Of a stretch of DNA of 64,000 nt, positions 1 to 64,000 are shown piece by piece (position 1 is the first letter of the stretch; each line of letters opens with the position of its first letter). A program made the translations under genes and the position numbers. The notes under the pieces are model-generated. The model was not told the DNA's origin, searched no databases, and worked only from the letters and a program-made list of their open reading frames with translations. This DNA is from Burkholderia sp. MS389 (GTDB taxonomy: Bacteria > Pseudomonadota > Gammaproteobacteria > Burkholderiales > Burkholderiaceae). The DNA lies in assembly GCF_016899425.1 (NCBI RefSeq), contig NZ_CP045995.1:2480001-2544000 (forward strand). The letters are read 5' to 3'.

Positions 1-89
1 CGGGCGGCGGCGCGCAGCCCGAGAAGGAAGCGCCGCGCGCGAAGGCGGCCAAACCGGCGAGAAAGACGACGCGCGCGAAGGCGCGATAA
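1..89 (+). CDS. C-terminal end of a Lys/Ala/Arg-rich protein (partial)
   Basis: Only the last 28 codons before a TAA at 87-89 lie in the window. The readable end is Gly-rich, then a basic Ala/Lys/Pro/Arg tail finishing KTTRAKAR. Such AK-rich tails occur on DNA- or RNA-binding proteins of high-GC bacteria, for example histone H1-like proteins and ribosome-associated factors, but no domain is visible here. The frame is the only one open to the left edge that ends in this tail, and its codon use fits the rest of the window. The product cannot be named. The gene is convergent with the FMN reductase gene on the other strand. Confidence 0.45.
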   Translation, partial: GGGAQPEKEAPRAKAAKPARKTTRAKAR

Positions 90-122
90 CGCCACGGCGC
101 ACGCGTTCAGCGTGTGGATCGC

Positions 123-695
123 TTATTGGTCGGCAGTCGGGTCGTCGATCGCCGTGCGCAGCGCGTGCAATGCTTCGACGAGTGCCGACGCGAACGGCGG
201 ATGTGCGGCGATGCCCGCCGCGTCGAGCTGGCTGCCGAGGATCGGCAGCGCGATCGATGCGGGCTCGACGATGCGCGCCGACATCACCGACAGCGTTTCG
301 CGCAGCGCCGCGTCCGCATGCGTCGCGCGCGGCGACGCGTTCAATACCGCGACCGGCTTGTCCACGACGGCCTCGCATCCCACGACCCAGTCCAGCGCGT
401 TTTTCATCACGCCCGTCACACCGTGCGCGTATTCGGGGCTCGCGATCAGGATGCCGTCGGCCGCGTTCAGGCGGTCGATCAGATCGCGCACCGCGACGGG
501 CGTCGGGTATTCGGCATCGGGATTGAACAGCGGGAATTCGCCGAGACGATCGAAGCGCGTGATGCGCATGCCGTGCGGTGCGACGCGCGCGGCTGCGTCG
601 AGCAATGCGGCGTTGTACGACTGCGCGCGCAGGCTGCCGCATAGCGCGACGATGTCGATGCGGCGCTGGGAAGCGGTTCGGGTTTCGTTGGCCAT
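123..695 (-). CDS. NADPH-dependent FMN reductase family oxidoreductase
   Basis: A 190-residue flavodoxin-fold protein of the SsuE/ChrR/YieF type. These enzymes use NAD(P)H to reduce FMN, quinones, chromate or azo compounds in the cytoplasm. GSLR at residues 20-23 is the phosphate-binding loop for FMN, and SPEYAHGVTGVMKNALDW further on is the family's SPEY(N) flavin-contact and dimer motif. I chose the ATG giving MANETRT; the open frame continues 26 codons upstream but only through low-complexity Ala/Arg sequence. It follows the GNAT-like gene on the same strand after a 52-base gap, so the two may be co-transcribed. The substrate cannot be told from sequence. Confidence 0.85.
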   Translation of the reverse strand: MANETRTASQRRIDIVALCGSLRAQSYNAALLDAAARVAPHGMRITRFDRLGEFPLFNPDAEYPTPVAVRDLIDRLNAADGILIASPEYAHGVTGVMKNALDWVVGCEAVVDKPVAVLNASPRATHADAALRETLSVMSARIVEPASIALPILGSQLDAAGIAAHPPFASALVEALHALRTAIDDPTADQ

Positions 696-747
696 CGCGG
701 AACGTGGGTAGGTGGCTCGCGCGGCGGCGGCGCGCGGCTCCGGCGAA

Positions 748-1452
748 TTATCGCATCGGTGCGTGAGCCACATGAGTCACGTGAGCCGCGTGAGCGACGA
801 GCCACGCGTGGCCGGCGCTCCGCACGGGATGTCGTTCGTGTTCGCTGCGCCGCACATTCGCGTTCGCATATTCGGCGGCATCGACGCCGGTCATCCCGAC
901 CGCACGCGCGAATTCTCCGATTCCCCACCCATTCCCGAGCAACAGCCGCCGCGTATGCAGCGCACCGTGCACGTCGTCGGCGACGGTTTCGCCGAGATAA
1001 CGCAGCGCGCGACCTTCGACATCGACGAAGCCATGCGCGTAATCCCGCGCGAGCGCCGTCCACAACTGCGCGGCGCCGACCGACTGGCGCGCGCCGCTGA
1101 TCAGACACAGGCCCGCGTCGAGCCCCCATCGATACAGCGTCGTCGCAAGGCCCTTGCGTTGGGCAGACCCGCGCAGCCGCGTATGCGGCGCGCGCAGGTA
1201 GCGGTCGGCGCGGCGCGGGAGTTCGGGAAGCCGGTTGAACACGGTATAGCCGGCGAGCTGGCGGGCCGCCGGATCCTCGACGTAAAGGAAGTATTCGCCG
1301 TCCGCTTCGCGGTGGCGGACGACCAGGCCCGAGCGGCCGAGCGCGACGGCCGGCAGTCCGTACAGGCGATGGCGCGGCTGATGCAGGCGGTCATAAAGGG
1401 TGTCGAGTTCGTCGTCGATGTCGTGTTGGGAATGCTGTACGTCGATACGCAT
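748..1452 (-). CDS. GNAT-like N-acyltransferase family protein
   Basis: A protein of 234 residues. The middle carries GSAQRKGLATTLYRW followed by a helix rich in small residues, which resembles GNAT motif A (Q/RxxGxG/A) that binds the acetyl-CoA pyrophosphate. The upstream beta-rich part (YFLYVEDPAARQLAGYTVF) fits the GNAT strand order. The last 30 or so residues are His/Ala-rich and resemble nothing I know, so the last codons may be poorly conserved. Start MRIDVQH is preferred, but an ATG nine codons upstream is also possible. A terminator-like hairpin lies directly upstream. The substrate is unknown, and the GNAT call is my inference from the motif. Confidence 0.6.
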   Translation of the reverse strand: MRIDVQHSQHDIDDELDTLYDRLHQPRHRLYGLPAVALGRSGLVVRHREADGEYFLYVEDPAARQLAGYTVFNRLPELPRRADRYLRAPHTRLRGSAQRKGLATTLYRWGLDAGLCLISGARQSVGAAQLWTALARDYAHGFVDVEGRALRYLGETVADDVHGALHTRRLLLGNGWGIGEFARAVGMTGVDAAEYANANVRRSEHERHPVRSAGHAWLVAHAAHVTHVAHAPMR

Positions 1453-1455
1453 GGC

Positions 1456-1477
1456 AAAAGGCGCCCGTCTCGGGCGC
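1456..1477 (-). terminator. Hairpin with T-run just upstream of the GNAT-like start
   Basis: GCGCCCG / CGGGCGC form a perfect 7-bp stem with a 3-base loop, and read on the minus strand they are followed by CTTTTG. This looks like a rho-independent terminator ending transcripts from the right. It ends only four bases before the ATG of the GNAT-like gene, so it could also act as a leader attenuator. Confidence 0.5.
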
Positions 1478-1520
1478 ATCGAGAAAGGGGTTCATGACAA
1501 TGGGGAAATAGAAATGGAAG

Positions 1521-1554
1521 CGGCCCCCGGGCTCGGCGAAGCGAGCCGGGGCCG
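1521..1554 (-). terminator. Terminator hairpin after the 28-residue membrane peptide gene
   Basis: CGGCCCCGGCTCG and CGAGCCCGGGGGCCG pair around a CTTCGC loop with one small bulge. On the minus strand the stem is followed by CTTCCATTTCTATTT. It begins right after the TGA of the small peptide gene, as expected for its own terminator. Confidence 0.6.
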
Positions 1555-1558
1555 CGAA

Positions 1559-1645
1559 TCAGCTGGGAATGTGCTGGAAACCGGCGGCGATCGCGGCGAG
1601 GCCCGCGATGCAGAGTGCGAACAGGATCAGGACTTTGTGGATCAC
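1559..1645 (-). CDS. 28-residue single-span membrane peptide
   Basis: A short frame beginning at GTG: (M)IHKVLILFALCIAGLAAIA and then AGFQHIPS. Residues 4-22 make one hydrophobic helix, so the product is probably a small inner-membrane peptide with a short polar tail. GTG is preceded by GAGGAAAGAGG, a strong Shine-Dalgarno sequence, and the stop runs straight into a terminator hairpin. That gives a complete expression unit despite the size. No function can be assigned. The reading frame continues upstream, but there it is Arg/Pro-rich and looks non-coding. Similar small hydrophobic peptides are common and usually unannotated. Confidence 0.6.
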   Translation of the reverse strand: MIHKVLILFALCIAGLAAIAAGFQHIPS

Positions 1646-2026
1646 GCCTCTTTCCTCTTGAATGCGCGGCGCCGACGGGCGGTGTCGCGGAGACGGTGAG
1701 CGGCGGGCACGGCCCGCACGGCCGTCGTGCGGGACGACGGTCGGCGTCCGGGCGACGGGCGCACGCGGACGGTCAGCACCATACGCGACGGGCAACGAGC
1801 GGGCAATCGGACTGGCGGAGAAAAGCGATGAAACGCGACGAATCGCGGTGTTTCGCGACAATTGGCCGCATGGGGCGCGTTGAAACGTCCGGAGATCCAC
1901 GCGAAAGCGCATCGTCAACCGGCAGCGCGCGTACGTGCAAACGTGTCGTTGCGGGGGCGAACGCCGCGACAGGTCGACATCCGCGCGGGGACAGGAGCGG
2001 CGTGGACGACCGCCCCGGTTGACGCG
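1646..2026. other. Intergenic stretch, no gene seen
   Basis: Both strands hold only Arg/Pro-rich shadow frames here. It must contain the promoter of the small membrane peptide gene. A CG-poor patch near 1800-1870 is a possible place, but no clear -35/-10 pair can be defended. Confidence 0.4.
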
Positions 2027-3310
2027 TCAGGCCGCCAGCCGCCCGCCGAACGCGCGCCGGATTCGCGCGAACAACCCGTGTTGCGCGATCCACTCCGCAT
2101 AAGCGCGATAGTCGGGATCGCGCATCAGGTGACGCTCTTCCGTCTTCGCGCGCGTGTAGTAGATCAGGTTGACCGCGACGAGCCCCGCGCAGTGCATGAG
2201 CCCGATCTGCCAGCCGAGCGGTTCGACGAACGGCACCGACACCATCCAGTACGACAGGTTCTTCGTGATGTACGCCGGATGCTTCGTGAAGCGGTACGGG
2301 CCCGACGTGATGATCCCGCGGTTGGTGAGGTTCGAGAACCGCAGCCCGAACGAGATCGTGCACAGCGCGTAGGTCAGCAGCAGCAGGATGATCGTCGTGC
2401 CCCAGATCACGCGCAGCGTCGGCGCCGACAGCAGCCAGTTGTCCCAGAACAGCGAGCCTTCGTAGCGGATGTAGTTGTTCGAGATCAGCGACCAGAACGG
2501 CTGGTAGCAGATCAGCGCGGCGACCCAGCCGAGCGTCGTCGGCTCGACGGTGCGCACGTGGCTGTCGAGGATGCGGAACGTGCACAGGTAGCCGACGGTG
2601 CCGAACATCAGGTCCATCGTGAACGACAGGTCGTACATGAACACGAAGGTCGCGATCGTCATCGGCGCATGCATCGCGTTCGCGAGCGACGCGCTCAGGT
2701 GATCGGCATCCTTCGACAGGTAGACGGTCATCAGCGGCAGGAAGAACGCCTTCACGCCCCAGCCGGCCAGCATCTCGCGCACCGGCTTCCAGCTCGCGGG
2801 CCGCGCGCGGCGGAACAGGAAGCGGCCCCACAGCAGATACGCGTCGTCGGTCTCGCGCTGGTGGCGGTCCATCCACGCGAAGTAGAACGGCGCGGCGACG
2901 ATCACGTACGGCGCGAGCGAGCGCAGCAGCGACCAGAACGGCAGGTAGAACGCGCCGTGGTATTCGGGCAGCAGCCAGTAGATCGCGCCGATACCTGCGT
3001 AGATCGACGTCAGCGCGCCGAGCCGCGTCGCCACGCGCGCGATGCCGAGCGGCCGGACGGCCTGCCGCGACAGCCCCGCGCTCGGGCGCAGGTAGACGCG
3101 CGAGATGAAGAGTTCGTGCAGCGCGATCGTGCCGATGATCGCGAGGCTCGCGATGACCGCGCGCGTGGCCGCGTCGAGAGCCGGGTGGTCGCGCGTGACC
3201 CACAGCGCGAAGAGTCCGGCCGCGATGCCGAGCAGGCCGGCGCGCAACGGCGTGGCGGAACGGGGTGGGCGGTCCGGGGCAGCGACGATGCCGTCGAGCG
3301 TGGAGTTCAT
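2027..3310 (-). CDS. Isoprenylcysteine carboxyl methyltransferase-like polytopic membrane protein
   Basis: A protein of 427 residues with about eight hydrophobic spans. The C-terminal third has GPYRFTKHPAYITKNLSYW and, further on, TEERHLMRDPDYRAY. These are the two conserved stretches of the ICMT/PEMT family, which bind S-adenosylmethionine at the membrane face (HPxY and the EERxL element). The N-terminal part is an extra multi-span region absent from short ICMT proteins. The likely role is SAM-dependent methylation of a lipid or hydrophobic substrate; bacteria have no prenylated CAAX proteins of the eukaryotic kind, so the natural substrate is unknown. The start MNSTLD has GAGG at suitable spacing. 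No partner gene is evident. Confidence 0.75.
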   Translation of the reverse strand: MNSTLDGIVAAPDRPPRSATPLRAGLLGIAAGLFALWVTRDHPALDAATRAVIASLAIIGTIALHELFISRVYLRPSAGLSRQAVRPLGIARVATRLGALTSIYAGIGAIYWLLPEYHGAFYLPFWSLLRSLAPYVIVAAPFYFAWMDRHQRETDDAYLLWGRFLFRRARPASWKPVREMLAGWGVKAFFLPLMTVYLSKDADHLSASLANAMHAPMTIATFVFMYDLSFTMDLMFGTVGYLCTFRILDSHVRTVEPTTLGWVAALICYQPFWSLISNNYIRYEGSLFWDNWLLSAPTLRVIWGTTIILLLLTYALCTISFGLRFSNLTNRGIITSGPYRFTKHPAYITKNLSYWMVSVPFVEPLGWQIGLMHCAGLVAVNLIYYTRAKTEERHLMRDPDYRAYAEWIAQHGLFARIRRAFGGRLAA

Positions 3311-3437
3311 GATCGGATCCTCGTAGGGATGAGGGCCGGCGCCCCCGCTTGGCGGGTGACGCCGGCCGTCGGCCGGGCTGTTTATGGATGCGCGCCCGGC
3401 CATTGGCCTGTCGTTCTGATACGTGTTGCGTTGACGC

Positions 3438-5405
3438 TTACTTCTTGGTGACGCCGCCCAGCAGACCGCCGAGCAGGTTCGTCACCGGCGACAGCAGGTT
3501 GCCGGTGCCGCTTGCGGTGCCGCCGCTCGTGCCGCCGGTCAGGCCGGTCACCACGGAGCCGCTGCCGCCCGGCGTCGTCACGGTGCCCGTTGCGCCGCCA
3601 GGGCTGACCGTGCCGATGGCGCCGGCCGAGCCGGCCGGCGTGCCCAGCGCACCCGTGAGCGTGCCGACCGGGCCGCTCGTCAGCACGCCGCCGAGCGTGC
3701 CGGACAGGTTGCCGCCCGGCGTCGTGACGGTGCCGGTGAGGCTCGCGCCGAGCGGCGTCAGCGAGTTGACGAGGTTGGTGACCGGCGCGAGCAGGCCGCC
3801 GACGCCTGCGCCGCTTGTCCCACTCGTCCCGCTGGTGCCGCCGGTGCCGCTCGAGCCGATGCTGCCGAGCGCACCCGTCACCGTGCCGAGCAGGCCGGTG
3901 ATCGGCGCGAGGGGGCCGCCGCTGGTACCGCTCGTGCCGCCTGAGCCGCTCGAGCTGCCGCCGCCGCCGAGTGCGCCCGTCAGCGAACCGAGCACGCCCG
4001 TGATCGGCGCGAGCGGATTGGTGCCGCTGCTGGAGCTGCCGCTGGACAGCAGGCCGCCGGCCGATGTCACCGTGTTGCCGAGCTGGGACACGCTGCTGCC
4101 GGCGCTCGTGCCGACCGGATTGCCGGTTGCGCCGCCGACCTGCGAACCGGCGAGGCCGAGGCCGCTGCCGAGCGTGCTCAGCAAGCCGCTGAGCGGGGCG
4201 CCGAGCAGGGTCGCGTTGCCGAGCGTCTGCGTGACGCCCGGCGTCGTGACGCCGCCGGTCAGCGTGTTCGTGATCGGGTTGATCACGCTGCCGAGCTGCG
4301 TCTCGAGTTGCTGCACCGGCGCGCTGTTCAGCGCCGTATTCAGCGCCGATGCGGTCGAGTTGACCGCGGTGCCGACCGTGTTGACGAGACTGCCGACGAG
4401 GGTCGTCGCCGGCGCGAGCGGCGACAGCGGACCGGTGCCGAGGCTCGTCACGGCATTGCCGAGGCTGTTGACCGCGCCGCCGGCGCCGGTCAGCAGGCCG
4501 GTGGTCGACGTGAGCGTCGGCCCGAGCGGGTTCGGCGACACGCCGATCGAACCGAGGCCGGCCGCGACGCCGTTGCCGAGCGATTGCACGCCGTTGCCGA
4601 GGCTGCTGACCGCGTTGCCGACGCTGTTGACCGTCGTCGCGTTCGTGCCGGGAATCTGCACGCCGCCGATCTGACTGCCGCCGTTCACGACCGTCGTGCC
4701 GAGCGCCGTCACGAGGTTGCCGGATTGCTGAAGGACATTGCCGAGGGGGGTGACGCTGGTGCCGGAGGTGCCCGAGGTGCCGGAAGTGCCGGACGTACCC
4801 GAGGTGCCGGACGTACCCGAGGTGCCGGAAGTGCCCGACGTGCCGGAAGTGCCCGAGGTGCCCGACGTGCCGGAGGTGCCGGAAGTACCCGAGGTGCCAG
4901 AGGTACCCGACGTACCGGAAGTACCCGACGTGCCAGAAGTACCCGAGGTGCCGGAAGTACCCGACGTACCGGAGGTGCCCGAGGTGCCGGAGGTGCCGGA
5001 AGTACCCGAGGTGCCAGAGGTACCCGACGTACCGGAAGTACCTGACGTGCCAGAAGTACCCGAGGTGCCGGAAGTACCCGACGTACCGGAGGTGCCCGAG
5101 GTGCCGGAGGTACCCGAGGTGCCAGAAGTACCCGAGGTGCCGGAAGTACCCGACGTACCGGAGGTGCCCGAGGTGCCGGAAGTACCCGACGTACCGGAAG
5201 TACCCGACGACCCCGAACTACCGCCGCCCGACGTCCCCGACGAACCGCCGCCCGACGTCCCGGAAGTCCCCGACGTGCCGCTTGTCCCGGACGTGCTCGG
5301 CTTGATGGTCGGCGTCGTCGGCCCATCGACCGAGCCGCAGCCGTACAGCGCGAGCAGTGACGAGACGGCCATCGTTACCGTCGTCTTCTTGATGAGAATG
5401 TGCAT
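3438..5405 (-). CDS. Collagen-like (Gly-Thr-Ser) triplet-repeat surface protein
   Basis: A 655-residue exported protein. Residues 1-23 are a signal sequence ending LALYGC, a lipobox-like site whose Tyr at -2 is unusual, so lipidation is likely but not certain. After a short linker comes a long run of Gly-Thr-Ser triplets, broken near its start by GGGSSG units. Gly-X-Y periodicity is the mark of bacterial collagen-like proteins, known in Burkholderia as the Bucl family. The C-terminal 400 or so residues are Gly/Leu/Thr/Val-rich with recurring LAPITGLLG and LGNAVTSLG units, as in the Burkholderia collagen 'middle' domain. ATG is preceded by GAGGCCAAC. It stands alone between a methyltransferase gene and a CMD-family gene. 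It probably forms a Thr/Ser-rich stalk at the cell surface; ligand unknown. Confidence 0.85.
   Translation of the reverse strand: MHILIKKTTVTMAVSSLLALYGCGSVDGPTTPTIKPSTSGTSGTSGTSGTSGGGSSGTSGGGSSGSSGTSGTSGTSGTSGTSGTSGTSGTSGTSGTSGTSGTSGTSGTSGTSGTSGTSGTSGTSGTSGTSGTSGTSGTSGTSGTSGTSGTSGTSGTSGTSGTSGTSGTSGTSGTSGTSGTSGTSGTSGTSGTSGTSGTSGTSGTSGTSGTSGTSGTSVTPLGNVLQQSGNLVTALGTTVVNGGSQIGGVQIPGTNATTVNSVGNAVSSLGNGVQSLGNGVAAGLGSIGVSPNPLGPTLTSTTGLLTGAGGAVNSLGNAVTSLGTGPLSPLAPATTLVGSLVNTVGTAVNSTASALNTALNSAPVQQLETQLGSVINPITNTLTGGVTTPGVTQTLGNATLLGAPLSGLLSTLGSGLGLAGSQVGGATGNPVGTSAGSSVSQLGNTVTSAGGLLSSGSSSSGTNPLAPITGVLGSLTGALGGGGSSSGSGGTSGTSGGPLAPITGLLGTVTGALGSIGSSGTGGTSGTSGTSGAGVGGLLAPVTNLVNSLTPLGASLTGTVTTPGGNLSGTLGGVLTSGPVGTLTGALGTPAGSAGAIGTVSPGGATGTVTTPGGSGSVVTGLTGGTSGGTASGTGNLLSPVTNLLGGLLGGVTKK
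4757..5297 (-). repeat. GTS-coding 9-bp tandem repeats with a 117-bp higher-order unit
   Basis: The tract is built from nine-base units, each one GGT/GGC-ACx-TCx triplet. Within it, 4881-4997 and 4998-5114 are two adjacent 117-base copies (39 codons) differing at only two positions, both silent. Before and after these the units are less regular. The pattern points to recent in-frame duplication, so repeat number should vary between strains. Confidence 0.9.
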
Positions 5406-5769
5406 GTTGGCCTCGACATTGGAAGTGTGTCCCAGCCTTCACTGCAAATTCCGCGCCACGGCGTGTTTCGCGAAACGGTGTCGCGATTTGTTGCGGGAAT
5501 CGGGGCTATCGATGCGATTTAAACGGAGGAATGGCGGTTTCGCGCGACAGGCGCGCGTGATCCCCGAACGTCGCGGCTGCGATGTTCCCGTAAGGCGCCG
5601 TAACGCGCGACGGGATGTTACGTAGCGTTCGACCGCACGTGACGCGCACGGCCGGGAACCGAGGCCCGCATCTTTGACGAAACGCGTCGTCCCGCCGAAC
5701 ATGACGCGAAACCCCCCGGCCGCCGGCGGCGGCGCAGCGGCCACGACTCCAGACCACGAGGACACCGAC

Positions 5770-6168
5770 ATGAGCGAACAGGACAGGGAATACGGCAAGG
5801 CGCGGCGCATCGACGTGATGGGCGAGGCGTTCGTCGAGCGCGCGATGAGCGATCTCGACGGATTCTCGCGCCCGCTGCAGGACTGGCTGAACGAGCATGC
5901 GTGGGGCAGCACGTGGCAGCGGGGCGGGATCGACCTGAAGACGCGCAGCCTGTGCACGTGCGCGATGCTGGCGGCGCTCGGCCGCAGCACGGAACTGAAG
6001 GGGCACATTCGCGGCGCGCTCAACAACGGCGCGAGCCTCGTCGAGATCCGCGAGGTATTGCTGCACAGCGCGCTGTATGCCGGCGCGCCGGCCGCGGTCG
6101 AGGCGTTTCGCAGCGCGCGCGAGGTGCTGTCGGAGCGCGGGTTGTCGCTACCCGACGACGAAGCCTGA
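5770..6168 (+). CDS. Carboxymuconolactone decarboxylase family protein (PcaC-like)
   Basis: An all-helical cytoplasmic protein of 132 residues. The core KTRSLCTCAMLAALGRSTEL, then GHIRGALNNGAS, EIREVLLHSALYAGAPAA matches the CMD family closely and is nearer to PcaC (gamma-carboxymuconolactone decarboxylase of the protocatechuate branch) than to AhpD, since the CxxC peroxidase pair is absent. The start MSEQDREYG follows CGAGGACACC. An open frame upstream is low-complexity and ignored. There are no other pca genes in the window, so a role in beta-ketoadipate degradation is not supported by context. It may act on another lactone or belong with the neighbouring Baeyer-Villiger operon, whose products are esters or lactones. 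Confidence 0.8.
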   Translation: MSEQDREYGKARRIDVMGEAFVERAMSDLDGFSRPLQDWLNEHAWGSTWQRGGIDLKTRSLCTCAMLAALGRSTELKGHIRGALNNGASLVEIREVLLHSALYAGAPAAVEAFRSAREVLSERGLSLPDDEA

Positions 6169-6202
6169 TTCCGTCGCGGCGTCGGCTGCCCGCCACGGAA
6201 TC
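6167..6202. terminator. Inverted repeat between convergent genes
   Basis: GATTCCGT at 6167-6174 and ACGGAATC at 6195-6202 form an 8-bp stem around a 20-base loop. It sits directly at the stop of the CMD gene and just before the converging hydrolase stop, so a bidirectional terminator is likely. There is no T-run on either side. Confidence 0.4.
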
Positions 6203-6225
6203 GGGCTGCGCTTCGCCGCCGCGAT

Positions 6226-7209
6226 CTACGCGATGCGCACGGGCTGCGCCGCCACGTCGACTGGCGCGGCGGCGACTTCGAGGAGCCAGTCGGCCGTCGC
6301 TTCGGGCATCGTGACCGGCAGCATGTGCCCGCCCTCGACCACCTTCAGCCGCACGCGCGCCGATTTCTTCGCGAGCGCATCGCCGTGCTCGCGCCAGTTC
6401 AGGATCGGATCGGCGTGGCCGTACAGCACGTCGACCGGCAGCGCGAGCTCCGCGTAGCGGCGCGTCATCGCGGGCAGGTCGACGGGCGCCGACAGCAGGT
6501 CCGTCGCCGTCGCGTAGAACACGTGCGGGCGCATCCCGAGCAGGCCGCCGCCCTTGGTGGGGAAGTCGCGCGGCACGTCCTCCGGCGCGAACACCTGGCG
6601 CACGGCCTGGCGGCCCGTCAGGATCGTCAGCGGGATCGCGAAGGTCCACGACACGAAACGGCGCACGAGCGGCGACGGCAGCATCAGCGGCTTGAACGGC
6701 GCGGGCGGCTCGGTCTGCTCGTGCGACAGCGGCGCGATCAGCGCGAGCCGGCTCACGCGGTCCGCATGGTTGAGGCCGACCGCGAGCGCGATCGCGCCGC
6801 CGAGCGAGTGGCCGACCAGCACGGGCTTGTCGAGCTGCAGCGCGTCGATGAACGCGGCGACCGTGCGGGCCTGCGCGAACACGTTCGCCTGCGAGGCCGC
6901 GCCGCGCAGCGAGCGGCCGGCGCCCGGGCGGTCGATCAGGATCACGCGATGCTGCTGCGCGAGCCGCGTGAGCGGCAGGTACGCGAAATTGCGCCATTGC
7001 CCCGCGAGCCCGTGGACGAACACGATCGGCGGGCCGTTGCCGTATTCGACGTAGTGGATACGATCGCCGTCGATGTCGACGAAGCGGCCTTCGGGCGGAA
7101 ACGCGCGCGTCACGCGACGGGCCACGTAGCCGGAAAACAGCGCGAGCGCGGCGAGTACCGCGACGACGCCGAGCAGCACGTTCTGGATCAGATGGAGCGT
7201 AGGAGTCAT
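6226..7209 (-). CDS. Membrane-anchored alpha/beta hydrolase
   Basis: A protein of 327 residues with one N-terminal hydrophobic span (about residues 8-30), then an alpha/beta hydrolase fold. VHG at 65-67 forms the oxyanion region, GHSLGG at 133-138 is the nucleophile elbow with Ser135, YGHADPI holds the acid Asp, and GGHMLP the catalytic His. It is the last gene of a three-gene operon, starting seven bases after the monooxygenase stop. After a Baeyer-Villiger oxidation the product is an ester or lactone, so hydrolysis is the natural next step. That link is inferred from context. A haloalkane or epoxide hydrolase role cannot be excluded. Confidence 0.8.
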   Translation of the reverse strand: MTPTLHLIQNVLLGVVAVLAALALFSGYVARRVTRAFPPEGRFVDIDGDRIHYVEYGNGPPIVFVHGLAGQWRNFAYLPLTRLAQQHRVILIDRPGAGRSLRGAASQANVFAQARTVAAFIDALQLDKPVLVGHSLGGAIALAVGLNHADRVSRLALIAPLSHEQTEPPAPFKPLMLPSPLVRRFVSWTFAIPLTILTGRQAVRQVFAPEDVPRDFPTKGGGLLGMRPHVFYATATDLLSAPVDLPAMTRRYAELALPVDVLYGHADPILNWREHGDALAKKSARVRLKVVEGGHMLPVTMPEATADWLLEVAAAPVDVAAQPVRIA

Positions 7210-7216
7210 GTCGGCC

Positions 7217-8818
7217 TCAGCGGGTGTCGAGTGCGGGTTCGGCTGCCGGCGCGGCGGCGGCCGGGCCGGTTTTTGCGCGGCGTTCGAAATGCATCGCGGA
7301 ATCGGCGAGCGCGCTGAACTTCAGCGACGCGAGATCGAGCACGTAATTCTGATGAAATTTCCACGGCTTGCGGTGCCCCTGTTTCGGCAGGATGCCGGCC
7401 GCGCGCTGGATGTAGCCCGAGCTCAGGTTGACGGCCGGCACGTCGCCGAGATCGCCCGCGCCGAGCCGCGGCACGCACGTATCGTAGCCGTTCGCGCGCA
7501 TGTGGTTGAGCAGCCGGCACACGTAGCGTGCGATCAGCTCGGCCTTCAGCGTCCACGACGCATTCGTGTAGCCGAACGACGACGCGAGGTTCGGCACGTC
7601 GCTGTACATCATCCCCTTGTACGACACCGTCTCCGGCAAATCGACCGCGCGGCCGTCGACCGTCACGCGCGCGCCGCCGAGCATCTTCACCTTCAGCCCG
7701 GTCGCGGTGACGATCACGTCCGCGTCGAGCTGCTGGCCGCTCTTCAGCTGGAGGCCGGTCGGCGTGAAGCGTTCGATCTCGTCGGTGACGATCGATGCGC
7801 GGCCCGCGCGGATCGCCTTGAACAGGTCGCCGTTCGGCACGAGGCACACGCGCTGGTCCCACGGCATGTAGCGCGGCGTCAGGTGCTTCGCGACGTCGAA
7901 GTCGGGGCCGAGCTGCCGGCTGGCCGCGCGGATGATGAATTGCTTCGTCCGGTCGGGCTTGCGGCGCGACACGTTGTACAGGTACATCGTCAGCAGCACG
8001 TTCTTCACGCGCACGAGCCGGTGCGCGAGCCGCGACGGCAGCACGCGGCGCAGCGCGTTCGCGATCTTGTCGCGCGCGGGCAGCGACACGATGTAGGTCG
8101 GCGAACGCTGCAGCATCGTCACGTGCCGCGCGTCGGCCGCCATCGACGGCACCAGCGTGACGGCCGTCGCGCCGCTGCCGATCACGACCACGCGCCGGTT
8201 CGCGTACGACAGGTCCTTCGGCCAGTGCTGCGGATGCACGAGCTTGCCCTCGAACGTGTCCATGCCTCGCCAGTCGGGCAGGTAGCCGGCATCGTAATCG
8301 TAGTAGCCGCTGCACATGAACAGGAAGCGGCAGGTGTAGACCAGCGTGTCGGTCGCGCCGTCCCGCGTGCGCTCGACGCGGACCGTCCAGCGCGCGCGGT
8401 TCGAATCCCAGTCGGCCGCGACGACCTTCCGGCCGTAGCGGATCGTCTTGTCGATGCCGTAGGTGCGCGCGGTGTCGCGGATGTAGTCGAGGATCGTCTG
8501 GCCGTCGGAGATCGCCTTGTCGCTGTGCCACGGCCGGAAGCTGTAGCCGAGCGTGAACATGTCGGAATCCGAACGAACGCCCGGATAGCGGAACAGGTCC
8601 CAGGTGCCGCCGATCGCGTCGCGCGCCTCGACGATCGCCACGCTCGCATGCGGGCAGCGCTGCTTCAGGTGATACGCGGCGCCGATGCCGGACAGGCCGG
8701 CGCCGACGATCAGCACGTCGAGGTCGCGAAGGTCGCGATCGTCGCGGTTATCGCCACTGTCGCGGCGGGCGTCGGAGGCGGGCGGCGCGTCCCGCCGGTC
8801 GGTCGTCGTCGAGATCAT
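7217..8818 (-). CDS. Baeyer-Villiger-type flavin monooxygenase
   Basis: A 533-residue class B flavoprotein monooxygenase that uses FAD, NADPH and O2. The first Rossmann motif is GAGLSG at about 39-44; the second is IGSGATAV, in mid-protein. FEGKLVHPQHWP matches the Baeyer-Villiger fingerprint FxGxxxHxxxW(P/D) exactly, which separates it from simple N-hydroxylating FMOs. The chosen start MISTTTD overlaps the stop of the upstream SDR gene as ATGA, so translation is coupled; the upstream open frame is Arg/Pro-rich. Partners are an SDR (alcohol to ketone) and a hydrolase (ester cleavage), which together would turn an alcohol or ketone into acid plus alcohol. The set resembles the mycobacterial mymA operon in composition. 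Confidence 0.9.
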   Translation of the reverse strand: MISTTTDRRDAPPASDARRDSGDNRDDRDLRDLDVLIVGAGLSGIGAAYHLKQRCPHASVAIVEARDAIGGTWDLFRYPGVRSDSDMFTLGYSFRPWHSDKAISDGQTILDYIRDTARTYGIDKTIRYGRKVVAADWDSNRARWTVRVERTRDGATDTLVYTCRFLFMCSGYYDYDAGYLPDWRGMDTFEGKLVHPQHWPKDLSYANRRVVVIGSGATAVTLVPSMAADARHVTMLQRSPTYIVSLPARDKIANALRRVLPSRLAHRLVRVKNVLLTMYLYNVSRRKPDRTKQFIIRAASRQLGPDFDVAKHLTPRYMPWDQRVCLVPNGDLFKAIRAGRASIVTDEIERFTPTGLQLKSGQQLDADVIVTATGLKVKMLGGARVTVDGRAVDLPETVSYKGMMYSDVPNLASSFGYTNASWTLKAELIARYVCRLLNHMRANGYDTCVPRLGAGDLGDVPAVNLSSGYIQRAAGILPKQGHRKPWKFHQNYVLDLASLKFSALADSAMHFERRAKTGPAAAAPAAEPALDTR

Positions 8819-9717
8819 GCGGGGTCCTGGGTCGGCGTGGTCGGGCGCGCGGCCGGCGCGTGCGCGCGTTCGAGGTTGCGTGCGCGGGCGCGGCGCACGT
8901 GGCGCAGCATCAGCCACTGGTAACCGGCGCCGAGCAGCCGCGCGATCCGGTCGAGCCGGCGCGCGTCGGCGCCGACCAGCACGCGGCGCGCATTGCGCTC
9001 GACGCCCGCGAGGATTTGCCGCGCGGCCTCGTCGGCCGTCGTCGCGTTGATCAGGCGGTTCGCCTGACGGCGATGGGTCGCTTCGTCCTGGCCCGTCAGC
9101 GCGTGGATGCTAGTGTCGACGCGGCCCGCATCGACGATGTTCGTCGCGACGCCGCCCGGATGCACGCAGGTCGCGCTCACCGGCGCGCCGTCGAGTTCGA
9201 GTTCCATCCGCAGCGCCTCGGTGAAGCCGCGCACCGCGAACTTGGTCGCGTTGTACGCGCTTTGCGTCGGCATCGCGACGAGCCCGAACAGGCTCGACGT
9301 GTTCACCACGTGGCCGTCGCCCGACGCGCGCAGATGCGGCAGGAACGCCTGCGTGCCGTGCACGACACCCCAGAAGTTGATGCCGACGATCCATTCGAGA
9401 TCGACGAGACGCGCGGTTTCGGCGCTGGCGGCCAGCGACACGCCCGCATTGTTGAAGATCAGGTTGATCTTGCCGTGCTCGGCGCGCACGAAATCGGCCC
9501 ACGCGAACACCGCATCGCGATCGGCGACGTCGAGCCGCCGCGTGCTCACGCGCACGCCGTGCCGTGCGCAGGCGGCTGCCGTGCCGGCGAGCCCGACGTC
9601 GTTGACGTCGGCGAGCGCGACCTCGCAGCCGCGCCGCGCAAGCTCGACCGCGAGGCTGCGGCCCATGCCCGAACCGGCGCCCGTGATCGCGGCGACCTTG
9701 CCGGAAAACCCCTTCAT
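8815..9717 (-). CDS. Short-chain dehydrogenase/reductase, first gene of the monooxygenase operon
   Basis: A classical SDR of 300 residues. TGAGSGMG at 12-19 binds NAD(P), NNAG follows strand 4, and NTSS plus YNATK carry the catalytic Ser, Tyr and Lys. The C-terminal extension past the usual 250 residues is basic and may touch the membrane. The start MKGFSGK has GGGAGGACGACGA upstream and sits at the head of the operon. It likely interconverts an alcohol and the ketone used by the downstream monooxygenase. The divergent TetR gene and the palindrome between them suggest ligand-induced expression. Confidence 0.88.
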   Translation of the reverse strand: MKGFSGKVAAITGAGSGMGRSLAVELARRGCEVALADVNDVGLAGTAAACARHGVRVSTRRLDVADRDAVFAWADFVRAEHGKINLIFNNAGVSLAASAETARLVDLEWIVGINFWGVVHGTQAFLPHLRASGDGHVVNTSSLFGLVAMPTQSAYNATKFAVRGFTEALRMELELDGAPVSATCVHPGGVATNIVDAGRVDTSIHALTGQDEATHRRQANRLINATTADEAARQILAGVERNARRVLVGADARRLDRIARLLGAGYQWLMLRHVRRARARNLERAHAPAARPTTPTQDPA

Positions 9718-9764
9718 TCGTCGTCCTCCCGTTCCGCTTGCGCCGCACCGGCGGCGCATCTATT

Positions 9765-9784
9765 GTGGTGTTGATCGTCACCAC
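9765..9784. promoter_or_regulatory. Operator-like palindrome between SDR operon and TetR gene
   Basis: GTGGTG, TT, GATC, GT, CACCAC: a 20-bp palindrome with only the two-base spacers not matching. It lies in the 87-base divergent gap, 48 bases from the SDR start and 21 from the TetR start. This placement and size are typical of a TetR-family operator controlling both directions. Confidence 0.65.
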
Positions 9785-9804
9785 TTTAGTTTTCGGGTGT
9801 CCTG

Positions 9805-10461
9805 ATGTCAAATAGCGGAATGGAGAAAGCACTCGAAACGGAAAAAAAGGGCCGGTCGTATGGCGGCGTGGCACCCGAGGTGCGGGCCGCCGAGCGGCGC
9901 GACGCGTTGATCCGCGCGGCGACGCGCGTGTTCGGCACGGTGGGTTTTCGCAAGGCGACCGTGCGGTCGATCTGCCAGGAAGCGAAGCTGAACGATCGCT
10001 ATTTCTATGCGGCCTTCGACAGCACCGAGGATTTGCTGCGCTGCACCTACCTGCATCACGCGCAGCAGTTGCATGACGCGGTCGCGCAGGCGGTCGCCGC
10101 GCGCGGCGGCGATCTGCGGGAGCGCGTCGACGCGGGGCTCGCGGCGTTCTTCGCGTTTTTGCGCGACCCGTGCGCGGCGCGCGTGCTGCTGCTCGAGGTG
10201 ATGGGCGTGAGCGCGGATACCGACATGACGTATCAGCGCATGCTGATCGACTTCGGCAAGCTGATCATGGCGATTGGCGCGCCGCGCGAGGCCGCGACGC
10301 CTGCCGAGCGCACCGAGCAGCGGCTGATCGGGCTCGCGCTGGTGGGCGCGATGACGAACGTCGGCGCGGCGTGGCTGCTGACCGACTATCGCGATCCGGA
10401 GGCGCAGGTGGTGGCCAGTTGCCGGAAGGTGCTGCTGGGGACGTTGCAGGCGCGCGACTAG
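9805..10461 (+). CDS. TetR/AcrR family repressor
   Basis: A protein of 218 residues. Residues 30-75 (RRDALIRAATRVFG, then GFRKATVRSICQEAKLNDRYFY) form the TetR helix-turn-helix, and the remainder is an all-helical ligand domain ending in a short dimerisation helix. The motif LNDRYFYAAFDSTEDLL is the usual transition from HTH to helix 4. Divergent orientation and the shared palindrome make it the likely local repressor of the SDR, monooxygenase and hydrolase operon, released by a substrate or pathway intermediate. Starts at 9805 or at codon 6 (9820) are both possible. Confidence 0.85.
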   Translation: MSNSGMEKALETEKKGRSYGGVAPEVRAAERRDALIRAATRVFGTVGFRKATVRSICQEAKLNDRYFYAAFDSTEDLLRCTYLHHAQQLHDAVAQAVAARGGDLRERVDAGLAAFFAFLRDPCAARVLLLEVMGVSADTDMTYQRMLIDFGKLIMAIGAPREAATPAERTEQRLIGLALVGAMTNVGAAWLLTDYRDPEAQVVASCRKVLLGTLQARD

Positions 10462-10508
10462 GGACGCGCGGGAAAACGGGGCTCATTGGCCGGATGAGAC
10501 CAAATTCG

Positions 10509-10522
10509 GACTATAATCAGTC
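10509..10522 (+). promoter_or_regulatory. -10 box and inverted repeat upstream of the toxin-antitoxin operon
   Basis: TATAAT at 10512-10517 is a perfect -10 hexamer in an AT-richer patch 35 bases before the antitoxin start. GACT and AGTC flank it as short inverted arms. Antitoxins of the Phd/YefM family bind such repeats over their own -10, so autorepression is likely. No good -35 is visible. Confidence 0.5.
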
Positions 10523-10551
10523 TTGTTATGGACTGGCACAGGACGTGTTCC

Positions 10552-10824
10552 ATGAAATTCTCTACCCAGGTCAAGCCCATCAGCTATCTCAAGAGCCACG
10601 CCGCCGATATCGTCAGGGACATCTCGGAAAGCCGCGAGCCGATGCTGATTACCCAGAACGGAGAGGCGAAGCTCGTTGTCATGGACGTCAAGTCGTATGA
10701 GGAGCATGAAGAGACGCTTGCGCTTCTTCGGCTGCTTGCACTCGGCAATCGGGAGATCGAGCAGGGCCACTTCCGTCCAGTCGAGGATGTCTTTGCGGAC
10801 CTCGACAAGGACGACGATCAATGA
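10552..10824 (+). CDS. Phd/YefM-family antitoxin
   Basis: A protein of 90 residues. MKFSTQVKPISYLKSHAADI, ending in a short helix, is the Phd/YefM DNA-binding fold, followed by ISESREPMLITQNGEAKLVV, its typical second strand pair. The acidic C-terminal tail, ending DLDKDDDQ, would wrap the toxin. I chose the internal ATG at 10552, where the family fold begins, over an upstream one. It overlaps the toxin by the usual ATGA. The pair has lower GC than the flanking genes, as expected of a horizontally moved plasmid-stability type module. Confidence 0.88.
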   Translation: MKFSTQVKPISYLKSHAADIVRDISESREPMLITQNGEAKLVVMDVKSYEEHEETLALLRLLALGNREIEQGHFRPVEDVFADLDKDDDQ

Positions 10825-11150
10825 CACTGCGGGTTGTCGTTCTTCGTTCGGCGGAAGAAGATCTGAAGAGGTTGAAGCGCTATCTCGTATCGAATTTCGG
10901 TTCGGCTACCTGGCAAACGAGCTACCGGCAGATCAAGGACGCCATTGCATCGATTCGCGCTTTTCCGAATCACGGCAGGATTCCTGATGAACTCGCGAAT
11001 ATCAGCCTCGGTCAGTATCGCGAAGTCATTGCCGGAATGAACCGCATCATTTATGACGTGCGAGGCGACACCATTCACGTGCATATCGTTTGCGATACGC
11101 GCAGGGATCTGAAGTCCTTGCTGATGAGGCGGCTTGTGGTCGCTCATTGA
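10821..11150 (+). CDS. RelE/ParE-family toxin
   Basis: A basic protein of 109 residues. VVVLRSAEEDLKRLKRYL, then IASIRAFPNHGRIPDE, YREVIAGMNRIIYDV and HIVCDTRRDLKSLL follow the RelE/ParE fold order, with the R/Y-rich C-terminal half that holds catalytic or target-binding residues. RelE members cleave mRNA in the ribosome and ParE members poison gyrase; the sequence alone does not settle which applies here. The 4-base overlap with the antitoxin gene makes a standard type II operon. It is complete in length. Confidence 0.87.
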   Translation: MTLRVVVLRSAEEDLKRLKRYLVSNFGSATWQTSYRQIKDAIASIRAFPNHGRIPDELANISLGQYREVIAGMNRIIYDVRGDTIHVHIVCDTRRDLKSLLMRRLVVAH

Positions 11151-11174
11151 GCGCGATCGCCATTCTTCCTCGTT

Positions 11175-12134
11175 TCACGATCCCGCCCTCCGTGGTTTCG
11201 AACTTGCGCGCCGGATAATCGGTGCCGCCGCCGTCACCCCGATCCTCGCCTTCATCGCCTCGATGAACGCCCGCACCTTCGGCGAAGGCAGCCGCGTCGA
11301 CGGATACACCGCATGGATCCCGGCCGGCGCCGTATGCCAGCCCGGCAGCAGCCGCACGAGCCGGCCGGCCGCGACGTCGTCCGCGGTCGAGAAATCCGTC
11401 AGCAATCCGAAGCCGCCGCCCGCGAGCACGATCGCGCGGCACGCGGTCGCGGTGTTCGACACGACCGGCGCGACGCAGCGCACCGACGCGCGGCCGCCGC
11501 GCACGTTATCGAGTTCGAGCGTATGCGGGCGCGGCAGCGACGACAGCATCACGAACGGCAGCGCGGCGAGCGCATCGGGATCGCGCGGCAGCCCGTGTCG
11601 CGCGACGAACGCCGGGCTCGCGACCAGCCATTTCTCGTACGTGCCGAGCTGCACCGCGCGATAGTTGGAATCGGCGAGACGGCCGATGCGGATCGCGACG
11701 TCGAGGTTGTCCGCGACGAGATCGACGACGCGGTCGTTCGCGACGAGTTCGACAGCGAGCGCCGGATGCCGGTCGCGCAGCGCGACGACGGCCGGCGCGA
11801 CGATCAGTGCGCCATAGTCGATCGGCACGCTCACGCGCAGCGTGCCGCGCAGCGGCCCCGCGTCGGACGACACAGCGTCGAGCGCGGCTTCGGTCGCGCG
11901 CACGATGTCGCGGCACGCGTCGTAGAACACGCGTCCGGCGTCGGTCACGCTCAGCCGCCGCGTCGTGCGCACCAGCAGGTTCGCGCCGACCTCGGATTCG
12001 AGGCGCTGCATGTGCGTGCTGACGACCGTCTTCGCCAGGCCGAGCCGCTCGGCCGCGGCCGTCAGCGAGCCGGCGTCGACCACCGCGACGAAGATCGCCA
12101 GCCGGTTCAGGTTCACGTCGCGCAGATCGGCCAT
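11175..12134 (-). CDS. LysR-family regulator, divergent from GST
   Basis: A protein of 319 residues. The N-terminal winged helix (LNRLAIFVAVVDAGSLTAAA, then RLGLAKTVVSTHMQRLESEVG) is typical LysR, and a periplasmic-binding-like effector domain follows (residues 90-300). The sequence most resembles the CrgA-like subgroup that often controls a divergently placed enzyme. The adjoining glutathione S-transferase and flavin/iron-sulfur oxidoreductase genes start on the other strand across a 126-base gap containing a symmetric site, so it probably regulates them in response to an unknown effector. Confidence 0.88.
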   Translation of the reverse strand: MADLRDVNLNRLAIFVAVVDAGSLTAAAERLGLAKTVVSTHMQRLESEVGANLLVRTTRRLSVTDAGRVFYDACRDIVRATEAALDAVSSDAGPLRGTLRVSVPIDYGALIVAPAVVALRDRHPALAVELVANDRVVDLVADNLDVAIRIGRLADSNYRAVQLGTYEKWLVASPAFVARHGLPRDPDALAALPFVMLSSLPRPHTLELDNVRGGRASVRCVAPVVSNTATACRAIVLAGGGFGLLTDFSTADDVAAGRLVRLLPGWHTAPAGIHAVYPSTRLPSPKVRAFIEAMKARIGVTAAAPIIRRASSKPRRAGS

Positions 12135-12155
12135 CGTCGATTGTCCTATGGAAGA

Positions 12156-12178
12156 GGATGATGTTTCCGTGATTATCC
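12156..12178. promoter_or_regulatory. LysR-type binding site between regulator and GST
   Basis: GGATGAT and ATTATCC are 7-bp arms (one mismatch) separated by nine bases, lying 22 bases from the LysR start. Size, symmetry and position fit the recognition site of a LysR regulator that represses itself and activates the divergent gene. Confidence 0.5.
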
Positions 12179-12260
12179 GTCTTCTGGCGACGAACGGCGA
12201 GCGCTACGCTGGAGCCGTTCGTCGCCGATCCCCGGCGGCGCGAGATTCCGGAGTGTTTCC

Positions 12261-12905
12261 ATGTCTGCCGCCAGCAAGCCCGCTTCGCCCATTCGCGTCT
12301 ATTCGTTCCTGCTGTCCGGGCACGCGCACCGCGTCCGGTTGTTCCTGTCGCTGCTCGGTTTGCCGTCGAAGACCATCGACGTCGATCTCGCGGCCGGCGC
12401 GCAGCGCGAACCGGCGTTTCTCGCGTTGAATCCGCTCGGGCAGGTGCCGGTGATCGACGACGGCGGCACCGTGATCGCCGATTCGAACGCGATCCTCGTG
12501 TACCTCGCGAAGCGCTACGGCGATGCGCACTGGCTGCCGGACGACCCGGTCGGCGCGGCCGTCGTGCAGCGCTGGCTGTCGTACGCGGCCGGCCCGATCG
12601 CATCGGGCCCCGCGGCCGCGCGGCTCGTGACCGTGTTCGGCGCGCAGCTCGACCCGGAAACGGCCAAGCGCACGGCCGCGAAGGTGCTCGACGTGATCGA
12701 TCGCGAACTGGCCGGCAAGCCGTTCGCGGCCGGCGCGCAGCCGACCATCGCGGACATCGCCGCGTACACGTACATCGCGCACGCGCCGGAAGGCGGCGTG
12801 TCGCTCGAACCGTATCCGCACGTGCGTGCTTGGCTGGCCCGTATCGAGGCGTTGCCGGGCTTCGTCGCGATGCCGACGACGCGCGCGGGCCTGCTCGCCG
12901 CTTGA
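12261..12905 (+). CDS. Glutathione S-transferase family protein
   Basis: A protein of 214 residues. The thioredoxin-like N-domain (residues 10-85) shows SGHAHRVRLFLSLLGL, NPLGQVPVIDDGG (cis-Pro) and ADSNAILVYLA (glutamate/Ser contact for gamma-glutamyl). The helical C-domain contains AGAQPTIADIAAYTYIAHA, the conserved N-capping box. It conjugates or isomerises electrophiles using glutathione in the cytoplasm. It lies 37 bases upstream of the multidomain oxidoreductase gene on the same strand and probably shares its mRNA and LysR control. Confidence 0.88.
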   Translation: MSAASKPASPIRVYSFLLSGHAHRVRLFLSLLGLPSKTIDVDLAAGAQREPAFLALNPLGQVPVIDDGGTVIADSNAILVYLAKRYGDAHWLPDDPVGAAVVQRWLSYAAGPIASGPAAARLVTVFGAQLDPETAKRTAAKVLDVIDRELAGKPFAAGAQPTIADIAAYTYIAHAPEGGVSLEPYPHVRAWLARIEALPGFVAMPTTRAGLLAA

Positions 12906-12942
12906 CGCTCACTGCCGCCGCGCTTGTTCAGGAGAGAACGCG

Positions 12943-15006
12943 ATGAATGCGCCGACCGCCGTCGTACCGGGCTGGGAACTCGATACCGCGCCGTTTCACG
13001 CGGGCGAGCTTGCCGTGCAGCAGCGCGCAGGCGTGACGGACGCGGCGGGCGCGGCCGGCCGGCGCGGGATCCGGCGCTTCATGCCGGACCAGCACCGGAC
13101 GTTTTTCGCGCAACTGCCGTTCTTCGTGCTCGGCGGCGTCGATGCAAGCGGCCAGCCGTGGGCGACGCTGCGGGCCGGTGCGCCGGGTTTCGTCACGTCG
13201 CCGGACGCCCGCACGCTGCGCATCGCGGCGCGCGCGCTGCCGGGCGATCCGCTGGCCGGCGCGTGGCAGGCGGGCGCACCGCTCGGCGGGCTCGGGATCG
13301 AATTCGATACGCGGCGGCGCAATCGCGTGAACGGCGTCGTGCGCGCGGTCGCCGGCGATGCGCTGACGATCGCGGTCGAGCAGAGCTTCGGCAATTGTGC
13401 GAAGTACATTCAGGGCCGCAAGCCGACTTTCGTCGCGCGGGACGTCGGGGCGTCCGTCGCGCCGGACGTATCGGATGCGCTGAGCGACGCGGACCGCGCG
13501 CTGCTCGCGCAGGCCGATACGTTCTTCGTCGCGAGTGCGAACACGTCGGCGGAGGCGGGCGCGGCGCGCGGCGCGGACGTGTCGCATCGCGGCGGGATGC
13601 CTGGCTTCGTGCGCGTCGACGATGCGCGCACGCTGACGACGCCCGATTTCAGCGGCAACCGGTTCTTCAATACGCTGGGCAACTTGCGGCACGATCCGCG
13701 AGCGGGGCTGCTGTTCGTCGATTTCGACACCGGCGATGTGCTGTATGTCGCCGCGCACGCGGAGATCGTGTGGGACGGGCCGGTCGTCGCATCGTTCGAC
13801 GGCGCGCAGCGCGTCGTGCGTTTCCACGTGCGGGAAGTGCGGCGCATGCGGGCGGTGCTGCCGTTCCGGTGGTCGGCCGTCGAGCGCGCGCCGCAGTTCG
13901 CGGCGATGGCGGCGGCGTCGAGTGGCGTGGCGGCAACGGCCGGATCTGCGCCGTCCGCGCCCGCATCCGCATCGGCGCCCGCATGGCGGTCGCTGTGCAT
14001 CGCGAAGATCGTCGACGAAGCGCGCGCGATCCGGTCGTTCCATTTCGAACCGGCGGATGGCAGCACATTGCCTGCCTACGAAGCCGGTCAGCACCTGACG
14101 TTGCGCATCGCGCTGCCGGGCAGCGACGCGCCGACGATGCGCAGCTACACGCTGTCCGACGCGCCGGGCGGCGCACACTACCGGATCACCGTGAAGCGCG
14201 AAGGACGCGTATCGGCGTGGCTGCACGATCATGCGCAGGCCGGCATGACGCTCGACGCGCAGATGCCGCGCGGACGCTTCACGTTCGATCTCGCAAGCCC
14301 GCGCCCGGCCGTGCTCGTGTCGGCCGGCATCGGCATCACGCCGATGGTCGCGATGCTTCGCCGGGCACTGGCCGACGACACGCCGTCGCGTCGTGTCGTG
14401 TTCGTGCACGGCGCCCGCGAAGCGGCCGACCGGCCGTTCGACGCGGAACTGGTGCGCATCGCGGCCACCGATGCACGCGTGTCGCTTCACTGGTTCGACA
14501 GTCATCCTCAAGAAGGCTCGGGTGCGCGGGCCGGTCGCATCGACATCGGGCAATTGAAGCGGGCCCTTTCATTCGACGATTACGATTTCTATCTGTGCGG
14601 GCCGTCGGCATTCATGCGCGACCTGTACGACGGGCTGCGCGCGCTGAACGTGCCGGACGAACGCATCCGGTTCGAGGCGTTCGGGCCGTCGAGCGTTTCG
14701 CGCAGTGCAACCCGGGCAACTGCCAAGCCTGCGACGGAAAGCGTGCCGGTCGTGTTCCGGCGCACGGCGCGCGAAGCCGCGTGGACGCCCGCCGACGGCA
14801 CGCTGCTCGAATTCGCGGAAGGGCAGCGCGTGGCCGTGCCGTTCGAATGCCGCTCCGGGTCGTGCGGCGCGTGCGCGACGCGCGTGCTGTCCGGCGCGGT
14901 CGACTACGCGCAAACGCCCGATGCGGCGATCGAACCCGGCTGCGCGCTGCTGTGCGTCGCACGGCCCGCAGAAGGGGCGACGGAGCCGCTCGTACTCGAC
15001 CGCTGA
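12943..15006 (+). CDS. Three-domain oxidoreductase: PNPOx-like, ferredoxin-reductase and 2Fe-2S domains
   Basis: A protein of 687 residues. Residues 1-340 form a split-barrel domain related to pyridoxamine-phosphate oxidase. From about 345 to 585 there is a ferredoxin-NADP reductase module: RSYTLSD binds FAD, and GIGITPMVAML plus FYLCGPSAFM bind NAD(P)H. The end is a plant-type 2Fe-2S domain with Cys636, Cys641, Cys644 and Cys671 (Cx4Cx2C...C). ATG follows CAGGAG. Electrons would pass from NAD(P)H through flavin to the cluster, and from there perhaps to the N-terminal domain, making it self-sufficient. It is paired with the GST gene under probable LysR control. The substrate is unknown; a role with an electrophilic or nitrosative compound is a guess. 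Confidence 0.85.
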   Translation: MNAPTAVVPGWELDTAPFHAGELAVQQRAGVTDAAGAAGRRGIRRFMPDQHRTFFAQLPFFVLGGVDASGQPWATLRAGAPGFVTSPDARTLRIAARALPGDPLAGAWQAGAPLGGLGIEFDTRRRNRVNGVVRAVAGDALTIAVEQSFGNCAKYIQGRKPTFVARDVGASVAPDVSDALSDADRALLAQADTFFVASANTSAEAGAARGADVSHRGGMPGFVRVDDARTLTTPDFSGNRFFNTLGNLRHDPRAGLLFVDFDTGDVLYVAAHAEIVWDGPVVASFDGAQRVVRFHVREVRRMRAVLPFRWSAVERAPQFAAMAAASSGVAATAGSAPSAPASASAPAWRSLCIAKIVDEARAIRSFHFEPADGSTLPAYEAGQHLTLRIALPGSDAPTMRSYTLSDAPGGAHYRITVKREGRVSAWLHDHAQAGMTLDAQMPRGRFTFDLASPRPAVLVSAGIGITPMVAMLRRALADDTPSRRVVFVHGAREAADRPFDAELVRIAATDARVSLHWFDSHPQEGSGARAGRIDIGQLKRALSFDDYDFYLCGPSAFMRDLYDGLRALNVPDERIRFEAFGPSSVSRSATRATAKPATESVPVVFRRTAREAAWTPADGTLLEFAEGQRVAVPFECRSGSCGACATRVLSGAVDYAQTPDAAIEPGCALLCVARPAEGATEPLVLDR

Positions 15007-15126
15007 CGTGCGTGCGACATGCCGCCGCAGATGGCCTGCTGCGCGAAAAGCGCACGCAACTGCTGCTTTTTTCGAATGCCGTCCGGATCGACGATAGCGC
15101 CAACCGATTCGATAAAGGAGCCCATC

Positions 15127-15330
15127 ATGAAACTGCTCGGCATGGTTCGCCTGGTCCTGTGGAGTTTTTTCGGCGTACGCAACAGCAAGGCGCACGCGAA
15201 CGATCTCGCGAACGCCAACTTCACGCTGCTGCCGTTCGTGGCGCTCCTGCTTGCGCTGCTGGTCGGCGCGGTGATTTACGGCGTCGTGCATCTGGTCGTC
15301 GATCCGACCGTGACGATGCAGGGGTTTTGA
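15127..15330 (+). CDS. DUF2970 small membrane protein
   Basis: A protein of 67 residues. LVLWSFFGVRNSKAHANDL is the hallmark of DUF2970, followed by one transmembrane helix (about residues 35-57). Its role is unknown; members are found across beta- and gamma-proteobacteria as solitary inner-membrane peptides. AAAGGAGCCC precedes the ATG, deciding the start over a longer frame beginning upstream. It is followed by a stable hairpin. Confidence 0.8.
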   Translation: MKLLGMVRLVLWSFFGVRNSKAHANDLANANFTLLPFVALLLALLVGAVIYGVVHLVVDPTVTMQGF

Positions 15331-15343
15331 GCGAGCGACTGAT

Positions 15344-15379
15344 GAACCGGTAGCGGGGCCGCCATTCCCGCTCCGGTTC
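15344..15379 (+). terminator. Stable hairpin downstream of DUF2970 gene
   Basis: GAACCGGTAGCGGG and CCCGCTCCGGTTC pair over 13 bp with a single-base bulge around a nine-base loop, 13 bases after the stop. It has no T-run, so it may end transcription with Rho's help or protect the 3' end. Confidence 0.5.
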
Positions 15380-15932
15380 CAGGCCGCGTGACCGGCGCAT
15401 GATGACGCCGGCCTCAGTGGCCGGCACGCACGAGGCGAATCGCGACCGCATCGTTGGCATCGCCGCCGTTATCGTGCCGCCCGCACCGTTCGTCCCCGTT
15501 CCCGCCTTCCCGTTTCCCGTTCCGCCCGATTCCGCGGCTCTATGCCCCGCCCGGGGTAAAATGCGCGCCACGCCGCGATGTCGCGCGACGGACAGGCCGC
15601 CGTTCCGATGAACGGCCGGCCCGACTGCCCGCCGCCCGAACCGGGGCGTTCGAAGCGTCCCCCGCATGACACGACCGCGCGACGCAGCCGGCCGCCCGAC
15701 AGGCACCCGACGAACCCGTCGGCCGCTGCATCGGTTTGCGGCGCGTCATCCGAATCCGATGTCCCATCCTGCGTTGTCCCGACCGGCCGGCCCGCTTGCA
15801 CGCCGCAGGGTCGGGTTCGTCCGATGAATATCGTGTCGACGGAACGCGTCCGGCGACGGGCGCGGCGGCGTTCGCTGACGCGCGCTTCGCAGCTTCCTAA
15901 CGGGTTTTGGGTTTCGGGTTTCGACAGGTCGA
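15380..15932. other. Long intergenic region before the TonB receptor gene
   Basis: About 550 bases without a credible gene. I looked for TPP and cobalamin riboswitch cores, which would identify the receptor's ligand, and found neither. Short tracts such as GCCCCGCCCGGGG near 15544 are unremarkable. The promoter of the TonB receptor operon must lie here. Confidence 0.4.
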
Positions 15933-18188
15933 ATGGCGAGTTTTCCATCCAGAACAATGACGGTGAATAGAACAACAGCGGCACGCGCACGTCGGCGGCG
16001 CGCGAAGGTCGGGCTCGGTGTCGGTCTCGGCGTCACGCTTTTCGCGGCGCAGGCCGCAGCGGCTCAGGGCGACACACCTGCGTCAGGCGCCGATGCAACC
16101 GGCAGCGCGACGCTGCCCGCGATCACGGTGAGCGGCGAGCGCGGCCACGCGTTGCGCGCGCGCGAAGCGTCGGTCGCGGGGCTCGACGACGCGCCGCTGC
16201 GCGACACGCCGGCGTCGGTGAACGTCATCACGCGCGCGCTGATCGACGATCAGCAGGCGAAGCGGCTGAGCGACGTGGTGCGCAACGATGCGTCGGTCGT
16301 CAACGACTATGCGCCGGTCGGCTATTTCGAGGGCTTCGCGATCCGTGGCTTTCCGGTCGATCTCGCGAGCGCGATCCGGATCGACGGGCTGACGGTGTCC
16401 GGCGAGCAGAACGTGCCGCTCGAGAACAAGGAGCGCGTCGAGATCCTGAAGGGGCTCGCGGGCATCGACAGCGGCGTCGTCGCGCCGGGCGGCGTGATCA
16501 ACTTCGTGACCAAGCGCTCCGCGAACGTCGCGAGCGTGACGGGCGGCGTCGACAGCCGCGGCTCGACGTCGGCGGCCGTCGATCTCGGCCGCCGCTTCGG
16601 CCCGGACAATCAGTTCGGGTTCCGGATCAATGCGGCGAAGGAGAACATGCACTCGTATATCGACGGCACGAACGGACGACGCACGTTCGGCTCGATCGCC
16701 GCCGACTGGGACATCAGCCCCCGCGCGAGCCTGCAGCTGAACGCCGAATTCCAGCAGTGGATCCAGCGTTCCGCACCCGGCTACCAGTTGCTCGGCGGCA
16801 CCGTCGTGCCGTCGGTGAAGACGACGTCGAAGGCGCTCGGCACGCAGCCGTGGGCGAAACCGGTGACGACAGATGCGCTGAACCTGAACGCGCGTTTCGA
16901 CTACCAGTTCAACGACGACTGGAAGGCATACATCGCCGCGGGTCGCAGCCGCACGATGATCGACGACAACAGCGCGTTCGCGTACGGCTGCTCGTACGCG
17001 GCGAGCTGCGCGGCCGGCGCGACGTCGCCGTTCTTCTTCGGCGCGAACGGCGACTACGACGTGTACGACTTCCGCAGCCCCGGCGAATACCGGCGCAACG
17101 ACGATCTGCGCGCGGTCGCGACCGGCAAGTTCGCGACGGGGCCGCTGCGGCACGAACTGACGCTCGGCGTGAGCGTGCAGCGCCGCGTCGTGCACATGGC
17201 CGACGCCGTGTACGACTATGTGGGCAGCGAGAATATCTACGGGCCGGACCTGACTTTCCCGCCGTCGCAGAATGCGCCGGGGTCGTCGTATCCGCGCCTC
17301 GATGCGTGGCAGTACGGCGTGTTCGGGCTCGACCGCATCAGCCTCGGCGAACACTGGCAGGTGCTCGCGGGCGGCAAGGAAGTGCTGCTGCGACAGCGCA
17401 GCTGGAGCAGCCTCGACGGCGAGACGACGCATACCGACCGTTCGGTGTTCCTGCCGCAAGTCGCGCTCGTCTACAAGCCGGTGAACGTGCTGTCGCTGTA
17501 CGCGTCGTACAGCAAGGCGCTGTCGCTCGGCGACCAGGCGCCGGTGCGCGCGACCAACGCGTATGCGTTCCTGCCGCCCGTCGAATCGCACCAGATCGAG
17601 GTCGGCGCGAAATACGACTGGTTCGACCGGTTGAGCCTCACGGCCGCCGTGTTCTCGATCAGCAAGCCGTTCCAGTTCGCCGACCCTGACGCGTCGGGCA
17701 CGTCGTACACGTTCGTGCAGCGCGGCACGCAGCGGCACCAGGGGATCGAACTCGGCGCGGCCGGGCGCGTGACCGAGCGATTGGGGCTCACGGCCAGCGT
17801 CGCGGCGATTCGCGCCCGGGCCTACGATTCGGGGTCGCCCGCCTACGAAGGGCACCAGATCATCAACGTGCCCGCGCTGCGCGCGTCGCTGTATGCGGAC
17901 TACGCGGTGCCGGGCGTCGCGGGCCTGAACGTGCTCGGCGGTGTGGAATACAGCGCGGCGCGCAACGCGAACGAGGAAGGCACAGCGCGCGTGCCGTCGT
18001 GGTTCGTGTTCAATCTCGGCGCGCGTTATACGACGAAGATCGGCGGCCATCGTACGGTGTTGCGCGTGTCGGTGGACAATCTGTTCAACAAGTTCTACTG
18101 GCGCGACGCAGGCGAGCAGCAAGGCGATGCATACCTGTTCCCGGGTGCGCCGCGCACCGCGCGCATATCGTTGACCTATGATTTCTGA
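15933..18188 (+). CDS. TonB-dependent outer-membrane receptor
   Basis: A protein of about 751 residues. It has a basic N-terminus, a hydrophobic signal segment ending AAQAAAAQG, then LPAITVSGE (TonB-box-like), a plug domain (TPASVNVITRALIDDQQAKR, VEILKGLAGIDSG) and a 22-strand barrel ending ARISLTYDF with terminal Phe. The family label is siderophore receptor, but the downstream pnuC and kinase genes argue for a vitamin-like or nucleoside-like ligand taken up with TonB energy. ATG 15957 is an alternative start; 15933 has ACAGG at good spacing. The 59-base gap to pnuC supports an operon. Confidence 0.9.
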   Translation: MASFPSRTMTVNRTTAARARRRRAKVGLGVGLGVTLFAAQAAAAQGDTPASGADATGSATLPAITVSGERGHALRAREASVAGLDDAPLRDTPASVNVITRALIDDQQAKRLSDVVRNDASVVNDYAPVGYFEGFAIRGFPVDLASAIRIDGLTVSGEQNVPLENKERVEILKGLAGIDSGVVAPGGVINFVTKRSANVASVTGGVDSRGSTSAAVDLGRRFGPDNQFGFRINAAKENMHSYIDGTNGRRTFGSIAADWDISPRASLQLNAEFQQWIQRSAPGYQLLGGTVVPSVKTTSKALGTQPWAKPVTTDALNLNARFDYQFNDDWKAYIAAGRSRTMIDDNSAFAYGCSYAASCAAGATSPFFFGANGDYDVYDFRSPGEYRRNDDLRAVATGKFATGPLRHELTLGVSVQRRVVHMADAVYDYVGSENIYGPDLTFPPSQNAPGSSYPRLDAWQYGVFGLDRISLGEHWQVLAGGKEVLLRQRSWSSLDGETTHTDRSVFLPQVALVYKPVNVLSLYASYSKALSLGDQAPVRATNAYAFLPPVESHQIEVGAKYDWFDRLSLTAAVFSISKPFQFADPDASGTSYTFVQRGTQRHQGIELGAAGRVTERLGLTASVAAIRARAYDSGSPAYEGHQIINVPALRASLYADYAVPGVAGLNVLGGVEYSAARNANEEGTARVPSWFVFNLGARYTTKIGGHRTVLRVSVDNLFNKFYWRDAGEQQGDAYLFPGAPRTARISLTYDF

Positions 18189-18247
18189 CCGACCGGAACC
18201 GGCCGCGTGACGCGCGGCCCCGGCAGCCCACCAGGAGAGCACAGACG

Positions 18248-18880
18248 ATGTCCCCCCTCGAAATCGCCGGCGTGATCGTCAGCGCGCTCGCGATCTGGCT
18301 GACCGCGAAGCGGCGCATGCTGTGCTGGCCGGTCGGCCTCGCGTCGGTCGCGCTGTACGGCTGGATCTTCTTCGATGCGAAGCTGTACTCGGACATGCTG
18401 CTGCAGGGCGCGTTCGCGGTGCTGCAGGTGTACGGCTGGCAGCGCTGGCTCGCGCAGCGCGCGAGCGAGGCCGGCGGCGAGGCGGCGCCTGCCGGCGACG
18501 TCGCGCCTGTCACCGGCGTGCGGCCACTCACGATGCTGCCCGACCTGATCGCGGCGGTCATCGGCAGCGCGCTGCTCGGCGGGATGATGGCGCGCTGGAC
18601 CGATGCGGCGCTGCCGTTCGTCGATGCGTCGCTGACCGCGTTCAGCCTCGTCGCGCAATACTGGACCGCACGGCGTTACATCGCGTCGTGGGGGCTGTGG
18701 ATCGTCGTGAACGTGGTGTACGTCGGGATGTTCGTGTTCAAGGAACTGTATCTGACGGCCGGCCTGTATGCGCTGTTCATCGGGCTGGCCGTCGTCGGCT
18801 GGCGCGACTGGAGCCGGACGGCCGCCGCGTTGCGGGCAGCATCGGGCGGCCCGCTCGCGTCGGGCGGCGGCACACGCTGA
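18248..18880 (+). CDS. pnuC: PnuC-family vitamin transporter
   Basis: An inner-membrane protein of 210 residues with about seven spans. VYGWQRW and the surrounding aromatic positions fit the family's W-x-x-W substrate motif, and LCWPVGLASVALYGWIFF matches the first spans. PnuC moves nicotinamide riboside; relatives carry thiamine (PnuT) or riboflavin (PnuX) by facilitated diffusion, driven by intracellular phosphorylation. GGAGAGCACAG precedes the ATG. Flanked by an outer-membrane receptor and a kinase-fold protein, it makes a full route from outside to phosphorylated product. Which vitamin is carried is not decided by sequence. Confidence 0.85.
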   Translation: MSPLEIAGVIVSALAIWLTAKRRMLCWPVGLASVALYGWIFFDAKLYSDMLLQGAFAVLQVYGWQRWLAQRASEAGGEAAPAGDVAPVTGVRPLTMLPDLIAAVIGSALLGGMMARWTDAALPFVDASLTAFSLVAQYWTARRYIASWGLWIVVNVVYVGMFVFKELYLTAGLYALFIGLAVVGWRDWSRTAAALRAASGGPLASGGGTR

Positions 18881-18912
18881 TTCACGGATTCAACCACGGA
18901 GCAACGCCGTTC

Positions 18913-20103
18913 ATGTCATTCCCCCTCGAGCCGGACGGCCCCCTGTCGCGCGACGTCGCGCCGCCGCAATTCGGCGTGGACGGCGAGCAAGCCGAACGCG
19001 ACTGGCCGCTGATCACGCACGACGAAGTGGCGGCCGTGCTCGCGCGGATCGACGGCGTGGGCGAGCCGGTGCGGCTGACGTGGCACAGCCCGCGGCAGTT
19101 CGCGGCAGCGGTGCTCGTGCGGATGGCGGACGGCCGCGGGTTGTTCGTCAAGCGACATCACGCAAGCCTGCGCGATGTCGAGGGGCTCGAGGAAGAGCAT
19201 CGTTTCGTCGCGCATCTGCGCGAACGCGGGATGCCGGTGGTGGACGTGCTGGCCGATCGTCACGGTGCGACCGCGTTTGCATCCGACGAGTGGACGTACG
19301 AGGTGCATGTGCTCGCGCCCGGTGTCGATCCGTATCGCGGCGTGATGTCGTGGCAGCCGTTCACGCATCCGTCGCATGCGTACGCGGCCGGCCGCGCGCT
19401 GGCCGAACTGCATCGCGCGGCGGCCGGCTACGATGCGCCCGCGCGGCCGGTGCGGACGCTGCTGTCGAGTTTTCGCGTGCTGTCGTCCGCCGATCTGGCG
19501 GGTGCGCTCGAACGCTGGATCGATGCGCAGCCGTTGCTCGTGCGCGCGCTCGGCTCGCGTGACTGGCGCGGCGATGTGGCCGACGCGATCGGGCCGTATC
19601 ACGCGCGCCTCGTGCCGTTGCTGCCCACGTTGACGCCGCTGTGGACGCACGGCGACTGGCATGCGTCGAACCTGCTGTGGACCGATGCGGGGCCTGGTGC
19701 GCAGGTGCGGACGGTGCTCGATTTCGGCTTGTCGGACCGCACTTGCGCGGTGATGGACGTCGCGCTGGCGATCGAGCGCAATACGGTCGACTGGATGGCG
19801 CCGGCCGATGCGCGGCGCGTGGAATACGACCAGATCGACGCGCTGCTCGACGGCTACGAATCGCTCGAACCGCTGAGCGATGATGCGTATGCGGCGCTGG
19901 TCGCGCTGCTGCCGATCGTGCATACGGAGTTCGCGCTGTCGGAGGTTGCGTATTTCGGCTGCATCATCGATGCGCCGGGGATCGTCGATATCGCGTACGA
20001 CAGTTACCTGATCGGGCATGCTCGCTGGTTCGGCGAACGCGACGGGCGGCAACTGCTCGACTGGCTCGTGCAGCGGCGGCGGGGGAAGCAAGGGCGCGTT
20101 TGA
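18913..20103 (+). CDS. APH/choline-kinase-fold small-molecule kinase
   Basis: A protein of 396 residues. HGDWHASNLLW is the Brenner catalytic loop and LDFGLSD the Mg-binding DFG of the aminoglycoside-phosphotransferase superfamily; FVKRHHA in the N-lobe holds the ATP-contact Lys. The superfamily includes thiamine kinase, methylthioribose kinase and choline kinase as well as antibiotic kinases. Because it starts 32 bases after pnuC, the simplest reading is a kinase that traps the imported vitamin by phosphorylation. Antibiotic resistance is not suggested by context. Its substrate is an inference. Confidence 0.75.
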   Translation: MSFPLEPDGPLSRDVAPPQFGVDGEQAERDWPLITHDEVAAVLARIDGVGEPVRLTWHSPRQFAAAVLVRMADGRGLFVKRHHASLRDVEGLEEEHRFVAHLRERGMPVVDVLADRHGATAFASDEWTYEVHVLAPGVDPYRGVMSWQPFTHPSHAYAAGRALAELHRAAAGYDAPARPVRTLLSSFRVLSSADLAGALERWIDAQPLLVRALGSRDWRGDVADAIGPYHARLVPLLPTLTPLWTHGDWHASNLLWTDAGPGAQVRTVLDFGLSDRTCAVMDVALAIERNTVDWMAPADARRVEYDQIDALLDGYESLEPLSDDAYAALVALLPIVHTEFALSEVAYFGCIIDAPGIVDIAYDSYLIGHARWFGERDGRQLLDWLVQRRRGKQGRV

Positions 20104-20266
20104 TTTTCGAGAATACGCGGATAGTTTCCCGGGTTCGGCGATTGACATATCGTTCGAATCGAACATCGAACTCTCGTCCGGATGGATTCGATGGACCGTC
20201 GCGCGCGAGCGTTGGAGGTACACGGGTCAACGCAAGCGCGGCGGCGGTAAATGAGCCGACTTCATG

Positions 20267-20716
20267 TCAATGGCCGGTACAGCAGTTGTCGAGGCAGCCG
20301 GGGCTCACTTGAATGGTGACCTCACGGGTTTCCGACGTCGATCCGGCTGCACTGTTGGCTGGATAAATTTGCGTTTTTATCTGAAACGGTGCGTTTATCA
20401 GCCCGTCGTCGATGACGACTTTCGCCGTCGCGGAAGCGCGCATCGTTGCAAGTCGTTCCGGATCGGCCTCAATCTTGGAAGCGCTCCCAATTATAGTGAT
20501 CCAGTTTTGTATTGGATAATCGGAATTCATTGCCGAAACCCATCGTCCAATTCGTATTTGCTCGGATTCGGAGATCTCGTGGCTGTTGTGGGGGAAGGCT
20601 ACGAAAAATTGCTGTGACGGCAGATTTTGTGACCCCTGACATTCCGCCGCAGAGCTTGCCGGGAAAAGGAGCGACGCTGCGATATTTACGGTTAGTGAAG
20701 TAATAAAAATTCTCAT
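20267..20716 (-). CDS. Exported OmpA-like domain protein in an AT-rich islet
   Basis: A protein of 149 residues starting MRIFITSLTVNIAASLLF, a Sec signal cut near SSAAE. The mature part, with EISESEQIRIGRWVSAM, ITIIGSASKIEADPERLATM and RASATAKVVI, follows the OmpA peptidoglycan-binding domain pattern (G.A...E..P..LA..RA.AV). Three Cys close to the C-terminus (GCLDNCC) and one at the mature start may form disulfides. The start is fixed by ATGA overlap with the upstream 26-codon frame. Codon use is more AT-rich than in the neighbours, suggesting acquired DNA. A periplasmic wall-binding or immunity-like role is possible but not shown. Confidence 0.65.
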   Translation of the reverse strand: MRIFITSLTVNIAASLLFPASSAAECQGSQNLPSQQFFVAFPHNSHEISESEQIRIGRWVSAMNSDYPIQNWITIIGSASKIEADPERLATMRASATAKVVIDDGLINAPFQIKTQIYPANSAAGSTSETREVTIQVSPGCLDNCCTGH

Positions 20717-20793
20717 GGGGAGTGAACGAGAAACCATTCTTTGTCTTCGTCAGCGTCAAAGTCATACTTGTCGTGATCGAAGAGGTTTTTCAT
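20713..20793 (-). CDS. 26-residue acidic peptide, coupled to the OmpA-like gene
   Basis: MKNLFDHDKYDFDADEDKEW followed by FLVHSP: strongly acidic, no hydrophobic span. Its TGA overlaps the ATG of the OmpA-like gene (ATGA), which supports real translation, since ribosomes would pass directly to the next gene. No clear Shine-Dalgarno precedes it. It may be a leader peptide or the relic of a longer gene. Function unknown. Confidence 0.45.
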   Translation of the reverse strand: MKNLFDHDKYDFDADEDKEWFLVHSP

Positions 20794-20820
20794 TGATTCA
20801 AAGTCTCGATTCGTAGGTTT

Positions 20821-20895
20821 TCAAGGAGGCAGCACGACCTTGAGGTCATAAAGCAGCATGATTTCGTTCGTGTTGCCGGGACCTTGAACAGTCAT
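20821..20895 (-). CDS. 24-residue peptide at the head of the AT-rich islet
   Basis: MTVQGPGNTNEIMLLYDLKV followed by VLPP, in frame after an in-frame TAG 14 bases upstream. It lies 27 bases before the acidic peptide gene on the same strand. AAAAG only weakly resembles a ribosome site. It could be the first gene of a small operon or a decayed gene end. Reported because it is on the same strand and shares the islet's AT-rich composition. Confidence 0.3.
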   Translation of the reverse strand: MTVQGPGNTNEIMLLYDLKVVLPP

Positions 20896-20916
20896 CTTTT
20901 CGAGCGAATACGTCTA

Positions 20917-20930
20917 TAGAACTAGTTCTA
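20917..20930. promoter_or_regulatory. Perfect 14-bp palindrome TAGAACTAGTTCTA
   Basis: The palindrome lies 21 bases upstream of the 24-codon frame (minus strand) and is followed at 20939-20955 by a second inverted repeat, AGCATA / TATGCT. Both are in the most AT-rich part of the window. The position fits an operator for the islet genes. Confidence 0.4.
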
Positions 20931-21011
20931 AATTTCGAAGCATATTTTTTATGCTGACGTGACCATCCGAGCGGATATGCACGCCGGTTCGGCGAATACA
21001 CCGCGCCCAAC

Positions 21012-21044
21012 ATGACGGAAATATCATCTTCGCCTCATGTTCGC
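21012..21044 (+). promoter_or_regulatory. Phased TGACG/TCAT/TCAT motif upstream of czcC (site C)
   Basis: TGACGGAA starts at 21013, TCATCTTCGC at 21024 and TCATGTTCGC at 21035, so the three half-sites begin exactly 11 bases apart. OmpR/PhoB-type response regulators bind direct repeats with this spacing. Three further copies with the same register occur near 29.9, 30.4 and 30.6 kb. The linked response regulator at 27254 is the obvious candidate binder. Confidence 0.6.
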
Positions 21045-21095
21045 ACTGCGGCCGGTCCGTAGCATCGGTCGCGAACCGTTACCGCAGAACCGAAC

Positions 21096-22406
21096 ATGCT
21101 CAAGCTCAACCTCGCCGCGGCCATCGTCTTTGCGATGGCCGCGACGGCTCATGCGCAGCCCGCGCTGTCGCCGGCTCCGGCTGCCGCCGCCGCGCCGATC
21201 GGCGCACCGCCATCCGACGCACTTCCAGCATCGTCACTGACGCTATCCGAGGCGCTCGCGGCCGCGGCGCAAAACAATCCGGCGCTGCGCGGCGCGCGCG
21301 CGGACGTCGATGCATCGGCCGGCGCACTGATGCAGGCCGGCGCGCGCCCCAATCCCGAAATCTCGTTCCTGCAGGAAGGTTTCAGCCGCGCGGAACGCAC
21401 GTCGACCGCATTGATCAACCAGACCATCGAACTGGGCGGCAAGCGCCGCGCGCGGCTCGACGTCGCATCGTATGGCCGCGAGGCGGCCAACGCATCGCTC
21501 GACGACCAGGGCGCGGCCGTGCGCGCCGATGTGATCGCCGCGTTCTACGGGCTGCTCGCCGCCCAGCGCCAGCTTCAGGTGACCGAGGAGTCGGCCGCGA
21601 TCGCCGCGCGCTCCGCGGAGCTTGCAGGACGCCGCGCGCAGGCCGGCAAGGTGTCGCCCGTCGAGGCGACCAAGGCGCAGGTGGCGGCGACCGGCGTGCA
21701 GATCGAAGTCGTGACCGCGCGCGGCCGTGTCGACGTCGCGCGCGAAAAGCTGAACGCGGTGATGGGCGAAGCGCGCAACGACCGACTCGCGGCGCGCGGC
21801 GACCTGGAAACCGTGCCGCCGGTCGAGCCGCTGTCCGCGCTGACCGCGCAGCTCGACGATGCTCCGCTCGCGCGGGTCGCGCGCGCCGAAATGCTGCGCT
21901 CGAACGCGGCCGTGTCGCTGGAGCGTGCGCGGCGCATGCCGGACGTGACGGTCAGCGTGGGCGTGAAGCGCGTGACCACGGGCGGCGTGCCTGACAACCA
22001 GGCGGTGGTCGGCGTGTCGATCCCGATCCCGCTGTTCGACACGAACAAGGGTGCGTTGCTCGAGGCGACGCACAAGGCCACGCGCGCGAACGCCGATCTC
22101 GATCGCGAACGCACGCGCTTGCGGCTGGAGCTGACGCAGGCATACGCGAATTTCGAGGCCGCCGAACAGGAAGCGCAGCGGCTGAAGTCCGACATCCTGC
22201 CGGCCGCGCGTCTCGCGCTCGATGCGATGTCGCGCGGCTACGAACTCGGGAAGTTCGACTTCCTCGACGTGCTCGACGCGCAGCGCACGCTGTTCCAGGG
22301 TCAGTCGCAATACGTGCGTGCGCTCGCCGACGCCCATGCAGCCCGCGCCGACATCGGCCGGCTCGTCGGCACGCCGCTCGCATCGCTTGCACCGGTCGCG
22401 CAATAG
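21096..22406 (+). CDS. czcC: Outer-membrane factor of heavy-metal efflux pump (CzcC-like)
   Basis: A protein of 436 residues. It has a signal peptide (cut near AHAQP) and two TolC-type repeats with long coiled helices (SLTLSEALAAAAQNNPALRG and later ARLALDAMSRGYELGKFDFL). It forms the trimeric exit duct of a tripartite RND pump. YELGKFDFLDVLDAQRT is the typical end of the second repeat in CzcC-type members. It is the first gene of the czcCBA, regulator and sensor operon, with 34 bases to czcB. A phased regulatory motif sits 52 bases upstream of the start. Confidence 0.88.
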   Translation: MLKLNLAAAIVFAMAATAHAQPALSPAPAAAAAPIGAPPSDALPASSLTLSEALAAAAQNNPALRGARADVDASAGALMQAGARPNPEISFLQEGFSRAERTSTALINQTIELGGKRRARLDVASYGREAANASLDDQGAAVRADVIAAFYGLLAAQRQLQVTEESAAIAARSAELAGRRAQAGKVSPVEATKAQVAATGVQIEVVTARGRVDVAREKLNAVMGEARNDRLAARGDLETVPPVEPLSALTAQLDDAPLARVARAEMLRSNAAVSLERARRMPDVTVSVGVKRVTTGGVPDNQAVVGVSIPIPLFDTNKGALLEATHKATRANADLDRERTRLRLELTQAYANFEAAEQEAQRLKSDILPAARLALDAMSRGYELGKFDFLDVLDAQRTLFQGQSQYVRALADAHAARADIGRLVGTPLASLAPVAQ

Positions 22407-22440
22407 CGCAACGGACGCCTCTTTTACCTGAAGGATCACC

Positions 22441-23913
22441 ATGTCACGCAACAGAATCCTGATCATCGCGGCGGTCGTGCTCGGCAGTGCCGGGATCGTC
22501 ATCGGCGCACTCGGCGTCACGCGCAACGGCGGCGGCAACGGCGCGTCCGCATCGGCGGCTGCCGCCGCCTCGTCCGCCGAAGCCGCCGGCGAGCGCGGCG
22601 GCGTCGTGCTCAAGCGCGGCAGGCTGTCCGTCGAAATCGTGATGACGGAGAAGCCCGGCGATGCGCGCCTCATCGTCTATCCGTTCGTCGACGGCAAGCC
22701 GGCCGACAAGGGCGTCACCGTGTCCGGCACGCTGGTTCGCTACGACCGCACGCACGAACCATTGCGTTTCGACGCGGCCGGCCAGAAGTTCGTGTCCGCG
22801 CAGTCGATCGGCAAGCCGCACGTGTTCGACGCGACGATCGACGTGAAGGCGGGCAATGAAGCCGCGTCGTTCCCGTTCGCCCGCGCCGACGGCGCGATCG
22901 CGCTGACCGACGCGCAGCTGGCGACCTCGAAGATCGCGCTGGCGAAGGCCGGCCCCGCGCAGATCGCGACGCCGTTCCAGCTCCCCGGCGAGATCAAGTT
23001 CAACGAGGATCGCACCGCGCACGTGGTGCCGCGCGTGGCCGGCATCGTCGAGCAGGTATCGGTGTCGCTCGGGCAGAACGTTGCGAAGGGGCAGGTGCTG
23101 GCCGTGATCGCGAGCACCGATCTCGCCGACCGGCGCAGCGAGCTGCTGACGGCCGAGCGTCGGCTGTCGGGCGCCCGCGCGACCTACGAGCGCGAACGCA
23201 CGCTGTGGCAGGAGCGCATCTCGGCCGAGCAGGACTACCAGCAGGCGCAGGTGCAGTTGCGTGAAGCCGAGATCGCCGTGCAGAACGCGCGGCAGAAGCT
23301 CGCCGCGCTGAATGCGCCGGTCGGCGGGGGCGCGCTGAATCGCTACGAACTGCGCGCGCCGTTCGCGGGCACGATCGTCGAGAAGCACGCGACGCCGGGC
23401 GAAGCGATCGCCGCCGACGCCAGCATGTTCGTGATCTCCGACCTGTCGACGGTATGGGCCGAGATGGCCGTGCCGGCGCAGCGGTTGAACGATGTGCGGG
23501 TCGGTCGCGATGCAACGGTCATCGCGACCGCGTTCGAATCGCGTTCGAGCGGCCCGATCGCGTACGTGGGTTCGCTGCTCGGCGAGCAGACGCGCACCGC
23601 GCCGGCGCGCGTCGTGCTGCCGAACCCCGACCGCGTGTGGCGCCCGGGGATGTTCGTGAACGTGTCGGTCGACGCGGGCACGCAACGCGTGCTGCTCGCG
23701 GTCGCGAGCGACGCGCTGCAGGACGTCGATGGTGCGCCGTCGGTGTTCGTGCGCTCGCCGAAGGGCTTCGTCGCGCAGGCCGTCGAAACGGGGCGGCGCG
23801 ACGAACGCGCGACCGAAGTGCTGAAGGGACTCAAGCCCGGCCAGGAATACGCGGCGTCGAACAGCTTCGTGCTGAAGGCAGAGCTCGGCAAGGGGAGCGC
23901 GGAACATGAATGA
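22441..23913 (+). CDS. czcB: Periplasmic adaptor of heavy-metal efflux pump (CzcB-like)
   Basis: A protein of 490 residues. There is an N-terminal hydrophobic anchor (RILIIAAVVLGSAGIVIGAL), a family-specific N-domain, then the split lipoyl/barrel-sandwich around a coiled-coil hairpin (residues 230-290) and beta-barrel and membrane-proximal domains. PGEIKFNEDRTAHVVPRVAG and GTIVEKHATPGE are conserved lipoyl halves. It bridges CzcC and CzcA and may hand over metal ions. There is no His-rich tail as in some CzcB proteins. ATG is preceded by GAAGGATCACC. Confidence 0.88.
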   Translation: MSRNRILIIAAVVLGSAGIVIGALGVTRNGGGNGASASAAAAASSAEAAGERGGVVLKRGRLSVEIVMTEKPGDARLIVYPFVDGKPADKGVTVSGTLVRYDRTHEPLRFDAAGQKFVSAQSIGKPHVFDATIDVKAGNEAASFPFARADGAIALTDAQLATSKIALAKAGPAQIATPFQLPGEIKFNEDRTAHVVPRVAGIVEQVSVSLGQNVAKGQVLAVIASTDLADRRSELLTAERRLSGARATYERERTLWQERISAEQDYQQAQVQLREAEIAVQNARQKLAALNAPVGGGALNRYELRAPFAGTIVEKHATPGEAIAADASMFVISDLSTVWAEMAVPAQRLNDVRVGRDATVIATAFESRSSGPIAYVGSLLGEQTRTAPARVVLPNPDRVWRPGMFVNVSVDAGTQRVLLAVASDALQDVDGAPSVFVRSPKGFVAQAVETGRRDERATEVLKGLKPGQEYAASNSFVLKAELGKGSAEHE

Positions 23914-23984
23914 ACAGCAATACGCATGCGCCGTGGCGCGACTGGCGGCCCGCCATGCGGCCCGCTTTCCAATCGGCCGGGTGA

Positions 23985-27253
<3,269 letters not shown>

Positions 27254-27254
<1 letters not shown>

Positions 27255-27937
27255 TGCGAATTCTGATTGTCGAGGATGAACCGAAGACGGGCGCGTATCT
27301 GCGCAAGGGGCTGACCGAGGCCGGCTACGTCGTCGACTGGGTCGAGGACGGCATCACGGGCCAGCACCAGGCCGAAACCGAGGAGTACGACCTGCTCGTG
27401 CTCGACGTGATGCTGCCCGGGCAGGACGGCTGGACGCTGCTGCAGAACCTGCGGCGCAGCAAGTCGACACCCGTGCTGTTCCTCACCGCGCGCGACGACG
27501 TCGGCGATCGCGTGAAGGGGCTCGAGCTCGGCGCCGACGACTATCTCGCGAAGCCGTTCGACTTCGTCGAGCTGACCGCGCGCATCAAGTCGATCCTGCG
27601 GCGCGGCCAGCCGCGCGATTCGAACACGCTTCGTGTGGCCGATCTCGAACTCGACCTGACGCGCCGCAAGGCCACGCGGCAGGGCGACACGATCCTGCTG
27701 ACCGCGAAGGAGTTCGCGCTGCTGTGGCTGCTGATGCGCCGCGAAGGCGAGATCCTGCCGCGCGCGACGATCGCGTCGCAGGTGTGGGACATGAACTTCA
27801 ACAGCGACACGAACGTCGTCGATTCGGCGATCCGGCGTCTGCGCTCGAAGATCGACGACGCGTACGAACCGAAGCTGATCCACACGGTGCGCGGGATGGG
27901 CTACGTGCTCGAAGCGCGCGGCGGCGCGGCCGCATGA
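27254..27937 (+). CDS. irlR: OmpR-family response regulator of the metal-efflux operon
   Basis: A protein of 227 residues. The receiver domain has acidic pocket D8/E9, phospho-acceptor Asp51 ([12 protein letters not shown]), Thr and Lys (FLTAR, AKPF). The winged-helix DNA-binding domain covers 130-225 ([29 protein letters not shown]). It closely follows the IrlR/CzcR/CopR metal-response group known in Burkholderia. I prefer the ATG overlapping the czcA stop over a GTG one codon upstream. Its probable targets are the 11-bp-phased motifs before czcC and around the small exported proteins downstream. Confidence 0.85.
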
Positions 27938-29358
27938 TCGCGCGCCTGCTGCCGCGGACGCTGCGCGGCCGGCTGACCGCGCTGATCATCCTGTCGACGT
28001 CGGTGATCCTCGCGTCGAGCGGCGTCGCGCTGTACGAAGCGCTGAGCAACCGCGTCGACACGACGGCAGCCGAGCAGATGGCCGGCATTTCCGCCGCATT
28101 GGGCACGCACCTGGCCGAGGCGCGCACGACGGCCGACGTCGCGCGCAACATCGACATCTGGATCGACCAGTTGCATGGTCATCCGAACATGGATCTCGCG
28201 ATCTTCGATGCCGATGGCGCGCGCCTCGTCGGCACGCCCGGATTCCGTCCATACGCGCCGCTGCTGTCGATGAACGTCGGACGCGCGCCGTTCGGCGTCG
28301 CGCCGCCCGGCGCGCGGCACCAGTATCTGTTGACGACCGTGCCGCTCGCCGGTGCGGGTGCGCCCGTGGTGCGCGTCGCCGTGCAGTACGACCGCAGCGC
28401 CGACGTTCTGCTGTTGCGCACGCATGCTTATACGATCGTCGTAATCCAGGTGTTCGGCGTGGTGATCGCGGCCGCGATCGCATACGGCATCGCCGCGCTC
28501 GGGCTGAGCCCGCTGCGGCGGTTCGCGGCGCGGGCCGAGCAGATGTCGACGAGCCGGCTCGCGCATCCGCTGCCGGAACTCGATACGTCAGGCGAGCTGA
28601 AGGAGCTCGAGCACGCGTTCAACGGGATGCTCGCGCGGCTGAACGAATCGTTTACGCGACTGAGCCAGTTCTCGTCGAATCTCGCACACGACATGCGCAC
28701 ACCGCTGACGAACCTGCAGGCGGCCGCGCAGGTCGTGCTGTCGCAACCGCGCAATGCGGACGAATACCGGAGCGTGATCGAGTCGAGCATCGACGAATAC
28801 CAGCGATTGTCGCGGATGATCGAGGACATGCTGTTTCTCGCGCGCTCGGAGCAGGCCGGCACGTCGATCGGCGTGCGGCGGCTGAATGCGGCGCAGGAGG
28901 CGGAGCGGGTGGCCGGCTACTACGAGGCGCTGGCGGAAGATGAAGGCGTGACGGTGAAGGTCGACGGCCACGCGTGGGTCGATGCGGATCTGACGCTGTA
29001 CCAGCGTGCGTTGAGCAACCTGCTGTCGAACGCGCTGACCTATGCGCCGCGCGGCAGCGTCGTGACGATCGACTGTGTCGAGCAGGGTGGCGCGACGACG
29101 ATCGCCGTGTCGGATACGGGGCCGGGCATTCCCGCGGAACATGTCGGGCGGATTTTCGAGCGCTTTTATCGCATCGATCCGTCGCGACACAATTCGGCGT
29201 CGGGCACGGGGCTCGGGCTCGCGATCGTCCGGTCGATCATGGACAATCACGGCGGCGAATGCGGCGTCGACAGCGAGCCGGGCCGCCGCACGACCTTCTG
29301 GCTGCGCTTTCCGCGACGGCCGGCCGAGCCCGAACGGCCGGCCGCCGTCAGCACCTGA
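27934..29358 (+). CDS. irlS: Heavy-metal sensor histidine kinase
   Basis: A protein of 474 residues. Two membrane spans (about residues 13-33 and 165-187) enclose a periplasmic sensor region, followed by HAMP, HisKA with His252 ([13 protein letters not shown]) and HATPase with DTGPGIP and GTGLGLAIV. It belongs to the CusS/CopS/CzcS/IrlS family that senses periplasmic metal and phosphorylates the partner regulator. Start overlaps the regulator stop as ATGA. It ends the pump operon; a GC-rich hairpin follows at once. The metal sensed is probably the HME1 set (Zn, Cd, Co), by association with czcA. Confidence 0.88.
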
Positions 29359-29360
29359 CA

Positions 29361-29382
29361 GCGCGGGCGGACACGCCCGCGC
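29361..29382 (+). terminator. Hairpin at the end of the czc operon
   Basis: GCGCGGGCG and CGCCCGCGC pair perfectly around GACA, two bases after the sensor stop. It also lies beyond the converging DUF4148 gene, so it may serve both strands. No T-run is present. Confidence 0.55.
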
Positions 29383-29437
29383 GTTCGCCGCCACGCAGCC
29401 GCGCGCGGTGCGCTGCCGGTGGCCGTCTGGCCGCGCA

Positions 29438-29725
29438 TCATTGCTTCGCGGCGAGGTCGTCGTGGTTGTCGGTCTGCTGCTTTTTCTCGCCGCCATGCAC
29501 CGAAATCCCGTGAAGCTCCTTGTTGCGCGCGACGACGTCGGCGGTCGGCGGGTACTGCGTCTTGCTGATCGGCACGATGCCGTCGTGCTGCGCCTGCTTC
29601 AGTTCGTTGACGACCTGCGCGCGGGACTTGCCCTGCGTTTGCGTTTGGGCGAACGCGGCCTGCGTGGCCATGCCGAGCGACAGCGTGGCGGTGACGAACA
29701 GTGCTGCGAGTTTTGCCGTTTTCAT
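29438..29725 (-). CDS. DUF4148 small exported protein
   Basis: A protein of 95 residues. Signal peptide MKTAKLAALFVTATLSLGMA with cleavage after AFAQ, then SRAQVVNELKQAQHDGIVPI, ending in YPPTADVVARNKELHG, the DUF4148 core found almost only in Burkholderiales periplasmic proteins. AAGGAGAGC gives a strong ribosome site. It faces the czc operon convergently and shares its upstream region with a small lipoprotein gene and a phased regulatory motif. Function of the family is unknown; a periplasmic role in the metal response is inferred from position. Confidence 0.82.
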   Translation of the reverse strand: MKTAKLAALFVTATLSLGMATQAAFAQTQTQGKSRAQVVNELKQAQHDGIVPISKTQYPPTADVVARNKELHGISVHGGEKKQQTDNHDDLAAKQ

Positions 29726-29865
29726 CGAGTGCTCTCCTTGATCAGGGCCGCCGGGTGGCGAACCGTGGACCCAGTATGCGAAAGCAGCCGTGCGTGATCG
29801 TGATCGCGAGATGAAAAATGCGTCAGCTTGCCGGCGTGGAGGTGCGCCGTGCGGACTCGATCGAC

Positions 29866-29893
29866 ATGACGCAACCGTCATGTTCGCGTCATG
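29866..29893. promoter_or_regulatory. Phased TGACG/TCAT/TCAT motif (site A)
   Basis: TGACGCAA from 29867, TCATGTTCGC from 29878 and TCATG from 29889, again 11 bases apart. TCATGTTCGC is identical to the third half-site upstream of czcC. It lies in the divergent gap between the DUF4148 gene and the small lipoprotein gene and could act on both. Confidence 0.6.
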
Positions 29894-30020
29894 GGTGGGA
29901 TGAGCGGGAAGCGGAACATGCAGTCTGCCGTTGGCTGAGCGTGCCGACGGAATACGTGCCGACCGCGACAGCAGCATCGATAGCGGGCGGCGCCGTTCAG
30001 ACCTTCTTCCGGATCGAAAA

Positions 30021-30260
30021 TTGCATCGTCCCGCTATTTGCCTTGCCTTGATCGCAGTCCTGATCGTCCCGTTGTTCGCGGGCTGCGCATCGACACGTTC
30101 CGGCGCCACGGCCACCGCTTCTGCCGCCGCGCGCAAGCCCGCGCCGACCGACCTGACGCCTGGCGAGCCGGTCGACTATGCCGGGCACCGGTGCGGCAAT
30201 CCGAACCTGTATGTGAAAACGCATCCGTGCGTGTACCCGCAGCGCAATTCCCCGCGGTGA
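30021..30260 (+). CDS. Small lipoprotein with Cys-containing mature part
   Basis: A frame of 79 residues with probable TTG start: (M)HRPAICLALIAVLIVPLF, then AGC as lipobox. The mature part is short (about 58 residues), with Ala/Thr/Pro linker and then GEPVDYAGHRCGNPNLYVKT followed by HPC, two Cys that could pair. No family is recognised. Start choice is uncertain since the frame is open further left and no strong ribosome site is visible. It is divergent from the DUF4148 gene and shares its regulatory motif. Confidence 0.5.
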   Translation: MHRPAICLALIAVLIVPLFAGCASTRSGATATASAAARKPAPTDLTPGEPVDYAGHRCGNPNLYVKTHPCVYPQRNSPR

Positions 30261-30275
30261 TGGTCGGACACGCGT

Positions 30276-30380
30276 AAAAAAATGGCCCGGCGCTCGACGA
30301 GTCCGGGCCTAATGCGTGATCGTGCCGTGCGGCAGCGACCCGCTGCGTGGGTAGGAACGGGCAGGGCCCGCTACCGTTCC
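30276..30380 (-). ncRNA. Predicted small RNA with intrinsic terminator
   Basis: On the minus strand there is a -10-like TACGAT (30387-30382), then three stem-loops: GGAACGG / CCGTTCC (30374-30380 with 30354-30360), GCAGCG-GGT-CGCTGC (30332-30346), and GGCCCGG / CCGGGCC (30284-30309) followed by ATTTTTTTA. There is no minus-strand gene that such a terminator could belong to. A phased regulatory motif lies just upstream at 30404-30434. Together these make a regulated sRNA of roughly 100 bases likely, with the long T-run fitting Hfq binding. It has no recognised family. Confidence 0.5.
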
Positions 30381-30403
30381 GATCGTAGCGATGCGACGCA
30401 TCG

Positions 30404-30434
30404 TGAACCTGATCGGAACATGAAATTTTCGTCA
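30404..30434 (-). promoter_or_regulatory. Phased TGACG/TCAT/TCA motif (site D)
   Basis: Read on the minus strand: TGACGAAA from 30434, TCATGTTC from 30423 and TCAGGTTC from 30412, with 11-base steps. It lies 17 bases upstream of the -10-like box of the predicted sRNA, the place for an activator of the OmpR family. Confidence 0.55.
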
Positions 30435-30600
30435 CGCAGTGCGCATGGGCAGCCGCCGAGGGATTGACGATGCCCGTCGTACGCGTGCCACCGGCCAGCG
30501 TGCGCGGTTCCCCGTTCGCGCGCCGCCACGCGCCGACCGCATGAAGATGGGTGTGCGTCGATAGCGCATGGTCGGCGGACATCAAACATCGTCGGGACGG

Positions 30601-30625
30601 TGACGAAACCGTCATCAGGCGATCA
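30601..30625 (+). promoter_or_regulatory. Phased TGACG/TCAT/TCA motif (site B)
   Basis: TGACGAAA at 30601, TCAT at 30612 and TCA at 30623, same 11-base register as the other three sites. It lies 93 bases upstream of the second DUF4148 gene. Confidence 0.55.
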
Positions 30626-30693
30626 CGAATCCGCACCGCCTCGGGATCAAAGTGAAGGCTTCTGTCACGGAATTCCAGTAAGGAGCCAACCAC

Positions 30694-30969
30694 ATGAACA
30701 TTCCGCACTCGCTGATCGCCATGGCCGCTGGCGCGCTGTCGATAGCAGCCTTCTCGCAAGCCGTGGTCGCGCAGCCGAAAAGCCGTCAGGAAGTGATTCA
30801 GGAGCTGGTGCGCGCGCGCCACGACGGCGTGATCCCGAGCCCCAATCACGACTATCCGGCGAGTCCGGCCGCCGTCGCGCGCAATCGGGAAATTCATCGC
30901 TCGACCGTTCATCGCGGCGAGAAGACGCCGATGGTCGACGCGCACGACAACCGCTTCGCGGTGCTTTGA
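30694..30969 (+). CDS. DUF4148 small exported protein (second copy)
   Basis: A protein of 91 residues. Signal peptide MNIPHSLIAMAAGALSIAAF with cleavage near VVAQ; mature part SRQEVIQELVRARHDGVIPS, then YPASPAAVARNREIHR, the DUF4148 pattern, clearly a paralogue of the protein at 29438-29725. AAGGAGCC precedes the ATG. The next gene (31033) follows on the same strand after a 63-base gap, so the two may be co-expressed. Role unknown; the shared motif suggests metal-dependent control together with the czc operon. Confidence 0.82.
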   Translation: MNIPHSLIAMAAGALSIAAFSQAVVAQPKSRQEVIQELVRARHDGVIPSPNHDYPASPAAVARNREIHRSTVHRGEKTPMVDAHDNRFAVL

Positions 30970-31032
30970 TCGTTGATTCGCGGCCGACCGGGACGACGCC
31001 CGTCGGCCGCATTTACGGAAAAGGAGCGTGCG

Positions 31033-31536
31033 ATGCGCAATATCGCGAAAGGAATCGTGCTGGCGGCGTGCCTGACGTCGACGGCCGCGATGGCGGCTGG
31101 CTGGCCGGAACGTGCGCTGTCGCACGCGCCGGCGCACGACCTCGGCATCCGCGCGAACGAGAAAATGCGCTGCGAGTTCGCGGCCGTGCCGGCCGGCGCG
31201 TGGACCACGACGTTCGCGCGCGGGCAATGCGAGATCGACAACGGCCGGCTGACGTTCGTGCCGGCCGATCCCGGTGACGAGCCGACCATCACGGAGAAAC
31301 GGATCATGCTCGGTGACGTCCGCACTGCGTCGCATCAGTCGCGCAAGCTGAAGGAACAACTGCAGCTGACGACGCGCGATCAAGTGATCGCGCTGAACGT
31401 ATTGACCGACGATGGCAGCCGCAAATCGCGCGAACATGCGATCGACCTGTGGACCACACTGCGCAACGCGGGTGTCACGCCGGTCAACGGCACGCGTATC
31501 GTCGACACTTATCCGACCGGCGCGACGACATGGTAG
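31033..31536 (+). CDS. Exported protein of unknown function beside DUF4148 gene
   Basis: A protein of 167 residues. Signal peptide MRNIAKGIVLAACLTSTAAM, cleaved near AMAAG. The mature part has two Cys (MRCEFAAVP and RGQCEID) that could pair, then an alternating pattern suggesting beta structure (RLTFVPADPGDEPTITEKRI) and a helical end. No domain recognised. AAAAGGAGCG precedes the ATG and decides the start. Probably periplasmic. It shares a transcript with the upstream DUF4148 gene, judging by spacing and strand. Confidence 0.65.
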   Translation: MRNIAKGIVLAACLTSTAAMAAGWPERALSHAPAHDLGIRANEKMRCEFAAVPAGAWTTTFARGQCEIDNGRLTFVPADPGDEPTITEKRIMLGDVRTASHQSRKLKEQLQLTTRDQVIALNVLTDDGSRKSREHAIDLWTTLRNAGVTPVNGTRIVDTYPTGATTW

Positions 31537-31558
31537 CCACCACGCCGTTGCGCGCGGC

Positions 31559-32284
31559 CTACCCGGCCTTCACCGATCCTTCGATCAGGAAGAACACGAT
31601 GAAGCCGATGAAGAACGCTGCCGTCGCGAACGGCGTTTCCGGCACCTCGTGCGCTTCGACCAGCAATTCTTCGGTGACGAGGTACAACAGCGCGACGGTG
31701 CCCAATCCCAGGAGCACCGCATAGACGTTCGCGGGCAACCCCGCGAACGCCGCATTGCCGGCCACGGCCGCGACGCTCAGCAGCGCCGCGAGCGCGACCG
31801 GCACGACGATCGACAGCATGCGGCCGATGCCGGCCGCGGCCAGCGCCGCGCTGACCGACAGCGCGAGGAACAGCACCTCGAGCGTCAGCGCGACGGTCAG
31901 GATGATGCCGCTTTCGTCGCTCGCGGAAAAGGCGATGCCGAGCACCAGGCCGTCGACGACGAGGTCGATCGCGGTGACGATGATCAGACTCACCGGCAAA
32001 CGCGCTTGCTCGAAGCGCGTCTCGATCGCGCCCGACAGCGCGCGGATCGCCAGCATCAGCGCGATGCCGAGCACGAAGCCGACGACGACCGGAAACAACG
32101 CATGCGCGCGGTCCTGCGGCAGCAGTTCGAGCGCGGCGGCCGCGAATACGATGCCGCCGGTGAAATGCTGGATCACGCTCGACGTTTTCGGGCCGGGCGC
32201 ACGCCACGCGGCCGCGAGCGCGCCGAAACAGGCCGCCAGCACGGGCGGTAACGTGAGCAGCGCGAGCTTTGCGGTCGGTGTCAT
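31559..32284 (-). CDS. ZIP-like divalent metal transporter
   Basis: A protein of 241 residues with about eight hydrophobic spans. HFTGGIVFAAAALELLP resembles span IV of ZIP proteins (H-x-x-x-G-x-x-x-A-x-x-x-x-E), where His and Glu bind metal, and DLVVDGLVLGIAFS stands where the second metal-binding span is found, though with Asp in place of the usual His. It may therefore carry a different ion or work in the other direction. GAGAGGACTC precedes the ATG. It converges on the exported-protein gene. Its place beside a metal-efflux cluster fits metal homeostasis. Confidence 0.65.
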   Translation of the reverse strand: MTPTAKLALLTLPPVLAACFGALAAAWRAPGPKTSSVIQHFTGGIVFAAAALELLPQDRAHALFPVVVGFVLGIALMLAIRALSGAIETRFEQARLPVSLIIVTAIDLVVDGLVLGIAFSASDESGIILTVALTLEVLFLALSVSAALAAAGIGRMLSIVVPVALAALLSVAAVAGNAAFAGLPANVYAVLLGLGTVALLYLVTEELLVEAHEVPETPFATAAFFIGFIVFFLIEGSVKAG

Positions 32285-32412
32285 GAGTCCTCTCGGCGGT
32301 TGGCGCGTCGCAGTCGGACGCTGCGTGGCACGATCGTACGCGCCGGGCGTCGCCCGGGCATCAACCGGAGATTGAACACCTTGAAGCCGCTCCAGGGTCA
32401 AGCGGTTCGATG

Positions 32413-32440
32413 CGGGCGCACCGGCAAGCCGGTGCGCCCG
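32413..32440 (-). terminator. Perfect 13-bp hairpin after metY
   Basis: CGGGCGCACCGGC and GCCGGTGCGCCCG pair fully with a two-base loop, seven bases beyond the metY stop. It has no T-run but is very stable and is the likely 3' end of the metY mRNA. Confidence 0.6.
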
Positions 32441-32446
32441 TTCCGC

Positions 32447-33742
<1,296 letters not shown>

Positions 33743-33791
33743 GGTTGCTCCGTTTGTTGTTGTGAAGGTCGAGGGGGCCTGCCGTCCGGCG

Positions 33792-33845
33792 ATTATAGGA
33801 GCACGTGTGCGGCTGCCCTTAGAACGAATCGTTGGTTGCTTATGG
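33792..33845 (-). promoter_or_regulatory. metY promoter with activator-like site
   Basis: TATAAT at 33797-33792 is a perfect minus-strand -10, 50 bases from the metY ATG. The -35 is poor, which usually means an activator is needed. Just upstream, 33817-33845 is AT-rich and holds AACGAATCGTT, a short palindrome, between CTTA and TATG blocks. A CysB-family regulator would be expected for a sulfur gene; this assignment is inference. Confidence 0.45.
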
Positions 33846-33934
33846 GGACGCGCCGCATAGAATGCGTTTTTCCGCAGACGATCGTCGGCACCGCGTGACG
33901 CGACGCCGGTACGCCCTCGCGGGCGCACCGCGCA

Positions 33935-35230
33935 CTAGCTCTTGTCGGGATTCGAGTCGCTGCACTGGTCGGGATCGTCGCGCAACAGGATGCGGCGGAT
34001 GCGGCCATTGTCGTAGAACGGCACGTCCGGGCAGAACTTCGTGCCGGCGCGCGTTGACGTACGTTTCCAAGCGACCTTTTCGGTACGCACGAGCGTCGGG
34101 GCGCTGCCCGGCGCACCCGGTTTCCAGATGTCGATATACACGCGCGACATCTGCGGCGAATCACCCACTTCGCAGTCCTTCAGCGCACCCAGCGTCGAGC
34201 GCAGCCCGGTATCGGCCTGCTCGATGCGTTGCGGATACTCGATATGGCCGTTGTCGTAGCCGGGCACGACGTAGCAATAGCGGCGCGTGTTCCCGTCGAG
34301 CACCGGCAGCAAGTAGCTGCTGGCGGAATCGACCTCCTTCACGTCGTTGCCCTGCCAGCGGTAGGTCGTCACGCCATGCTCGCAGCAGCTCGCGCGCCAG
34401 CCCGTCCAGATGATCCGGTGAACCGGATCGAAATCCGGCGACGTGATGTCTTGCAGTCCCTGCGGCGCATCGACGAAGCGCCGCGTCTTCGGGTTGAAGA
34501 TCCACGTCTGATACGGAATGTTCGGGCCGGCCCCCATCGACTGTGCGAGCATCAGGTCGGGCCAGCCATCGAAGTTCACGTCGGCGAAATCCGGTGTGAA
34601 CAGGTTGCAGGTGCCTCGCGAATCGGTCTTGAGCGTCTGCACGAGACGGTCGTGATCGTACAAGCGGATCGCGGTGACCTGCGGCGTGTCGTTGCACGAA
34701 CCGCCATCGTCCGGCAGATGGTCGGCGACGAGGCGGATGTCGTAGGGGAATGGTCTGCCTACGCGCTTCTGCGCGAGCGAGACAGGGAATGTGCGCTTGC
34801 CGTCCGGGGCGGTCCATGTGCCGGTGACCGCATTGTCGAACGAAGCGGCGCGCCACGTGCCCGTCACGCGATCGGCATTCGTCTTCGCGCCGCTGTCGCG
34901 TTCCGACAGCGTCGTGCCGTGCGGATCGAGCGAACCCTTCAACGCAAGCCGATAGCGCTTGTCGGACGCGCATGGCGCGTAGCAGTACCAGCCGGATATC
35001 GTATCGGCGACGCGCGACAAAGACACTTCGACATGGCGATTGCCGATCGTGCCGGTCCAGTCGCGCGACCAGAACGGGATCTCGACCGACTCGTCGGCGT
35101 CTGCCGCGCGCGCCGGTGTCGACACGAATGCGGTGATGGCGATCAGCGCGAACGCAAGCGCGCTGCGCCAGCCGCGCGTGCCCCGCGGCGCGGCCGTGTG
35201 GCCCGACGCGGCGATGAATGGGTGATGCAT
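33935..35230 (-). CDS. Exported protein with XAC2610-like FG-GAP-type segment
   Basis: A protein of 431 residues. The signal peptide ends ARAAD. The N-terminal half is beta-rich with a Cys pair (GWYCYAPC). In the middle, TPDFADVNFDGWPDLMLAQS followed by WIFNPKTRRFV is the Asp-rich, Ca-binding-like element seen in XAC2610-related proteins and FG-GAP repeats. Many Cys residues suggest oxidative folding in the periplasm. GAGGGGCC precedes the ATG. The DUF1176 gene lies 62 bases upstream on the same strand and shares the look of a periplasmic lysozyme-inhibitor-type accessory; no role can be claimed. Confidence 0.7.
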   Translation of the reverse strand: MHHPFIAASGHTAAPRGTRGWRSALAFALIAITAFVSTPARAADADESVEIPFWSRDWTGTIGNRHVEVSLSRVADTISGWYCYAPCASDKRYRLALKGSLDPHGTTLSERDSGAKTNADRVTGTWRAASFDNAVTGTWTAPDGKRTFPVSLAQKRVGRPFPYDIRLVADHLPDDGGSCNDTPQVTAIRLYDHDRLVQTLKTDSRGTCNLFTPDFADVNFDGWPDLMLAQSMGAGPNIPYQTWIFNPKTRRFVDAPQGLQDITSPDFDPVHRIIWTGWRASCCEHGVTTYRWQGNDVKEVDSASSYLLPVLDGNTRRYCYVVPGYDNGHIEYPQRIEQADTGLRSTLGALKDCEVGDSPQMSRVYIDIWKPGAPGSAPTLVRTEKVAWKRTSTRAGTKFCPDVPFYDNGRIRRILLRDDPDQCSDSNPDKS

Positions 35231-35292
35231 GGTTCGGCCCCTCGTTTTGTTATGGGTTATCTCTGCAGGCGTGTTTCGGTGCGATACGTGCG

Positions 35293-36441
35293 TCAGCGGC
35301 TTCCGGCCGCATCGGCCCGTCGATACAGGCGTGGCCACTGATCGTCGAACAGGCCGTTGCATGCGCCGTGCGTCGCGATATCGCCGAGCATGAAGCGCCG
35401 GCCGTCGAAGATCCACGATGCGGTCGAGCCGCAATCGCCGGCACTGCGCAGCCTCACCTTGCTCGACAGCGTCGCGCTGGCGGGATCGTAGCCGGCGTCG
35501 GTCAATTCGTTTGCGAACGACGCTGAATCGAGGCCCGCGTTCGCGTTCTCGCCGAAGTTCATCGCGGCCGGCGCGTACGGCGCAGTTCGCCGCACGCGAT
35601 ACCACAGATCGGTGTGGTTATACATGCTGCTGGTCTGGCACGGGATCGCGACGAGCGCCTCGTCGGACGAAATCGCGACGGCTCGCGATGCTTTCCTGCG
35701 GTCGCTCGCCGACATTTCGTCTTCGACATCGGCCGCACATTGCTTCACGTCGGCACCGAATTTCGCGAGTACCGCATCGACGAGCGGACGCTGTTCGGCG
35801 GCCGACAGGGCCGAGGCGGCCGGCGGCGCGGGCGTGACGGCGTGTGGCAACGCGGGCGCGGCCGGCACCGACGATGCCGGCCGGGTGCCGGGGCGCAGCA
35901 GTGCCGTGACCGTACCGACGCGGCCCTGCGTGTCGTCGATCAGCAGCAGCGCGGCATTCAATCCCGACAACGGCGTGCGTGCGGTGGACGTCGTGGCCGG
36001 ATCGCCGACGCTCAGCAGTTGCGCATTACGCGCCGCGGCCAGCCACGCGGCCACCGTTGCTGGATCGCTGGTCCGGATCCGGAGCGGGCGGGCGTCGTCG
36101 TCGCTCTTGTCGCCGAACGCATGCCATTGCGCCGGCATCGCATCGAACGGCCGGCCATCCACGCGTGCGGTGCGCAAGTCGATCGGCGCCGACGCGTAGA
36201 GGTCGAGCGAGGCTTGCGCGTCCGGGCCGGCATCGCGCGTCACGCGGAGGATCAGGCCGGTGCGTGCGTCGTCGATATCGTCGGCGTGGCTTTCCGCGAT
36301 ACAGCGGTTGCCGTTGTCGCAGACGACCGACCAGTTCTTGAAGTCGCGTTCGACCGGCGGCCGCGCGAGCGGGCGAGCCTCGGCAACGAACGGGGAAACG
36401 GCGAGGAGGGCGGCGATGGCGAGCGAAAGGCGGTGCGACAT
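35293..36441 (-). CDS. DUF1176 periplasmic protein
   Basis: A protein of 382 residues. A signal peptide (SLAIAALLAVSPFVAEA) is followed by FKNWSVVCDNGNRCIAES, the DUF1176 opening (W-x-V-x-C-D-N ... C). The C-terminal part has YNHTDLWYRVRRTAPYAPAA and two further Cys. DUF1176 proteins are periplasmic and of unknown function. Upstream of the XAC2610-like gene on the same strand with a 62-base gap, so probably an operon of two exported proteins. Confidence 0.78.
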   Translation of the reverse strand: MSHRLSLAIAALLAVSPFVAEARPLARPPVERDFKNWSVVCDNGNRCIAESHADDIDDARTGLILRVTRDAGPDAQASLDLYASAPIDLRTARVDGRPFDAMPAQWHAFGDKSDDDARPLRIRTSDPATVAAWLAAARNAQLLSVGDPATTSTARTPLSGLNAALLLIDDTQGRVGTVTALLRPGTRPASSVPAAPALPHAVTPAPPAASALSAAEQRPLVDAVLAKFGADVKQCAADVEDEMSASDRRKASRAVAISSDEALVAIPCQTSSMYNHTDLWYRVRRTAPYAPAAMNFGENANAGLDSASFANELTDAGYDPASATLSSKVRLRSAGDCGSTASWIFDGRRFMLGDIATHGACNGLFDDQWPRLYRRADAAGSR

Positions 36442-36662
36442 GACGGTTCGTATCGACTGTGGATGGGCGGGCGGAAGACGTCGGACTGCAAGCGCATCGT
36501 CAGCAAGCGGGGCAGGTCGAAGGCTGCGGCGCATGCAGCGGCGCGCATTGGCGAACGGCATCGAGTATACCGCCGCCATGCGCTGCGATCGTGACGACGA
36601 CACGTAGTATGCGGGCACGGACGTTGCTGCCTGGCCTGCATAGATCGGACGAGTGCCGATGC

Positions 36663-36696
36663 AAAAACGGCGCGATCCCCGGAGGCATCGCGCCGT
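36663..36696 (-). terminator. Rho-independent terminator of the RNA-repair operon
   Basis: ACGGCGCGAT and ATCGCGCCGT pair perfectly around a ten-base loop; on the minus strand TTTTTGC follows. It lies seven bases beyond the rlaP stop and closes the slipin, rtcB, rlaP operon. Confidence 0.85.
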
Positions 36697-36703
36697 TCAC
36701 GTT

Positions 36704-37519
36704 TCATCGGCCGTCGACCACGTCGCGCAGGAACGCGTCGAGCATCGCCACGTCGCCCCACGGCCGCTTGTATTCGCGGTCGTGTTCGGCATCGGCGAGC
36801 ATCGTCTCGACCAGCGCGTGGATCGCCGGTCGGCGCGGCCCGTATTCGCTTTCGTTCGCGCTCATCTTCAGCGCGAGCAACGCATCGAGCTCCGCGCGCA
36901 CAGCCGGCTCATGCACGGTGCCGTCGACGAGATCCGCGAAACGCATCGGCGGCATGCCGAGCCCCATGTCGATCCAGCGCACCGCGAGCAGCGGCCGCAG
37001 CACGTACAGGTACTTCTTGTAACGCACCGTGTCGCCTTGCAGATAGCCACGAAAATTCTTCTTCGCCATCGCGAGGTAGTGATGACGCCCTCGTACCGGC
37101 GAGAAGAACGCCGATGCCAGCGACCTGAGCCGCGGCGCCCAGCGCGCGTCTTCGCGATACACGACGGGCGAGTCGAGCCATTCGAGCAGCGTCGGATTCG
37201 AGCGTCGCAGCAGTTGCAGCGCCTTGCGCAATTCCCAGCCGCTGACGTCGAGCTCGTCGTCGAGCGGCCGTTCGATCACGTCGCGTTGCGGTTCGACGCT
37301 CAGGTACCAGTCGCGCCGGTGTGCGTACACGAAGCGTACGTCGTAATCGCTGTCCGGCGACGCGAATCCCCAGCCGCGGCTGCCCGATTCGCACGCGAAC
37401 AGCACGCTTACATCGTGGCGGCGCTCGACTTCCGCGAGCTCCGCCATCACGCGCGCCCGCACCGCCGGGTCGACCGGATGCGCGCTGCGTACGGTCGTCA
37501 TCGTCTTGTCGGTTTTCAT
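36704..37519 (-). CDS. rlaP: RNA-repair-associated nucleotidyltransferase
   Basis: A protein of 271 residues. CESGSRGWGFASPDSDYDVR is the nucleotidyltransferase G-S/G ... DxD motif of the polbeta fold, and WELRKALQLLRRSNPTLLEW continues the family pattern. This group (RlaP, DUF-type 'predicted nucleotidyltransferase') is linked by gene neighbourhood to RtcB and RNA-ligase repair systems and is thought to modify RNA ends or substitute for RtcA. It starts 55 bases after the rtcB stop and is the last gene before the terminator. Its nucleotide and RNA substrate are unknown. No rtcA is present in the window, so RlaP may do its end-processing job. Confidence 0.85.
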   Translation of the reverse strand: MKTDKTMTTVRSAHPVDPAVRARVMAELAEVERRHDVSVLFACESGSRGWGFASPDSDYDVRFVYAHRRDWYLSVEPQRDVIERPLDDELDVSGWELRKALQLLRRSNPTLLEWLDSPVVYREDARWAPRLRSLASAFFSPVRGRHHYLAMAKKNFRGYLQGDTVRYKKYLYVLRPLLAVRWIDMGLGMPPMRFADLVDGTVHEPAVRAELDALLALKMSANESEYGPRRPAIHALVETMLADAEHDREYKRPWGDVAMLDAFLRDVVDGR

Positions 37520-37574
37520 CGTTGTCGTCTTCCTTTCGTTGTGCGCGGCCGCCGGCCATCGGCCGCATACCGCA

Positions 37575-38798
37575 CTATCCCTTCACGCACACCACCTGGC
37601 GCAGCGTATGCATCACTTCGACGAGGCTGCGCTGGGCCGCCATCACCGCGTCGATGTCCTTGTAGGCCATCGGGATTTCATCGACGACGCCCGCGTCCTT
37701 CCGGCATTCGACGCCCTGCGTCGCCTTCGCCTGATCGTCGGCCGTGAAGCGGCGCTTCGCTTCGGTGCGGCTCATCGTCCGGCCCGCACCATGGCTGCAC
37801 GAGCAGAAGCTTTCCGGATTGCCGAGCCCGCGCACGATGAAGCTCTTCGCGCCCATCGAGCCCGGGATGATCCCGAGCTGCCCCTTCTGCGCGGACACCG
37901 CGCCCTTGCGCGTGACGAGCACGTCTTCGCCGAAGTGGCGTTCGCGCTGCACGTAGTTGTGGTGGCAGTTCACCGCGTGCTCGTCGACCGAAAACGGTGT
38001 GCCGATCACGCCGCGCGCCGCGCCGATCACCGCGTCCATCATTGCCTGCCGGTTGCGTCGCGCGTAGTCCTGCGCCCAGCCGACCGCCTCGACGTAATCG
38101 TCGAAGTGCCGGCTGCCTTCGGTGAAATACGCGAGGTTGCGATCCGGCAGGTTCGCGATGTGCTGGCGCATGTCGGCCTGCGCGAGTTCGATGAACAGGC
38201 TGCCGATCGCATTGCCGACGCCACGCGAGCCGCTGTGCAGCATGAACCACACGCGGTCCGCTTCGTCGATGCACACTTCGATGAAGTGGTTGCCGGTGCC
38301 GAGCGTGCCGAGATGCGCGTAGTGGTTCGTCTTTTCCAGCTTCGGATACTTGTCGACGATCCGCTGGAAACCCGGTTGCAGCGACTTCCACGCGTCGGTC
38401 ACGGCGGCCGGCGTGCGATCGCCCCATGCGCCCGGATCGCGGCGGCCCGGCGCGCGGCCGTGCGGGACCGCGCGCTCGATCGCGCTGCGCAGCCCACCCA
38501 GCGAATCCGGCAGGTCGGACGCGGTCAGCGTCGTGCGCGCGGCCATCATCCCGCAGCCGATGTCGACGCCGACCGCGGCCGGAATGATCGCGCCCTTCGT
38601 CGGAATCACGCTGCCGATCGTCGAGCCCTTGCCGAGGTGAACGTCCGGCATCACCGCGACGTGGCCGAAGATGAACGGCATCTGCGCGGTGTTGCGCAGT
38701 TGCGTGCGCGCTTCCTCTTCGACGGCGACGCCTTGCGTCCACATCTTCACCGGCTTGCCGTTCGCCAGTTCCATCACCTGATATTCGATGTCATTCAT
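37575..38798 (-). CDS. rtcB: RtcB RNA ligase
   Basis: A protein of 407 residues joining 2',3'-cyclic phosphate or 3'-phosphate ends to 5'-OH using GTP and Mn. GVDIGCGM holds the Mn-binding Cys, NHYAHLGTLGTGNHFIEV and NCHHNYVQRE provide His ligands, and CSCSHGAGRTMSR carries the His that takes GMP. All catalytic residues I can check are present. GGAGCAAATTCTG precedes the ATG, just at the edge of the inserted tnpB element, so the ribosome site was spared by the insertion. Role: repair of cleaved tRNA or other RNA under RtcR control. Confidence 0.95.
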   Translation of the reverse strand: MNDIEYQVMELANGKPVKMWTQGVAVEEEARTQLRNTAQMPFIFGHVAVMPDVHLGKGSTIGSVIPTKGAIIPAAVGVDIGCGMMAARTTLTASDLPDSLGGLRSAIERAVPHGRAPGRRDPGAWGDRTPAAVTDAWKSLQPGFQRIVDKYPKLEKTNHYAHLGTLGTGNHFIEVCIDEADRVWFMLHSGSRGVGNAIGSLFIELAQADMRQHIANLPDRNLAYFTEGSRHFDDYVEAVGWAQDYARRNRQAMMDAVIGAARGVIGTPFSVDEHAVNCHHNYVQRERHFGEDVLVTRKGAVSAQKGQLGIIPGSMGAKSFIVRGLGNPESFCSCSHGAGRTMSRTEAKRRFTADDQAKATQGVECRKDAGVVDEIPMAYKDIDAVMAAQRSLVEVMHTLRQVVCVKG

Positions 38799-38810
38799 CA
38801 GAATTTGCTC

Positions 38811-39960
38811 CGGGAAACCCCGCCATTGATGGCGGGAAGGAAAGGGGTGCTGTTGACAGGCGGCTTCTCCCACGGGTTAGGATCACCGGCATGATTCTTG
38901 TCTACCGCTACCGGGTGAAGTCGCTCAACGGACTGCTTAACAAGCAGAGCCGCGCGGTGAACTACGTCTGGAACTTTTGCAACGATACGCAGAAGCACGC
39001 GCTCAAATGGAGCAAGAAGTGGCCGACCGGCTTCGACCTGAATATGCTCACCACCGGCAGCAGCAAGGCGCTCGGTATCCACTCCGGTACGATCAACGCC
39101 ACGTGCGAGCAATATGCTAAGTCGCGCAGTCAGCACCGTCGGCCCTACCTGCGCTATCGCGGCAGGAAATCGCTTGGCTGGGTGCCGCTGAAGGGGCGTG
39201 ACCTGAAGCGCGAGGGCGACGCGTTTCGCTTTGCCGGCAACACCTTCCGCGTGTTTAACAGCCGCCCACTTCCCGAAGGCAAGATCAAGGGCGGCACCAA
39301 CTTCGCGCAGGATGCACGCGGCAACTGGTTTCTCAACATCGTGATCGAGATGCCCGATGTGCAGGCCCGCCCGGTCCGTTCCGGTGTGGGCATTGATCTC
39401 GGTCTGAAAGACTTCGCCACACTTTCGACCGGCGAGAAGCTGCCTAACGATCGGTTCGGTCGATGCGCGGCCGAGAAACTCGCGAAAGCGCAACGGGCGC
39501 GAAAGCACAAGCGGCATATCGCGAAGCTGCACGCCAAGGTCGCGAATGCCCGCGCCGATTTCCAGCATAAGCTCGCGCTCGATCTGGTGCGGCGTTTTGA
39601 TTACATCGCGGTCGGCAACGTGTCGGCCGCAAAACTCGCCAGAACCAGGATGGCGAAGAGCGCCTACGACGCATCCTGGTCGTCCTTCCGAAACAAGCTC
39701 CGCTACAAAGCGATCGCGCACGGGGCCACGTTCGAGGAAGTGGACGAAAGCGGTTCGACCCAGTCCTGTTCGTCGTGCGGATCGAAAGACAGCACGACGC
39801 GGCCGAAAGGTATCGCGGGACTGAGAATAAGAGAATGGGCCTGCAGTGACTGTGGTCTCGTGCATGATCGTGATATCAACGCTGCGCTGAACATTCTCCG
39901 ATGCGGACGTGCATCGCCAGGTGTGGGAATCCTCCGCCTTTAGGTGGACGAGGACGTTAA
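38811..39960 (+). mobile_element. IS200/IS605-type (IS1341-like) tnpB-only element
   Basis: A segment of about 1.15 kb with tnpB but no tnpA. At its left lies CCCGCCA-TTGA-TGGCGGG (38819-38836); at its right CCTCCGCC-TTTA-GGTGGACGAGG (39931-39953) overlaps the tnpB stop, then GACGTTAA. Such subterminal imperfect hairpins without inverted terminal repeats or target duplication are typical of this group. Exact ends cannot be set by eye. It separates slipin from rtcB and runs opposite to them, so it is a later insertion in the RNA-repair operon. Confidence 0.75.
38891..39943 (+). CDS. tnpB: TnpB-family RNA-guided nuclease with displaced RuvC-II Glu
   Basis: A protein of 350 residues. Helical N-half (VNYVWNFCNDTQKHALKW), then RuvC-I GIDLGLKDFATLS with Asp169, a region around 239-247 (YIAVGNVSA) where typical TnpB has a catalytic Glu but here shows Gly242, zinc finger Cys293, Cys296, Cys318, Cys321, and RuvC-III HDRDINAALNIL with Asp328. 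Glu282, Glu283 or Glu286 just before the zinc finger may replace the missing Glu, as in TnpB clades with a rearranged site; otherwise the protein is nuclease-dead. Its guide RNA would come from the 3' end of the gene and the right end of the element, reaching into the slipin side of the operon. Confidence 0.85.
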   Translation: MILVYRYRVKSLNGLLNKQSRAVNYVWNFCNDTQKHALKWSKKWPTGFDLNMLTTGSSKALGIHSGTINATCEQYAKSRSQHRRPYLRYRGRKSLGWVPLKGRDLKREGDAFRFAGNTFRVFNSRPLPEGKIKGGTNFAQDARGNWFLNIVIEMPDVQARPVRSGVGIDLGLKDFATLSTGEKLPNDRFGRCAAEKLAKAQRARKHKRHIAKLHAKVANARADFQHKLALDLVRRFDYIAVGNVSAAKLARTRMAKSAYDASWSSFRNKLRYKAIAHGATFEEVDESGSTQSCSSCGSKDSTTRPKGIAGLRIREWACSDCGLVHDRDINAALNILRCGRASPGVGILRL

Positions 39961-40022
39961 TTGCTTCACCTGATTCATTTCGGGGTCCGGCGCGATACAC
40001 GTGCGCCGCGCCGGCTCCTGCA

Positions 40023-41162
40023 TTACGCGCCCTTGATGCTGACGAGTCCGTTCAGCACCTGGTCGAGACCGCCGAACACCGAGATGCGGTCGATCCGTTC
40101 CGCGACGCGCTCGAGCGTTTCCAGCTCCTTGAGTCGCAGCGCGGTCGGGTTCTCTTCCATCACCTTCGCGGTGTTCAGCAGCGAACGCGTGGCCGCCGTT
40201 TCCTCGCGGCGGCGAATCACGTTCGCCTGCGCGGACTTCTCCGCTTCGACCACCTGCGCGAGGATCGTCTTCATGTCGCCCGGCAGCACGATATCCTTCA
40301 CGCCGACGCTGCGCACGTCCACGCCTGAATCGTCGAGGCGGGCGCGTACTTGCGCAATCACGACGTCGTCGAGCGACTGCTTGTCCTCCAGTAGCGCGTC
40401 GAGCGAGCGCGTGCCGACCGCCGAACGCAGCGCGAACTGCAGTTCGCGATACAGGTGTTCGACCGGCTTCTGCAACTGGCCGAACGCGTGCAGCACGTCC
40501 GCATAGCACCACGTCGCCGACAGGTTCAGCCGCAGCGCGACCTTGTCGCGCGTCAGGATTTCCTGCCCGCCGACTTCGATCGCCTGCAAGCGCAGATCGA
40601 CGAGTTCGACCGCGACGTCGCGGTTGAAGCGCCAGAACGCCGACGTACCCGCGTCCAGCACCCGCTCGATCTTGCCGTCGATCTTCAGTACACCGACGTG
40701 GTACGCCGGCACCTGAGCCAGCAGCACGCTCGTGAGCCCCGCCACGCCGCGCGCACGCAGCGACGGTTGCGCGATGCGCTTCACGAGCGCGGCGGGCAGC
40801 ATGCTGTCCTGCGCGAGATCGATGCGCTCCAGCCGATGCGCGGTCAGGCCACGCCAGTACAGCCGGCGCGTGCCGGGCGCCAGGATCTCGACGAGCACGT
40901 CGTCTTCGTAGCGCAGGCCGGCTTCGTCGTCGGCGAGATCCATCGCGACGAAATGCTGCGCGAGCACATCCTGTGCGTCGTGACGCAGGTAATCGGCCAG
41001 CGCTTCGTCGGCGAGCGGCGCATCGAGACGCGCGGTCTGCACCGACAGGCGCTTGAACGGATCGAAGGCCTTGAACACACCCGGTTCGAGCACCTTCACG
41101 AAATCGCCTTCGCTCATCAGCAGCGCGCGTTCGTTCTTTTTTACGACATGTCGCATCCACAT
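40023..41162 (-). CDS. Slipin (SPFH/Band-7 family) of the RNA-repair operon
   Basis: A protein of 379 residues. It starts MWMRHVVKKNERALLMSEGD; the SPFH domain covers about 130-300 (AFWRFNRDVAVELVDLRLQA, DDSGVDVRSVGVKDI), then a helical coiled part (AEKSAQANVIRRREETAATR). There is no strong N-terminal membrane anchor, unlike classical slipins. SPFH proteins form ring scaffolds. In many RNA-repair loci a slipin precedes rtcB, but its job there is unknown. It is the first coding gene after the sigma-54 promoter and the tRNA-like leader; AAAAGGACAAG precedes the ATG. Confidence 0.88.
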   Translation of the reverse strand: MWMRHVVKKNERALLMSEGDFVKVLEPGVFKAFDPFKRLSVQTARLDAPLADEALADYLRHDAQDVLAQHFVAMDLADDEAGLRYEDDVLVEILAPGTRRLYWRGLTAHRLERIDLAQDSMLPAALVKRIAQPSLRARGVAGLTSVLLAQVPAYHVGVLKIDGKIERVLDAGTSAFWRFNRDVAVELVDLRLQAIEVGGQEILTRDKVALRLNLSATWCYADVLHAFGQLQKPVEHLYRELQFALRSAVGTRSLDALLEDKQSLDDVVIAQVRARLDDSGVDVRSVGVKDIVLPGDMKTILAQVVEAEKSAQANVIRRREETAATRSLLNTAKVMEENPTALRLKELETLERVAERIDRISVFGGLDQVLNGLVSIKGA

Positions 41163-41359
41163 ATTCTTGTCCTTTTCTTCAATGGCCGCCGGGTGACGCG
41201 CATCGGGCGGATCGCGGTGCGACGCAATCGGGCGGGCGGCACGCTGGCCGGCGTCGAAGCGCATGGCGACGCGTCCTGCATCGCGTCGTCGTGCGCATTC
41301 GCGCGGGCCGTGCGGCCGCCCGGCGCGATCGCGCGGAACCGCAACCGGTCGGACGCGCG

Positions 41360-41418
41360 GCGGGCCTTGCGGCCCGCACCGGCGGGTACTGCTTTCATAC
41401 GAGACCGTCCTTGCGGAC
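41360..41418 (-). ncRNA. Two GCAA-tetraloop hairpins in the RNA-repair leader
   Basis: On the minus strand GTCC-GCAA-GGAC (41418-41407) and GCGGGCC-GCAA-GGCCCGC (41377-41360), both closed by the stable GNRA loop GCAA, come right after the tRNA-like element and before slipin. The second has a 7-bp stem. They are part of the same structured transcript; a role in processing or protein binding is possible. Confidence 0.5.
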
Positions 41419-41420
41419 AG

Positions 41421-41492
41421 CGTTCGAGCGGGATTCGAACCCGCCACCGGCCGGCTTTCGCCGGCTGCTCCACCTGACTGAGCTTCCGAACA
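41421..41492 (-). ncRNA. tRNA-like RNA with a GAAA tetraloop in place of the anticodon loop
   Basis: A 72-nt cloverleaf can be drawn: acceptor TGTTCGG / TCGAACG (7 bp, two G-U), AA, D-arm GCTC-AGTCAGGTG-GAGC, A, a 6-bp stem GCCGGC-GAAA-GCCGGC where the anticodon arm should be, five-base variable part CGGTG, T-arm GCGGG-TTCGAAT-CCCGC, discriminator C. There is no anticodon and no CCA is encoded. All arm lengths other than the anticodon arm are canonical. It lies within the sigma-54-driven leader of slipin, rtcB, rlaP. It resembles in idea the tRNA mimicry of bacterial Y RNAs. It probably engages tRNA-handling proteins, perhaps as decoy, substrate or signal for RtcR or RtcB. Confidence 0.75.
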
Positions 41493-41494
41493 AT

Positions 41495-41543
41495 GGGGCG
41501 CCCCGGGATTCGAACCCGGGCGAAGCATCCTGGCGCGCGCCCC
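41495..41543 (-). ncRNA. Acceptor/T-arm minihelix next to the tRNA-like RNA
   Basis: A 49-nt piece: GGGGCGC (41543-41537) pairs with GCGCCCC (41501-41495); inside is a T-arm CCCGGG-TTCGAAT-CCCGGG; D and anticodon arms are replaced by 16 bases. The T-loop TTCGAAT is identical to that of the adjacent 72-nt element. Three bases separate the two. It reads as half a tRNA, in the same leader transcript. Confidence 0.65.
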
Positions 41544-41666
41544 TTTGCCTTCGTCTGTCCATGGCGGCATGCGCTGCCGCGACGAACGAGGTTCGGCGGC
41601 GGCGCACCAGCAGGGCTTGTTGAACCCTGGCTCGTGGGCCAGCGGGACATCCGGCGTCTTCTATTT

Positions 41667-41682
41667 AGCGAGGAGCGTGCCA
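41667..41682 (-). promoter_or_regulatory. Sigma-54 promoter of the RNA-repair operon
   Basis: TGGCACGCTCCTCGCT on the minus strand: the -24 element TGGCACG is perfect and the -12 is TCGC instead of TTGC, with correct spacing. Transcription would begin near 41656, some 490 bases before slipin, so the tRNA-like elements are transcribed. RtcR, encoded divergently, is a sigma-54 activator. Confidence 0.85.
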
Positions 41683-41790
41683 GTGCGGGCGTGGGCTTTC
41701 GTGAAATTTCCCAGGCGATTGAAAATAAAGGGAATTTTTTTATTTGGCGCGGCCTGCTGGCAACGCTCGTTGCACCGCGCCGCCATGAAT

Positions 41791-41807
41791 ATCCGATACA
41801 ATCGGAT
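41791..41807 (+). promoter_or_regulatory. rtcR promoter -10 inside a palindrome
   Basis: ATCCGAT-ACA-ATCGGAT is a perfect 7-bp inverted repeat. It contains TACAAT (41797-41802), a good -10 for the plus strand, 30 bases before rtcR. Binding there would block rtcR transcription, which suggests autocontrol or another repressor. Confidence 0.5.
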
Positions 41808-41831
41808 CGCTTCTTATCCCATGAGATAAAC

Positions 41832-43448
41832 ATGCGCAAAACCGTCGCGATCGGTTTTCTCGGCACCGTACTCGACCAGGGCGGCCGCGCGCCGCGCCGT
41901 TACCGCAAATGGCGGCCGACGATTTCGCTGTGCGAGCAGCCCGGCCTGCCGATCGACCGGCTCGAACTGCTGCATTCGCTGGACTACACGCGTCTCGCCA
42001 ACCAGGTGCGGGACGATCTCGCGCGCGTGTCGCCGCACACCGACGTGCGGCTCACGCCGGTCACGATCCACGATCCGTGGGATTTCGAGGAGGTCTATGC
42101 GACGCTGCACGATTACGCACGCGCGTATCCGTTCGACCTCGAGCACGAGGATTACCTGATCCACATCACGACCGGCACGCACGTCGCGCAGATCTGCTGG
42201 TTCCTGCTGGCGGAAGCGCGCTACCTGCCCGCGCGTCTCGTGCAGACGGGGCCGCCGCAGCGGACGGACGAAGGGCCGAGCGGGCCGGGCACGATCTCGG
42301 TGATCGATCTCGACCTGTCGCGCTACAACCGGATCGCGCAGCGCTTCACGCGCGAGCGCGACGAAACGGTGTCGTTCCTGAAGGCCGGCATCGCGACGCG
42401 CAACGCGCGTTTCAACGCGCTGATCGAGCAACTGGAGCGCGTGGCCGTGCGGTCGCGCGCGCCGATGCTGCTGGTCGGGCCGACGGGTGCCGGCAAGTCG
42501 TTTCTCGCGAAGCGCGTGTACGAACTGAAGCGCGGCCGGCACCGGCTCGCGGGGCCGTTCATCGAGGTCAACTGCGCGACGCTGCGCGGCGACGCGGCGA
42601 TGTCGACGCTGTTCGGTCACGTGAAAGGCGCGTTCACGGGCGCGCAGTCGGCGCGCGCGGGGCTGCTGCGCGCAGCGGACGGTGGGCTGCTGTTTCTCGA
42701 CGAAATCGGCGAACTCGGGCTCGACGAACAGGCGATGCTGCTGAAGGCGATCGAGGAAAAGCGCTTCCTGCCGGTGGGCGCGGACGTCGAGGCGAGCAGC
42801 GATTTCGAGCTGATCGCGGGCACGCATCGCGACCTGCGGCAGATGGTGGCTGCCGGTACGTTCCGCGAGGATCTCTACGCGCGGATCAATCTGTGGACCT
42901 ACGAACTGCCGGGACTCGCCGAGCGCCGCGAGGACATCGAGCCGAACCTCGAATTCGAGCTCGACCGTTTCGGCCGCGAGCAGGGCGAGCAGGTGCGGTT
43001 CAACGTGGAGGCGAAGCGGCGCTATCTCGCGTTCGCGGCGTCGCCGCGCGCGACGTGGGCCGGCAACTTCCGCGAGCTGTCGGCCTCGGTCACGCGGATG
43101 GCGACGCTGGCCGATGCGGGGCGGATTACCGAGGCGCTCGCCGAGCAGGAAGTCGAGCGGCTGACGCGCACGTGGTCGTCGCCGGGTGGTGCGGGGGCGT
43201 CCGATGCATGCGTCGACGCGGTATTCGGTGCGCGGGCGGCGGAGCTCGACCTGTTCGACCGCGCGCAGCTCGAACGCGTGCTCGACGTGTGCCGCACGTC
43301 GGCGAGCCTGTCGGAAGCCGGGCGCACGCTGTTCGCGGTGTCGCGGAAGAGCAAGAAGCAGCCGAATGATGCGGACCGATTGCGCAAGTATCTCGCGCGG
43401 TTCGGGCTCGATTGGGACGGGGTGCGGCGCGCGCTCGACGGCGTGTGA
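41832..43448 (+). CDS. rtcR: RtcR, sigma-54-dependent activator of RNA repair
   Basis: A protein of 538 residues. Residues 1-190 form the RtcR regulatory domain of CARF type (VAIGFLGTVLDQGG, YLIHITTGTHVAQICWFLLA), which in its relatives senses damaged or tRNA-derived RNA ends. The AAA+ domain has Walker A GPTGAGKS at 216-223, the sigma-54-contact loop GAFTGA and the second region LFLDEIGEL. The end is a Fis-type DNA-binding helix (SEAGRTLFAVSRKSKKQPN). It is divergent from slipin, rtcB, rlaP and faces their sigma-54 promoter. Start MRKTVAIG follows GAGATAAAC. Confidence 0.95.
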   Translation: MRKTVAIGFLGTVLDQGGRAPRRYRKWRPTISLCEQPGLPIDRLELLHSLDYTRLANQVRDDLARVSPHTDVRLTPVTIHDPWDFEEVYATLHDYARAYPFDLEHEDYLIHITTGTHVAQICWFLLAEARYLPARLVQTGPPQRTDEGPSGPGTISVIDLDLSRYNRIAQRFTRERDETVSFLKAGIATRNARFNALIEQLERVAVRSRAPMLLVGPTGAGKSFLAKRVYELKRGRHRLAGPFIEVNCATLRGDAAMSTLFGHVKGAFTGAQSARAGLLRAADGGLLFLDEIGELGLDEQAMLLKAIEEKRFLPVGADVEASSDFELIAGTHRDLRQMVAAGTFREDLYARINLWTYELPGLAERREDIEPNLEFELDRFGREQGEQVRFNVEAKRRYLAFAASPRATWAGNFRELSASVTRMATLADAGRITEALAEQEVERLTRTWSSPGGAGASDACVDAVFGARAAELDLFDRAQLERVLDVCRTSASLSEAGRTLFAVSRKSKKQPNDADRLRKYLARFGLDWDGVRRALDGV

Positions 43449-43484
43449 TGACGAGAGGGGCGCGTGATGTCTGCGCTGCGCCCG

Positions 43485-44237
43485 TTACGCGCGGCAGATC
43501 GCGATGATCTCCGCGCTGGTCGCCTCGTCGAACGGGGCACGGTCCCAATCGCCGCACCAGTCGGCCGACGCGAAGCCGGCCGCCGTCACGCGGGCCTGCA
43601 ATTCGGATCGAGCGATGAAACGCAGCCGGCTCGTATTCGTCAGCACCGTATCGTCGCGACGGAAGCGGTAATGCGTGTCGAACGTCACGATCGCGCCGTC
43701 GATCGCCCGCACCGCGTGATGGAGATCGACGATGCCGAATGCGTGTGACTCGACGCTGCGTGCCGACTGCGCGGGTGTCCATGTTCGCCACGGTTCGATA
43801 CGCGGGTTGCGGGTGTCGAACAGGAAGCGGCCGCCGTCGGCGAGCACGCGTCGCACGCCGCGCAGCGTCGCATCGATGTCGTCGTCGGTCAGCAGGCACT
43901 GGAACGCGTGCCCGGTCATCGCGACCGCATCGAACGGCGCGCCGGGCGGCAGGCCGTCGAGTGCGCACGCGAGCCAGCGTACCGCGTCGGCACCCGGCTG
44001 GCGCCGCGCGTAATCGATCATCGCCGGTGCGGGATCGATCGCGACGACGTCATGCCCGGCTGCCGCGAGCCGTCGCGCGAACGTGCCGGTGCCGCAGCCG
44101 AGATCGAGGATGCGTTGCCCGGCGGCGCCGATCGTGGCCGCGTAGAACGCGAAGTCCCGATCGCCCGCGTTGAACACGTCGTACACCGCGACGAGGCGCG
44201 GGTCGGTGTAGAGCAGGTCCGCGTCGGCGCGCGTCAT
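43485..44237 (-). CDS. Class I SAM-dependent methyltransferase
   Basis: A protein of 250 residues. ILDLGCGTGTFARRLAAAGH is motif I for SAM, VVAIDPAPAMIDYAR motif II, FDAVAMTGHAFQ motif III. The later region (VRRVLADGGRFLFDTRNP) is the usual strand 5. It begins 14 bases after the stop of the LysE gene on the same strand, so they are likely co-transcribed. The substrate is not predictable; the fold is of the small-molecule methyltransferase kind. Confidence 0.87.
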   Translation of the reverse strand: MTRADADLLYTDPRLVAVYDVFNAGDRDFAFYAATIGAAGQRILDLGCGTGTFARRLAAAGHDVVAIDPAPAMIDYARRQPGADAVRWLACALDGLPPGAPFDAVAMTGHAFQCLLTDDDIDATLRGVRRVLADGGRFLFDTRNPRIEPWRTWTPAQSARSVESHAFGIVDLHHAVRAIDGAIVTFDTHYRFRRDDTVLTNTSRLRFIARSELQARVTAAGFASADWCGDWDRAPFDEATSAEIIAICRA

Positions 44238-44250
44238 GCAGCCGCGCACA

Positions 44251-44877
44251 TCAGCGCTGCTGCACGGCCACGCGCAGCCCGAGCGCGATGAAGATCGAGC
44301 CGATGATCTTGCCCTGCCAGCGCGTGAGCCACGTGAGCCGCTTCACGATGCGGCCGAGCGGGCGGATCGAGCACGCGATCAGTGTCGTGTAGAGCGAGCT
44401 GAGCACGACGAAGATCAGCCCGAGCACCGCGAACTGCACGAACGTCGAACCGCGCTCCGGATGCACGAACTGCGGCATGAACGCGAGAAAGAACAGCGCG
44501 GTTTTCGGATTCAGCACTTCGGCGGGAATCGCCTGCAAGTACGCCCTGAGCGGCGTGACGGGCGACACCTGCGGCAGCGACGGGTCGGCCGCCTTCTCGA
44601 GCAGCGCGCGCACGCCGAGGTAGATCAGGTACGCGGCGCCGGCCAGCTTCACGACGTTGAACGCGAGTGCCGACGTCATCAGCAGCGCGGACAGCCCCAC
44701 GGCCGCGAACAGCGTATGCACGAAGTCGCCGCTCGCGACGCCGAGGCCAGTCAGGATGCCGGTCTTGCGGCCGCCCTGCACGGTGCGGCTCAGCACGAGC
44801 AGCACGGCGGGACCGGGAATCAGGAACAGGCCCAGAACGACGGCCGTGAAGGTGGTCAGCGTGGTCAGGTCGAACAT
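44251..44877 (-). CDS. LysE/RhtB-family amino-acid exporter
   Basis: An inner-membrane protein of 208 residues with about six spans. FLIPGPAVLLVLSRTVQGGR is the conserved P-G-P region and GLGVASGDFVHTLFAAVGLS the second; NPKTALFFLAFMPQF is the third RhtB signature. It exports homoserine, threonine or other neutral amino acids. It starts 168 bases from the divergent AraC-family gene, which may control it. Complete length, no defects. Confidence 0.9.
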   Translation of the reverse strand: MFDLTTLTTFTAVVLGLFLIPGPAVLLVLSRTVQGGRKTGILTGLGVASGDFVHTLFAAVGLSALLMTSALAFNVVKLAGAAYLIYLGVRALLEKAADPSLPQVSPVTPLRAYLQAIPAEVLNPKTALFFLAFMPQFVHPERGSTFVQFAVLGLIFVVLSSLYTTLIACSIRPLGRIVKRLTWLTRWQGKIIGSIFIALGLRVAVQQR

Positions 44878-45044
44878 GGCGGCTCCGGCAGGTTGGCGCA
44901 GCGGCAGGGGATCGGCGCATTGTATTCGGTTCGGCGCGCGGCCGCAGACGGCCGTTTTCAAACGGCGCGGCCGCGCCGGCGCCTTTCTGGTATAAGCACG
45001 ACAGGGCGCGCCGGCGTCCGGCCTTCTTTACAGCCCGTCGTTCC

Positions 45045-45845
45045 ATGCGCGACCTTCCACCGATCACCGATCCCGCCGCGGACGCCGACGTCTATCACGT
45101 GCCGCGTCCGCTCGTCGTGTTCGGCGGCTCGGTCGTCGAGCCCGAATGGCGGCTCGAGCGGCACAGCCATCGTCAGGCGCAACTGCTCTACACGTTGAGC
45201 GGCGTCGTCTATTGCGAGATCGACGGCGGCGTGTGGACTGCGCCGCCGCAATGCACGGTCTGGATTCCGGGCGATGTCCCGCATGCGGCGCGCGGCTCGG
45301 CCGGCGCGACTTTCTACGCGGTACTGGTCGAACCCGACGCGGCGCTCGAGCTGCCCACGCGCTGCTGCACGCTGGCCATGTCGCCGCTGTTGCGCGAACT
45401 GCTGCTGAAGGCGGCCAGCTTCCCGAACCTGTACGACGTCGACGGGCCGCAGGGGCGGCTGGTGGCGACGCTGCTCGACGAACTCGTCGCGGCGCCGATC
45501 GAGGATCTGTACCTGCCGATGCCGGCCGACCGCCGGCTGCGCAAGCTGATCGACCATCTGCTCGACGATCCGGCCGACAAGTCGCCGCTGGCCGAACTCG
45601 CGCGGCGCGCGGGCATCAGCGAGCGCAGCCTCACGCGGCTCGCGACGAAGGAACTCGGCATGAGCCTGGGCGACTGGCGCCGTCGGCTGCACGTCGCGCT
45701 GTCGTTGCGGATGCTGACGACCGGCCGCCGCGTGCATCAGATCGCAATCGATCTCGGCTACGAGAGCGCGAGCAGTTTCGTCACGATGTTCCGCAAGGCG
45801 ACCGGCAAGTCGCCGACGCAATACCTGACCGACCGGCAACGCTGA
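45045..45845 (+). CDS. AraC-family regulator with cupin N-domain
   Basis: A protein of 266 residues. The N-half is a cupin-like sensor (HSHRQAQLLYTLSGVVYCEI, WIPGDVPHAA); the C-half has two helix-turn-helices (LAELARRAGISERSLTRLAT and VHQIAIDLGYESASSFVTMF). Its domain order matches the AraC members that regulate neighbouring transporters. It is divergent from the LysE exporter gene and is the likely regulator of that exporter and the methyltransferase. The effector is unknown. Confidence 0.88.
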   Translation: MRDLPPITDPAADADVYHVPRPLVVFGGSVVEPEWRLERHSHRQAQLLYTLSGVVYCEIDGGVWTAPPQCTVWIPGDVPHAARGSAGATFYAVLVEPDAALELPTRCCTLAMSPLLRELLLKAASFPNLYDVDGPQGRLVATLLDELVAAPIEDLYLPMPADRRLRKLIDHLLDDPADKSPLAELARRAGISERSLTRLATKELGMSLGDWRRRLHVALSLRMLTTGRRVHQIAIDLGYESASSFVTMFRKATGKSPTQYLTDRQR

Positions 45846-45934
45846 ACGCCTACGCTGCGCGCTCGCACACGTTTGGCCGGATTGAAAAAGCAGTTGGCCG
45901 GGATGAGAAATGACGCATCGGGTCTCGATCCATA

Positions 45935-45955
45935 AGATGAGAATCGTTCTCATCT
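45935..45955 (+). promoter_or_regulatory. Fur-like perfect palindrome overlapping the leader
   Basis: AGATGAGAA-TCG-TTCTCATCT: 9-bp perfect arms with a 3-base centre. The core TGAGAATCGTTCTCA is a good match to the Fur 7-1-7 operator. It is immediately followed by GGAGG, the Shine-Dalgarno of the next gene. It could be a Fur operator or, in RNA, a hairpin next to the ribosome site. Confidence 0.6.
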
Positions 45956-45965
45956 GGAGGTCGAC

Positions 45966-46385
45966 ATGCAAATCGTCACGACTGAATTCCCGTTTGTCTG
46001 GCTGCGTTACAGCGGCTCGACCCACACCGATCCCGCCCGCCTGATTGCCGAACTCGACGCGCTGCTCGCGCGCCGCGAACGCTTCGTCTTGCTGACCGAC
46101 GATGCCCCGTCCGGCGACGATCGCGCGGACAACGATCACGAGATGCGCAAACAGCTCGCGAAGTGGAGCAAGGCCAACCGTGCGCTGTCGCGCGAACGGA
46201 TCCCCGGGATGATCGCGATCGAGCCCAACGCGGCGCGGCGCGTGGCGCTCAATGCCTTTTCGGGCGCCTTCGAGAAGGTCTGGGGCTATCCGCTGAACGC
46301 GGCGGCGAGCCGCGACGACGCACTGGCGCTCGCGCAACGGCTGCTCGCCGAACCGGCGCCCGGCGTCGCGGCGGCGAACGCCTGA
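45966..46385 (+). CDS. Unrecognised 139-residue cytoplasmic protein, probably iron-regulated
   Basis: No signal peptide or membrane span. The order of predicted elements (MQIVTTEFPFVWLRYSGSTH, IAELDALLARRERFVLLTDD, NRALSRERIPGMIAI, ALNAFSGAFEKVWGYPL) suggests an alpha/beta fold of SpoIIAA/STAS-like kind, but this is a visual impression. A strong GGAGG ribosome site and a Fur-like palindrome precede it directly. It stands alone between AraC and LysR regulator genes. Function unknown. Confidence 0.6.
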   Translation: MQIVTTEFPFVWLRYSGSTHTDPARLIAELDALLARRERFVLLTDDAPSGDDRADNDHEMRKQLAKWSKANRALSRERIPGMIAIEPNAARRVALNAFSGAFEKVWGYPLNAAASRDDALALAQRLLAEPAPGVAAANA

Positions 46386-46498
46386 CCCGACGGCCGCGCG
46401 GGTCGCGCGGCTTGCGTCGACATCGACGTCGATATTGACACGCACGCACGGTGCGCGAACGCGCGCCGCGGCATATCGCAACCACGCAGAGGTGTTGG

Positions 46499-47503
46499 GT
46501 GGACAATCCGATCCGCGCGATGCGCATCTTCACGCGCATCGTCGAAATGAACAGCTTCACGCGCGCGGCGCAGGCGCTCGGCATTTCGCGCGCCACCGCG
46601 ACGCGCACCGTGCAGGAACTCGAAGCGGCGCTCGGCATGCCGCTGCTGGTGCGCACGACGCGCGCGTTGCGGGCGACGCCCGAAGGTGATGCGTATTACC
46701 GGCGCTGCGTCAGCATCACCGCGGACGTCGACGAGCTCGAAGCGAGCATCCGCGGCGCCGCGCTGCATCCGAGCGGGCCGTTGCGCGTCGAATTGCCGGC
46801 GTCGGTGGCGGGCGCGATCGTATTGGCCGCGCTCGGCGAATTTCATGCACGACATCCCGATCTCGAACTGATGCTCGCCATGGCCGGGCGCGCGGGCGAT
46901 CGCATCGGCGACGCGATCGACTGCAGCGTCCGGCTCGGTGCGCTGCCCGATTCGTCGCTCGTTGCACGCCGGCTCGGCTCGCTCGAGCGCGTGACGTGCG
47001 CGAGCCCCGCGTATCTCGAGCGCTTCGGCGTGCCGCGCACGCCCGACGATCTGGACGCGCATCGCGCGGTAGCCGGGTCGCACGTGTTCGGCCAGCGTCC
47101 GGCCGAGCTCGAATTCGTGATGGACGACGCGGTGCGCAAGGTGCAACTCGACGGCATCGTCAGCGTGGACGACGAGCAGGCGTATCTCGCCTGCGGCGTG
47201 CACGGCCTCGGGCTGATCCAGCCGACGCGCGTCGCCGCGCAGCCGCTGATCGACGCGGGGCGGTTGCGGGAAGTGCTGCCGCGCTGGCAACCCGATGCGC
47301 TCGCGGTGTCGGCCGTCTATGTGAAGCGCCCGCATGTGTCGCCCGGCGTGCGGGCGTTCGTCGACTGGATCGCGGAGCGCTTCGTGCAGGCCGGGTATGA
47401 GCAGGCGGGACTGGCGGCGGCGGGGGCGGTGGGGTGGCGGCCGGCGCTGCCGGGTGCAGTCGCTGCCGGCGATCGCTACAGCGGGCTCGTAGCGGTGGCT
47501 TGA
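46499..47503 (+). CDS. LysR-family regulator (CrgA-like)
   Basis: A protein of 334 residues with GTG start: (M)DNPIRAMRIFTRIVEMNSFT, then the HTH ALGISRATATRTVQELEAAL and an effector domain with ASPAYLERFGVPRTPDDL typical of the CrgA group. AGAGG lies seven bases before the GTG and decides the start; ATG codons further in would lose the first helix. The C-terminus is extended by 40 or so Gly/Ala-rich residues, which is unusual. No divergent target is evident. It converges with another LysR gene across a large inverted repeat. Confidence 0.82.
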   Translation: MDNPIRAMRIFTRIVEMNSFTRAAQALGISRATATRTVQELEAALGMPLLVRTTRALRATPEGDAYYRRCVSITADVDELEASIRGAALHPSGPLRVELPASVAGAIVLAALGEFHARHPDLELMLAMAGRAGDRIGDAIDCSVRLGALPDSSLVARRLGSLERVTCASPAYLERFGVPRTPDDLDAHRAVAGSHVFGQRPAELEFVMDDAVRKVQLDGIVSVDDEQAYLACGVHGLGLIQPTRVAAQPLIDAGRLREVLPRWQPDALAVSAVYVKRPHVSPGVRAFVDWIAERFVQAGYEQAGLAAAGAVGWRPALPGAVAAGDRYSGLVAVA

Positions 47504-47575
47504 CGGCGGTATGCGGACGGAAGGTCCTCAAGCGGTTGCGAGGTGGCAGGCGCTGGCCTTTGATCCGTATCGGAG

Positions 47576-47626
47576 GATGTAAATATTTTGGCGATTTGGC
47601 ACGAAATTCGCCGGAATATTTACATC
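47576..47626. repeat. 51-base AT-rich hairpin between convergent LysR genes
   Basis: GATGTAAATATT (47576-47587) and AATATTTACATC (47615-47626) are perfect 12-base arms. A second stem GGCGA / TCGCC lies inside, after a two-base mismatch, and ATTT / AAAT almost closes the loop. The composition differs strongly from the surroundings. It may be a bidirectional terminator, an operator, or the relic of a small mobile repeat. Confidence 0.6.
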
Positions 47627-47728
47627 GTATGCTGCGGGGCCAGCAGTGCAGCGGCATGCGGAGAGGCGCAGGCGTGCGCATGCCCGCAGCACCGACAGTC
47701 GACCCGCATGGGGTGCGGAATACCCGCC

Positions 47729-48649
47729 TTACACCACCCTAAACCGCCGCAAATCCTCCGCCACGAAATCGACGAACGCGCGAATCCGCGTGGACATCTG
47801 GTGACGCTGCGCATACACCGCGTAGATGTCGGCGCTCGGCGTTTCGTGCTCGGGCAGCACGACGACCAGCCTGCCGTCGGCGAGATAGTCGCGCAGATCC
47901 CATTCCGCGCGCATCAGGATCCCGTGTCCGTCGAGCGCCCACTTCACCGCGATCTCGCCGTCGTTCGTCGTCAGGTTGCCGTTGATCCGCACGGCTTCCG
48001 TGTGGCGGGCCGCACCGCGTCCGCTCGTCAGGCGCCACACGCCGTAACCTTCGTCGCCCTGCCGGATGCCGATGCAGTTGTGCCGCGTCAGGTCGTGCGG
48101 CGTGCCGGGCGTCCCGTGCCGCGCGAGATACGCGGGCGCCGCGCACAGCAGCCGGCGGTTCGGCGCGAGCCGCCGCGCGACGACGCGCGTATCGGGCGGT
48201 TCGCCGAAGCGGATGCACACGTCGAACGCGTCGTCCGTGAGCGGCGGCGGCATCACCGACAACTGCAGCTGCACCGATACCTCCGGATAGCGCGCGACAA
48301 AGCGCGAGATCGCCGGGCCGACGTGGCTGCGCCCGAAACCGAGCGTCGCGTTCACGCGCAGCAGGCCTTTCGGCCGCTGCTTCGCGCTGCCGAGCAGTTC
48401 GCCGAGCTCGTCCATCTGATCGAGGATCCGGCGCGCATAGTCGAGGTACACGTCGCCTTCCGGCGTCAGCATCATCCGCCGCGTCGTGCGATTGACGAGC
48501 GTCACGCCCGCGCGCCGCTCCATCTGCGTGAGTCGCTTGCTGACGGCCGCCGCGGTCAGCCCGAGTTCGCGCGCGGCCGCGCTCAGGCTGCCCGACGCAG
48601 CCAGCGTCGAAAAGAAGCCGAGATCGGCCGGCTGGACGGTATCCGCCAT
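47729..48649 (-). CDS. LysR-family regulator of tartrate/D-malate catabolism (DmlR-like)
   Basis: A protein of 306 residues. The HTH (SLSAAARELGLTAAAVSKRL) and effector domain (LGFGRSHVGPAISRFVARYP, FGEPPDTRVVARRLAPNRRL) match the DmlR group of LysR regulators. It is divergent from the tartrate/D-malate dehydrogenase gene across 108 bases, as dmlR is from dmlA in enteric bacteria. The likely effector is D-malate or tartrate. Normal length. Confidence 0.85.
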   Translation of the reverse strand: MADTVQPADLGFFSTLAASGSLSAAARELGLTAAAVSKRLTQMERRAGVTLVNRTTRRMMLTPEGDVYLDYARRILDQMDELGELLGSAKQRPKGLLRVNATLGFGRSHVGPAISRFVARYPEVSVQLQLSVMPPPLTDDAFDVCIRFGEPPDTRVVARRLAPNRRLLCAAPAYLARHGTPGTPHDLTRHNCIGIRQGDEGYGVWRLTSGRGAARHTEAVRINGNLTTNDGEIAVKWALDGHGILMRAEWDLRDYLADGRLVVVLPEHETPSADIYAVYAQRHQMSTRIRAFVDFVAEDLRRFRVV

Positions 48650-48757
48650 GACGGGATTCGTGAATTGAAGTTAAAGATGCTTTGAGTATAGCCCCGGTTT
48701 ATGTACTTCCAGTTCGATAAAGTGCGTTCACGCTCACGATCAATGGAGGATGTCCGC

Positions 48758-49840
48758 GTGAAGACCTACCGTATCGCAACGATTCCCGGCGACGGCATCG
48801 GCAAGGAAGTGGTGCCTGCCGGCAAGCAGTTGCTGGAAGCGCTGGCCCGCGGCAGCGACCGCTTTGCGTTCGCGTTCGAGGATTTCGACTGGGGCGCCGA
48901 TTACTACCGTCGGCACGGCGCGATGATGCCGGCCGACGGTCTCGACGCGCTGCGCGGCAAGGACGCGATCCTGTTCGGCTCCGCGGGCGACCCGGACGTA
49001 CCCGACCACGTGACGTTGTGGGGCCTGCGCCTGAAGATCTGCCAGGGCTTCGACCAGTACGCGAACGTGCGCCCGACGCGCATCCTGCCGGGCATCGACG
49101 CGCCGCTGAAACGCTGCGGGCCGGACGACCTGAACTGGGTGATCGTCCGCGAGAACTCCGAAGGCGAATACGCGGGCGTTGGCGGCCGCGTGCACCAGGG
49201 CCATCCGATCGAGGCCGCGACCGACGTGTCGATCCTCACGCGCGCCGGCGTCGAACGCATCATGCGTTTCGCGTTCCGGCTCGCGCAGTCGCGGCCGCGC
49301 AAGCTGCTGACCGTGATCACGAAGAGCAACGCGCAGCGGCATGCGATGGTGATGTGGGACGAGATCGCGAAGCAGATCGCACAGGAATTCCCCGACGTGA
49401 CGTGGGACAAGGAACTCGTCGACGCGGCGACCGCGCGCATGGTCAACCGCCCGGCGTCGCTCGACACGATCGTCGCGACCAACCTGCACGCGGACATCCT
49501 CAGCGATCTCGCCGCCGCGCTCGCGGGCAGCCTCGGCATCGCGCCCACCGGCAACATCGATCCCGAGCGCCGCTATCCGTCGATGTTCGAGCCGATCCAC
49601 GGCTCCGCGTTCGACATCATGGGCAAGGGACTCGCGAATCCGGTCGGCACGTTCTGGTCGGTCGTGATGCTGCTCGAACATCTCGGCGAGGCGGATGCCG
49701 CCGCGCGCGTGATGCACGCGATCGAGGCCGTGACGGCCGACCCGTCGCTGCACACGCGCGACCTCGGCGGCAGCGCGACGACCGCGCAGGTGACGGCGGC
49801 CGTCTGCGAGCGCGTCGCGAACGCGGCGGTCGCGGCCTGA
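48758..49840 (+). CDS. ttuC: Tartrate dehydrogenase / D-malate dehydrogenase
   Basis: A protein of 360 residues of the isocitrate/isopropylmalate dehydrogenase family. IATIPGDGIGKEV opens the fold, GFDQYANVRPTRILPGI and RENSEGEYAGVGG bind substrate and Mg, and ATNLHADILSDLAAAL holds the second metal Asp residues. It oxidises D-malate or tartrate with NAD, the latter also with decarboxylation. GTG at 48758 is the start: GGAGG lies seven bases before it, whereas the upstream ATG at 48743 has none and overlaps this site. The next gene is a TtuB-like transporter. Confidence 0.9.
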   Translation: MKTYRIATIPGDGIGKEVVPAGKQLLEALARGSDRFAFAFEDFDWGADYYRRHGAMMPADGLDALRGKDAILFGSAGDPDVPDHVTLWGLRLKICQGFDQYANVRPTRILPGIDAPLKRCGPDDLNWVIVRENSEGEYAGVGGRVHQGHPIEAATDVSILTRAGVERIMRFAFRLAQSRPRKLLTVITKSNAQRHAMVMWDEIAKQIAQEFPDVTWDKELVDAATARMVNRPASLDTIVATNLHADILSDLAAALAGSLGIAPTGNIDPERRYPSMFEPIHGSAFDIMGKGLANPVGTFWSVVMLLEHLGEADAAARVMHAIEAVTADPSLHTRDLGGSATTAQVTAAVCERVANAAVAA

Positions 49841-50009
49841 CGGCAGCGACGCGGTGACGGCCGCGCGTGCGCGCAGCCGAGCGCCGCCCGCTCGCTCCAC
49901 TCACGCATTTTCAGCCCGCGACTCGCGCATGCGACGCGAGCCGGGCGCCGGCCGGCGCTCGAGGTCCATCGACCGACGGCGCACGGCCCGACCTCGAAGG
50001 AGGAGACAC

Positions 50010-51320
50010 ATGCAAGCGGATCTGGAAACCCGCGTCGCGCGGAAACTGATGTGGCGCATCATTCCGTTCGTGATGCTGCTTTACTTCGTCAGCTTTCTCG
50101 ATCGCGTCAACGTCGGCTTCGCGGCGATGACGATGAACAAGGCGATCGGCCTGTCGCCGACCGCATTCGGGTTCGGCGGCGGCCTGTTCTTCATCGGCTA
50201 CTTTCTGTTCGAAGTGCCAAGCAACCTGATTCTCCATCGCGTCGGCGCGCGCATCTGGATCGCACGCGTGATGATCACGTGGGGAATCGTGTCGGCGGTG
50301 TCCGCGTTCGCGGCCGGACCGACGAGCTTCTACGTGCTGCGCTTTCTGCTCGGCATCGCGGAAGCCGGCTTCTTCCCCGGCATCATCCTGTACCTGAGCC
50401 TGTGGTTTCCCGCGAAGCAGCGTGCGGTGGCCGCCGCGTGGTTCATGGCGGCCGCGCCGATCTCGACCGCGATCGGTTCGCCGCTGTCGGGCGCGATCAT
50501 GCAGATGCCGCCGATGTTCGGGCTGGCCGACTGGCAGATGCTGTACATCGTCGAAGCGCTGCCGGCGGTCGTGCTCGGCTTCGTCGTGCTGAAGCGCCTG
50601 ACCGATGCGCCGTCGCAGGCCGCGTGGCTGCGCGCCGACGAACGCGACTGGCTGATCGCGAAGCTGAAGGCGGAAGCGGACGCGCGCCACACGCATGCCG
50701 GGCATACGGCCGGTGCGTGGCAGGCGCTGCGCGACCCGCGTGTGCTGGCGCTCGCGCTGATCTACTTCGGCACGTCGGCGGGGCTCTATACGCTCGGCCT
50801 GTGGGCGCCGCTGATGGTCAAGCAGTTCGGCTTCACCGCGTTGCAGACGGGCCTGCTGACCGGCATTCCGAGCATCGCCGCCGTGGTCGCGATGATCGGG
50901 TGGGCGCGGCATTCGGATCGCACCGCCGAGCGCACGTGGCACGTCGTGATTCCGTGCGTGCTGGCCTGCGTCGGCTTCGTGTTCGCGGGGCAGGCGAGCA
51001 CGGCGTTGCTGACCGTGCTGGCGCTGGTGGTCGTCAACATCGGGATCAGTGCCGCGAAGGCGCCGCTGTGGGCGATGCCGAGCGCGTTCCTGTCGGGGGC
51101 CGGCGCGGCGGCGGGGATCGCGATGATCAATTCGATCGGCAATCTCGGCGGGTTCGTCGGGCCGTTCGCGATCGGCTGGCTCAAGCATGTGACGGGCGGG
51201 TATGCGGCGGGGTTGTATGTGGTCGCGGGGACGCTCGCGGTGTCGGCGGTGGTGACGTTGATGTTGAGCCGGAAGGGGGCGCGGGAGCAGGTCGTGTCGG
51301 GGGTGCGGCAGCATCATTGA
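50010..51320 (+). CDS. ttuB: MFS anion:cation symporter, tartrate-type
   Basis: A protein of 436 residues with twelve spans. LYFVSFLDRVNVGFAAMTMN is the typical first span and following loop of ACS-family carriers, and LFEVPSNLILHRVGARIWIA the second with the conserved R/GAR. Members take up tartrate, phthalate or hexuronates with protons. Directly downstream of the tartrate dehydrogenase gene, with AGGAGGAGACAC before the ATG, it is almost surely the tartrate or D-malate importer of the same pathway. Confidence 0.88.
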   Translation: MQADLETRVARKLMWRIIPFVMLLYFVSFLDRVNVGFAAMTMNKAIGLSPTAFGFGGGLFFIGYFLFEVPSNLILHRVGARIWIARVMITWGIVSAVSAFAAGPTSFYVLRFLLGIAEAGFFPGIILYLSLWFPAKQRAVAAAWFMAAAPISTAIGSPLSGAIMQMPPMFGLADWQMLYIVEALPAVVLGFVVLKRLTDAPSQAAWLRADERDWLIAKLKAEADARHTHAGHTAGAWQALRDPRVLALALIYFGTSAGLYTLGLWAPLMVKQFGFTALQTGLLTGIPSIAAVVAMIGWARHSDRTAERTWHVVIPCVLACVGFVFAGQASTALLTVLALVVVNIGISAAKAPLWAMPSAFLSGAGAAAGIAMINSIGNLGGFVGPFAIGWLKHVTGGYAAGLYVVAGTLAVSAVVTLMLSRKGAREQVVSGVRQHH

Positions 51321-51398
51321 GCGTGGTGCGCGTCCGCGGGCATGCATCCGGACGTGCATACGGTGCGCTGACGACGGCGCACGACCGAAGCAGCCGCG

Positions 51399-51914
51399 TC
51401 AATGCGCGGGAAGTGCCGCGAGGCGAGCGATCTCCGCCGCGCACGCGTCGGCCGACGCGTTCGACGTATCGATCACGCAATCGCTGAACGCGCGCGATGC
51501 ATATCCTTCCCGATACATCTGCGCGATCCGTTGCCGCTCCCAGTCCGTCAGTGCACGTGTGCCGCGATTCGATGCCGCGACCGCTTCGGGCGGTGCCAGC
51601 GTGACGACGAACAATCGTGCATCGCGTACATCGCACGCCGCGCGCAGCCGCTCGAATTCCGCCCCGCCGATTGGATAGGCGATTACGACGTGGCGTTCGC
51701 GCGCTTGCGCGATCTGCGTGACCAGTCGCTCCAGCGCAATGGCCCATTGCACGTCGAACGGCGCATCTTCAGGCGCGTCGTGATCGTCGCCGTCGATGAA
51801 GCGCGCATCGGGCAGCACGCGTGCGAGTGCGCGGCCGATCGTCGTCTTGCCGCTGTTGATCGGTCCGTTCAGATGGATGACGGTGAGCGGTGTGTTCGTC
51901 GATGTAGAGGACAT
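51399..51914 (-). CDS. P-loop kinase/ATPase of unknown substrate
   Basis: A protein of 171 residues. HLNGPINSGKTTIGRAL is Walker A; FIDGDDHDAPED replaces the usual nucleoside-kinase D-x-D; a lid region rich in Arg follows (RGTRALTDWERQRIAQMYRE). The size and order resemble gluconate, shikimate or chloramphenicol phosphotransferase-type kinases. No good ribosome site is seen before MSSTST. It ends near the converging MFS gene. Function unassigned. Confidence 0.7.
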   Translation of the reverse strand: MSSTSTNTPLTVIHLNGPINSGKTTIGRALARVLPDARFIDGDDHDAPEDAPFDVQWAIALERLVTQIAQARERHVVIAYPIGGAEFERLRAACDVRDARLFVVTLAPPEAVAASNRGTRALTDWERQRIAQMYREGYASRAFSDCVIDTSNASADACAAEIARLAALPAH

Positions 51915-52140
51915 GAGGAGCGGGATTGATGGGACGCCTTCATTGTGCCTCGACGTGAAATCGATTTGTAATGTCGACTCCGAAGCGATTAGAGAAATTA
52001 TTCGATAAAGCACCCTAAAGAAAGGCGTCGCCCCGCCGTTACTCTTCCTCGGTATCTCAAAAAAGTATGACGAAAGCAGTACGACCACACGACCAAAAAA
52101 CCGAGGGCGCACGGCCAGCGAAGCCGTGCGCGGGATCAGA

Positions 52141-54297
52141 ATGGGATGCACCGATTCAATGGGGCGCGCAGGCAGCGGGGGCTGGCGCGCGCTGTGCCTT
52201 TGCCTTGCCGTAACGGGACTGCTGCCGCATTGCGCCGCCGCCACGGGGATCGTCGCGGACGGCGGCACGCCCACGAGCGTGTCGATCGGGCCGAATGGCC
52301 GGCAGCTCGTCAATCTTGCGCCTGCAGTCGCCGGCGTATCGAGCAACACGTATTCGTCGTTCAACGTGACGACGGCCGGCGCGACGCTGAACAACGCCGG
52401 CATCAACGCGCGCACGATCGTCAACCAGGTGACGAGCACGAACCGCAGCCTGATCGAAGGCGAGATCGCCGTGGCGGGGCCGCGCGCGAACGTCGTGCTT
52501 GCGAACCCGAATGGCATCACCGTCAACGGCGGATCGTTCGTCAATACCGGGCACGTCGCGCTGTCGACCGGCACCGTGAACTTCAACGACCTGCAGATCG
52601 CCCCCGGCGTGATCCAGCGCAACATCGTGCTCGATACGTCGACCGGCACGATCGTCGTCGGTCCGGGCGGCCTGGCCGGCGCGTTGATCGGGCTGGATCT
52701 GATCGCGAAGAACATCGTCGTCGACGGCGCGATCGACAACGCGTTTTCGTCGGCGACGGCCGGCGTGCGCCTGCTGGCCGGACGCAGCCGTGTCGAACTG
52801 AACACGGGGCTGTCGCCGAACGACAACGCCAACGACTGGCTCTCGCGTACCGCGACGACCCAGCCGGACACCGCATCGTCCTACGCGATCGACATCACCG
52901 CCGCAGGCAGCGTGACGAGCGGGCGCGTGCAGTTGATCGTCACGGACCGCGGCCCCGGCGTGCGCAGCGCCGGCGCGATGAATGCGTCGCTCGGGGATTT
53001 CACGTTGACGTCGAACGGCAACGTCGAGATGTCCAATACGAAGATCGACGTCGCGCGAGACCTCGACGTCACCGTGCAAGGCGGCATGACGCTGACCGAC
53101 ACCGACCTGAAGTCGCGCGGCGGCCACGCGAACGTGTCGGCAGCCGATGCGATCGCGTTGACGGGCAGCAGCCTGATGGCGTCGGGCAGCGTCAAGCTGA
53201 ATGGCGCGGGCATCGCGCTGAATCCCGACGACGCGATGAAGGGCGCCACCGTGGCATCGTCGCAAAGCGGCGTGGTGCTCAAGAGCGCGGCGGACATCGT
53301 GAACGTCGGCTCACTGGTACAAGGGCAGACCGCGATCGACGCGGATCCGGATTCTGCGGGCGCGGTAACGCTGAACGCGGCGGGCCGCATCCTGAACCAG
53401 TCGCTGCCGCAAACGGGGATCGGCATCCTGTTCGGCGTGAAGGGCGATGTGTCGCTGACCGCGGGCGCCGATATCGTCAACCGGAATGCACGGATCCTGT
53501 CGAACCGGAGCGTGTCGATCGACGCGGGCGGAGATCTGCAGAACATCGTCGACCACAGCACCGGCGTGCAGAACGGTGCGGTGGTCGGCTTCTCCGAGCA
53601 GGGCGGCCGCTTCCTGTTCTTCAAGCATCGTAGCGACGGCTTCACCGTCGACTATGGCGCGCTGGCCGACGCATCGAAACTCGCGTACATCACGGCCGAT
53701 GCGGGCAACGTGACCGTGCGTGCCGCGAACGTGACGAATATCGGCGGATCGATCCTGTCGAATGGCGGCGCGATCGACATCGCCGCGCGCGAAAACATCC
53801 TCACGCAGGCCGTTTTCACCGGGCAGGCAGCGTATCGGCGCTCGTGTTTCGTGTTCTGCCGCGCGAGCGCGTCGTCGAACGTGCAGGCGTTCGGCGGCGT
53901 GATCGAGGCCAACGCCGACATCCAGCTGAAAGCCGGTACGCAGATCACGAACACGGGCGGAACCGTGCTCGCGCTCGGCGCATTGACGCTCGACGCGCCG
54001 AAGACGCTCGCGCAGGGCGTGCCGGGCTACACGGTGATCAACCGCGACCACGACCTGAAAGCGTGGTTCGGCAATCGTTGGGCGGCGATCTATGCGGCCG
54101 ACACCGGTGGCGTGTTTACCGGCGGAACCGGCAAGGTGCGCCTGACCGGCGAGGCCGACATCGAAGGCGGCGCGTACAGCGCGCCCGAAGGTGTGCTCGC
54201 CGCGGGCGGCGTCGTGACGATCCGGCCGCCTCATCGCGATCTCGTGACGATCGGCAACCGCAATCACATGGGTCTCGTGTCGTGGTTCGGCCTGTGA
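52141..54297 (+). CDS. Short TpsA exoprotein (two-partner secretion)
   Basis: A protein of 718 residues. Signal sequence (GWRALCLCLAVTGLLPHCAA), then the TPS secretion domain: GIVADGGTPTSVSIGPNGRQ, VNQVTSTNRSLIEGEIAVAG and NPNG at 122-125. Beta-helix-like repeats fill the rest. It is short for a TpsA. Cys569 and Cys573 (SCFVFC) could form a tight loop like the C-terminal Cys pair that anchors HMW1 to its translocator. There is no toxin domain. Its stop overlaps the start of the TpsB gene (TGATG). Likely a surface adhesin. Confidence 0.85.
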   Translation: MGCTDSMGRAGSGGWRALCLCLAVTGLLPHCAAATGIVADGGTPTSVSIGPNGRQLVNLAPAVAGVSSNTYSSFNVTTAGATLNNAGINARTIVNQVTSTNRSLIEGEIAVAGPRANVVLANPNGITVNGGSFVNTGHVALSTGTVNFNDLQIAPGVIQRNIVLDTSTGTIVVGPGGLAGALIGLDLIAKNIVVDGAIDNAFSSATAGVRLLAGRSRVELNTGLSPNDNANDWLSRTATTQPDTASSYAIDITAAGSVTSGRVQLIVTDRGPGVRSAGAMNASLGDFTLTSNGNVEMSNTKIDVARDLDVTVQGGMTLTDTDLKSRGGHANVSAADAIALTGSSLMASGSVKLNGAGIALNPDDAMKGATVASSQSGVVLKSAADIVNVGSLVQGQTAIDADPDSAGAVTLNAAGRILNQSLPQTGIGILFGVKGDVSLTAGADIVNRNARILSNRSVSIDAGGDLQNIVDHSTGVQNGAVVGFSEQGGRFLFFKHRSDGFTVDYGALADASKLAYITADAGNVTVRAANVTNIGGSILSNGGAIDIAARENILTQAVFTGQAAYRRSCFVFCRASASSNVQAFGGVIEANADIQLKAGTQITNTGGTVLALGALTLDAPKTLAQGVPGYTVINRDHDLKAWFGNRWAAIYAADTGGVFTGGTGKVRLTGEADIEGGAYSAPEGVLAAGGVVTIRPPHRDLVTIGNRNHMGLVSWFGL

Positions 54298-56123
54298 TGT
54301 CGCACAAGGATCACCGCATCGCCGCCGCGCTCGCATTGACGATCGGCGCAATGTCGCCGTGCGCGCATGCCCAGCTCGCGGGCGGGCCGCCGGCCGGCGC
54401 GCTTCCAGGCCTCGGCGCGCTGCCGGCCGGGCTCGCGGTGCCGCGTGCGGAACAGGATCCCGCGCAGCGTCTGCTGCAGGAGCAGCGCGACCGGCAGCGC
54501 CGCGACGAGATCGCGCAGCCGCCGGCGCAGATCGCGGTGCCCGAGCAGCCGACGATGCCCGACCTGCCGCCGGGCGCCGACGTCGACACGCTGCCGGACG
54601 TCGCGCCGACGTTCCTGATCGAGCGGGTCGAATTCACCGGCGACGCGATCCTCGGGCAGCGCGAACTGGACCGTATCGCGGCGCCGTTCATCGGCAAGCA
54701 ACTCGGGCGCAACCGGATCAACCTGCTGCTGCGCCGGCTGACGGAAGCGTTCATCTCGCGCGGCTACATCACGACGCGTGCGTACCTCGGGCCGCAGAAT
54801 CTCGCGTCCGGCACGCTGAAGATCAATCTCGTTCCCGGCCGCGTGGCCGCGTTGACGCTGAACGGCAAGCCGCTGAGGCCGCGCGATCCCGGCGAGAAGT
54901 GGTACGAAGTGCGCGGCGGCGGGTTGCTGACCGAAGCCGGCACCGCATGGGCGTTCGCGAGCACGCCGGGCGACGTGCTGCGTCTGCCCGATCTGGAGCA
55001 GGGCGTCGATCAGATCAACCGGTTGCGGCGCAATCAGGCCGAAATCCGCATTCTCCCCGGCGAAGCGCCGGGCGATTCGATCGTCGCGATCTCGAACCGC
55101 TACGGCGACCGTCTTCATTACGATTTCGGCATCGACAACTACGGCAGCTCGCAGACCGGCAAGACACGCTATCGCGCCGGTGTCGAAGCCGACAACGTGA
55201 TCGGACTGCAGGAATCGCTGTCGTTCAGCTACGTCGGGACGACCGACACGAACGCGGTCGTGTTGTCGGCGGCGGTGCCGTACGGCTATCAGACTTTCAG
55301 CTACACGGCGTCGATGTCCGAGTACCAGCAGGCGATTGGCGACGTCGCGCTGCTCGCGGGGCGCACGTTCAGCCAGATGCTCGGCTGGAACGACGTGCTG
55401 ATGCGTTCGCCGCGCGGGCGCATGAGCGTCGACGTGACGCTCAACAAGCTGCGCACCGAGCGCGATCTCAACGGCATTCCGTTGTCGCCGCAGAACCTGA
55501 CGGTGTTGCGTGTCGCGCTGAACGGGCTGTCCCGCTTCGTCATGCGCGATCAGGGCGCAGCCGCGACCTGGGATGTCGGCGTGTCGCAGGGTTTGCCCTG
55601 GCTGGCAGCCAACCACGATGCGTCGGACATCGGTATCGACGACGCACACAGCCAGTTCACGAAGCTCGATGCCACCGGCACGCTGCAGTTCACGCTCGGC
55701 GATTTCGCCGGTTCCATCTGGGCGTATCGCGGCACGCTTCGCGCGCAGTACAGCCGCGTCGCGCTGTTCGGCAACGAGCAGATCTTTCTGGGCGGCATGG
55801 GTTCGGTCCGCGGGTTTACCGAAGGCGGGATCGCGGGCGACAGCGGCGCATTCGTGCGCAACGAGCTGGCCTGGCAGAACGTGCCGGCATGGCACGACGC
55901 GCGCATCGAACCGTACGTGTTTCTGGACGGCGGCAAGACGCACCTGAACGCGCAGGGCGGCTGGCCGTCGCTCGTCGGCACGGGTGTCGGCACGCGTGCG
56001 CAATGGCGTTTGAAAGGCGGGACGCTGTCGACCGAAGTGCTGGTCGGGCAGGCGCTCGTGCAACCGGCCGCACTCGGCAAGAAGGCCAGCGTGTTGCTGG
56101 CAACACTCAACTGGACGGACTGA
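54297..56123 (+). CDS. TpsB outer-membrane translocator (FhaC/ShlB family)
   Basis: A protein of 608 residues. A signal peptide is followed by a Pro/Gln-rich linker, POTRA domains (FLIERVEFTGDAILGQRELD; INLVPGRVAALTLNGKPLRP) and a 16-strand barrel with GSVRGFTEGG, the VRGY/F tip motif that reaches into the barrel, and a terminal strand VLLATLNWTD. It exports TpsA proteins across the outer membrane without ATP. Its start overlaps the TpsA stop, and its own stop overlaps an ATG of the next frame, so the three genes are tightly coupled. Confidence 0.92.
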   Translation: MSHKDHRIAAALALTIGAMSPCAHAQLAGGPPAGALPGLGALPAGLAVPRAEQDPAQRLLQEQRDRQRRDEIAQPPAQIAVPEQPTMPDLPPGADVDTLPDVAPTFLIERVEFTGDAILGQRELDRIAAPFIGKQLGRNRINLLLRRLTEAFISRGYITTRAYLGPQNLASGTLKINLVPGRVAALTLNGKPLRPRDPGEKWYEVRGGGLLTEAGTAWAFASTPGDVLRLPDLEQGVDQINRLRRNQAEIRILPGEAPGDSIVAISNRYGDRLHYDFGIDNYGSSQTGKTRYRAGVEADNVIGLQESLSFSYVGTTDTNAVVLSAAVPYGYQTFSYTASMSEYQQAIGDVALLAGRTFSQMLGWNDVLMRSPRGRMSVDVTLNKLRTERDLNGIPLSPQNLTVLRVALNGLSRFVMRDQGAAATWDVGVSQGLPWLAANHDASDIGIDDAHSQFTKLDATGTLQFTLGDFAGSIWAYRGTLRAQYSRVALFGNEQIFLGGMGSVRGFTEGGIAGDSGAFVRNELAWQNVPAWHDARIEPYVFLDGGKTHLNAQGGWPSLVGTGVGTRAQWRLKGGTLSTEVLVGQALVQPAALGKKASVLLATLNWTD

Positions 56124-56134
56124 TGGAGAACTTC

Positions 56135-57055
56135 ATGGATCGCCTGTCGAACGGTCGCGAGATCGCGATGCAACCCAACCTGTCGGCGCGGATTCGCAAG
56201 ATCGGCGTCGCGCTCGTCGCGGCGATGCTGTGCGGCGCTGTCGTCCCGCACGCGTACGCGGTTCCCAAGGCGGCGAAGAAACCGGCCGATGCAACCGCCG
56301 CGATGCCGGCCGATGCGATCGCGAGCGTGAACGGCGTGCCGATCCTGCAAGCGCAGGTCGACGAAGCCGTGCGCGCGTCGAAGGCGCCCGATACGCCGGC
56401 GCTGCGCGCGGCGCTGAAGAACCAGCTGATCGCGCGCGAGCTGTTTCGACAGGCGGCGCTCAAGCAGCACTACGACACGAAGCCGCAGGTCGTTGCCGCC
56501 GCCGAGCAGGCGAAGGCGCTCGCGATGACGCAGGCGTACCTGCGTGATCAGGTCAAGCCGGCGCCCGTCACGGATGCGGACGTCAAGGCGCGCTACGACG
56601 CGGTTGTCGCAACGCTCGGCGAGAACGAATACAAGCCGAGCGTGATCGCGGTCAACGACGCGGACACCGCCAAGCAGATCCTTTCGCGGCTCAAGAAAGG
56701 CGAGGACTTCGGCGGGCTCGCGCGGCAGTTCAGCAAGGGGCCGGCCGCGGCGCAAGGCGGCGCGCTGAACTGGATCTCGTTCAAGACGCCGATCGAAGCA
56801 GGCCACACGCAGAACTGGCCGCAACCGCTCGCCGAAGCGCTCGTGAAGCTTCCGCAGGGCGGACTGACGCGCGAGCCCGTGCAGGTCGGCGATACGTACT
56901 GGATCGTGCGTGCCGACGACAAGCGCCCGACGCAGGTGCCGCCGTTCGACCAGGCGAAAGACACGCTGCGGCAACAACTCGAGCAGGTCGCGATAGAGAA
57001 GGCGACCGCGCAGGTCGTGGCGGATCTGATCCGCAACGCGCGGATCCAGCAGTAG
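56135..57055 (+). CDS. Periplasmic parvulin peptidyl-prolyl isomerase (Par27-like)
   Basis: A protein of 306 residues. Signal peptide (IGVALVAAMLCGAVVPHAYA), a SurA_N-like helical region (ADAIASVNGVPILQAQVDEA, IARELFRQAALKQH), and a parvulin domain (EDFGGLARQFSKGPAAAQGG, LNWI). Bordetella Par27 is the known example that chaperones FhaB on its way to FhaC. Start at 56135, with GGAGAACTTC before it, is preferred over ATG 56123, which overlaps the tpsB stop. It lies between tpsB and the giant tpsA and would keep both exoproteins unfolded in the periplasm. Confidence 0.85.
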   Translation: MDRLSNGREIAMQPNLSARIRKIGVALVAAMLCGAVVPHAYAVPKAAKKPADATAAMPADAIASVNGVPILQAQVDEAVRASKAPDTPALRAALKNQLIARELFRQAALKQHYDTKPQVVAAAEQAKALAMTQAYLRDQVKPAPVTDADVKARYDAVVATLGENEYKPSVIAVNDADTAKQILSRLKKGEDFGGLARQFSKGPAAAQGGALNWISFKTPIEAGHTQNWPQPLAEALVKLPQGGLTREPVQVGDTYWIVRADDKRPTQVPPFDQAKDTLRQQLEQVAIEKATAQVVADLIRNARIQQ

Positions 57056-57112
57056 GCGGCAAGCAGCAAGCCGCCAGTAGCAGCGTCGGGCAGCCGCCCG
57101 GCGAACACGCAC

Positions 57113-57142
57113 GCGATGCCGGGCGGGGAAACCCGGCATCGC
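57113..57142 (+). terminator. Strong hairpin between parvulin gene and giant tpsA
   Basis: GCGATGCCGGG and CCCGGCATCGC pair over 11 bp around CGGGGAAA. No T-run follows, so it may attenuate rather than end transcription. It would set giant tpsA expression apart from that of the other three genes. Confidence 0.55.
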
Positions 57143-57185
57143 TCGGCGCCACGGTCCGCCGGCCGATGGCGTACGGCGCGGGGCC

Positions 57186-60100
57186 ATGAAACGAAGCGAA
57201 CAACAGAAGATGAACACGTCCAAGCGTAAGACCTTGCAGCAGCTTGCCGCCGCCGGTGCGGCGCGAATCGGTGCACGTGCGCGGTCGGCGGCAAGTGCGC
57301 CGCGGTTCTTCGCGGTCGAGCAGGTCGCGGGATCGTATCGCTGGTGGCAGCGTGCGACGAGCGCGCTTCTCGCGCTGGCGATGTTCATCGGACCGATCAC
57401 GGTCACCGTCGAGCAGGGCCGCGATGCAGCCGGCGTGCTCGGCGCGGGCAATCGTCGAATCGACGACGACGCATGGCAGCGGCTGCTCGATCTCGCGTCG
57501 CTGCGCGTCCGATTCTCGATGCAGCTCGCGGCTGCCGCGCCCATCGTCGATCCCACGGCGCCGATCTCGTTTCAGCCTGCCATCACGCAGTCGACCGGCG
57601 CAGGCGGCGGCGTGCCGGTCGTCAATATCACCGCGCCGAACGCGGCCGGTATTTCGCTGAACCAGTATCAGCAATTCAACATCGATCCGGTCGGGCTGAT
57701 TCTGAACAACAGCCTGATGTCGGGCACGTCGCTGACGGGCGGCAACGTGCAGGCCAACCCGAACCTGAACGGCCGCACGGCGAGCGTGATCGTCAACCAG
57801 GTCACGTCGACCGGCAATGCCTACGCGAGCTTGCTGAACGGTCCGCTCGAAGTATTCGGCGCACCCGCGGCCGTCGTGATCGCGAATCCGAACGGGATCA
57901 CGACACGCGGCACCGGCTTCACCAACACGATCGGCGTGACGTTGTCGACCGGCGCGCCGCAGTTCCTCAGTGGCGTGGGCGGCAGCGCGACCGACTTCGC
58001 GAACGCGAAGGCGCTCGGCTACAACGTGACCGGCGGTCACCTGCAGATCGAAGGCAATGCCGGCGTCAACGGGCCCGGCGCGGGGATCGAGGGGACCGTG
58101 GGCACGATCGACCTGATCGGCGAGACGATCGGCATCAACGCGCCGCTCTATGCCGGCACGCGCATCAACGTGATCGCCGGGCGTCAGTTCGTGACGCCGG
58201 CCGCCGTCGATACCTACGGCACCACGTACGGCACCGCGTCGAACGGCTCGGACAACTCCGCCGCGGCGATCAATGCCGCGAACGGCGGCGCGAATCGTTC
58301 GCTCGCGATCGACGCGACCGCGTTCGGCGCGATGACGGCCGGGCAGATCCAGGTGGTCAGCACCGCGGCGGGGATGGGGGTGCGATCCGACGCGCAGCTC
58401 GCCGCGAACGCAGGCGACTTGCTGCTGTCGGCGAACGGCGACGTATCGGTCGCAGGCTCGGCCGCGCAGCAGCAGGCGGCGGTTCATAGCGCCGGCAACG
58501 TGTCGATGACCGGTACGCACATCGGGGTCGGCGGTTACGCGATCGACGCGAATGGCGACGTGACGTCGACCGGCTCGATCCAGTCCGGCGGCAAGCTCGC
58601 CGTGGCGGCAGGCGGCAACGTGAACGTCGCGAATGCACAGGCGCACGGCGACATGACGGTCGCGGGCGGCACGAACGTCACGCTCGGCGACGTACAGGGC
58701 GGCGGGGCATTGTCGGTTACCGCGCGCGGCGCCGACGGCACGGGCGACGTGAACCTGAACGGCACGTCGGTCGTGACCGGCGCGACGACCGTGCAGGCGG
58801 CCCGCGACGTCAACGTGAACGGGCAGACCAATAGCGACACGCTGCGCGCGACCGCGCAACGCGATGCGACGGTCAACGCGGCGCTGCAGACCTCCGGCGC
58901 GCTGGCGTTGACGGCGACGCAGGGCAACGTCGTCACGCATGCGACGGTGAAGAGCGGTGGCGATCTTGCGCTGACGGCCGGACAGGACACCGTCGTCGCG
59001 TCGCAGGCGACCGCGCAGAACGCGGTCAGCGTGCAGGCGGGGCGCGACCTGAGCGTGAGCGGGTCGCTCGCGAGCGGAACGACGTTCGCCGCCGATATCG
59101 CGCGCGACGCGTCGCTCGGCGGCTCGCTGATGGTCGGGACCGACGCGCGCGTGGACGCGGGGCACAACGTCGATACGTCCGGTGTCGTGATCGTCCAGCG
59201 CAACGGGTTACTGAGCGCACGCAACGACATCACCGGAAGCGGTTCGATCGCATTCGGCCAGAACGGCGCGTTGAATGCCGCGCATGACGTCGCGCTGACC
59301 GGCAAGCTGCTCGCCAATGGCCTGCAGGTCGGCGCGGGCAACAGCGCGAATCTCGCGACGGTCCAGGCGGGCGGCGCATTCGGTGTGACGGCAAACGGTA
59401 ACGCCGGCGGCGGCGACGTCGTATTCAACGGCAACGCGGCGGCACTCGGCGCCGCCGACGTGCGCGCGTCACGCGACGTCGTCGTGAACGGCACGCTGGC
59501 CGGTGGCGCGCAGGTCGCGCTTGCCGCGCAGCGCAACGTGATCGTCGGCGGCAGTGGCACCGTGCAGGCCGTCGGCGATCTCGCGATCACGGCGGCCAGC
59601 GGCAGCGTCGCGTCGGCCGGCACGTTGAACGGCGCGGGTGCGCTGACGGTGCAGGGCGCGCAGGATGTCTCGCTGACCGGCGCGACGACCGTAACGGGCG
59701 ACGTGACCGCCACGGCCGGTCGGGATCTCGTGATCGGCGGCGCGTTGGCCGGGCAGGGTGTCGCGACGCTCACGGCCGCGCGCGACATCGTCGCCGGCGG
59801 CACCAGCGGCTTCGCGCAGGACACGACGTTGAGCGCGGGGCGCGATATCGGCGTGACCGGTGCGTTCCAGGGGCGCGCCGTCTCGATGACGGCAGCCGGT
59901 TCGATCGCGCTGAACGACGTGCAGGCCAACGCGGGGCTTCGGCTTGCGACGCGCACGGGCGACGTTTCGATCGGCGGCAACGTGAACTCGCTGACGAACG
60001 GGACGATCGACGCGGCGCGCGACGTGATCGTCAATGGCACGCTGCGCACGGCAAGCGGCCTGGTCATCGGCGGCGGCCGCAATACGTCGATCGGCGGGAC

Positions 60101-63100
60101 GGTCCAGTCGAACGGCGACGTCGCGCTGACGAATGCGGCCGGTTCGCTGACGAGCACCGGCAATATCCAGTCGGGCGGCAATCTGTCGGTGAACGCCGCG
60201 CAGTCGGTGGATCTGGGCACGCACTCGACGTCGTCGCTCGGCGACCTCACCGTTAACGCGGGACGCGACCTGACGATGAACGGCTCCGTCGTCGCGCAGG
60301 GCAACGGCACGCTGAACGCCGGCGGCGTGATCGACGGTGCGGCCGCCGTTGCGTTCGGGCTCGCGGCGAATGTCGGTTCCGGCGGCGATACGACTCTCAC
60401 CGGCTCGCTGCGCGGCGGCAACGTGCGGACGACGGCCGGCGGCTCGGCCACGCTGCACGACGTGCAGGCTGCGTCGACGCTCGCGCTCGGCGCGGCGAAC
60501 GACCTGAGCGTGACCGGTGCGGTGACGGGCGGCGCGGACGTAGTGCTGGCCGCCGCGCGCGATATCGGCATCAGCGGTTCGTTGCAGTCGGCCGGCAACA
60601 CGTCGCTGCGGGCGACCGGCAGTATCGGATCGACCGGTGCGATCGCGAGCAATGGTGCGTTCGACGCGCAGGCAGGCAGCGACATCAATCTTGGCGGCAA
60701 CACGACCGTGTCGCACGACACGACGCTCGCGGCCGGACGCGACGTCAACGTGAGCGGGTCGTTGGCCGGGCAGGGACAAGGCATCGTCAATGCGGCGCGC
60801 GACATCGTCGGCGCAGGCACGTTGACGTTCGGTCAGCAGGCGACGCTCGAAGCCGGGCGCGATGTCGCGCAGCGAGGGCTGATCCAGGGGCAGTCGGTCA
60901 GCGTGACGGCGGCCGGCAATGCGGCCGTGAACAACGTCGAGTCGACCGGCACGATCGCGCTGCGCGCGAACGGTACGAACACCGCAACGGGTGCGGGCGA
61001 TCTGCGCATCGACGGTTCGGTCGCCGCCGCGGGCGCGATCACGGCATTCGCGCAGAACGACGTTGCGATCGGCGGCAAGGTTGCGAGCGGTTCGACGGTC
61101 GGCGTGACCGCTCAGCGGGACATCGCCGTGAGCGGCGCGATCGAGTCGGTCGGCGATACGGCGCTGGCCGCGCGGCAAGGCAGCCTCAACGCGACCGGCG
61201 GCATCAACAGCGGCGGCAAGCTCGCCATCGCGACCGGCCTCGACCTGTCGCTCGGCGCGAGCACCAGCGCGATCGGCGACGCGACGCTGACGGCCGGCCG
61301 CGATGCCACGCTGAACGGCACGATGGTCGGACAGGCGAACGGCACGGTGACGGCCGCGCGCGACATCAACGGCGGCGGCAAGCAGGCGTTTGCCGCGACC
61401 GCGAACTATGCGGCGCAGCATGACGTCGCGCTGACCGGCGGCATGCAGGCGGCCGCGATCGCGGTGACGGGCGGGAACAACGCGACGTTGCACGATGCGT
61501 CGTCGTCGACCACGTTGACGCTGACGGCGAACGGCAACGCCGGCGAAGGCGATGCGGGCATCACGGGTGCGGCGTCCGCACAGGGGGCGGCGAACGTGAC
61601 GGGGGCGCGGGATGTGTCGATCGGCGGCACACTCGGCAGCGGCGATGCGCTCGCATTGACCGCGCAACGTAACGTGACGGTCAACGGCGGCGTGGAGTCG
61701 AACGGCGATCTGAAGGCAACCGCCACGAACGGTAGCGTCATGCTCACGGGGGCGACCACGACCGCGGGTGCGTTCAGCAGCCTGTCCGGGCTCGATACGC
61801 AACTCGGCGGCCAGATTGCGGTGGCGAAGTCGACGAACGTGCAGGCCGGCCGCGATATCGCGTTGACGGGGACACTGGCGGGTCAACGCGACGGCACGCT
61901 GAGCGCGGGCCGCGACATCAACGGTGCGGGCTCCGCGGCATTCGCCCAGGCGGCGACGCTCGATGCCGCGCACGACGTCGCGCTGACGGGTGCGCTGCAA
62001 GCTGCGGCCGTCAACGTGACGGGCGGCAACAATGCGGGGCTCGGCACGGTTCAGGCCGTCAACGGCAATCTCGACGTCACGGCGAAGGGCGGTGCCGGCG
62101 GCGGCGATGTGACGCTCGGCGGAGCGGCCACCGCATTCGGCGCGATGCAACTGCAAGCCGCACGAGACGTTTCCGTTGCGGGCGCAATCAATACCGGCGG
62201 CACGACGACGATCAATGCGGCGCGCAGTGTCGCGCTGTCGGCGGTCAATTCGGCGGGCGATCTCGCCGTAACCGCTTCGGGCGGCAACGCAAGTGCGACG
62301 AGCCTGACGACGCAGGGCAACCTGAACGTCGGCGCCGCACAGGACATCGCTGTGACGGGGCAGAGTGTCGCGGGCGGCAATGCTTCGCTGAACGCGGGCC
62401 GCGACATGACGCTCGCAGGCGTCGGCGCACAGCAAAACGGCACGTTGACGGCGGGTGGCTCGGTGACGGCCGACGCGATCGCGTTCGCGCACCAGGCGAG
62501 CGTCACCGCGGGCGGCAATATCGCGGTGACAGGCAACGTCGCGACCAACGGCGATCTCGCGATGACCGCCGGCAACGATTTGTCGGCCGGCTCGGTGCAG
62601 GCGGGCGGCGCGATCGGATTGCGGGCGCAGGGCCACAACGGCGCCGGCGACGTGATGGTGAACGGCGCGGTGACGTCGGGCAACGCGACGACGATCGCGG
62701 CCGCGCGCGATGCGGGTATCGGTGCGGCGTCCAGCGGCGGTGCGCTGAACGTGACGGCCGGACGCAGCCTCGGTGTCGCGGGCGCGATCAATGCGACCGG
62801 CGACGCGACGCTGACTGCGACGGCGGGCAATCTCGGCGTCGGCGGCGCGGTCGTGTCGACCGGGAGTTTGCGGGCCAATGCTGGCGGCGGACTCGCGCTG
62901 CTTTCCGGCGGGCTCGTGAACGGCGATACGACGTTGACGTCGGGTGGTGCGATGACGCTCGGCGGCGCGCTGTTCGGTCTCGGGGCCGCCAGTATCAACG
63001 CGGGCGGTGCGCTCGGCGGCGGCGCGGCACTGACGTACGGCAAGGACATCGCCGTCAATGCCGGAAACAGCATCACGCTCGGCGCGATTCAGGGTGCCGG

Positions 63101-64000
63101 CAAGCTGACGGCGGTGTCCGGCGGCGACATGTCGCTCGGTGCGACCACCGCGGTCGGCGACGTGTCGGCGAAGTCGACAGCCGGCAGCGTGTCGTTCGGT
63201 GGCTTGTTGCAGTCGGGCGGCAATGTCGCGGTTCAGGCCGCGCACAACGTGTCGCTCACGGGCGGTGTGGGTTCGATGGGGACGGTCGACGTCAATGGCA
63301 TCGGCGGCAACGTGTCGGTCGCGGGCGTGTCGGCCAACAGCGACGCGACGGTGCATGCCGGGCAAACCGTCGCGTTGACCGGCAACAGCATCGTGGCCGG
63401 GCAACTGGGTGTGTCGGGCGGCAACGTCACGCTGAGCGGTTCGGCCGTCGGGTCGAAGAACGTGACCGTTTCCGCGCAGGGAACGGTCGATGCCGGCAAT
63501 GCATCGCTCGTCGCGTCGCAGAACCTGCAGGTGAACGGCTCGAACGTGACGCTCGGCAATGCAACGGTCGGCGGCGCGCTTACCGCGCAGGCGTCGAACC
63601 AGCTCACGCTGGCGGGCGGCAAGGCGGTGAACGTCGTCGGCAACGCGACGCTGGCTTCGCAGAACGGGCTGTATAACGCCGCGAACGTGCTGGCCGGATC
63701 GCTCAACGTGTCGGCGCCGAACCTGACGAATGCGGCCGGTGCGTCGCTCGCGTCGATCGGCACGACGACGATCAATGCATCGAGCTTCGCGAACGCCGGG
63801 CTGGTGAACGGGACGACGACCAACGTCACCGTCGGCGGCGCGCTGACGAACGTGGGTGGCTCGCTGATGGCGGTGAACGCGCTCAACGTCAATACCGGGA
63901 CGCTGAACAACCAGAACGGGATCGTTTTTGCCGGCAACCCGAAGGCCGCGACCGGTGCGACCGGCGACGTGTCGCTGACGATCAATGGCGGCAACGGCGC
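57186..64000 (+). CDS. Giant filamentous-haemagglutinin-like TpsA exoprotein (5' part)
   Basis: Open from 57186 to the window end: at least 2271 codons with no stop. A long, basic N-terminal extension precedes the hydrophobic segment SYRWWQRATSALLALAMFIG. The TPS domain follows with NPNL at 191-194 and NPNG at 234-237, the two haemagglutinin hallmarks. From about residue 400 onward the sequence is made of short beta-helix repeats with recurring AGRDV, GGNV and AARDI motifs. This is the substrate of the TpsB and parvulin encoded upstream. The C-terminal end, which would show a CDI toxin or adhesin function, is outside the window. It is a large surface filament. Confidence 0.92.
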   Translation, partial: MKRSEQQKMNTSKRKTLQQLAAAGAARIGARARSAASAPRFFAVEQVAGSYRWWQRATSALLALAMFIGPITVTVEQGRDAAGVLGAGNRRIDDDAWQRLLDLASLRVRFSMQLAAAAPIVDPTAPISFQPAITQSTGAGGGVPVVNITAPNAAGISLNQYQQFNIDPVGLILNNSLMSGTSLTGGNVQANPNLNGRTASVIVNQVTSTGNAYASLLNGPLEVFGAPAAVVIANPNGITTRGTGFTNTIGVTLSTGAPQFLSGVGGSATDFANAKALGYNVTGGHLQIEGNAGVNGPGAGIEGTVGTIDLIGETIGINAPLYAGTRINVIAGRQFVTPAAVDTYGTTYGTASNGSDNSAAAINAANGGANRSLAIDATAFGAMTAGQIQVVSTAAGMGVRSDAQLAANAGDLLLSANGDVSVAGSAAQQQAAVHSAGNVSMTGTHIGVGGYAIDANGDVTSTGSIQSGGKLAVAAGGNVNVANAQAHGDMTVAGGTNVTLGDVQGGGALSVTARGADGTGDVNLNGTSVVTGATTVQAARDVNVNGQTNSDTLRATAQRDATVNAALQTSGALALTATQGNVVTHATVKSGGDLALTAGQDTVVASQATAQNAVSVQAGRDLSVSGSLASGTTFAADIARDASLGGSLMVGTDARVDAGHNVDTSGVVIVQRNGLLSARNDITGSGSIAFGQNGALNAAHDVALTGKLLANGLQVGAGNSANLATVQAGGAFGVTANGNAGGGDVVFNGNAAALGAADVRASRDVVVNGTLAGGAQVALAAQRNVIVGGSGTVQAVGDLAITAASGSVASAGTLNGAGALTVQGAQDVSLTGATTVTGDVTATAGRDLVIGGALAGQGVATLTAARDIVAGGTSGFAQDTTLSAGRDIGVTGAFQGRAVSMTAAGSIALNDVQANAGLRLATRTGDVSIGGNVNSLTNGTIDAARDVIVNGTLRTASGLVIGGGRNTSIGGTVQSNGDVALTNAAGSLTSTGNIQSGGNLSVNAAQSVDLGTHSTSSLGDLTVNAGRDLTMNGSVVAQGNGTLNAGGVIDGAAAVAFGLAANVGSGGDTTLTGSLRGGNVRTTAGGSATLHDVQAASTLALGAANDLSVTGAVTGGADVVLAAARDIGISGSLQSAGNTSLRATGSIGSTGAIASNGAFDAQAGSDINLGGNTTVSHDTTLAAGRDVNVSGSLAGQGQGIVNAARDIVGAGTLTFGQQATLEAGRDVAQRGLIQGQSVSVTAAGNAAVNNVESTGTIALRANGTNTATGAGDLRIDGSVAAAGAITAFAQNDVAIGGKVASGSTVGVTAQRDIAVSGAIESVGDTALAARQGSLNATGGINSGGKLAIATGLDLSLGASTSAIGDATLTAGRDATLNGTMVGQANGTVTAARDINGGGKQAFAATANYAAQHDVALTGGMQAAAIAVTGGNNATLHDASSSTTLTLTANGNAGEGDAGITGAASAQGAANVTGARDVSIGGTLGSGDALALTAQRNVTVNGGVESNGDLKATATNGSVMLTGATTTAGAFSSLSGLDTQLGGQIAVAKSTNVQAGRDIALTGTLAGQRDGTLSAGRDINGAGSAAFAQAATLDAAHDVALTGALQAAAVNVTGGNNAGLGTVQAVNGNLDVTAKGGAGGGDVTLGGAATAFGAMQLQAARDVSVAGAINTGGTTTINAARSVALSAVNSAGDLAVTASGGNASATSLTTQGNLNVGAAQDIAVTGQSVAGGNASLNAGRDMTLAGVGAQQNGTLTAGGSVTADAIAFAHQASVTAGGNIAVTGNVATNGDLAMTAGNDLSAGSVQAGGAIGLRAQGHNGAGDVMVNGAVTSGNATTIAAARDAGIGAASSGGALNVTAGRSLGVAGAINATGDATLTATAGNLGVGGAVVSTGSLRANAGGGLALLSGGLVNGDTTLTSGGAMTLGGALFGLGAASINAGGALGGGAALTYGKDIAVNAGNSITLGAIQGAGKLTAVSGGDMSLGATTAVGDVSAKSTAGSVSFGGLLQSGGNVAVQAAHNVSLTGGVGSMGTVDVNGIGGNVSVAGVSANSDATVHAGQTVALTGNSIVAGQLGVSGGNVTLSGSAVGSKNVTVSAQGTVDAGNASLVASQNLQVNGSNVTLGNATVGGALTAQASNQLTLAGGKAVNVVGNATLASQNGLYNAANVLAGSLNVSAPNLTNAAGASLASIGTTTINASSFANAGLVNGTTTNVTVGGALTNVGGSLMAVNALNVNTGTLNNQNGIVFAGNPKAATGATGDVSLTINGGNG

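Follow-up and report, generated by a model that had tools for sequence, protein, structure and literature searches.

We analysed a 64,000-nucleotide stretch of the Burkholderia sp. MS389 genome (NZ_CP045995.1, positions 2,480,001–2,544,000; hereafter the window), in which RtcR, a sigma-54 promoter (by consensus only) and RtcB mark an RtcR-controlled RNA-repair operon. The divergent sigma-54 activator gene rtcR (41832..43448, + strand) matches NF038308 with 839.8 bits (cut-off 650) and PF06956 with 272.2 bits. The promoter TGGCACGctccTCGCT (41667..41682, − strand) was called from the sequence with the generally known sigma-54 consensus and is altered in few of 41 aligned loci; the transcript is expected to start near 41656. 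The first gene past the leader RNA encodes a slipin (SPFH/Band-7; 40023..41162, −; PF01145, 95 bits), followed by the RNA ligase gene rtcB (37575..38798, −; PF01139, 435 bits) and the RNA-repair nucleotidyltransferase gene rlaP (36704..37519, −; PF10127, 322.6 bits). The list of open reading frames places a further frame (38891..39943, +) between slipin and rtcB, which we take to resemble TnpB and which may separate rtcB from control by the RtcR promoter in MS389. The RtcR operons of E. coli and Salmonella share RtcR, the sigma-54 promoter and RtcB with the window, which adds slipin as the first gene, an RNA leader and RlaP; the accessible part of the P. aeruginosa description presents that operon without such a leader RNA.

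Architecture of the leader RNA

The promoter-to-slipin leader (~41655–41162, −) holds a structured 5′ domain, an acceptor and T-arm minihelix (E1) and a tRNA cloverleaf (E2), in that order. A first-pass annotation of this DNA had described the minihelix, a cloverleaf with a GAAA loop, two GCAA hairpins and the sequence TTCGAAT in both T-loops, all of which are present on the − strand; it had overlooked the conserved 5′ domain at 41652–41558. This 95-nt domain (41558..41652, −) was recognised by covariation in alignment A4 and is laid out as a hairpin, the motif YGGTGC, a helix and GCATGCCGC. A4 comprises 38 diverse sequences, namely the window and 37 of 60 distinct loci, 16 of 78 leaders having stayed outside the extraction because the spacing rule or the motif failed. 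It contains 123 cells with changes on both sides of a pair versus 42.7 in shuffled alignments (0 of 500 shuffles), and its covariation score is 0.421 versus 0.180 after shuffling.

E1 (41495..41543, −), also defined by covariation, has neither D-arm nor anticodon arm. In the window its acceptor pairs as GGGGCGC/GCGCCCC and its T-stem as CCCGGG/CCCGGG, closed by the T-loop TTCGAAT; the seventh acceptor pair is not general, aligned relatives supporting six. Among 59 distinct relatives, 32 E1 acceptors form at least 6 contiguous base pairs with their own 3′ strand, compared to 210 of 3286 with strands from foreign loci and 305 of 2950 with shuffled ones, and the acceptor sequences are highly variable (33 distinct 3′ strands). 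NCCA follows the acceptor, at an offset of 5–7, in 42 of 63 relatives' E1; no CCA follows E1 in the window, and the aligned Burkholderia likewise have none. An acceptor joined to a T-arm is what RNase P recognises, and the minimal substrate of that enzyme resembles E1. By this analogy, E1 has the shape of a pre-tRNA processing substrate.

E2 (41421..41492, −) was recognised from the sequence, ARAGORN and covariation. It combines a D-arm (GCTC/GAGC), a 6-bp stem at the anticodon position (GCCGGC/GCCGGC) capped by a GAAA tetraloop, and a T-arm with the loop TTCGAAT. The T-stem is 6 bp by covariation (columns 106–124: AU 18, GC 12, GU 9), and RNAalifold recovered the same fold with strong covariation of the sixth pair; the acceptor is therefore 5–6 bp, or 7 only with a T·G end pair. 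Hence the earlier statement that all other arm lengths of the 72-nt element fit a tRNA holds only roughly, the T-stem and acceptor departing from it. The hairpin CTGTCC-GCAA-GGACGG (41405..41420, −), with three pairs changed on both sides, lies immediately 3′ of E2, and a second hairpin, GCGGGCC-GCAA-GGCCCGC (41360..41377, −), is seen in the sequence and the alignment, with no separate count of changes.

E2 resembles tRNA (RF00005) in its cloverleaf, D-loop GG and T-loop of the form TTCRANY, but the window's element differs from tRNA in having a tetraloop in place of the seven-base anticodon loop and no 3′ CCA. ARAGORN returned only "tRNA-???" for 41420–41492, and E2 is missing from the 67 RF00005 matches of its genome at E≤1. 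At the same E-value Rfam placed tRNA-Sec over E2 with 24.5 bits, below the gathering threshold of 47, and mascRNA scored 23.3 bits in the tRNA-like region of the window (listed for E1), below its threshold of 42.5. There is no ordinary tRNA cluster in the window, where ARAGORN made only two doubtful calls, one of them E2; the other (29313–29403, −) has a two-base anticodon.

Across relatives, the D-loop GG and an A at position 14 are found in 72 of 72 E2 elements (the search pattern allowed A or G at position 14), and T at position 8 in 58 of 72. Acceptor pairing is weak, with at least 5 contiguous base pairs in 18 of 63 (131 of 3796 with foreign strands) and at least 6 in 9, and CCA follows E2 in 9 of 76. 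In nearly all of 39 aligned relatives the loop at the anticodon position reads GAAA, GCAA, GCGA, GAGA or UUCG. Beside rtcR the loop has four bases in 31 of 55 elements, 27 of those being GNRA; elements without an adjacent rtcR have a seven-base loop in 13 of 17, with differing anticodons. These counts come from a crude loop-length fitter with some misreads (L207, L219 and L233, scored 3, were read as 7). Since the tRNA core is kept while the anticodon arm varies, shape rather than decoding seems to be conserved.

Conservation within Burkholderia

We aligned 39 distinct relatives (A1), dropping one locus identical to another (L008, identical to L006), one too divergent (L041, whose second element is broken) and one without E1 and E2 (L042). 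The 1521 pair cells of E1, E2 and the hairpin that follows are 99.3% preserved, and 8 pairs have changed on both sides versus 2.8 in shuffles (0 of 500). The first-pass annotation had proposed that the leader encodes tRNA-like RNAs and had named missing compensatory changes in related genomes as evidence to the contrary; such changes were sought and found, and the covariation among the 39 relatives indicates that the structure is kept by selection. Two other origins of the signal were rejected: a coding leader, as the indels of relatives do not come in threes, and chance hairpins in GC-rich DNA, by the shuffles and by the reverse strand, which gave 0 of 80 in the slipin leaders described below (the best 80 of 555).

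A 341-base leader query gave long matches in 39 of 65 genomes of the genus, MS389 included, and partial matches in G050 and G016; the remainder of the 51 tallied are short stretches. In the 31 genus genomes listed, rtcR is whole in 17, a fragment in one (G033) and missing from 13. Because ordinary tRNAs also score with the model R1, reaching 47.4 bits, only matches of at least 98 bits were counted. Such matches occur in 17 of 17 genomes with a whole rtcR and 0 of 14 others, and in 42 of 398 genomes, 37 of these from the genus itself. At two loci, L140 (G016) and L142 (G033), rtcR is reduced to a fragment, rtcB is kept, and E1, E2 and the whole slipin gene are gone; L140 retains the promoter and the start of the 5′ domain, and L142 a slipin remnant.

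Association with slipin across bacteria

Six slipins from RNA-bearing operons were aligned and used to collect 80 loci, the best 80 of 555 matches, which include Acidovorax, Delftia, Comamonas, Variovorax, Rubrivivax, Burkholderia, Paraburkholderia, Azonexus, Pseudomonas and others. tRNA-like elements are present in 78 of these best 80 of 555, the two misses (L259 and L262) having leaders truncated by contig ends, with 316 and 22 nt left. The T-arm motif lies on the leader strand in 78 and on the reverse strand in 0 of the same best 80 of 555, compared to a block-shuffled mean of 0.4; a strict pattern finds 77 and a relaxed one 78, the extra locus being L226, and in L235 two of three T-arms belong to ordinary tRNA genes. 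One E1 without a D-arm and one E2 with a D-arm, their T-stems 64–79 nt apart, make up the arrangement in 56 of the best 80 of 555. As the 80 loci share ancestry, the co-occurrence is partly inheritance. A strict sigma-54 pattern is found in 40 of the 78 leaders, with a near-match, TGGCACACATCTGGCA, in Acidovorax; many of the other leaders that it missed have no adjacent rtcR.

A survey that sampled rtcR evenly, over 398 phylum genomes (27 over the cut-off) and 369 class genomes (13 over) in overlapping sets, gave 33 leaders with an identifiable first gene. T-arm elements occur in 7 of 7 slipin-first leaders and 2 of 26 others (Fisher p = 8e-6, window and one congener included), or in 5 of 5 versus 2 of 26 without the genus itself (p = 1e-4); among the 26, the Ro60-first leaders have none (0 of 10). 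Left out of the 26 are L176, with a weak Ro60-like first gene, and L181, whose first gene could not be told, and the survey also excludes L183, which passed the cut-off but lies at the end of a contig, and L175, L184 and L185, which fell below it. Of the two positive leaders that are not slipin-first, L151 is AU-rich and taken as spurious, and L165 (leader of G721) apparently has an ordinary tRNA-Pro(tgg) with CCA between rtcR and rtcB. As a separate observation, five loci of genus g24 (L066–L070) carry a different, short basic ORF ahead of rtcB, in the place that Ro60 takes as first gene in L064 and L065.

We also searched with R2, a model of the 5′ domain alone that contains no tRNA arm; the window, itself among the building sequences, scores 67.3 bits. 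Over 399 genomes of the order, T-arm element(s) and slipin come after 14 of 15 R2 matches, the sole exception being the weakest match (28.5 bits). Three matches (window, L270 and L274) are building sequences, and thus 11 of 12 independent matches fit. Eight of the 14 adjoin rtcR and six do not; in five of these six, at least one ordinary tRNA gene lies upstream, and L270, the sixth, shows none within its 1.5 kb or in the larger stretch L285. The latter carries a tRNA-Asp call between slipin and rtcB in G1266 (L285:3981-4057). Among 52 rtc loci, R2 matches 12, which are 11 of the slipin type and L063, without slipin, and no rtcB-first or Ro60-first locus. It missed the slipin-type locus L166, gave no report for L288, L290 and L291, and reached only 20.7 bits in L289.

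The arrangement varies among relatives. The RNA is kept beside rtcB without slipin in L063 and L137, P. aeruginosa PA7 keeps E2 with no recognisable E1, Photobacterium (L290) has two tandem cloverleafs and L166 has three. For 14 slipin loci without an adjacent rtcR the whole genome was searched, and in 13 of these genomes, mostly draft MAGs of unstated completeness (L207 is an isolate), the RtcR domain PF06956 was found nowhere in the genome. A complete single-contig genome, G645, likewise has no RtcR match and shows the order tRNA genes, HNH, RNA, slipin, rtcB. By ARAGORN, at least four ordinary tRNA genes, together with an HNH gene, precede the RNA in L210, L215, L218, L220, L221 and L234, none with an adjacent rtcR; relatives of this protein, an HNH by Pfam, occur in 15 of the 80 slipin loci (best 80 of 555).

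Slipin relatives also occur in nine plasmid records. A phage origin was rejected, as no slipin relative was found in 50,697 phage records (E≤1e-10); one lies at a contig edge among viral contigs. In Citrobacter the order is rtcR, leader, slipin and rlaP, with no rtcB in the operon. The E. coli leader, read in one record, shows a sigma-54-like site, a hairpin similar to the 5′ domain, one T-arm and a closed hairpin, and the Citrobacter leader likewise has a single T-arm followed by a closed hairpin. In E. coli WAT (L292:3501-6387), slipin and a nucleotidyltransferase gene stand between yjbD and lysC, next to a zeta toxin family gene and with no rtcB or rtcR beside them. The slipin gene is present in 1623 of 5426 complete E. 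coli genomes; a second record, a chromosome, has no annotated feature in the slipin leader gap. A Subdoligranulum (Bacillota) plasmid carries a WYL gene, a leader with CGGTGCGC...GCGTATGCCG and two T-arms, slipin, and RtcB-like and RlaP-like ORFs named by reading their translations. Of the three leaders, R2 matches only that of Citrobacter, weakly (20.7 bits), and membership of these distant loci, as of L166 and L288–L291, therefore depends on visual inspection and the T-arm motif. The proposal of a tRNA-like RNA encoded by this operon is supported, and is extended by the association with slipin and by a range wider than Burkholderiales; the repair operon seems to produce a mimic of its own substrates.

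Comparison with known RNAs and possible roles

The closest known parallel is bacterial Y RNA (YrlA, RF02553), which in rsr-yrlBA-rtcBA operons is, like the slipin RNA, a non-decoding RNA with tRNA-like D- and T-arms in an RNA-repair operon. Its partner, the Ro60 ring, is a large assembly; slipin is likewise the neighbour of the slipin-leader RNA, and SPFH proteins form large assemblies. The two RNAs differ in layout. In Y RNA the tRNA domain is permuted, running from the T-arm through a closed acceptor hairpin to the D-arm, and sits on a stem that binds Ro60, whereas E1 and E2 have open tandem acceptors in the normal, unpermuted order with an additional 5′ domain; the T-arm and closed hairpin of the E. 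coli and Citrobacter leaders are to be noted in this respect. The YrlA model found no match in window positions 38000–46000 at E≤1, nor in L158, L161, L133 and L063 at E≤0.05. Other slipin leaders scored 29–34 bits (L149, L153, L162, L166), 36.6 bits (L265) and 27 bits (L290), below the gathering threshold of 69, and the Ro60-type positive control L144 scored 70.9 bits. TROVE/Ro60 was found in 0 of the 22 RNA-bearing genomes searched (MS389 and 21 others), in agreement with the earlier remark that the MS389 genome has no Ro60 gene. Membership in the Y RNA family was therefore rejected by score, layout and neighbour. The L176 leader (G1074), ahead of the weak Ro60-like first gene, itself has the permuted Y RNA layout of T-arm, closed acceptor hairpin and D-arm, and scores 37.9 bits with YrlA, below gathering.

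The mascRNA/menRNA family (RF01684) shares with the slipin RNA a short tRNA-like acceptor and T-arm within a long transcript, but is mammalian and not bacterial; these RNAs are released from the long transcript by RNase P. Clusters of tRNA genes offer another comparison. The accessible portion of one account describes mycobacterial tRNA array units that carry an HNH endonuclease (PMC5966550), and that of another describes TrcR of Anabaena as a repressor of the trn operon, a tRNA array, and of rtcB, with a slipin gene and HNH genes rising in the trcR mutant and, according to its authors, no RtcR (PMC10272220). Such units form the same kind of neighbourhood as the rtcR-less relatives, the window being without an array, and neither account, in its accessible portion, describes a tRNA-mimic leader RNA. 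We recognised no report of a slipin-linked tRNA-like RNA in the open literature as far as accessible to our search, which is not proof of its being unpublished.

Slipin is the most constant neighbour of this covarying tRNA-like RNA, which is non-decoding in the window, and we are almost certain that the leader RNA is genuinely structured and part of the slipin repair module. Its partner is sought in slipin or RNA repair rather than in RtcR because the RNA precedes slipin also in loci and genomes without rtcR. By analogy with Y RNA, the leader RNA probably acts in trans as a tRNA mimic; that its direct partner is slipin is plausible but less secure. Taken as a whole, we tentatively favour one conserved three-part non-coding RNA that would serve as a trans-acting tRNA-mimic partner of the slipin assembly. 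The best reading is that this tRNA mimic, made with slipin, would be a Ro60-independent counterpart of Y RNA. The parallel may be functional, each kind of operon pairing a tRNA mimic with a possible scaffold protein.

In the mechanism that we propose, a portable module of RNA, slipin, rtcB and in some cases rlaP would have been placed under different controls: RtcR and sigma-54 here, a position after tRNA genes, often with an HNH gene, in others, and a WYL gene in the Bacillota plasmid. The leader would be transcribed as one unit, from which tRNA maturation enzymes may cut out or trim E1 and E2. These would adopt the shape of a tRNA, play no part in decoding, and join the slipin assembly in trans as its RNA partner, much as Y RNA does with the Ro60 ring. 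The RNA–slipin assembly could then hold, sort or shield tRNA-shaped substrates of RtcB and RlaP during tRNA damage.

Two other roles make use of the same tRNA likeness, and we consider each unlikely. As a decoy, E1 and E2 would be bound or cut by tRNA-cutting toxins, at the acceptor, T-arm or elbow, in place of tRNA; in favour of this, the tRNA core is conserved with a freely varying anticodon arm, and the module also adjoins tRNA genes. However, the tetraloops found beside rtcR (31 of 55) remove the site of anticodon nucleases, the acceptors vary among taxa (33 distinct E1 3′ strands) so that no single toxin site is kept, and slipin as the constant neighbour is left unexplained. Processing punctuation, with E1 and E2 as RNase P and tRNA 3′-end signals that free the slipin-rtcB mRNA from the leader or from upstream tRNAs and leave functionless pieces, would account for an RNA that stands just ahead of the first gene, follows real tRNA genes where rtcR is absent, and has in E1 a near-minimal RNase P substrate with NCCA in 42 of 63, but not readily for the D-arm, D-loop GG and covarying 5′ domain, which exceed the needs of a cut site. 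Moreover, the RNA is kept where no tRNA genes precede, and R2 finds none in rtcB-first or Ro60-first leaders.

The remaining explanations fare less well. Control in cis, by a switch on slipin translation that senses tRNA-maturation load or broken tRNA, is consistent with a structured 5′ domain and a position directly upstream of slipin in a long leader; we consider it improbable, as L063 has the RNA before rtcB instead. The first-pass annotation had suggested a ligand for RtcR, and a ligand or feedback RNA is in keeping with the loss of E1 and E2 where rtcR has decayed in the genus (L140, L142) and with the activation of RtcR by damaged tRNA, as the accessible part of one report describes it (PMC7790460). 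Such a main role is very improbable, since the RNA persists although no RtcR was found in 13 of the 14 genomes tested or in G645, is recognisable beside the WYL gene of the Bacillota plasmid, and was not detected in operons that have RtcR but begin with Ro60 or rtcB. Another suggested role, as a substrate for RtcB, loses support from the Citrobacter and E. coli loci, where a reduced RNA stands with slipin and rlaP and no rtcB is in the operon, although E. coli has rtcB elsewhere in its genome. Decaying, functionless tRNA genes would fit E2 elements that are more tRNA-like without an adjacent rtcR (seven-base loops in 13 of 17) and their often imperfect acceptors, but we give this almost no credence, since E1, E2 and the 5′ domain all show compensatory changes and the RNA persists in distant bacteria.

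The RNA accompanies slipin even without the regulator or an adjacent ligase gene, and the module therefore appears to be built around the RNA, as in the case of Ro60 and Y RNA. Our preferred reading of a slipin-bound tRNA mimic leads to a broader and still more tentative proposal. A second, Ro60-independent ribonucleoprotein for RNA damage could exist, in which an SPFH/slipin assembly and a dedicated tRNA-mimic RNA travel jointly with RtcB and RlaP, governed by three or more kinds of control, from Betaproteobacteria via Gammaproteobacteria to at least one member of Bacillota; if the one E. coli leader read is typical, about 30% of the complete genomes of that species would carry it in reduced form. 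The module bears on the role that slipin plays in RNA-repair operons and on the substrates of bacterial RtcB. It also brings tRNA repair and groups of spare tRNA genes together in a single neighbourhood, and its E. coli version brings the question of slipin and its RNA into a tractable species. Some relatives' elements exceed the tRNA threshold of 29, namely E2 of L257 (50.0), the first elements of L265 (50.2) and L149 (56.4), and the third element of L166 (66); as the element scores as an ordinary tRNA gene in these genomes, it may be hidden in their annotation.
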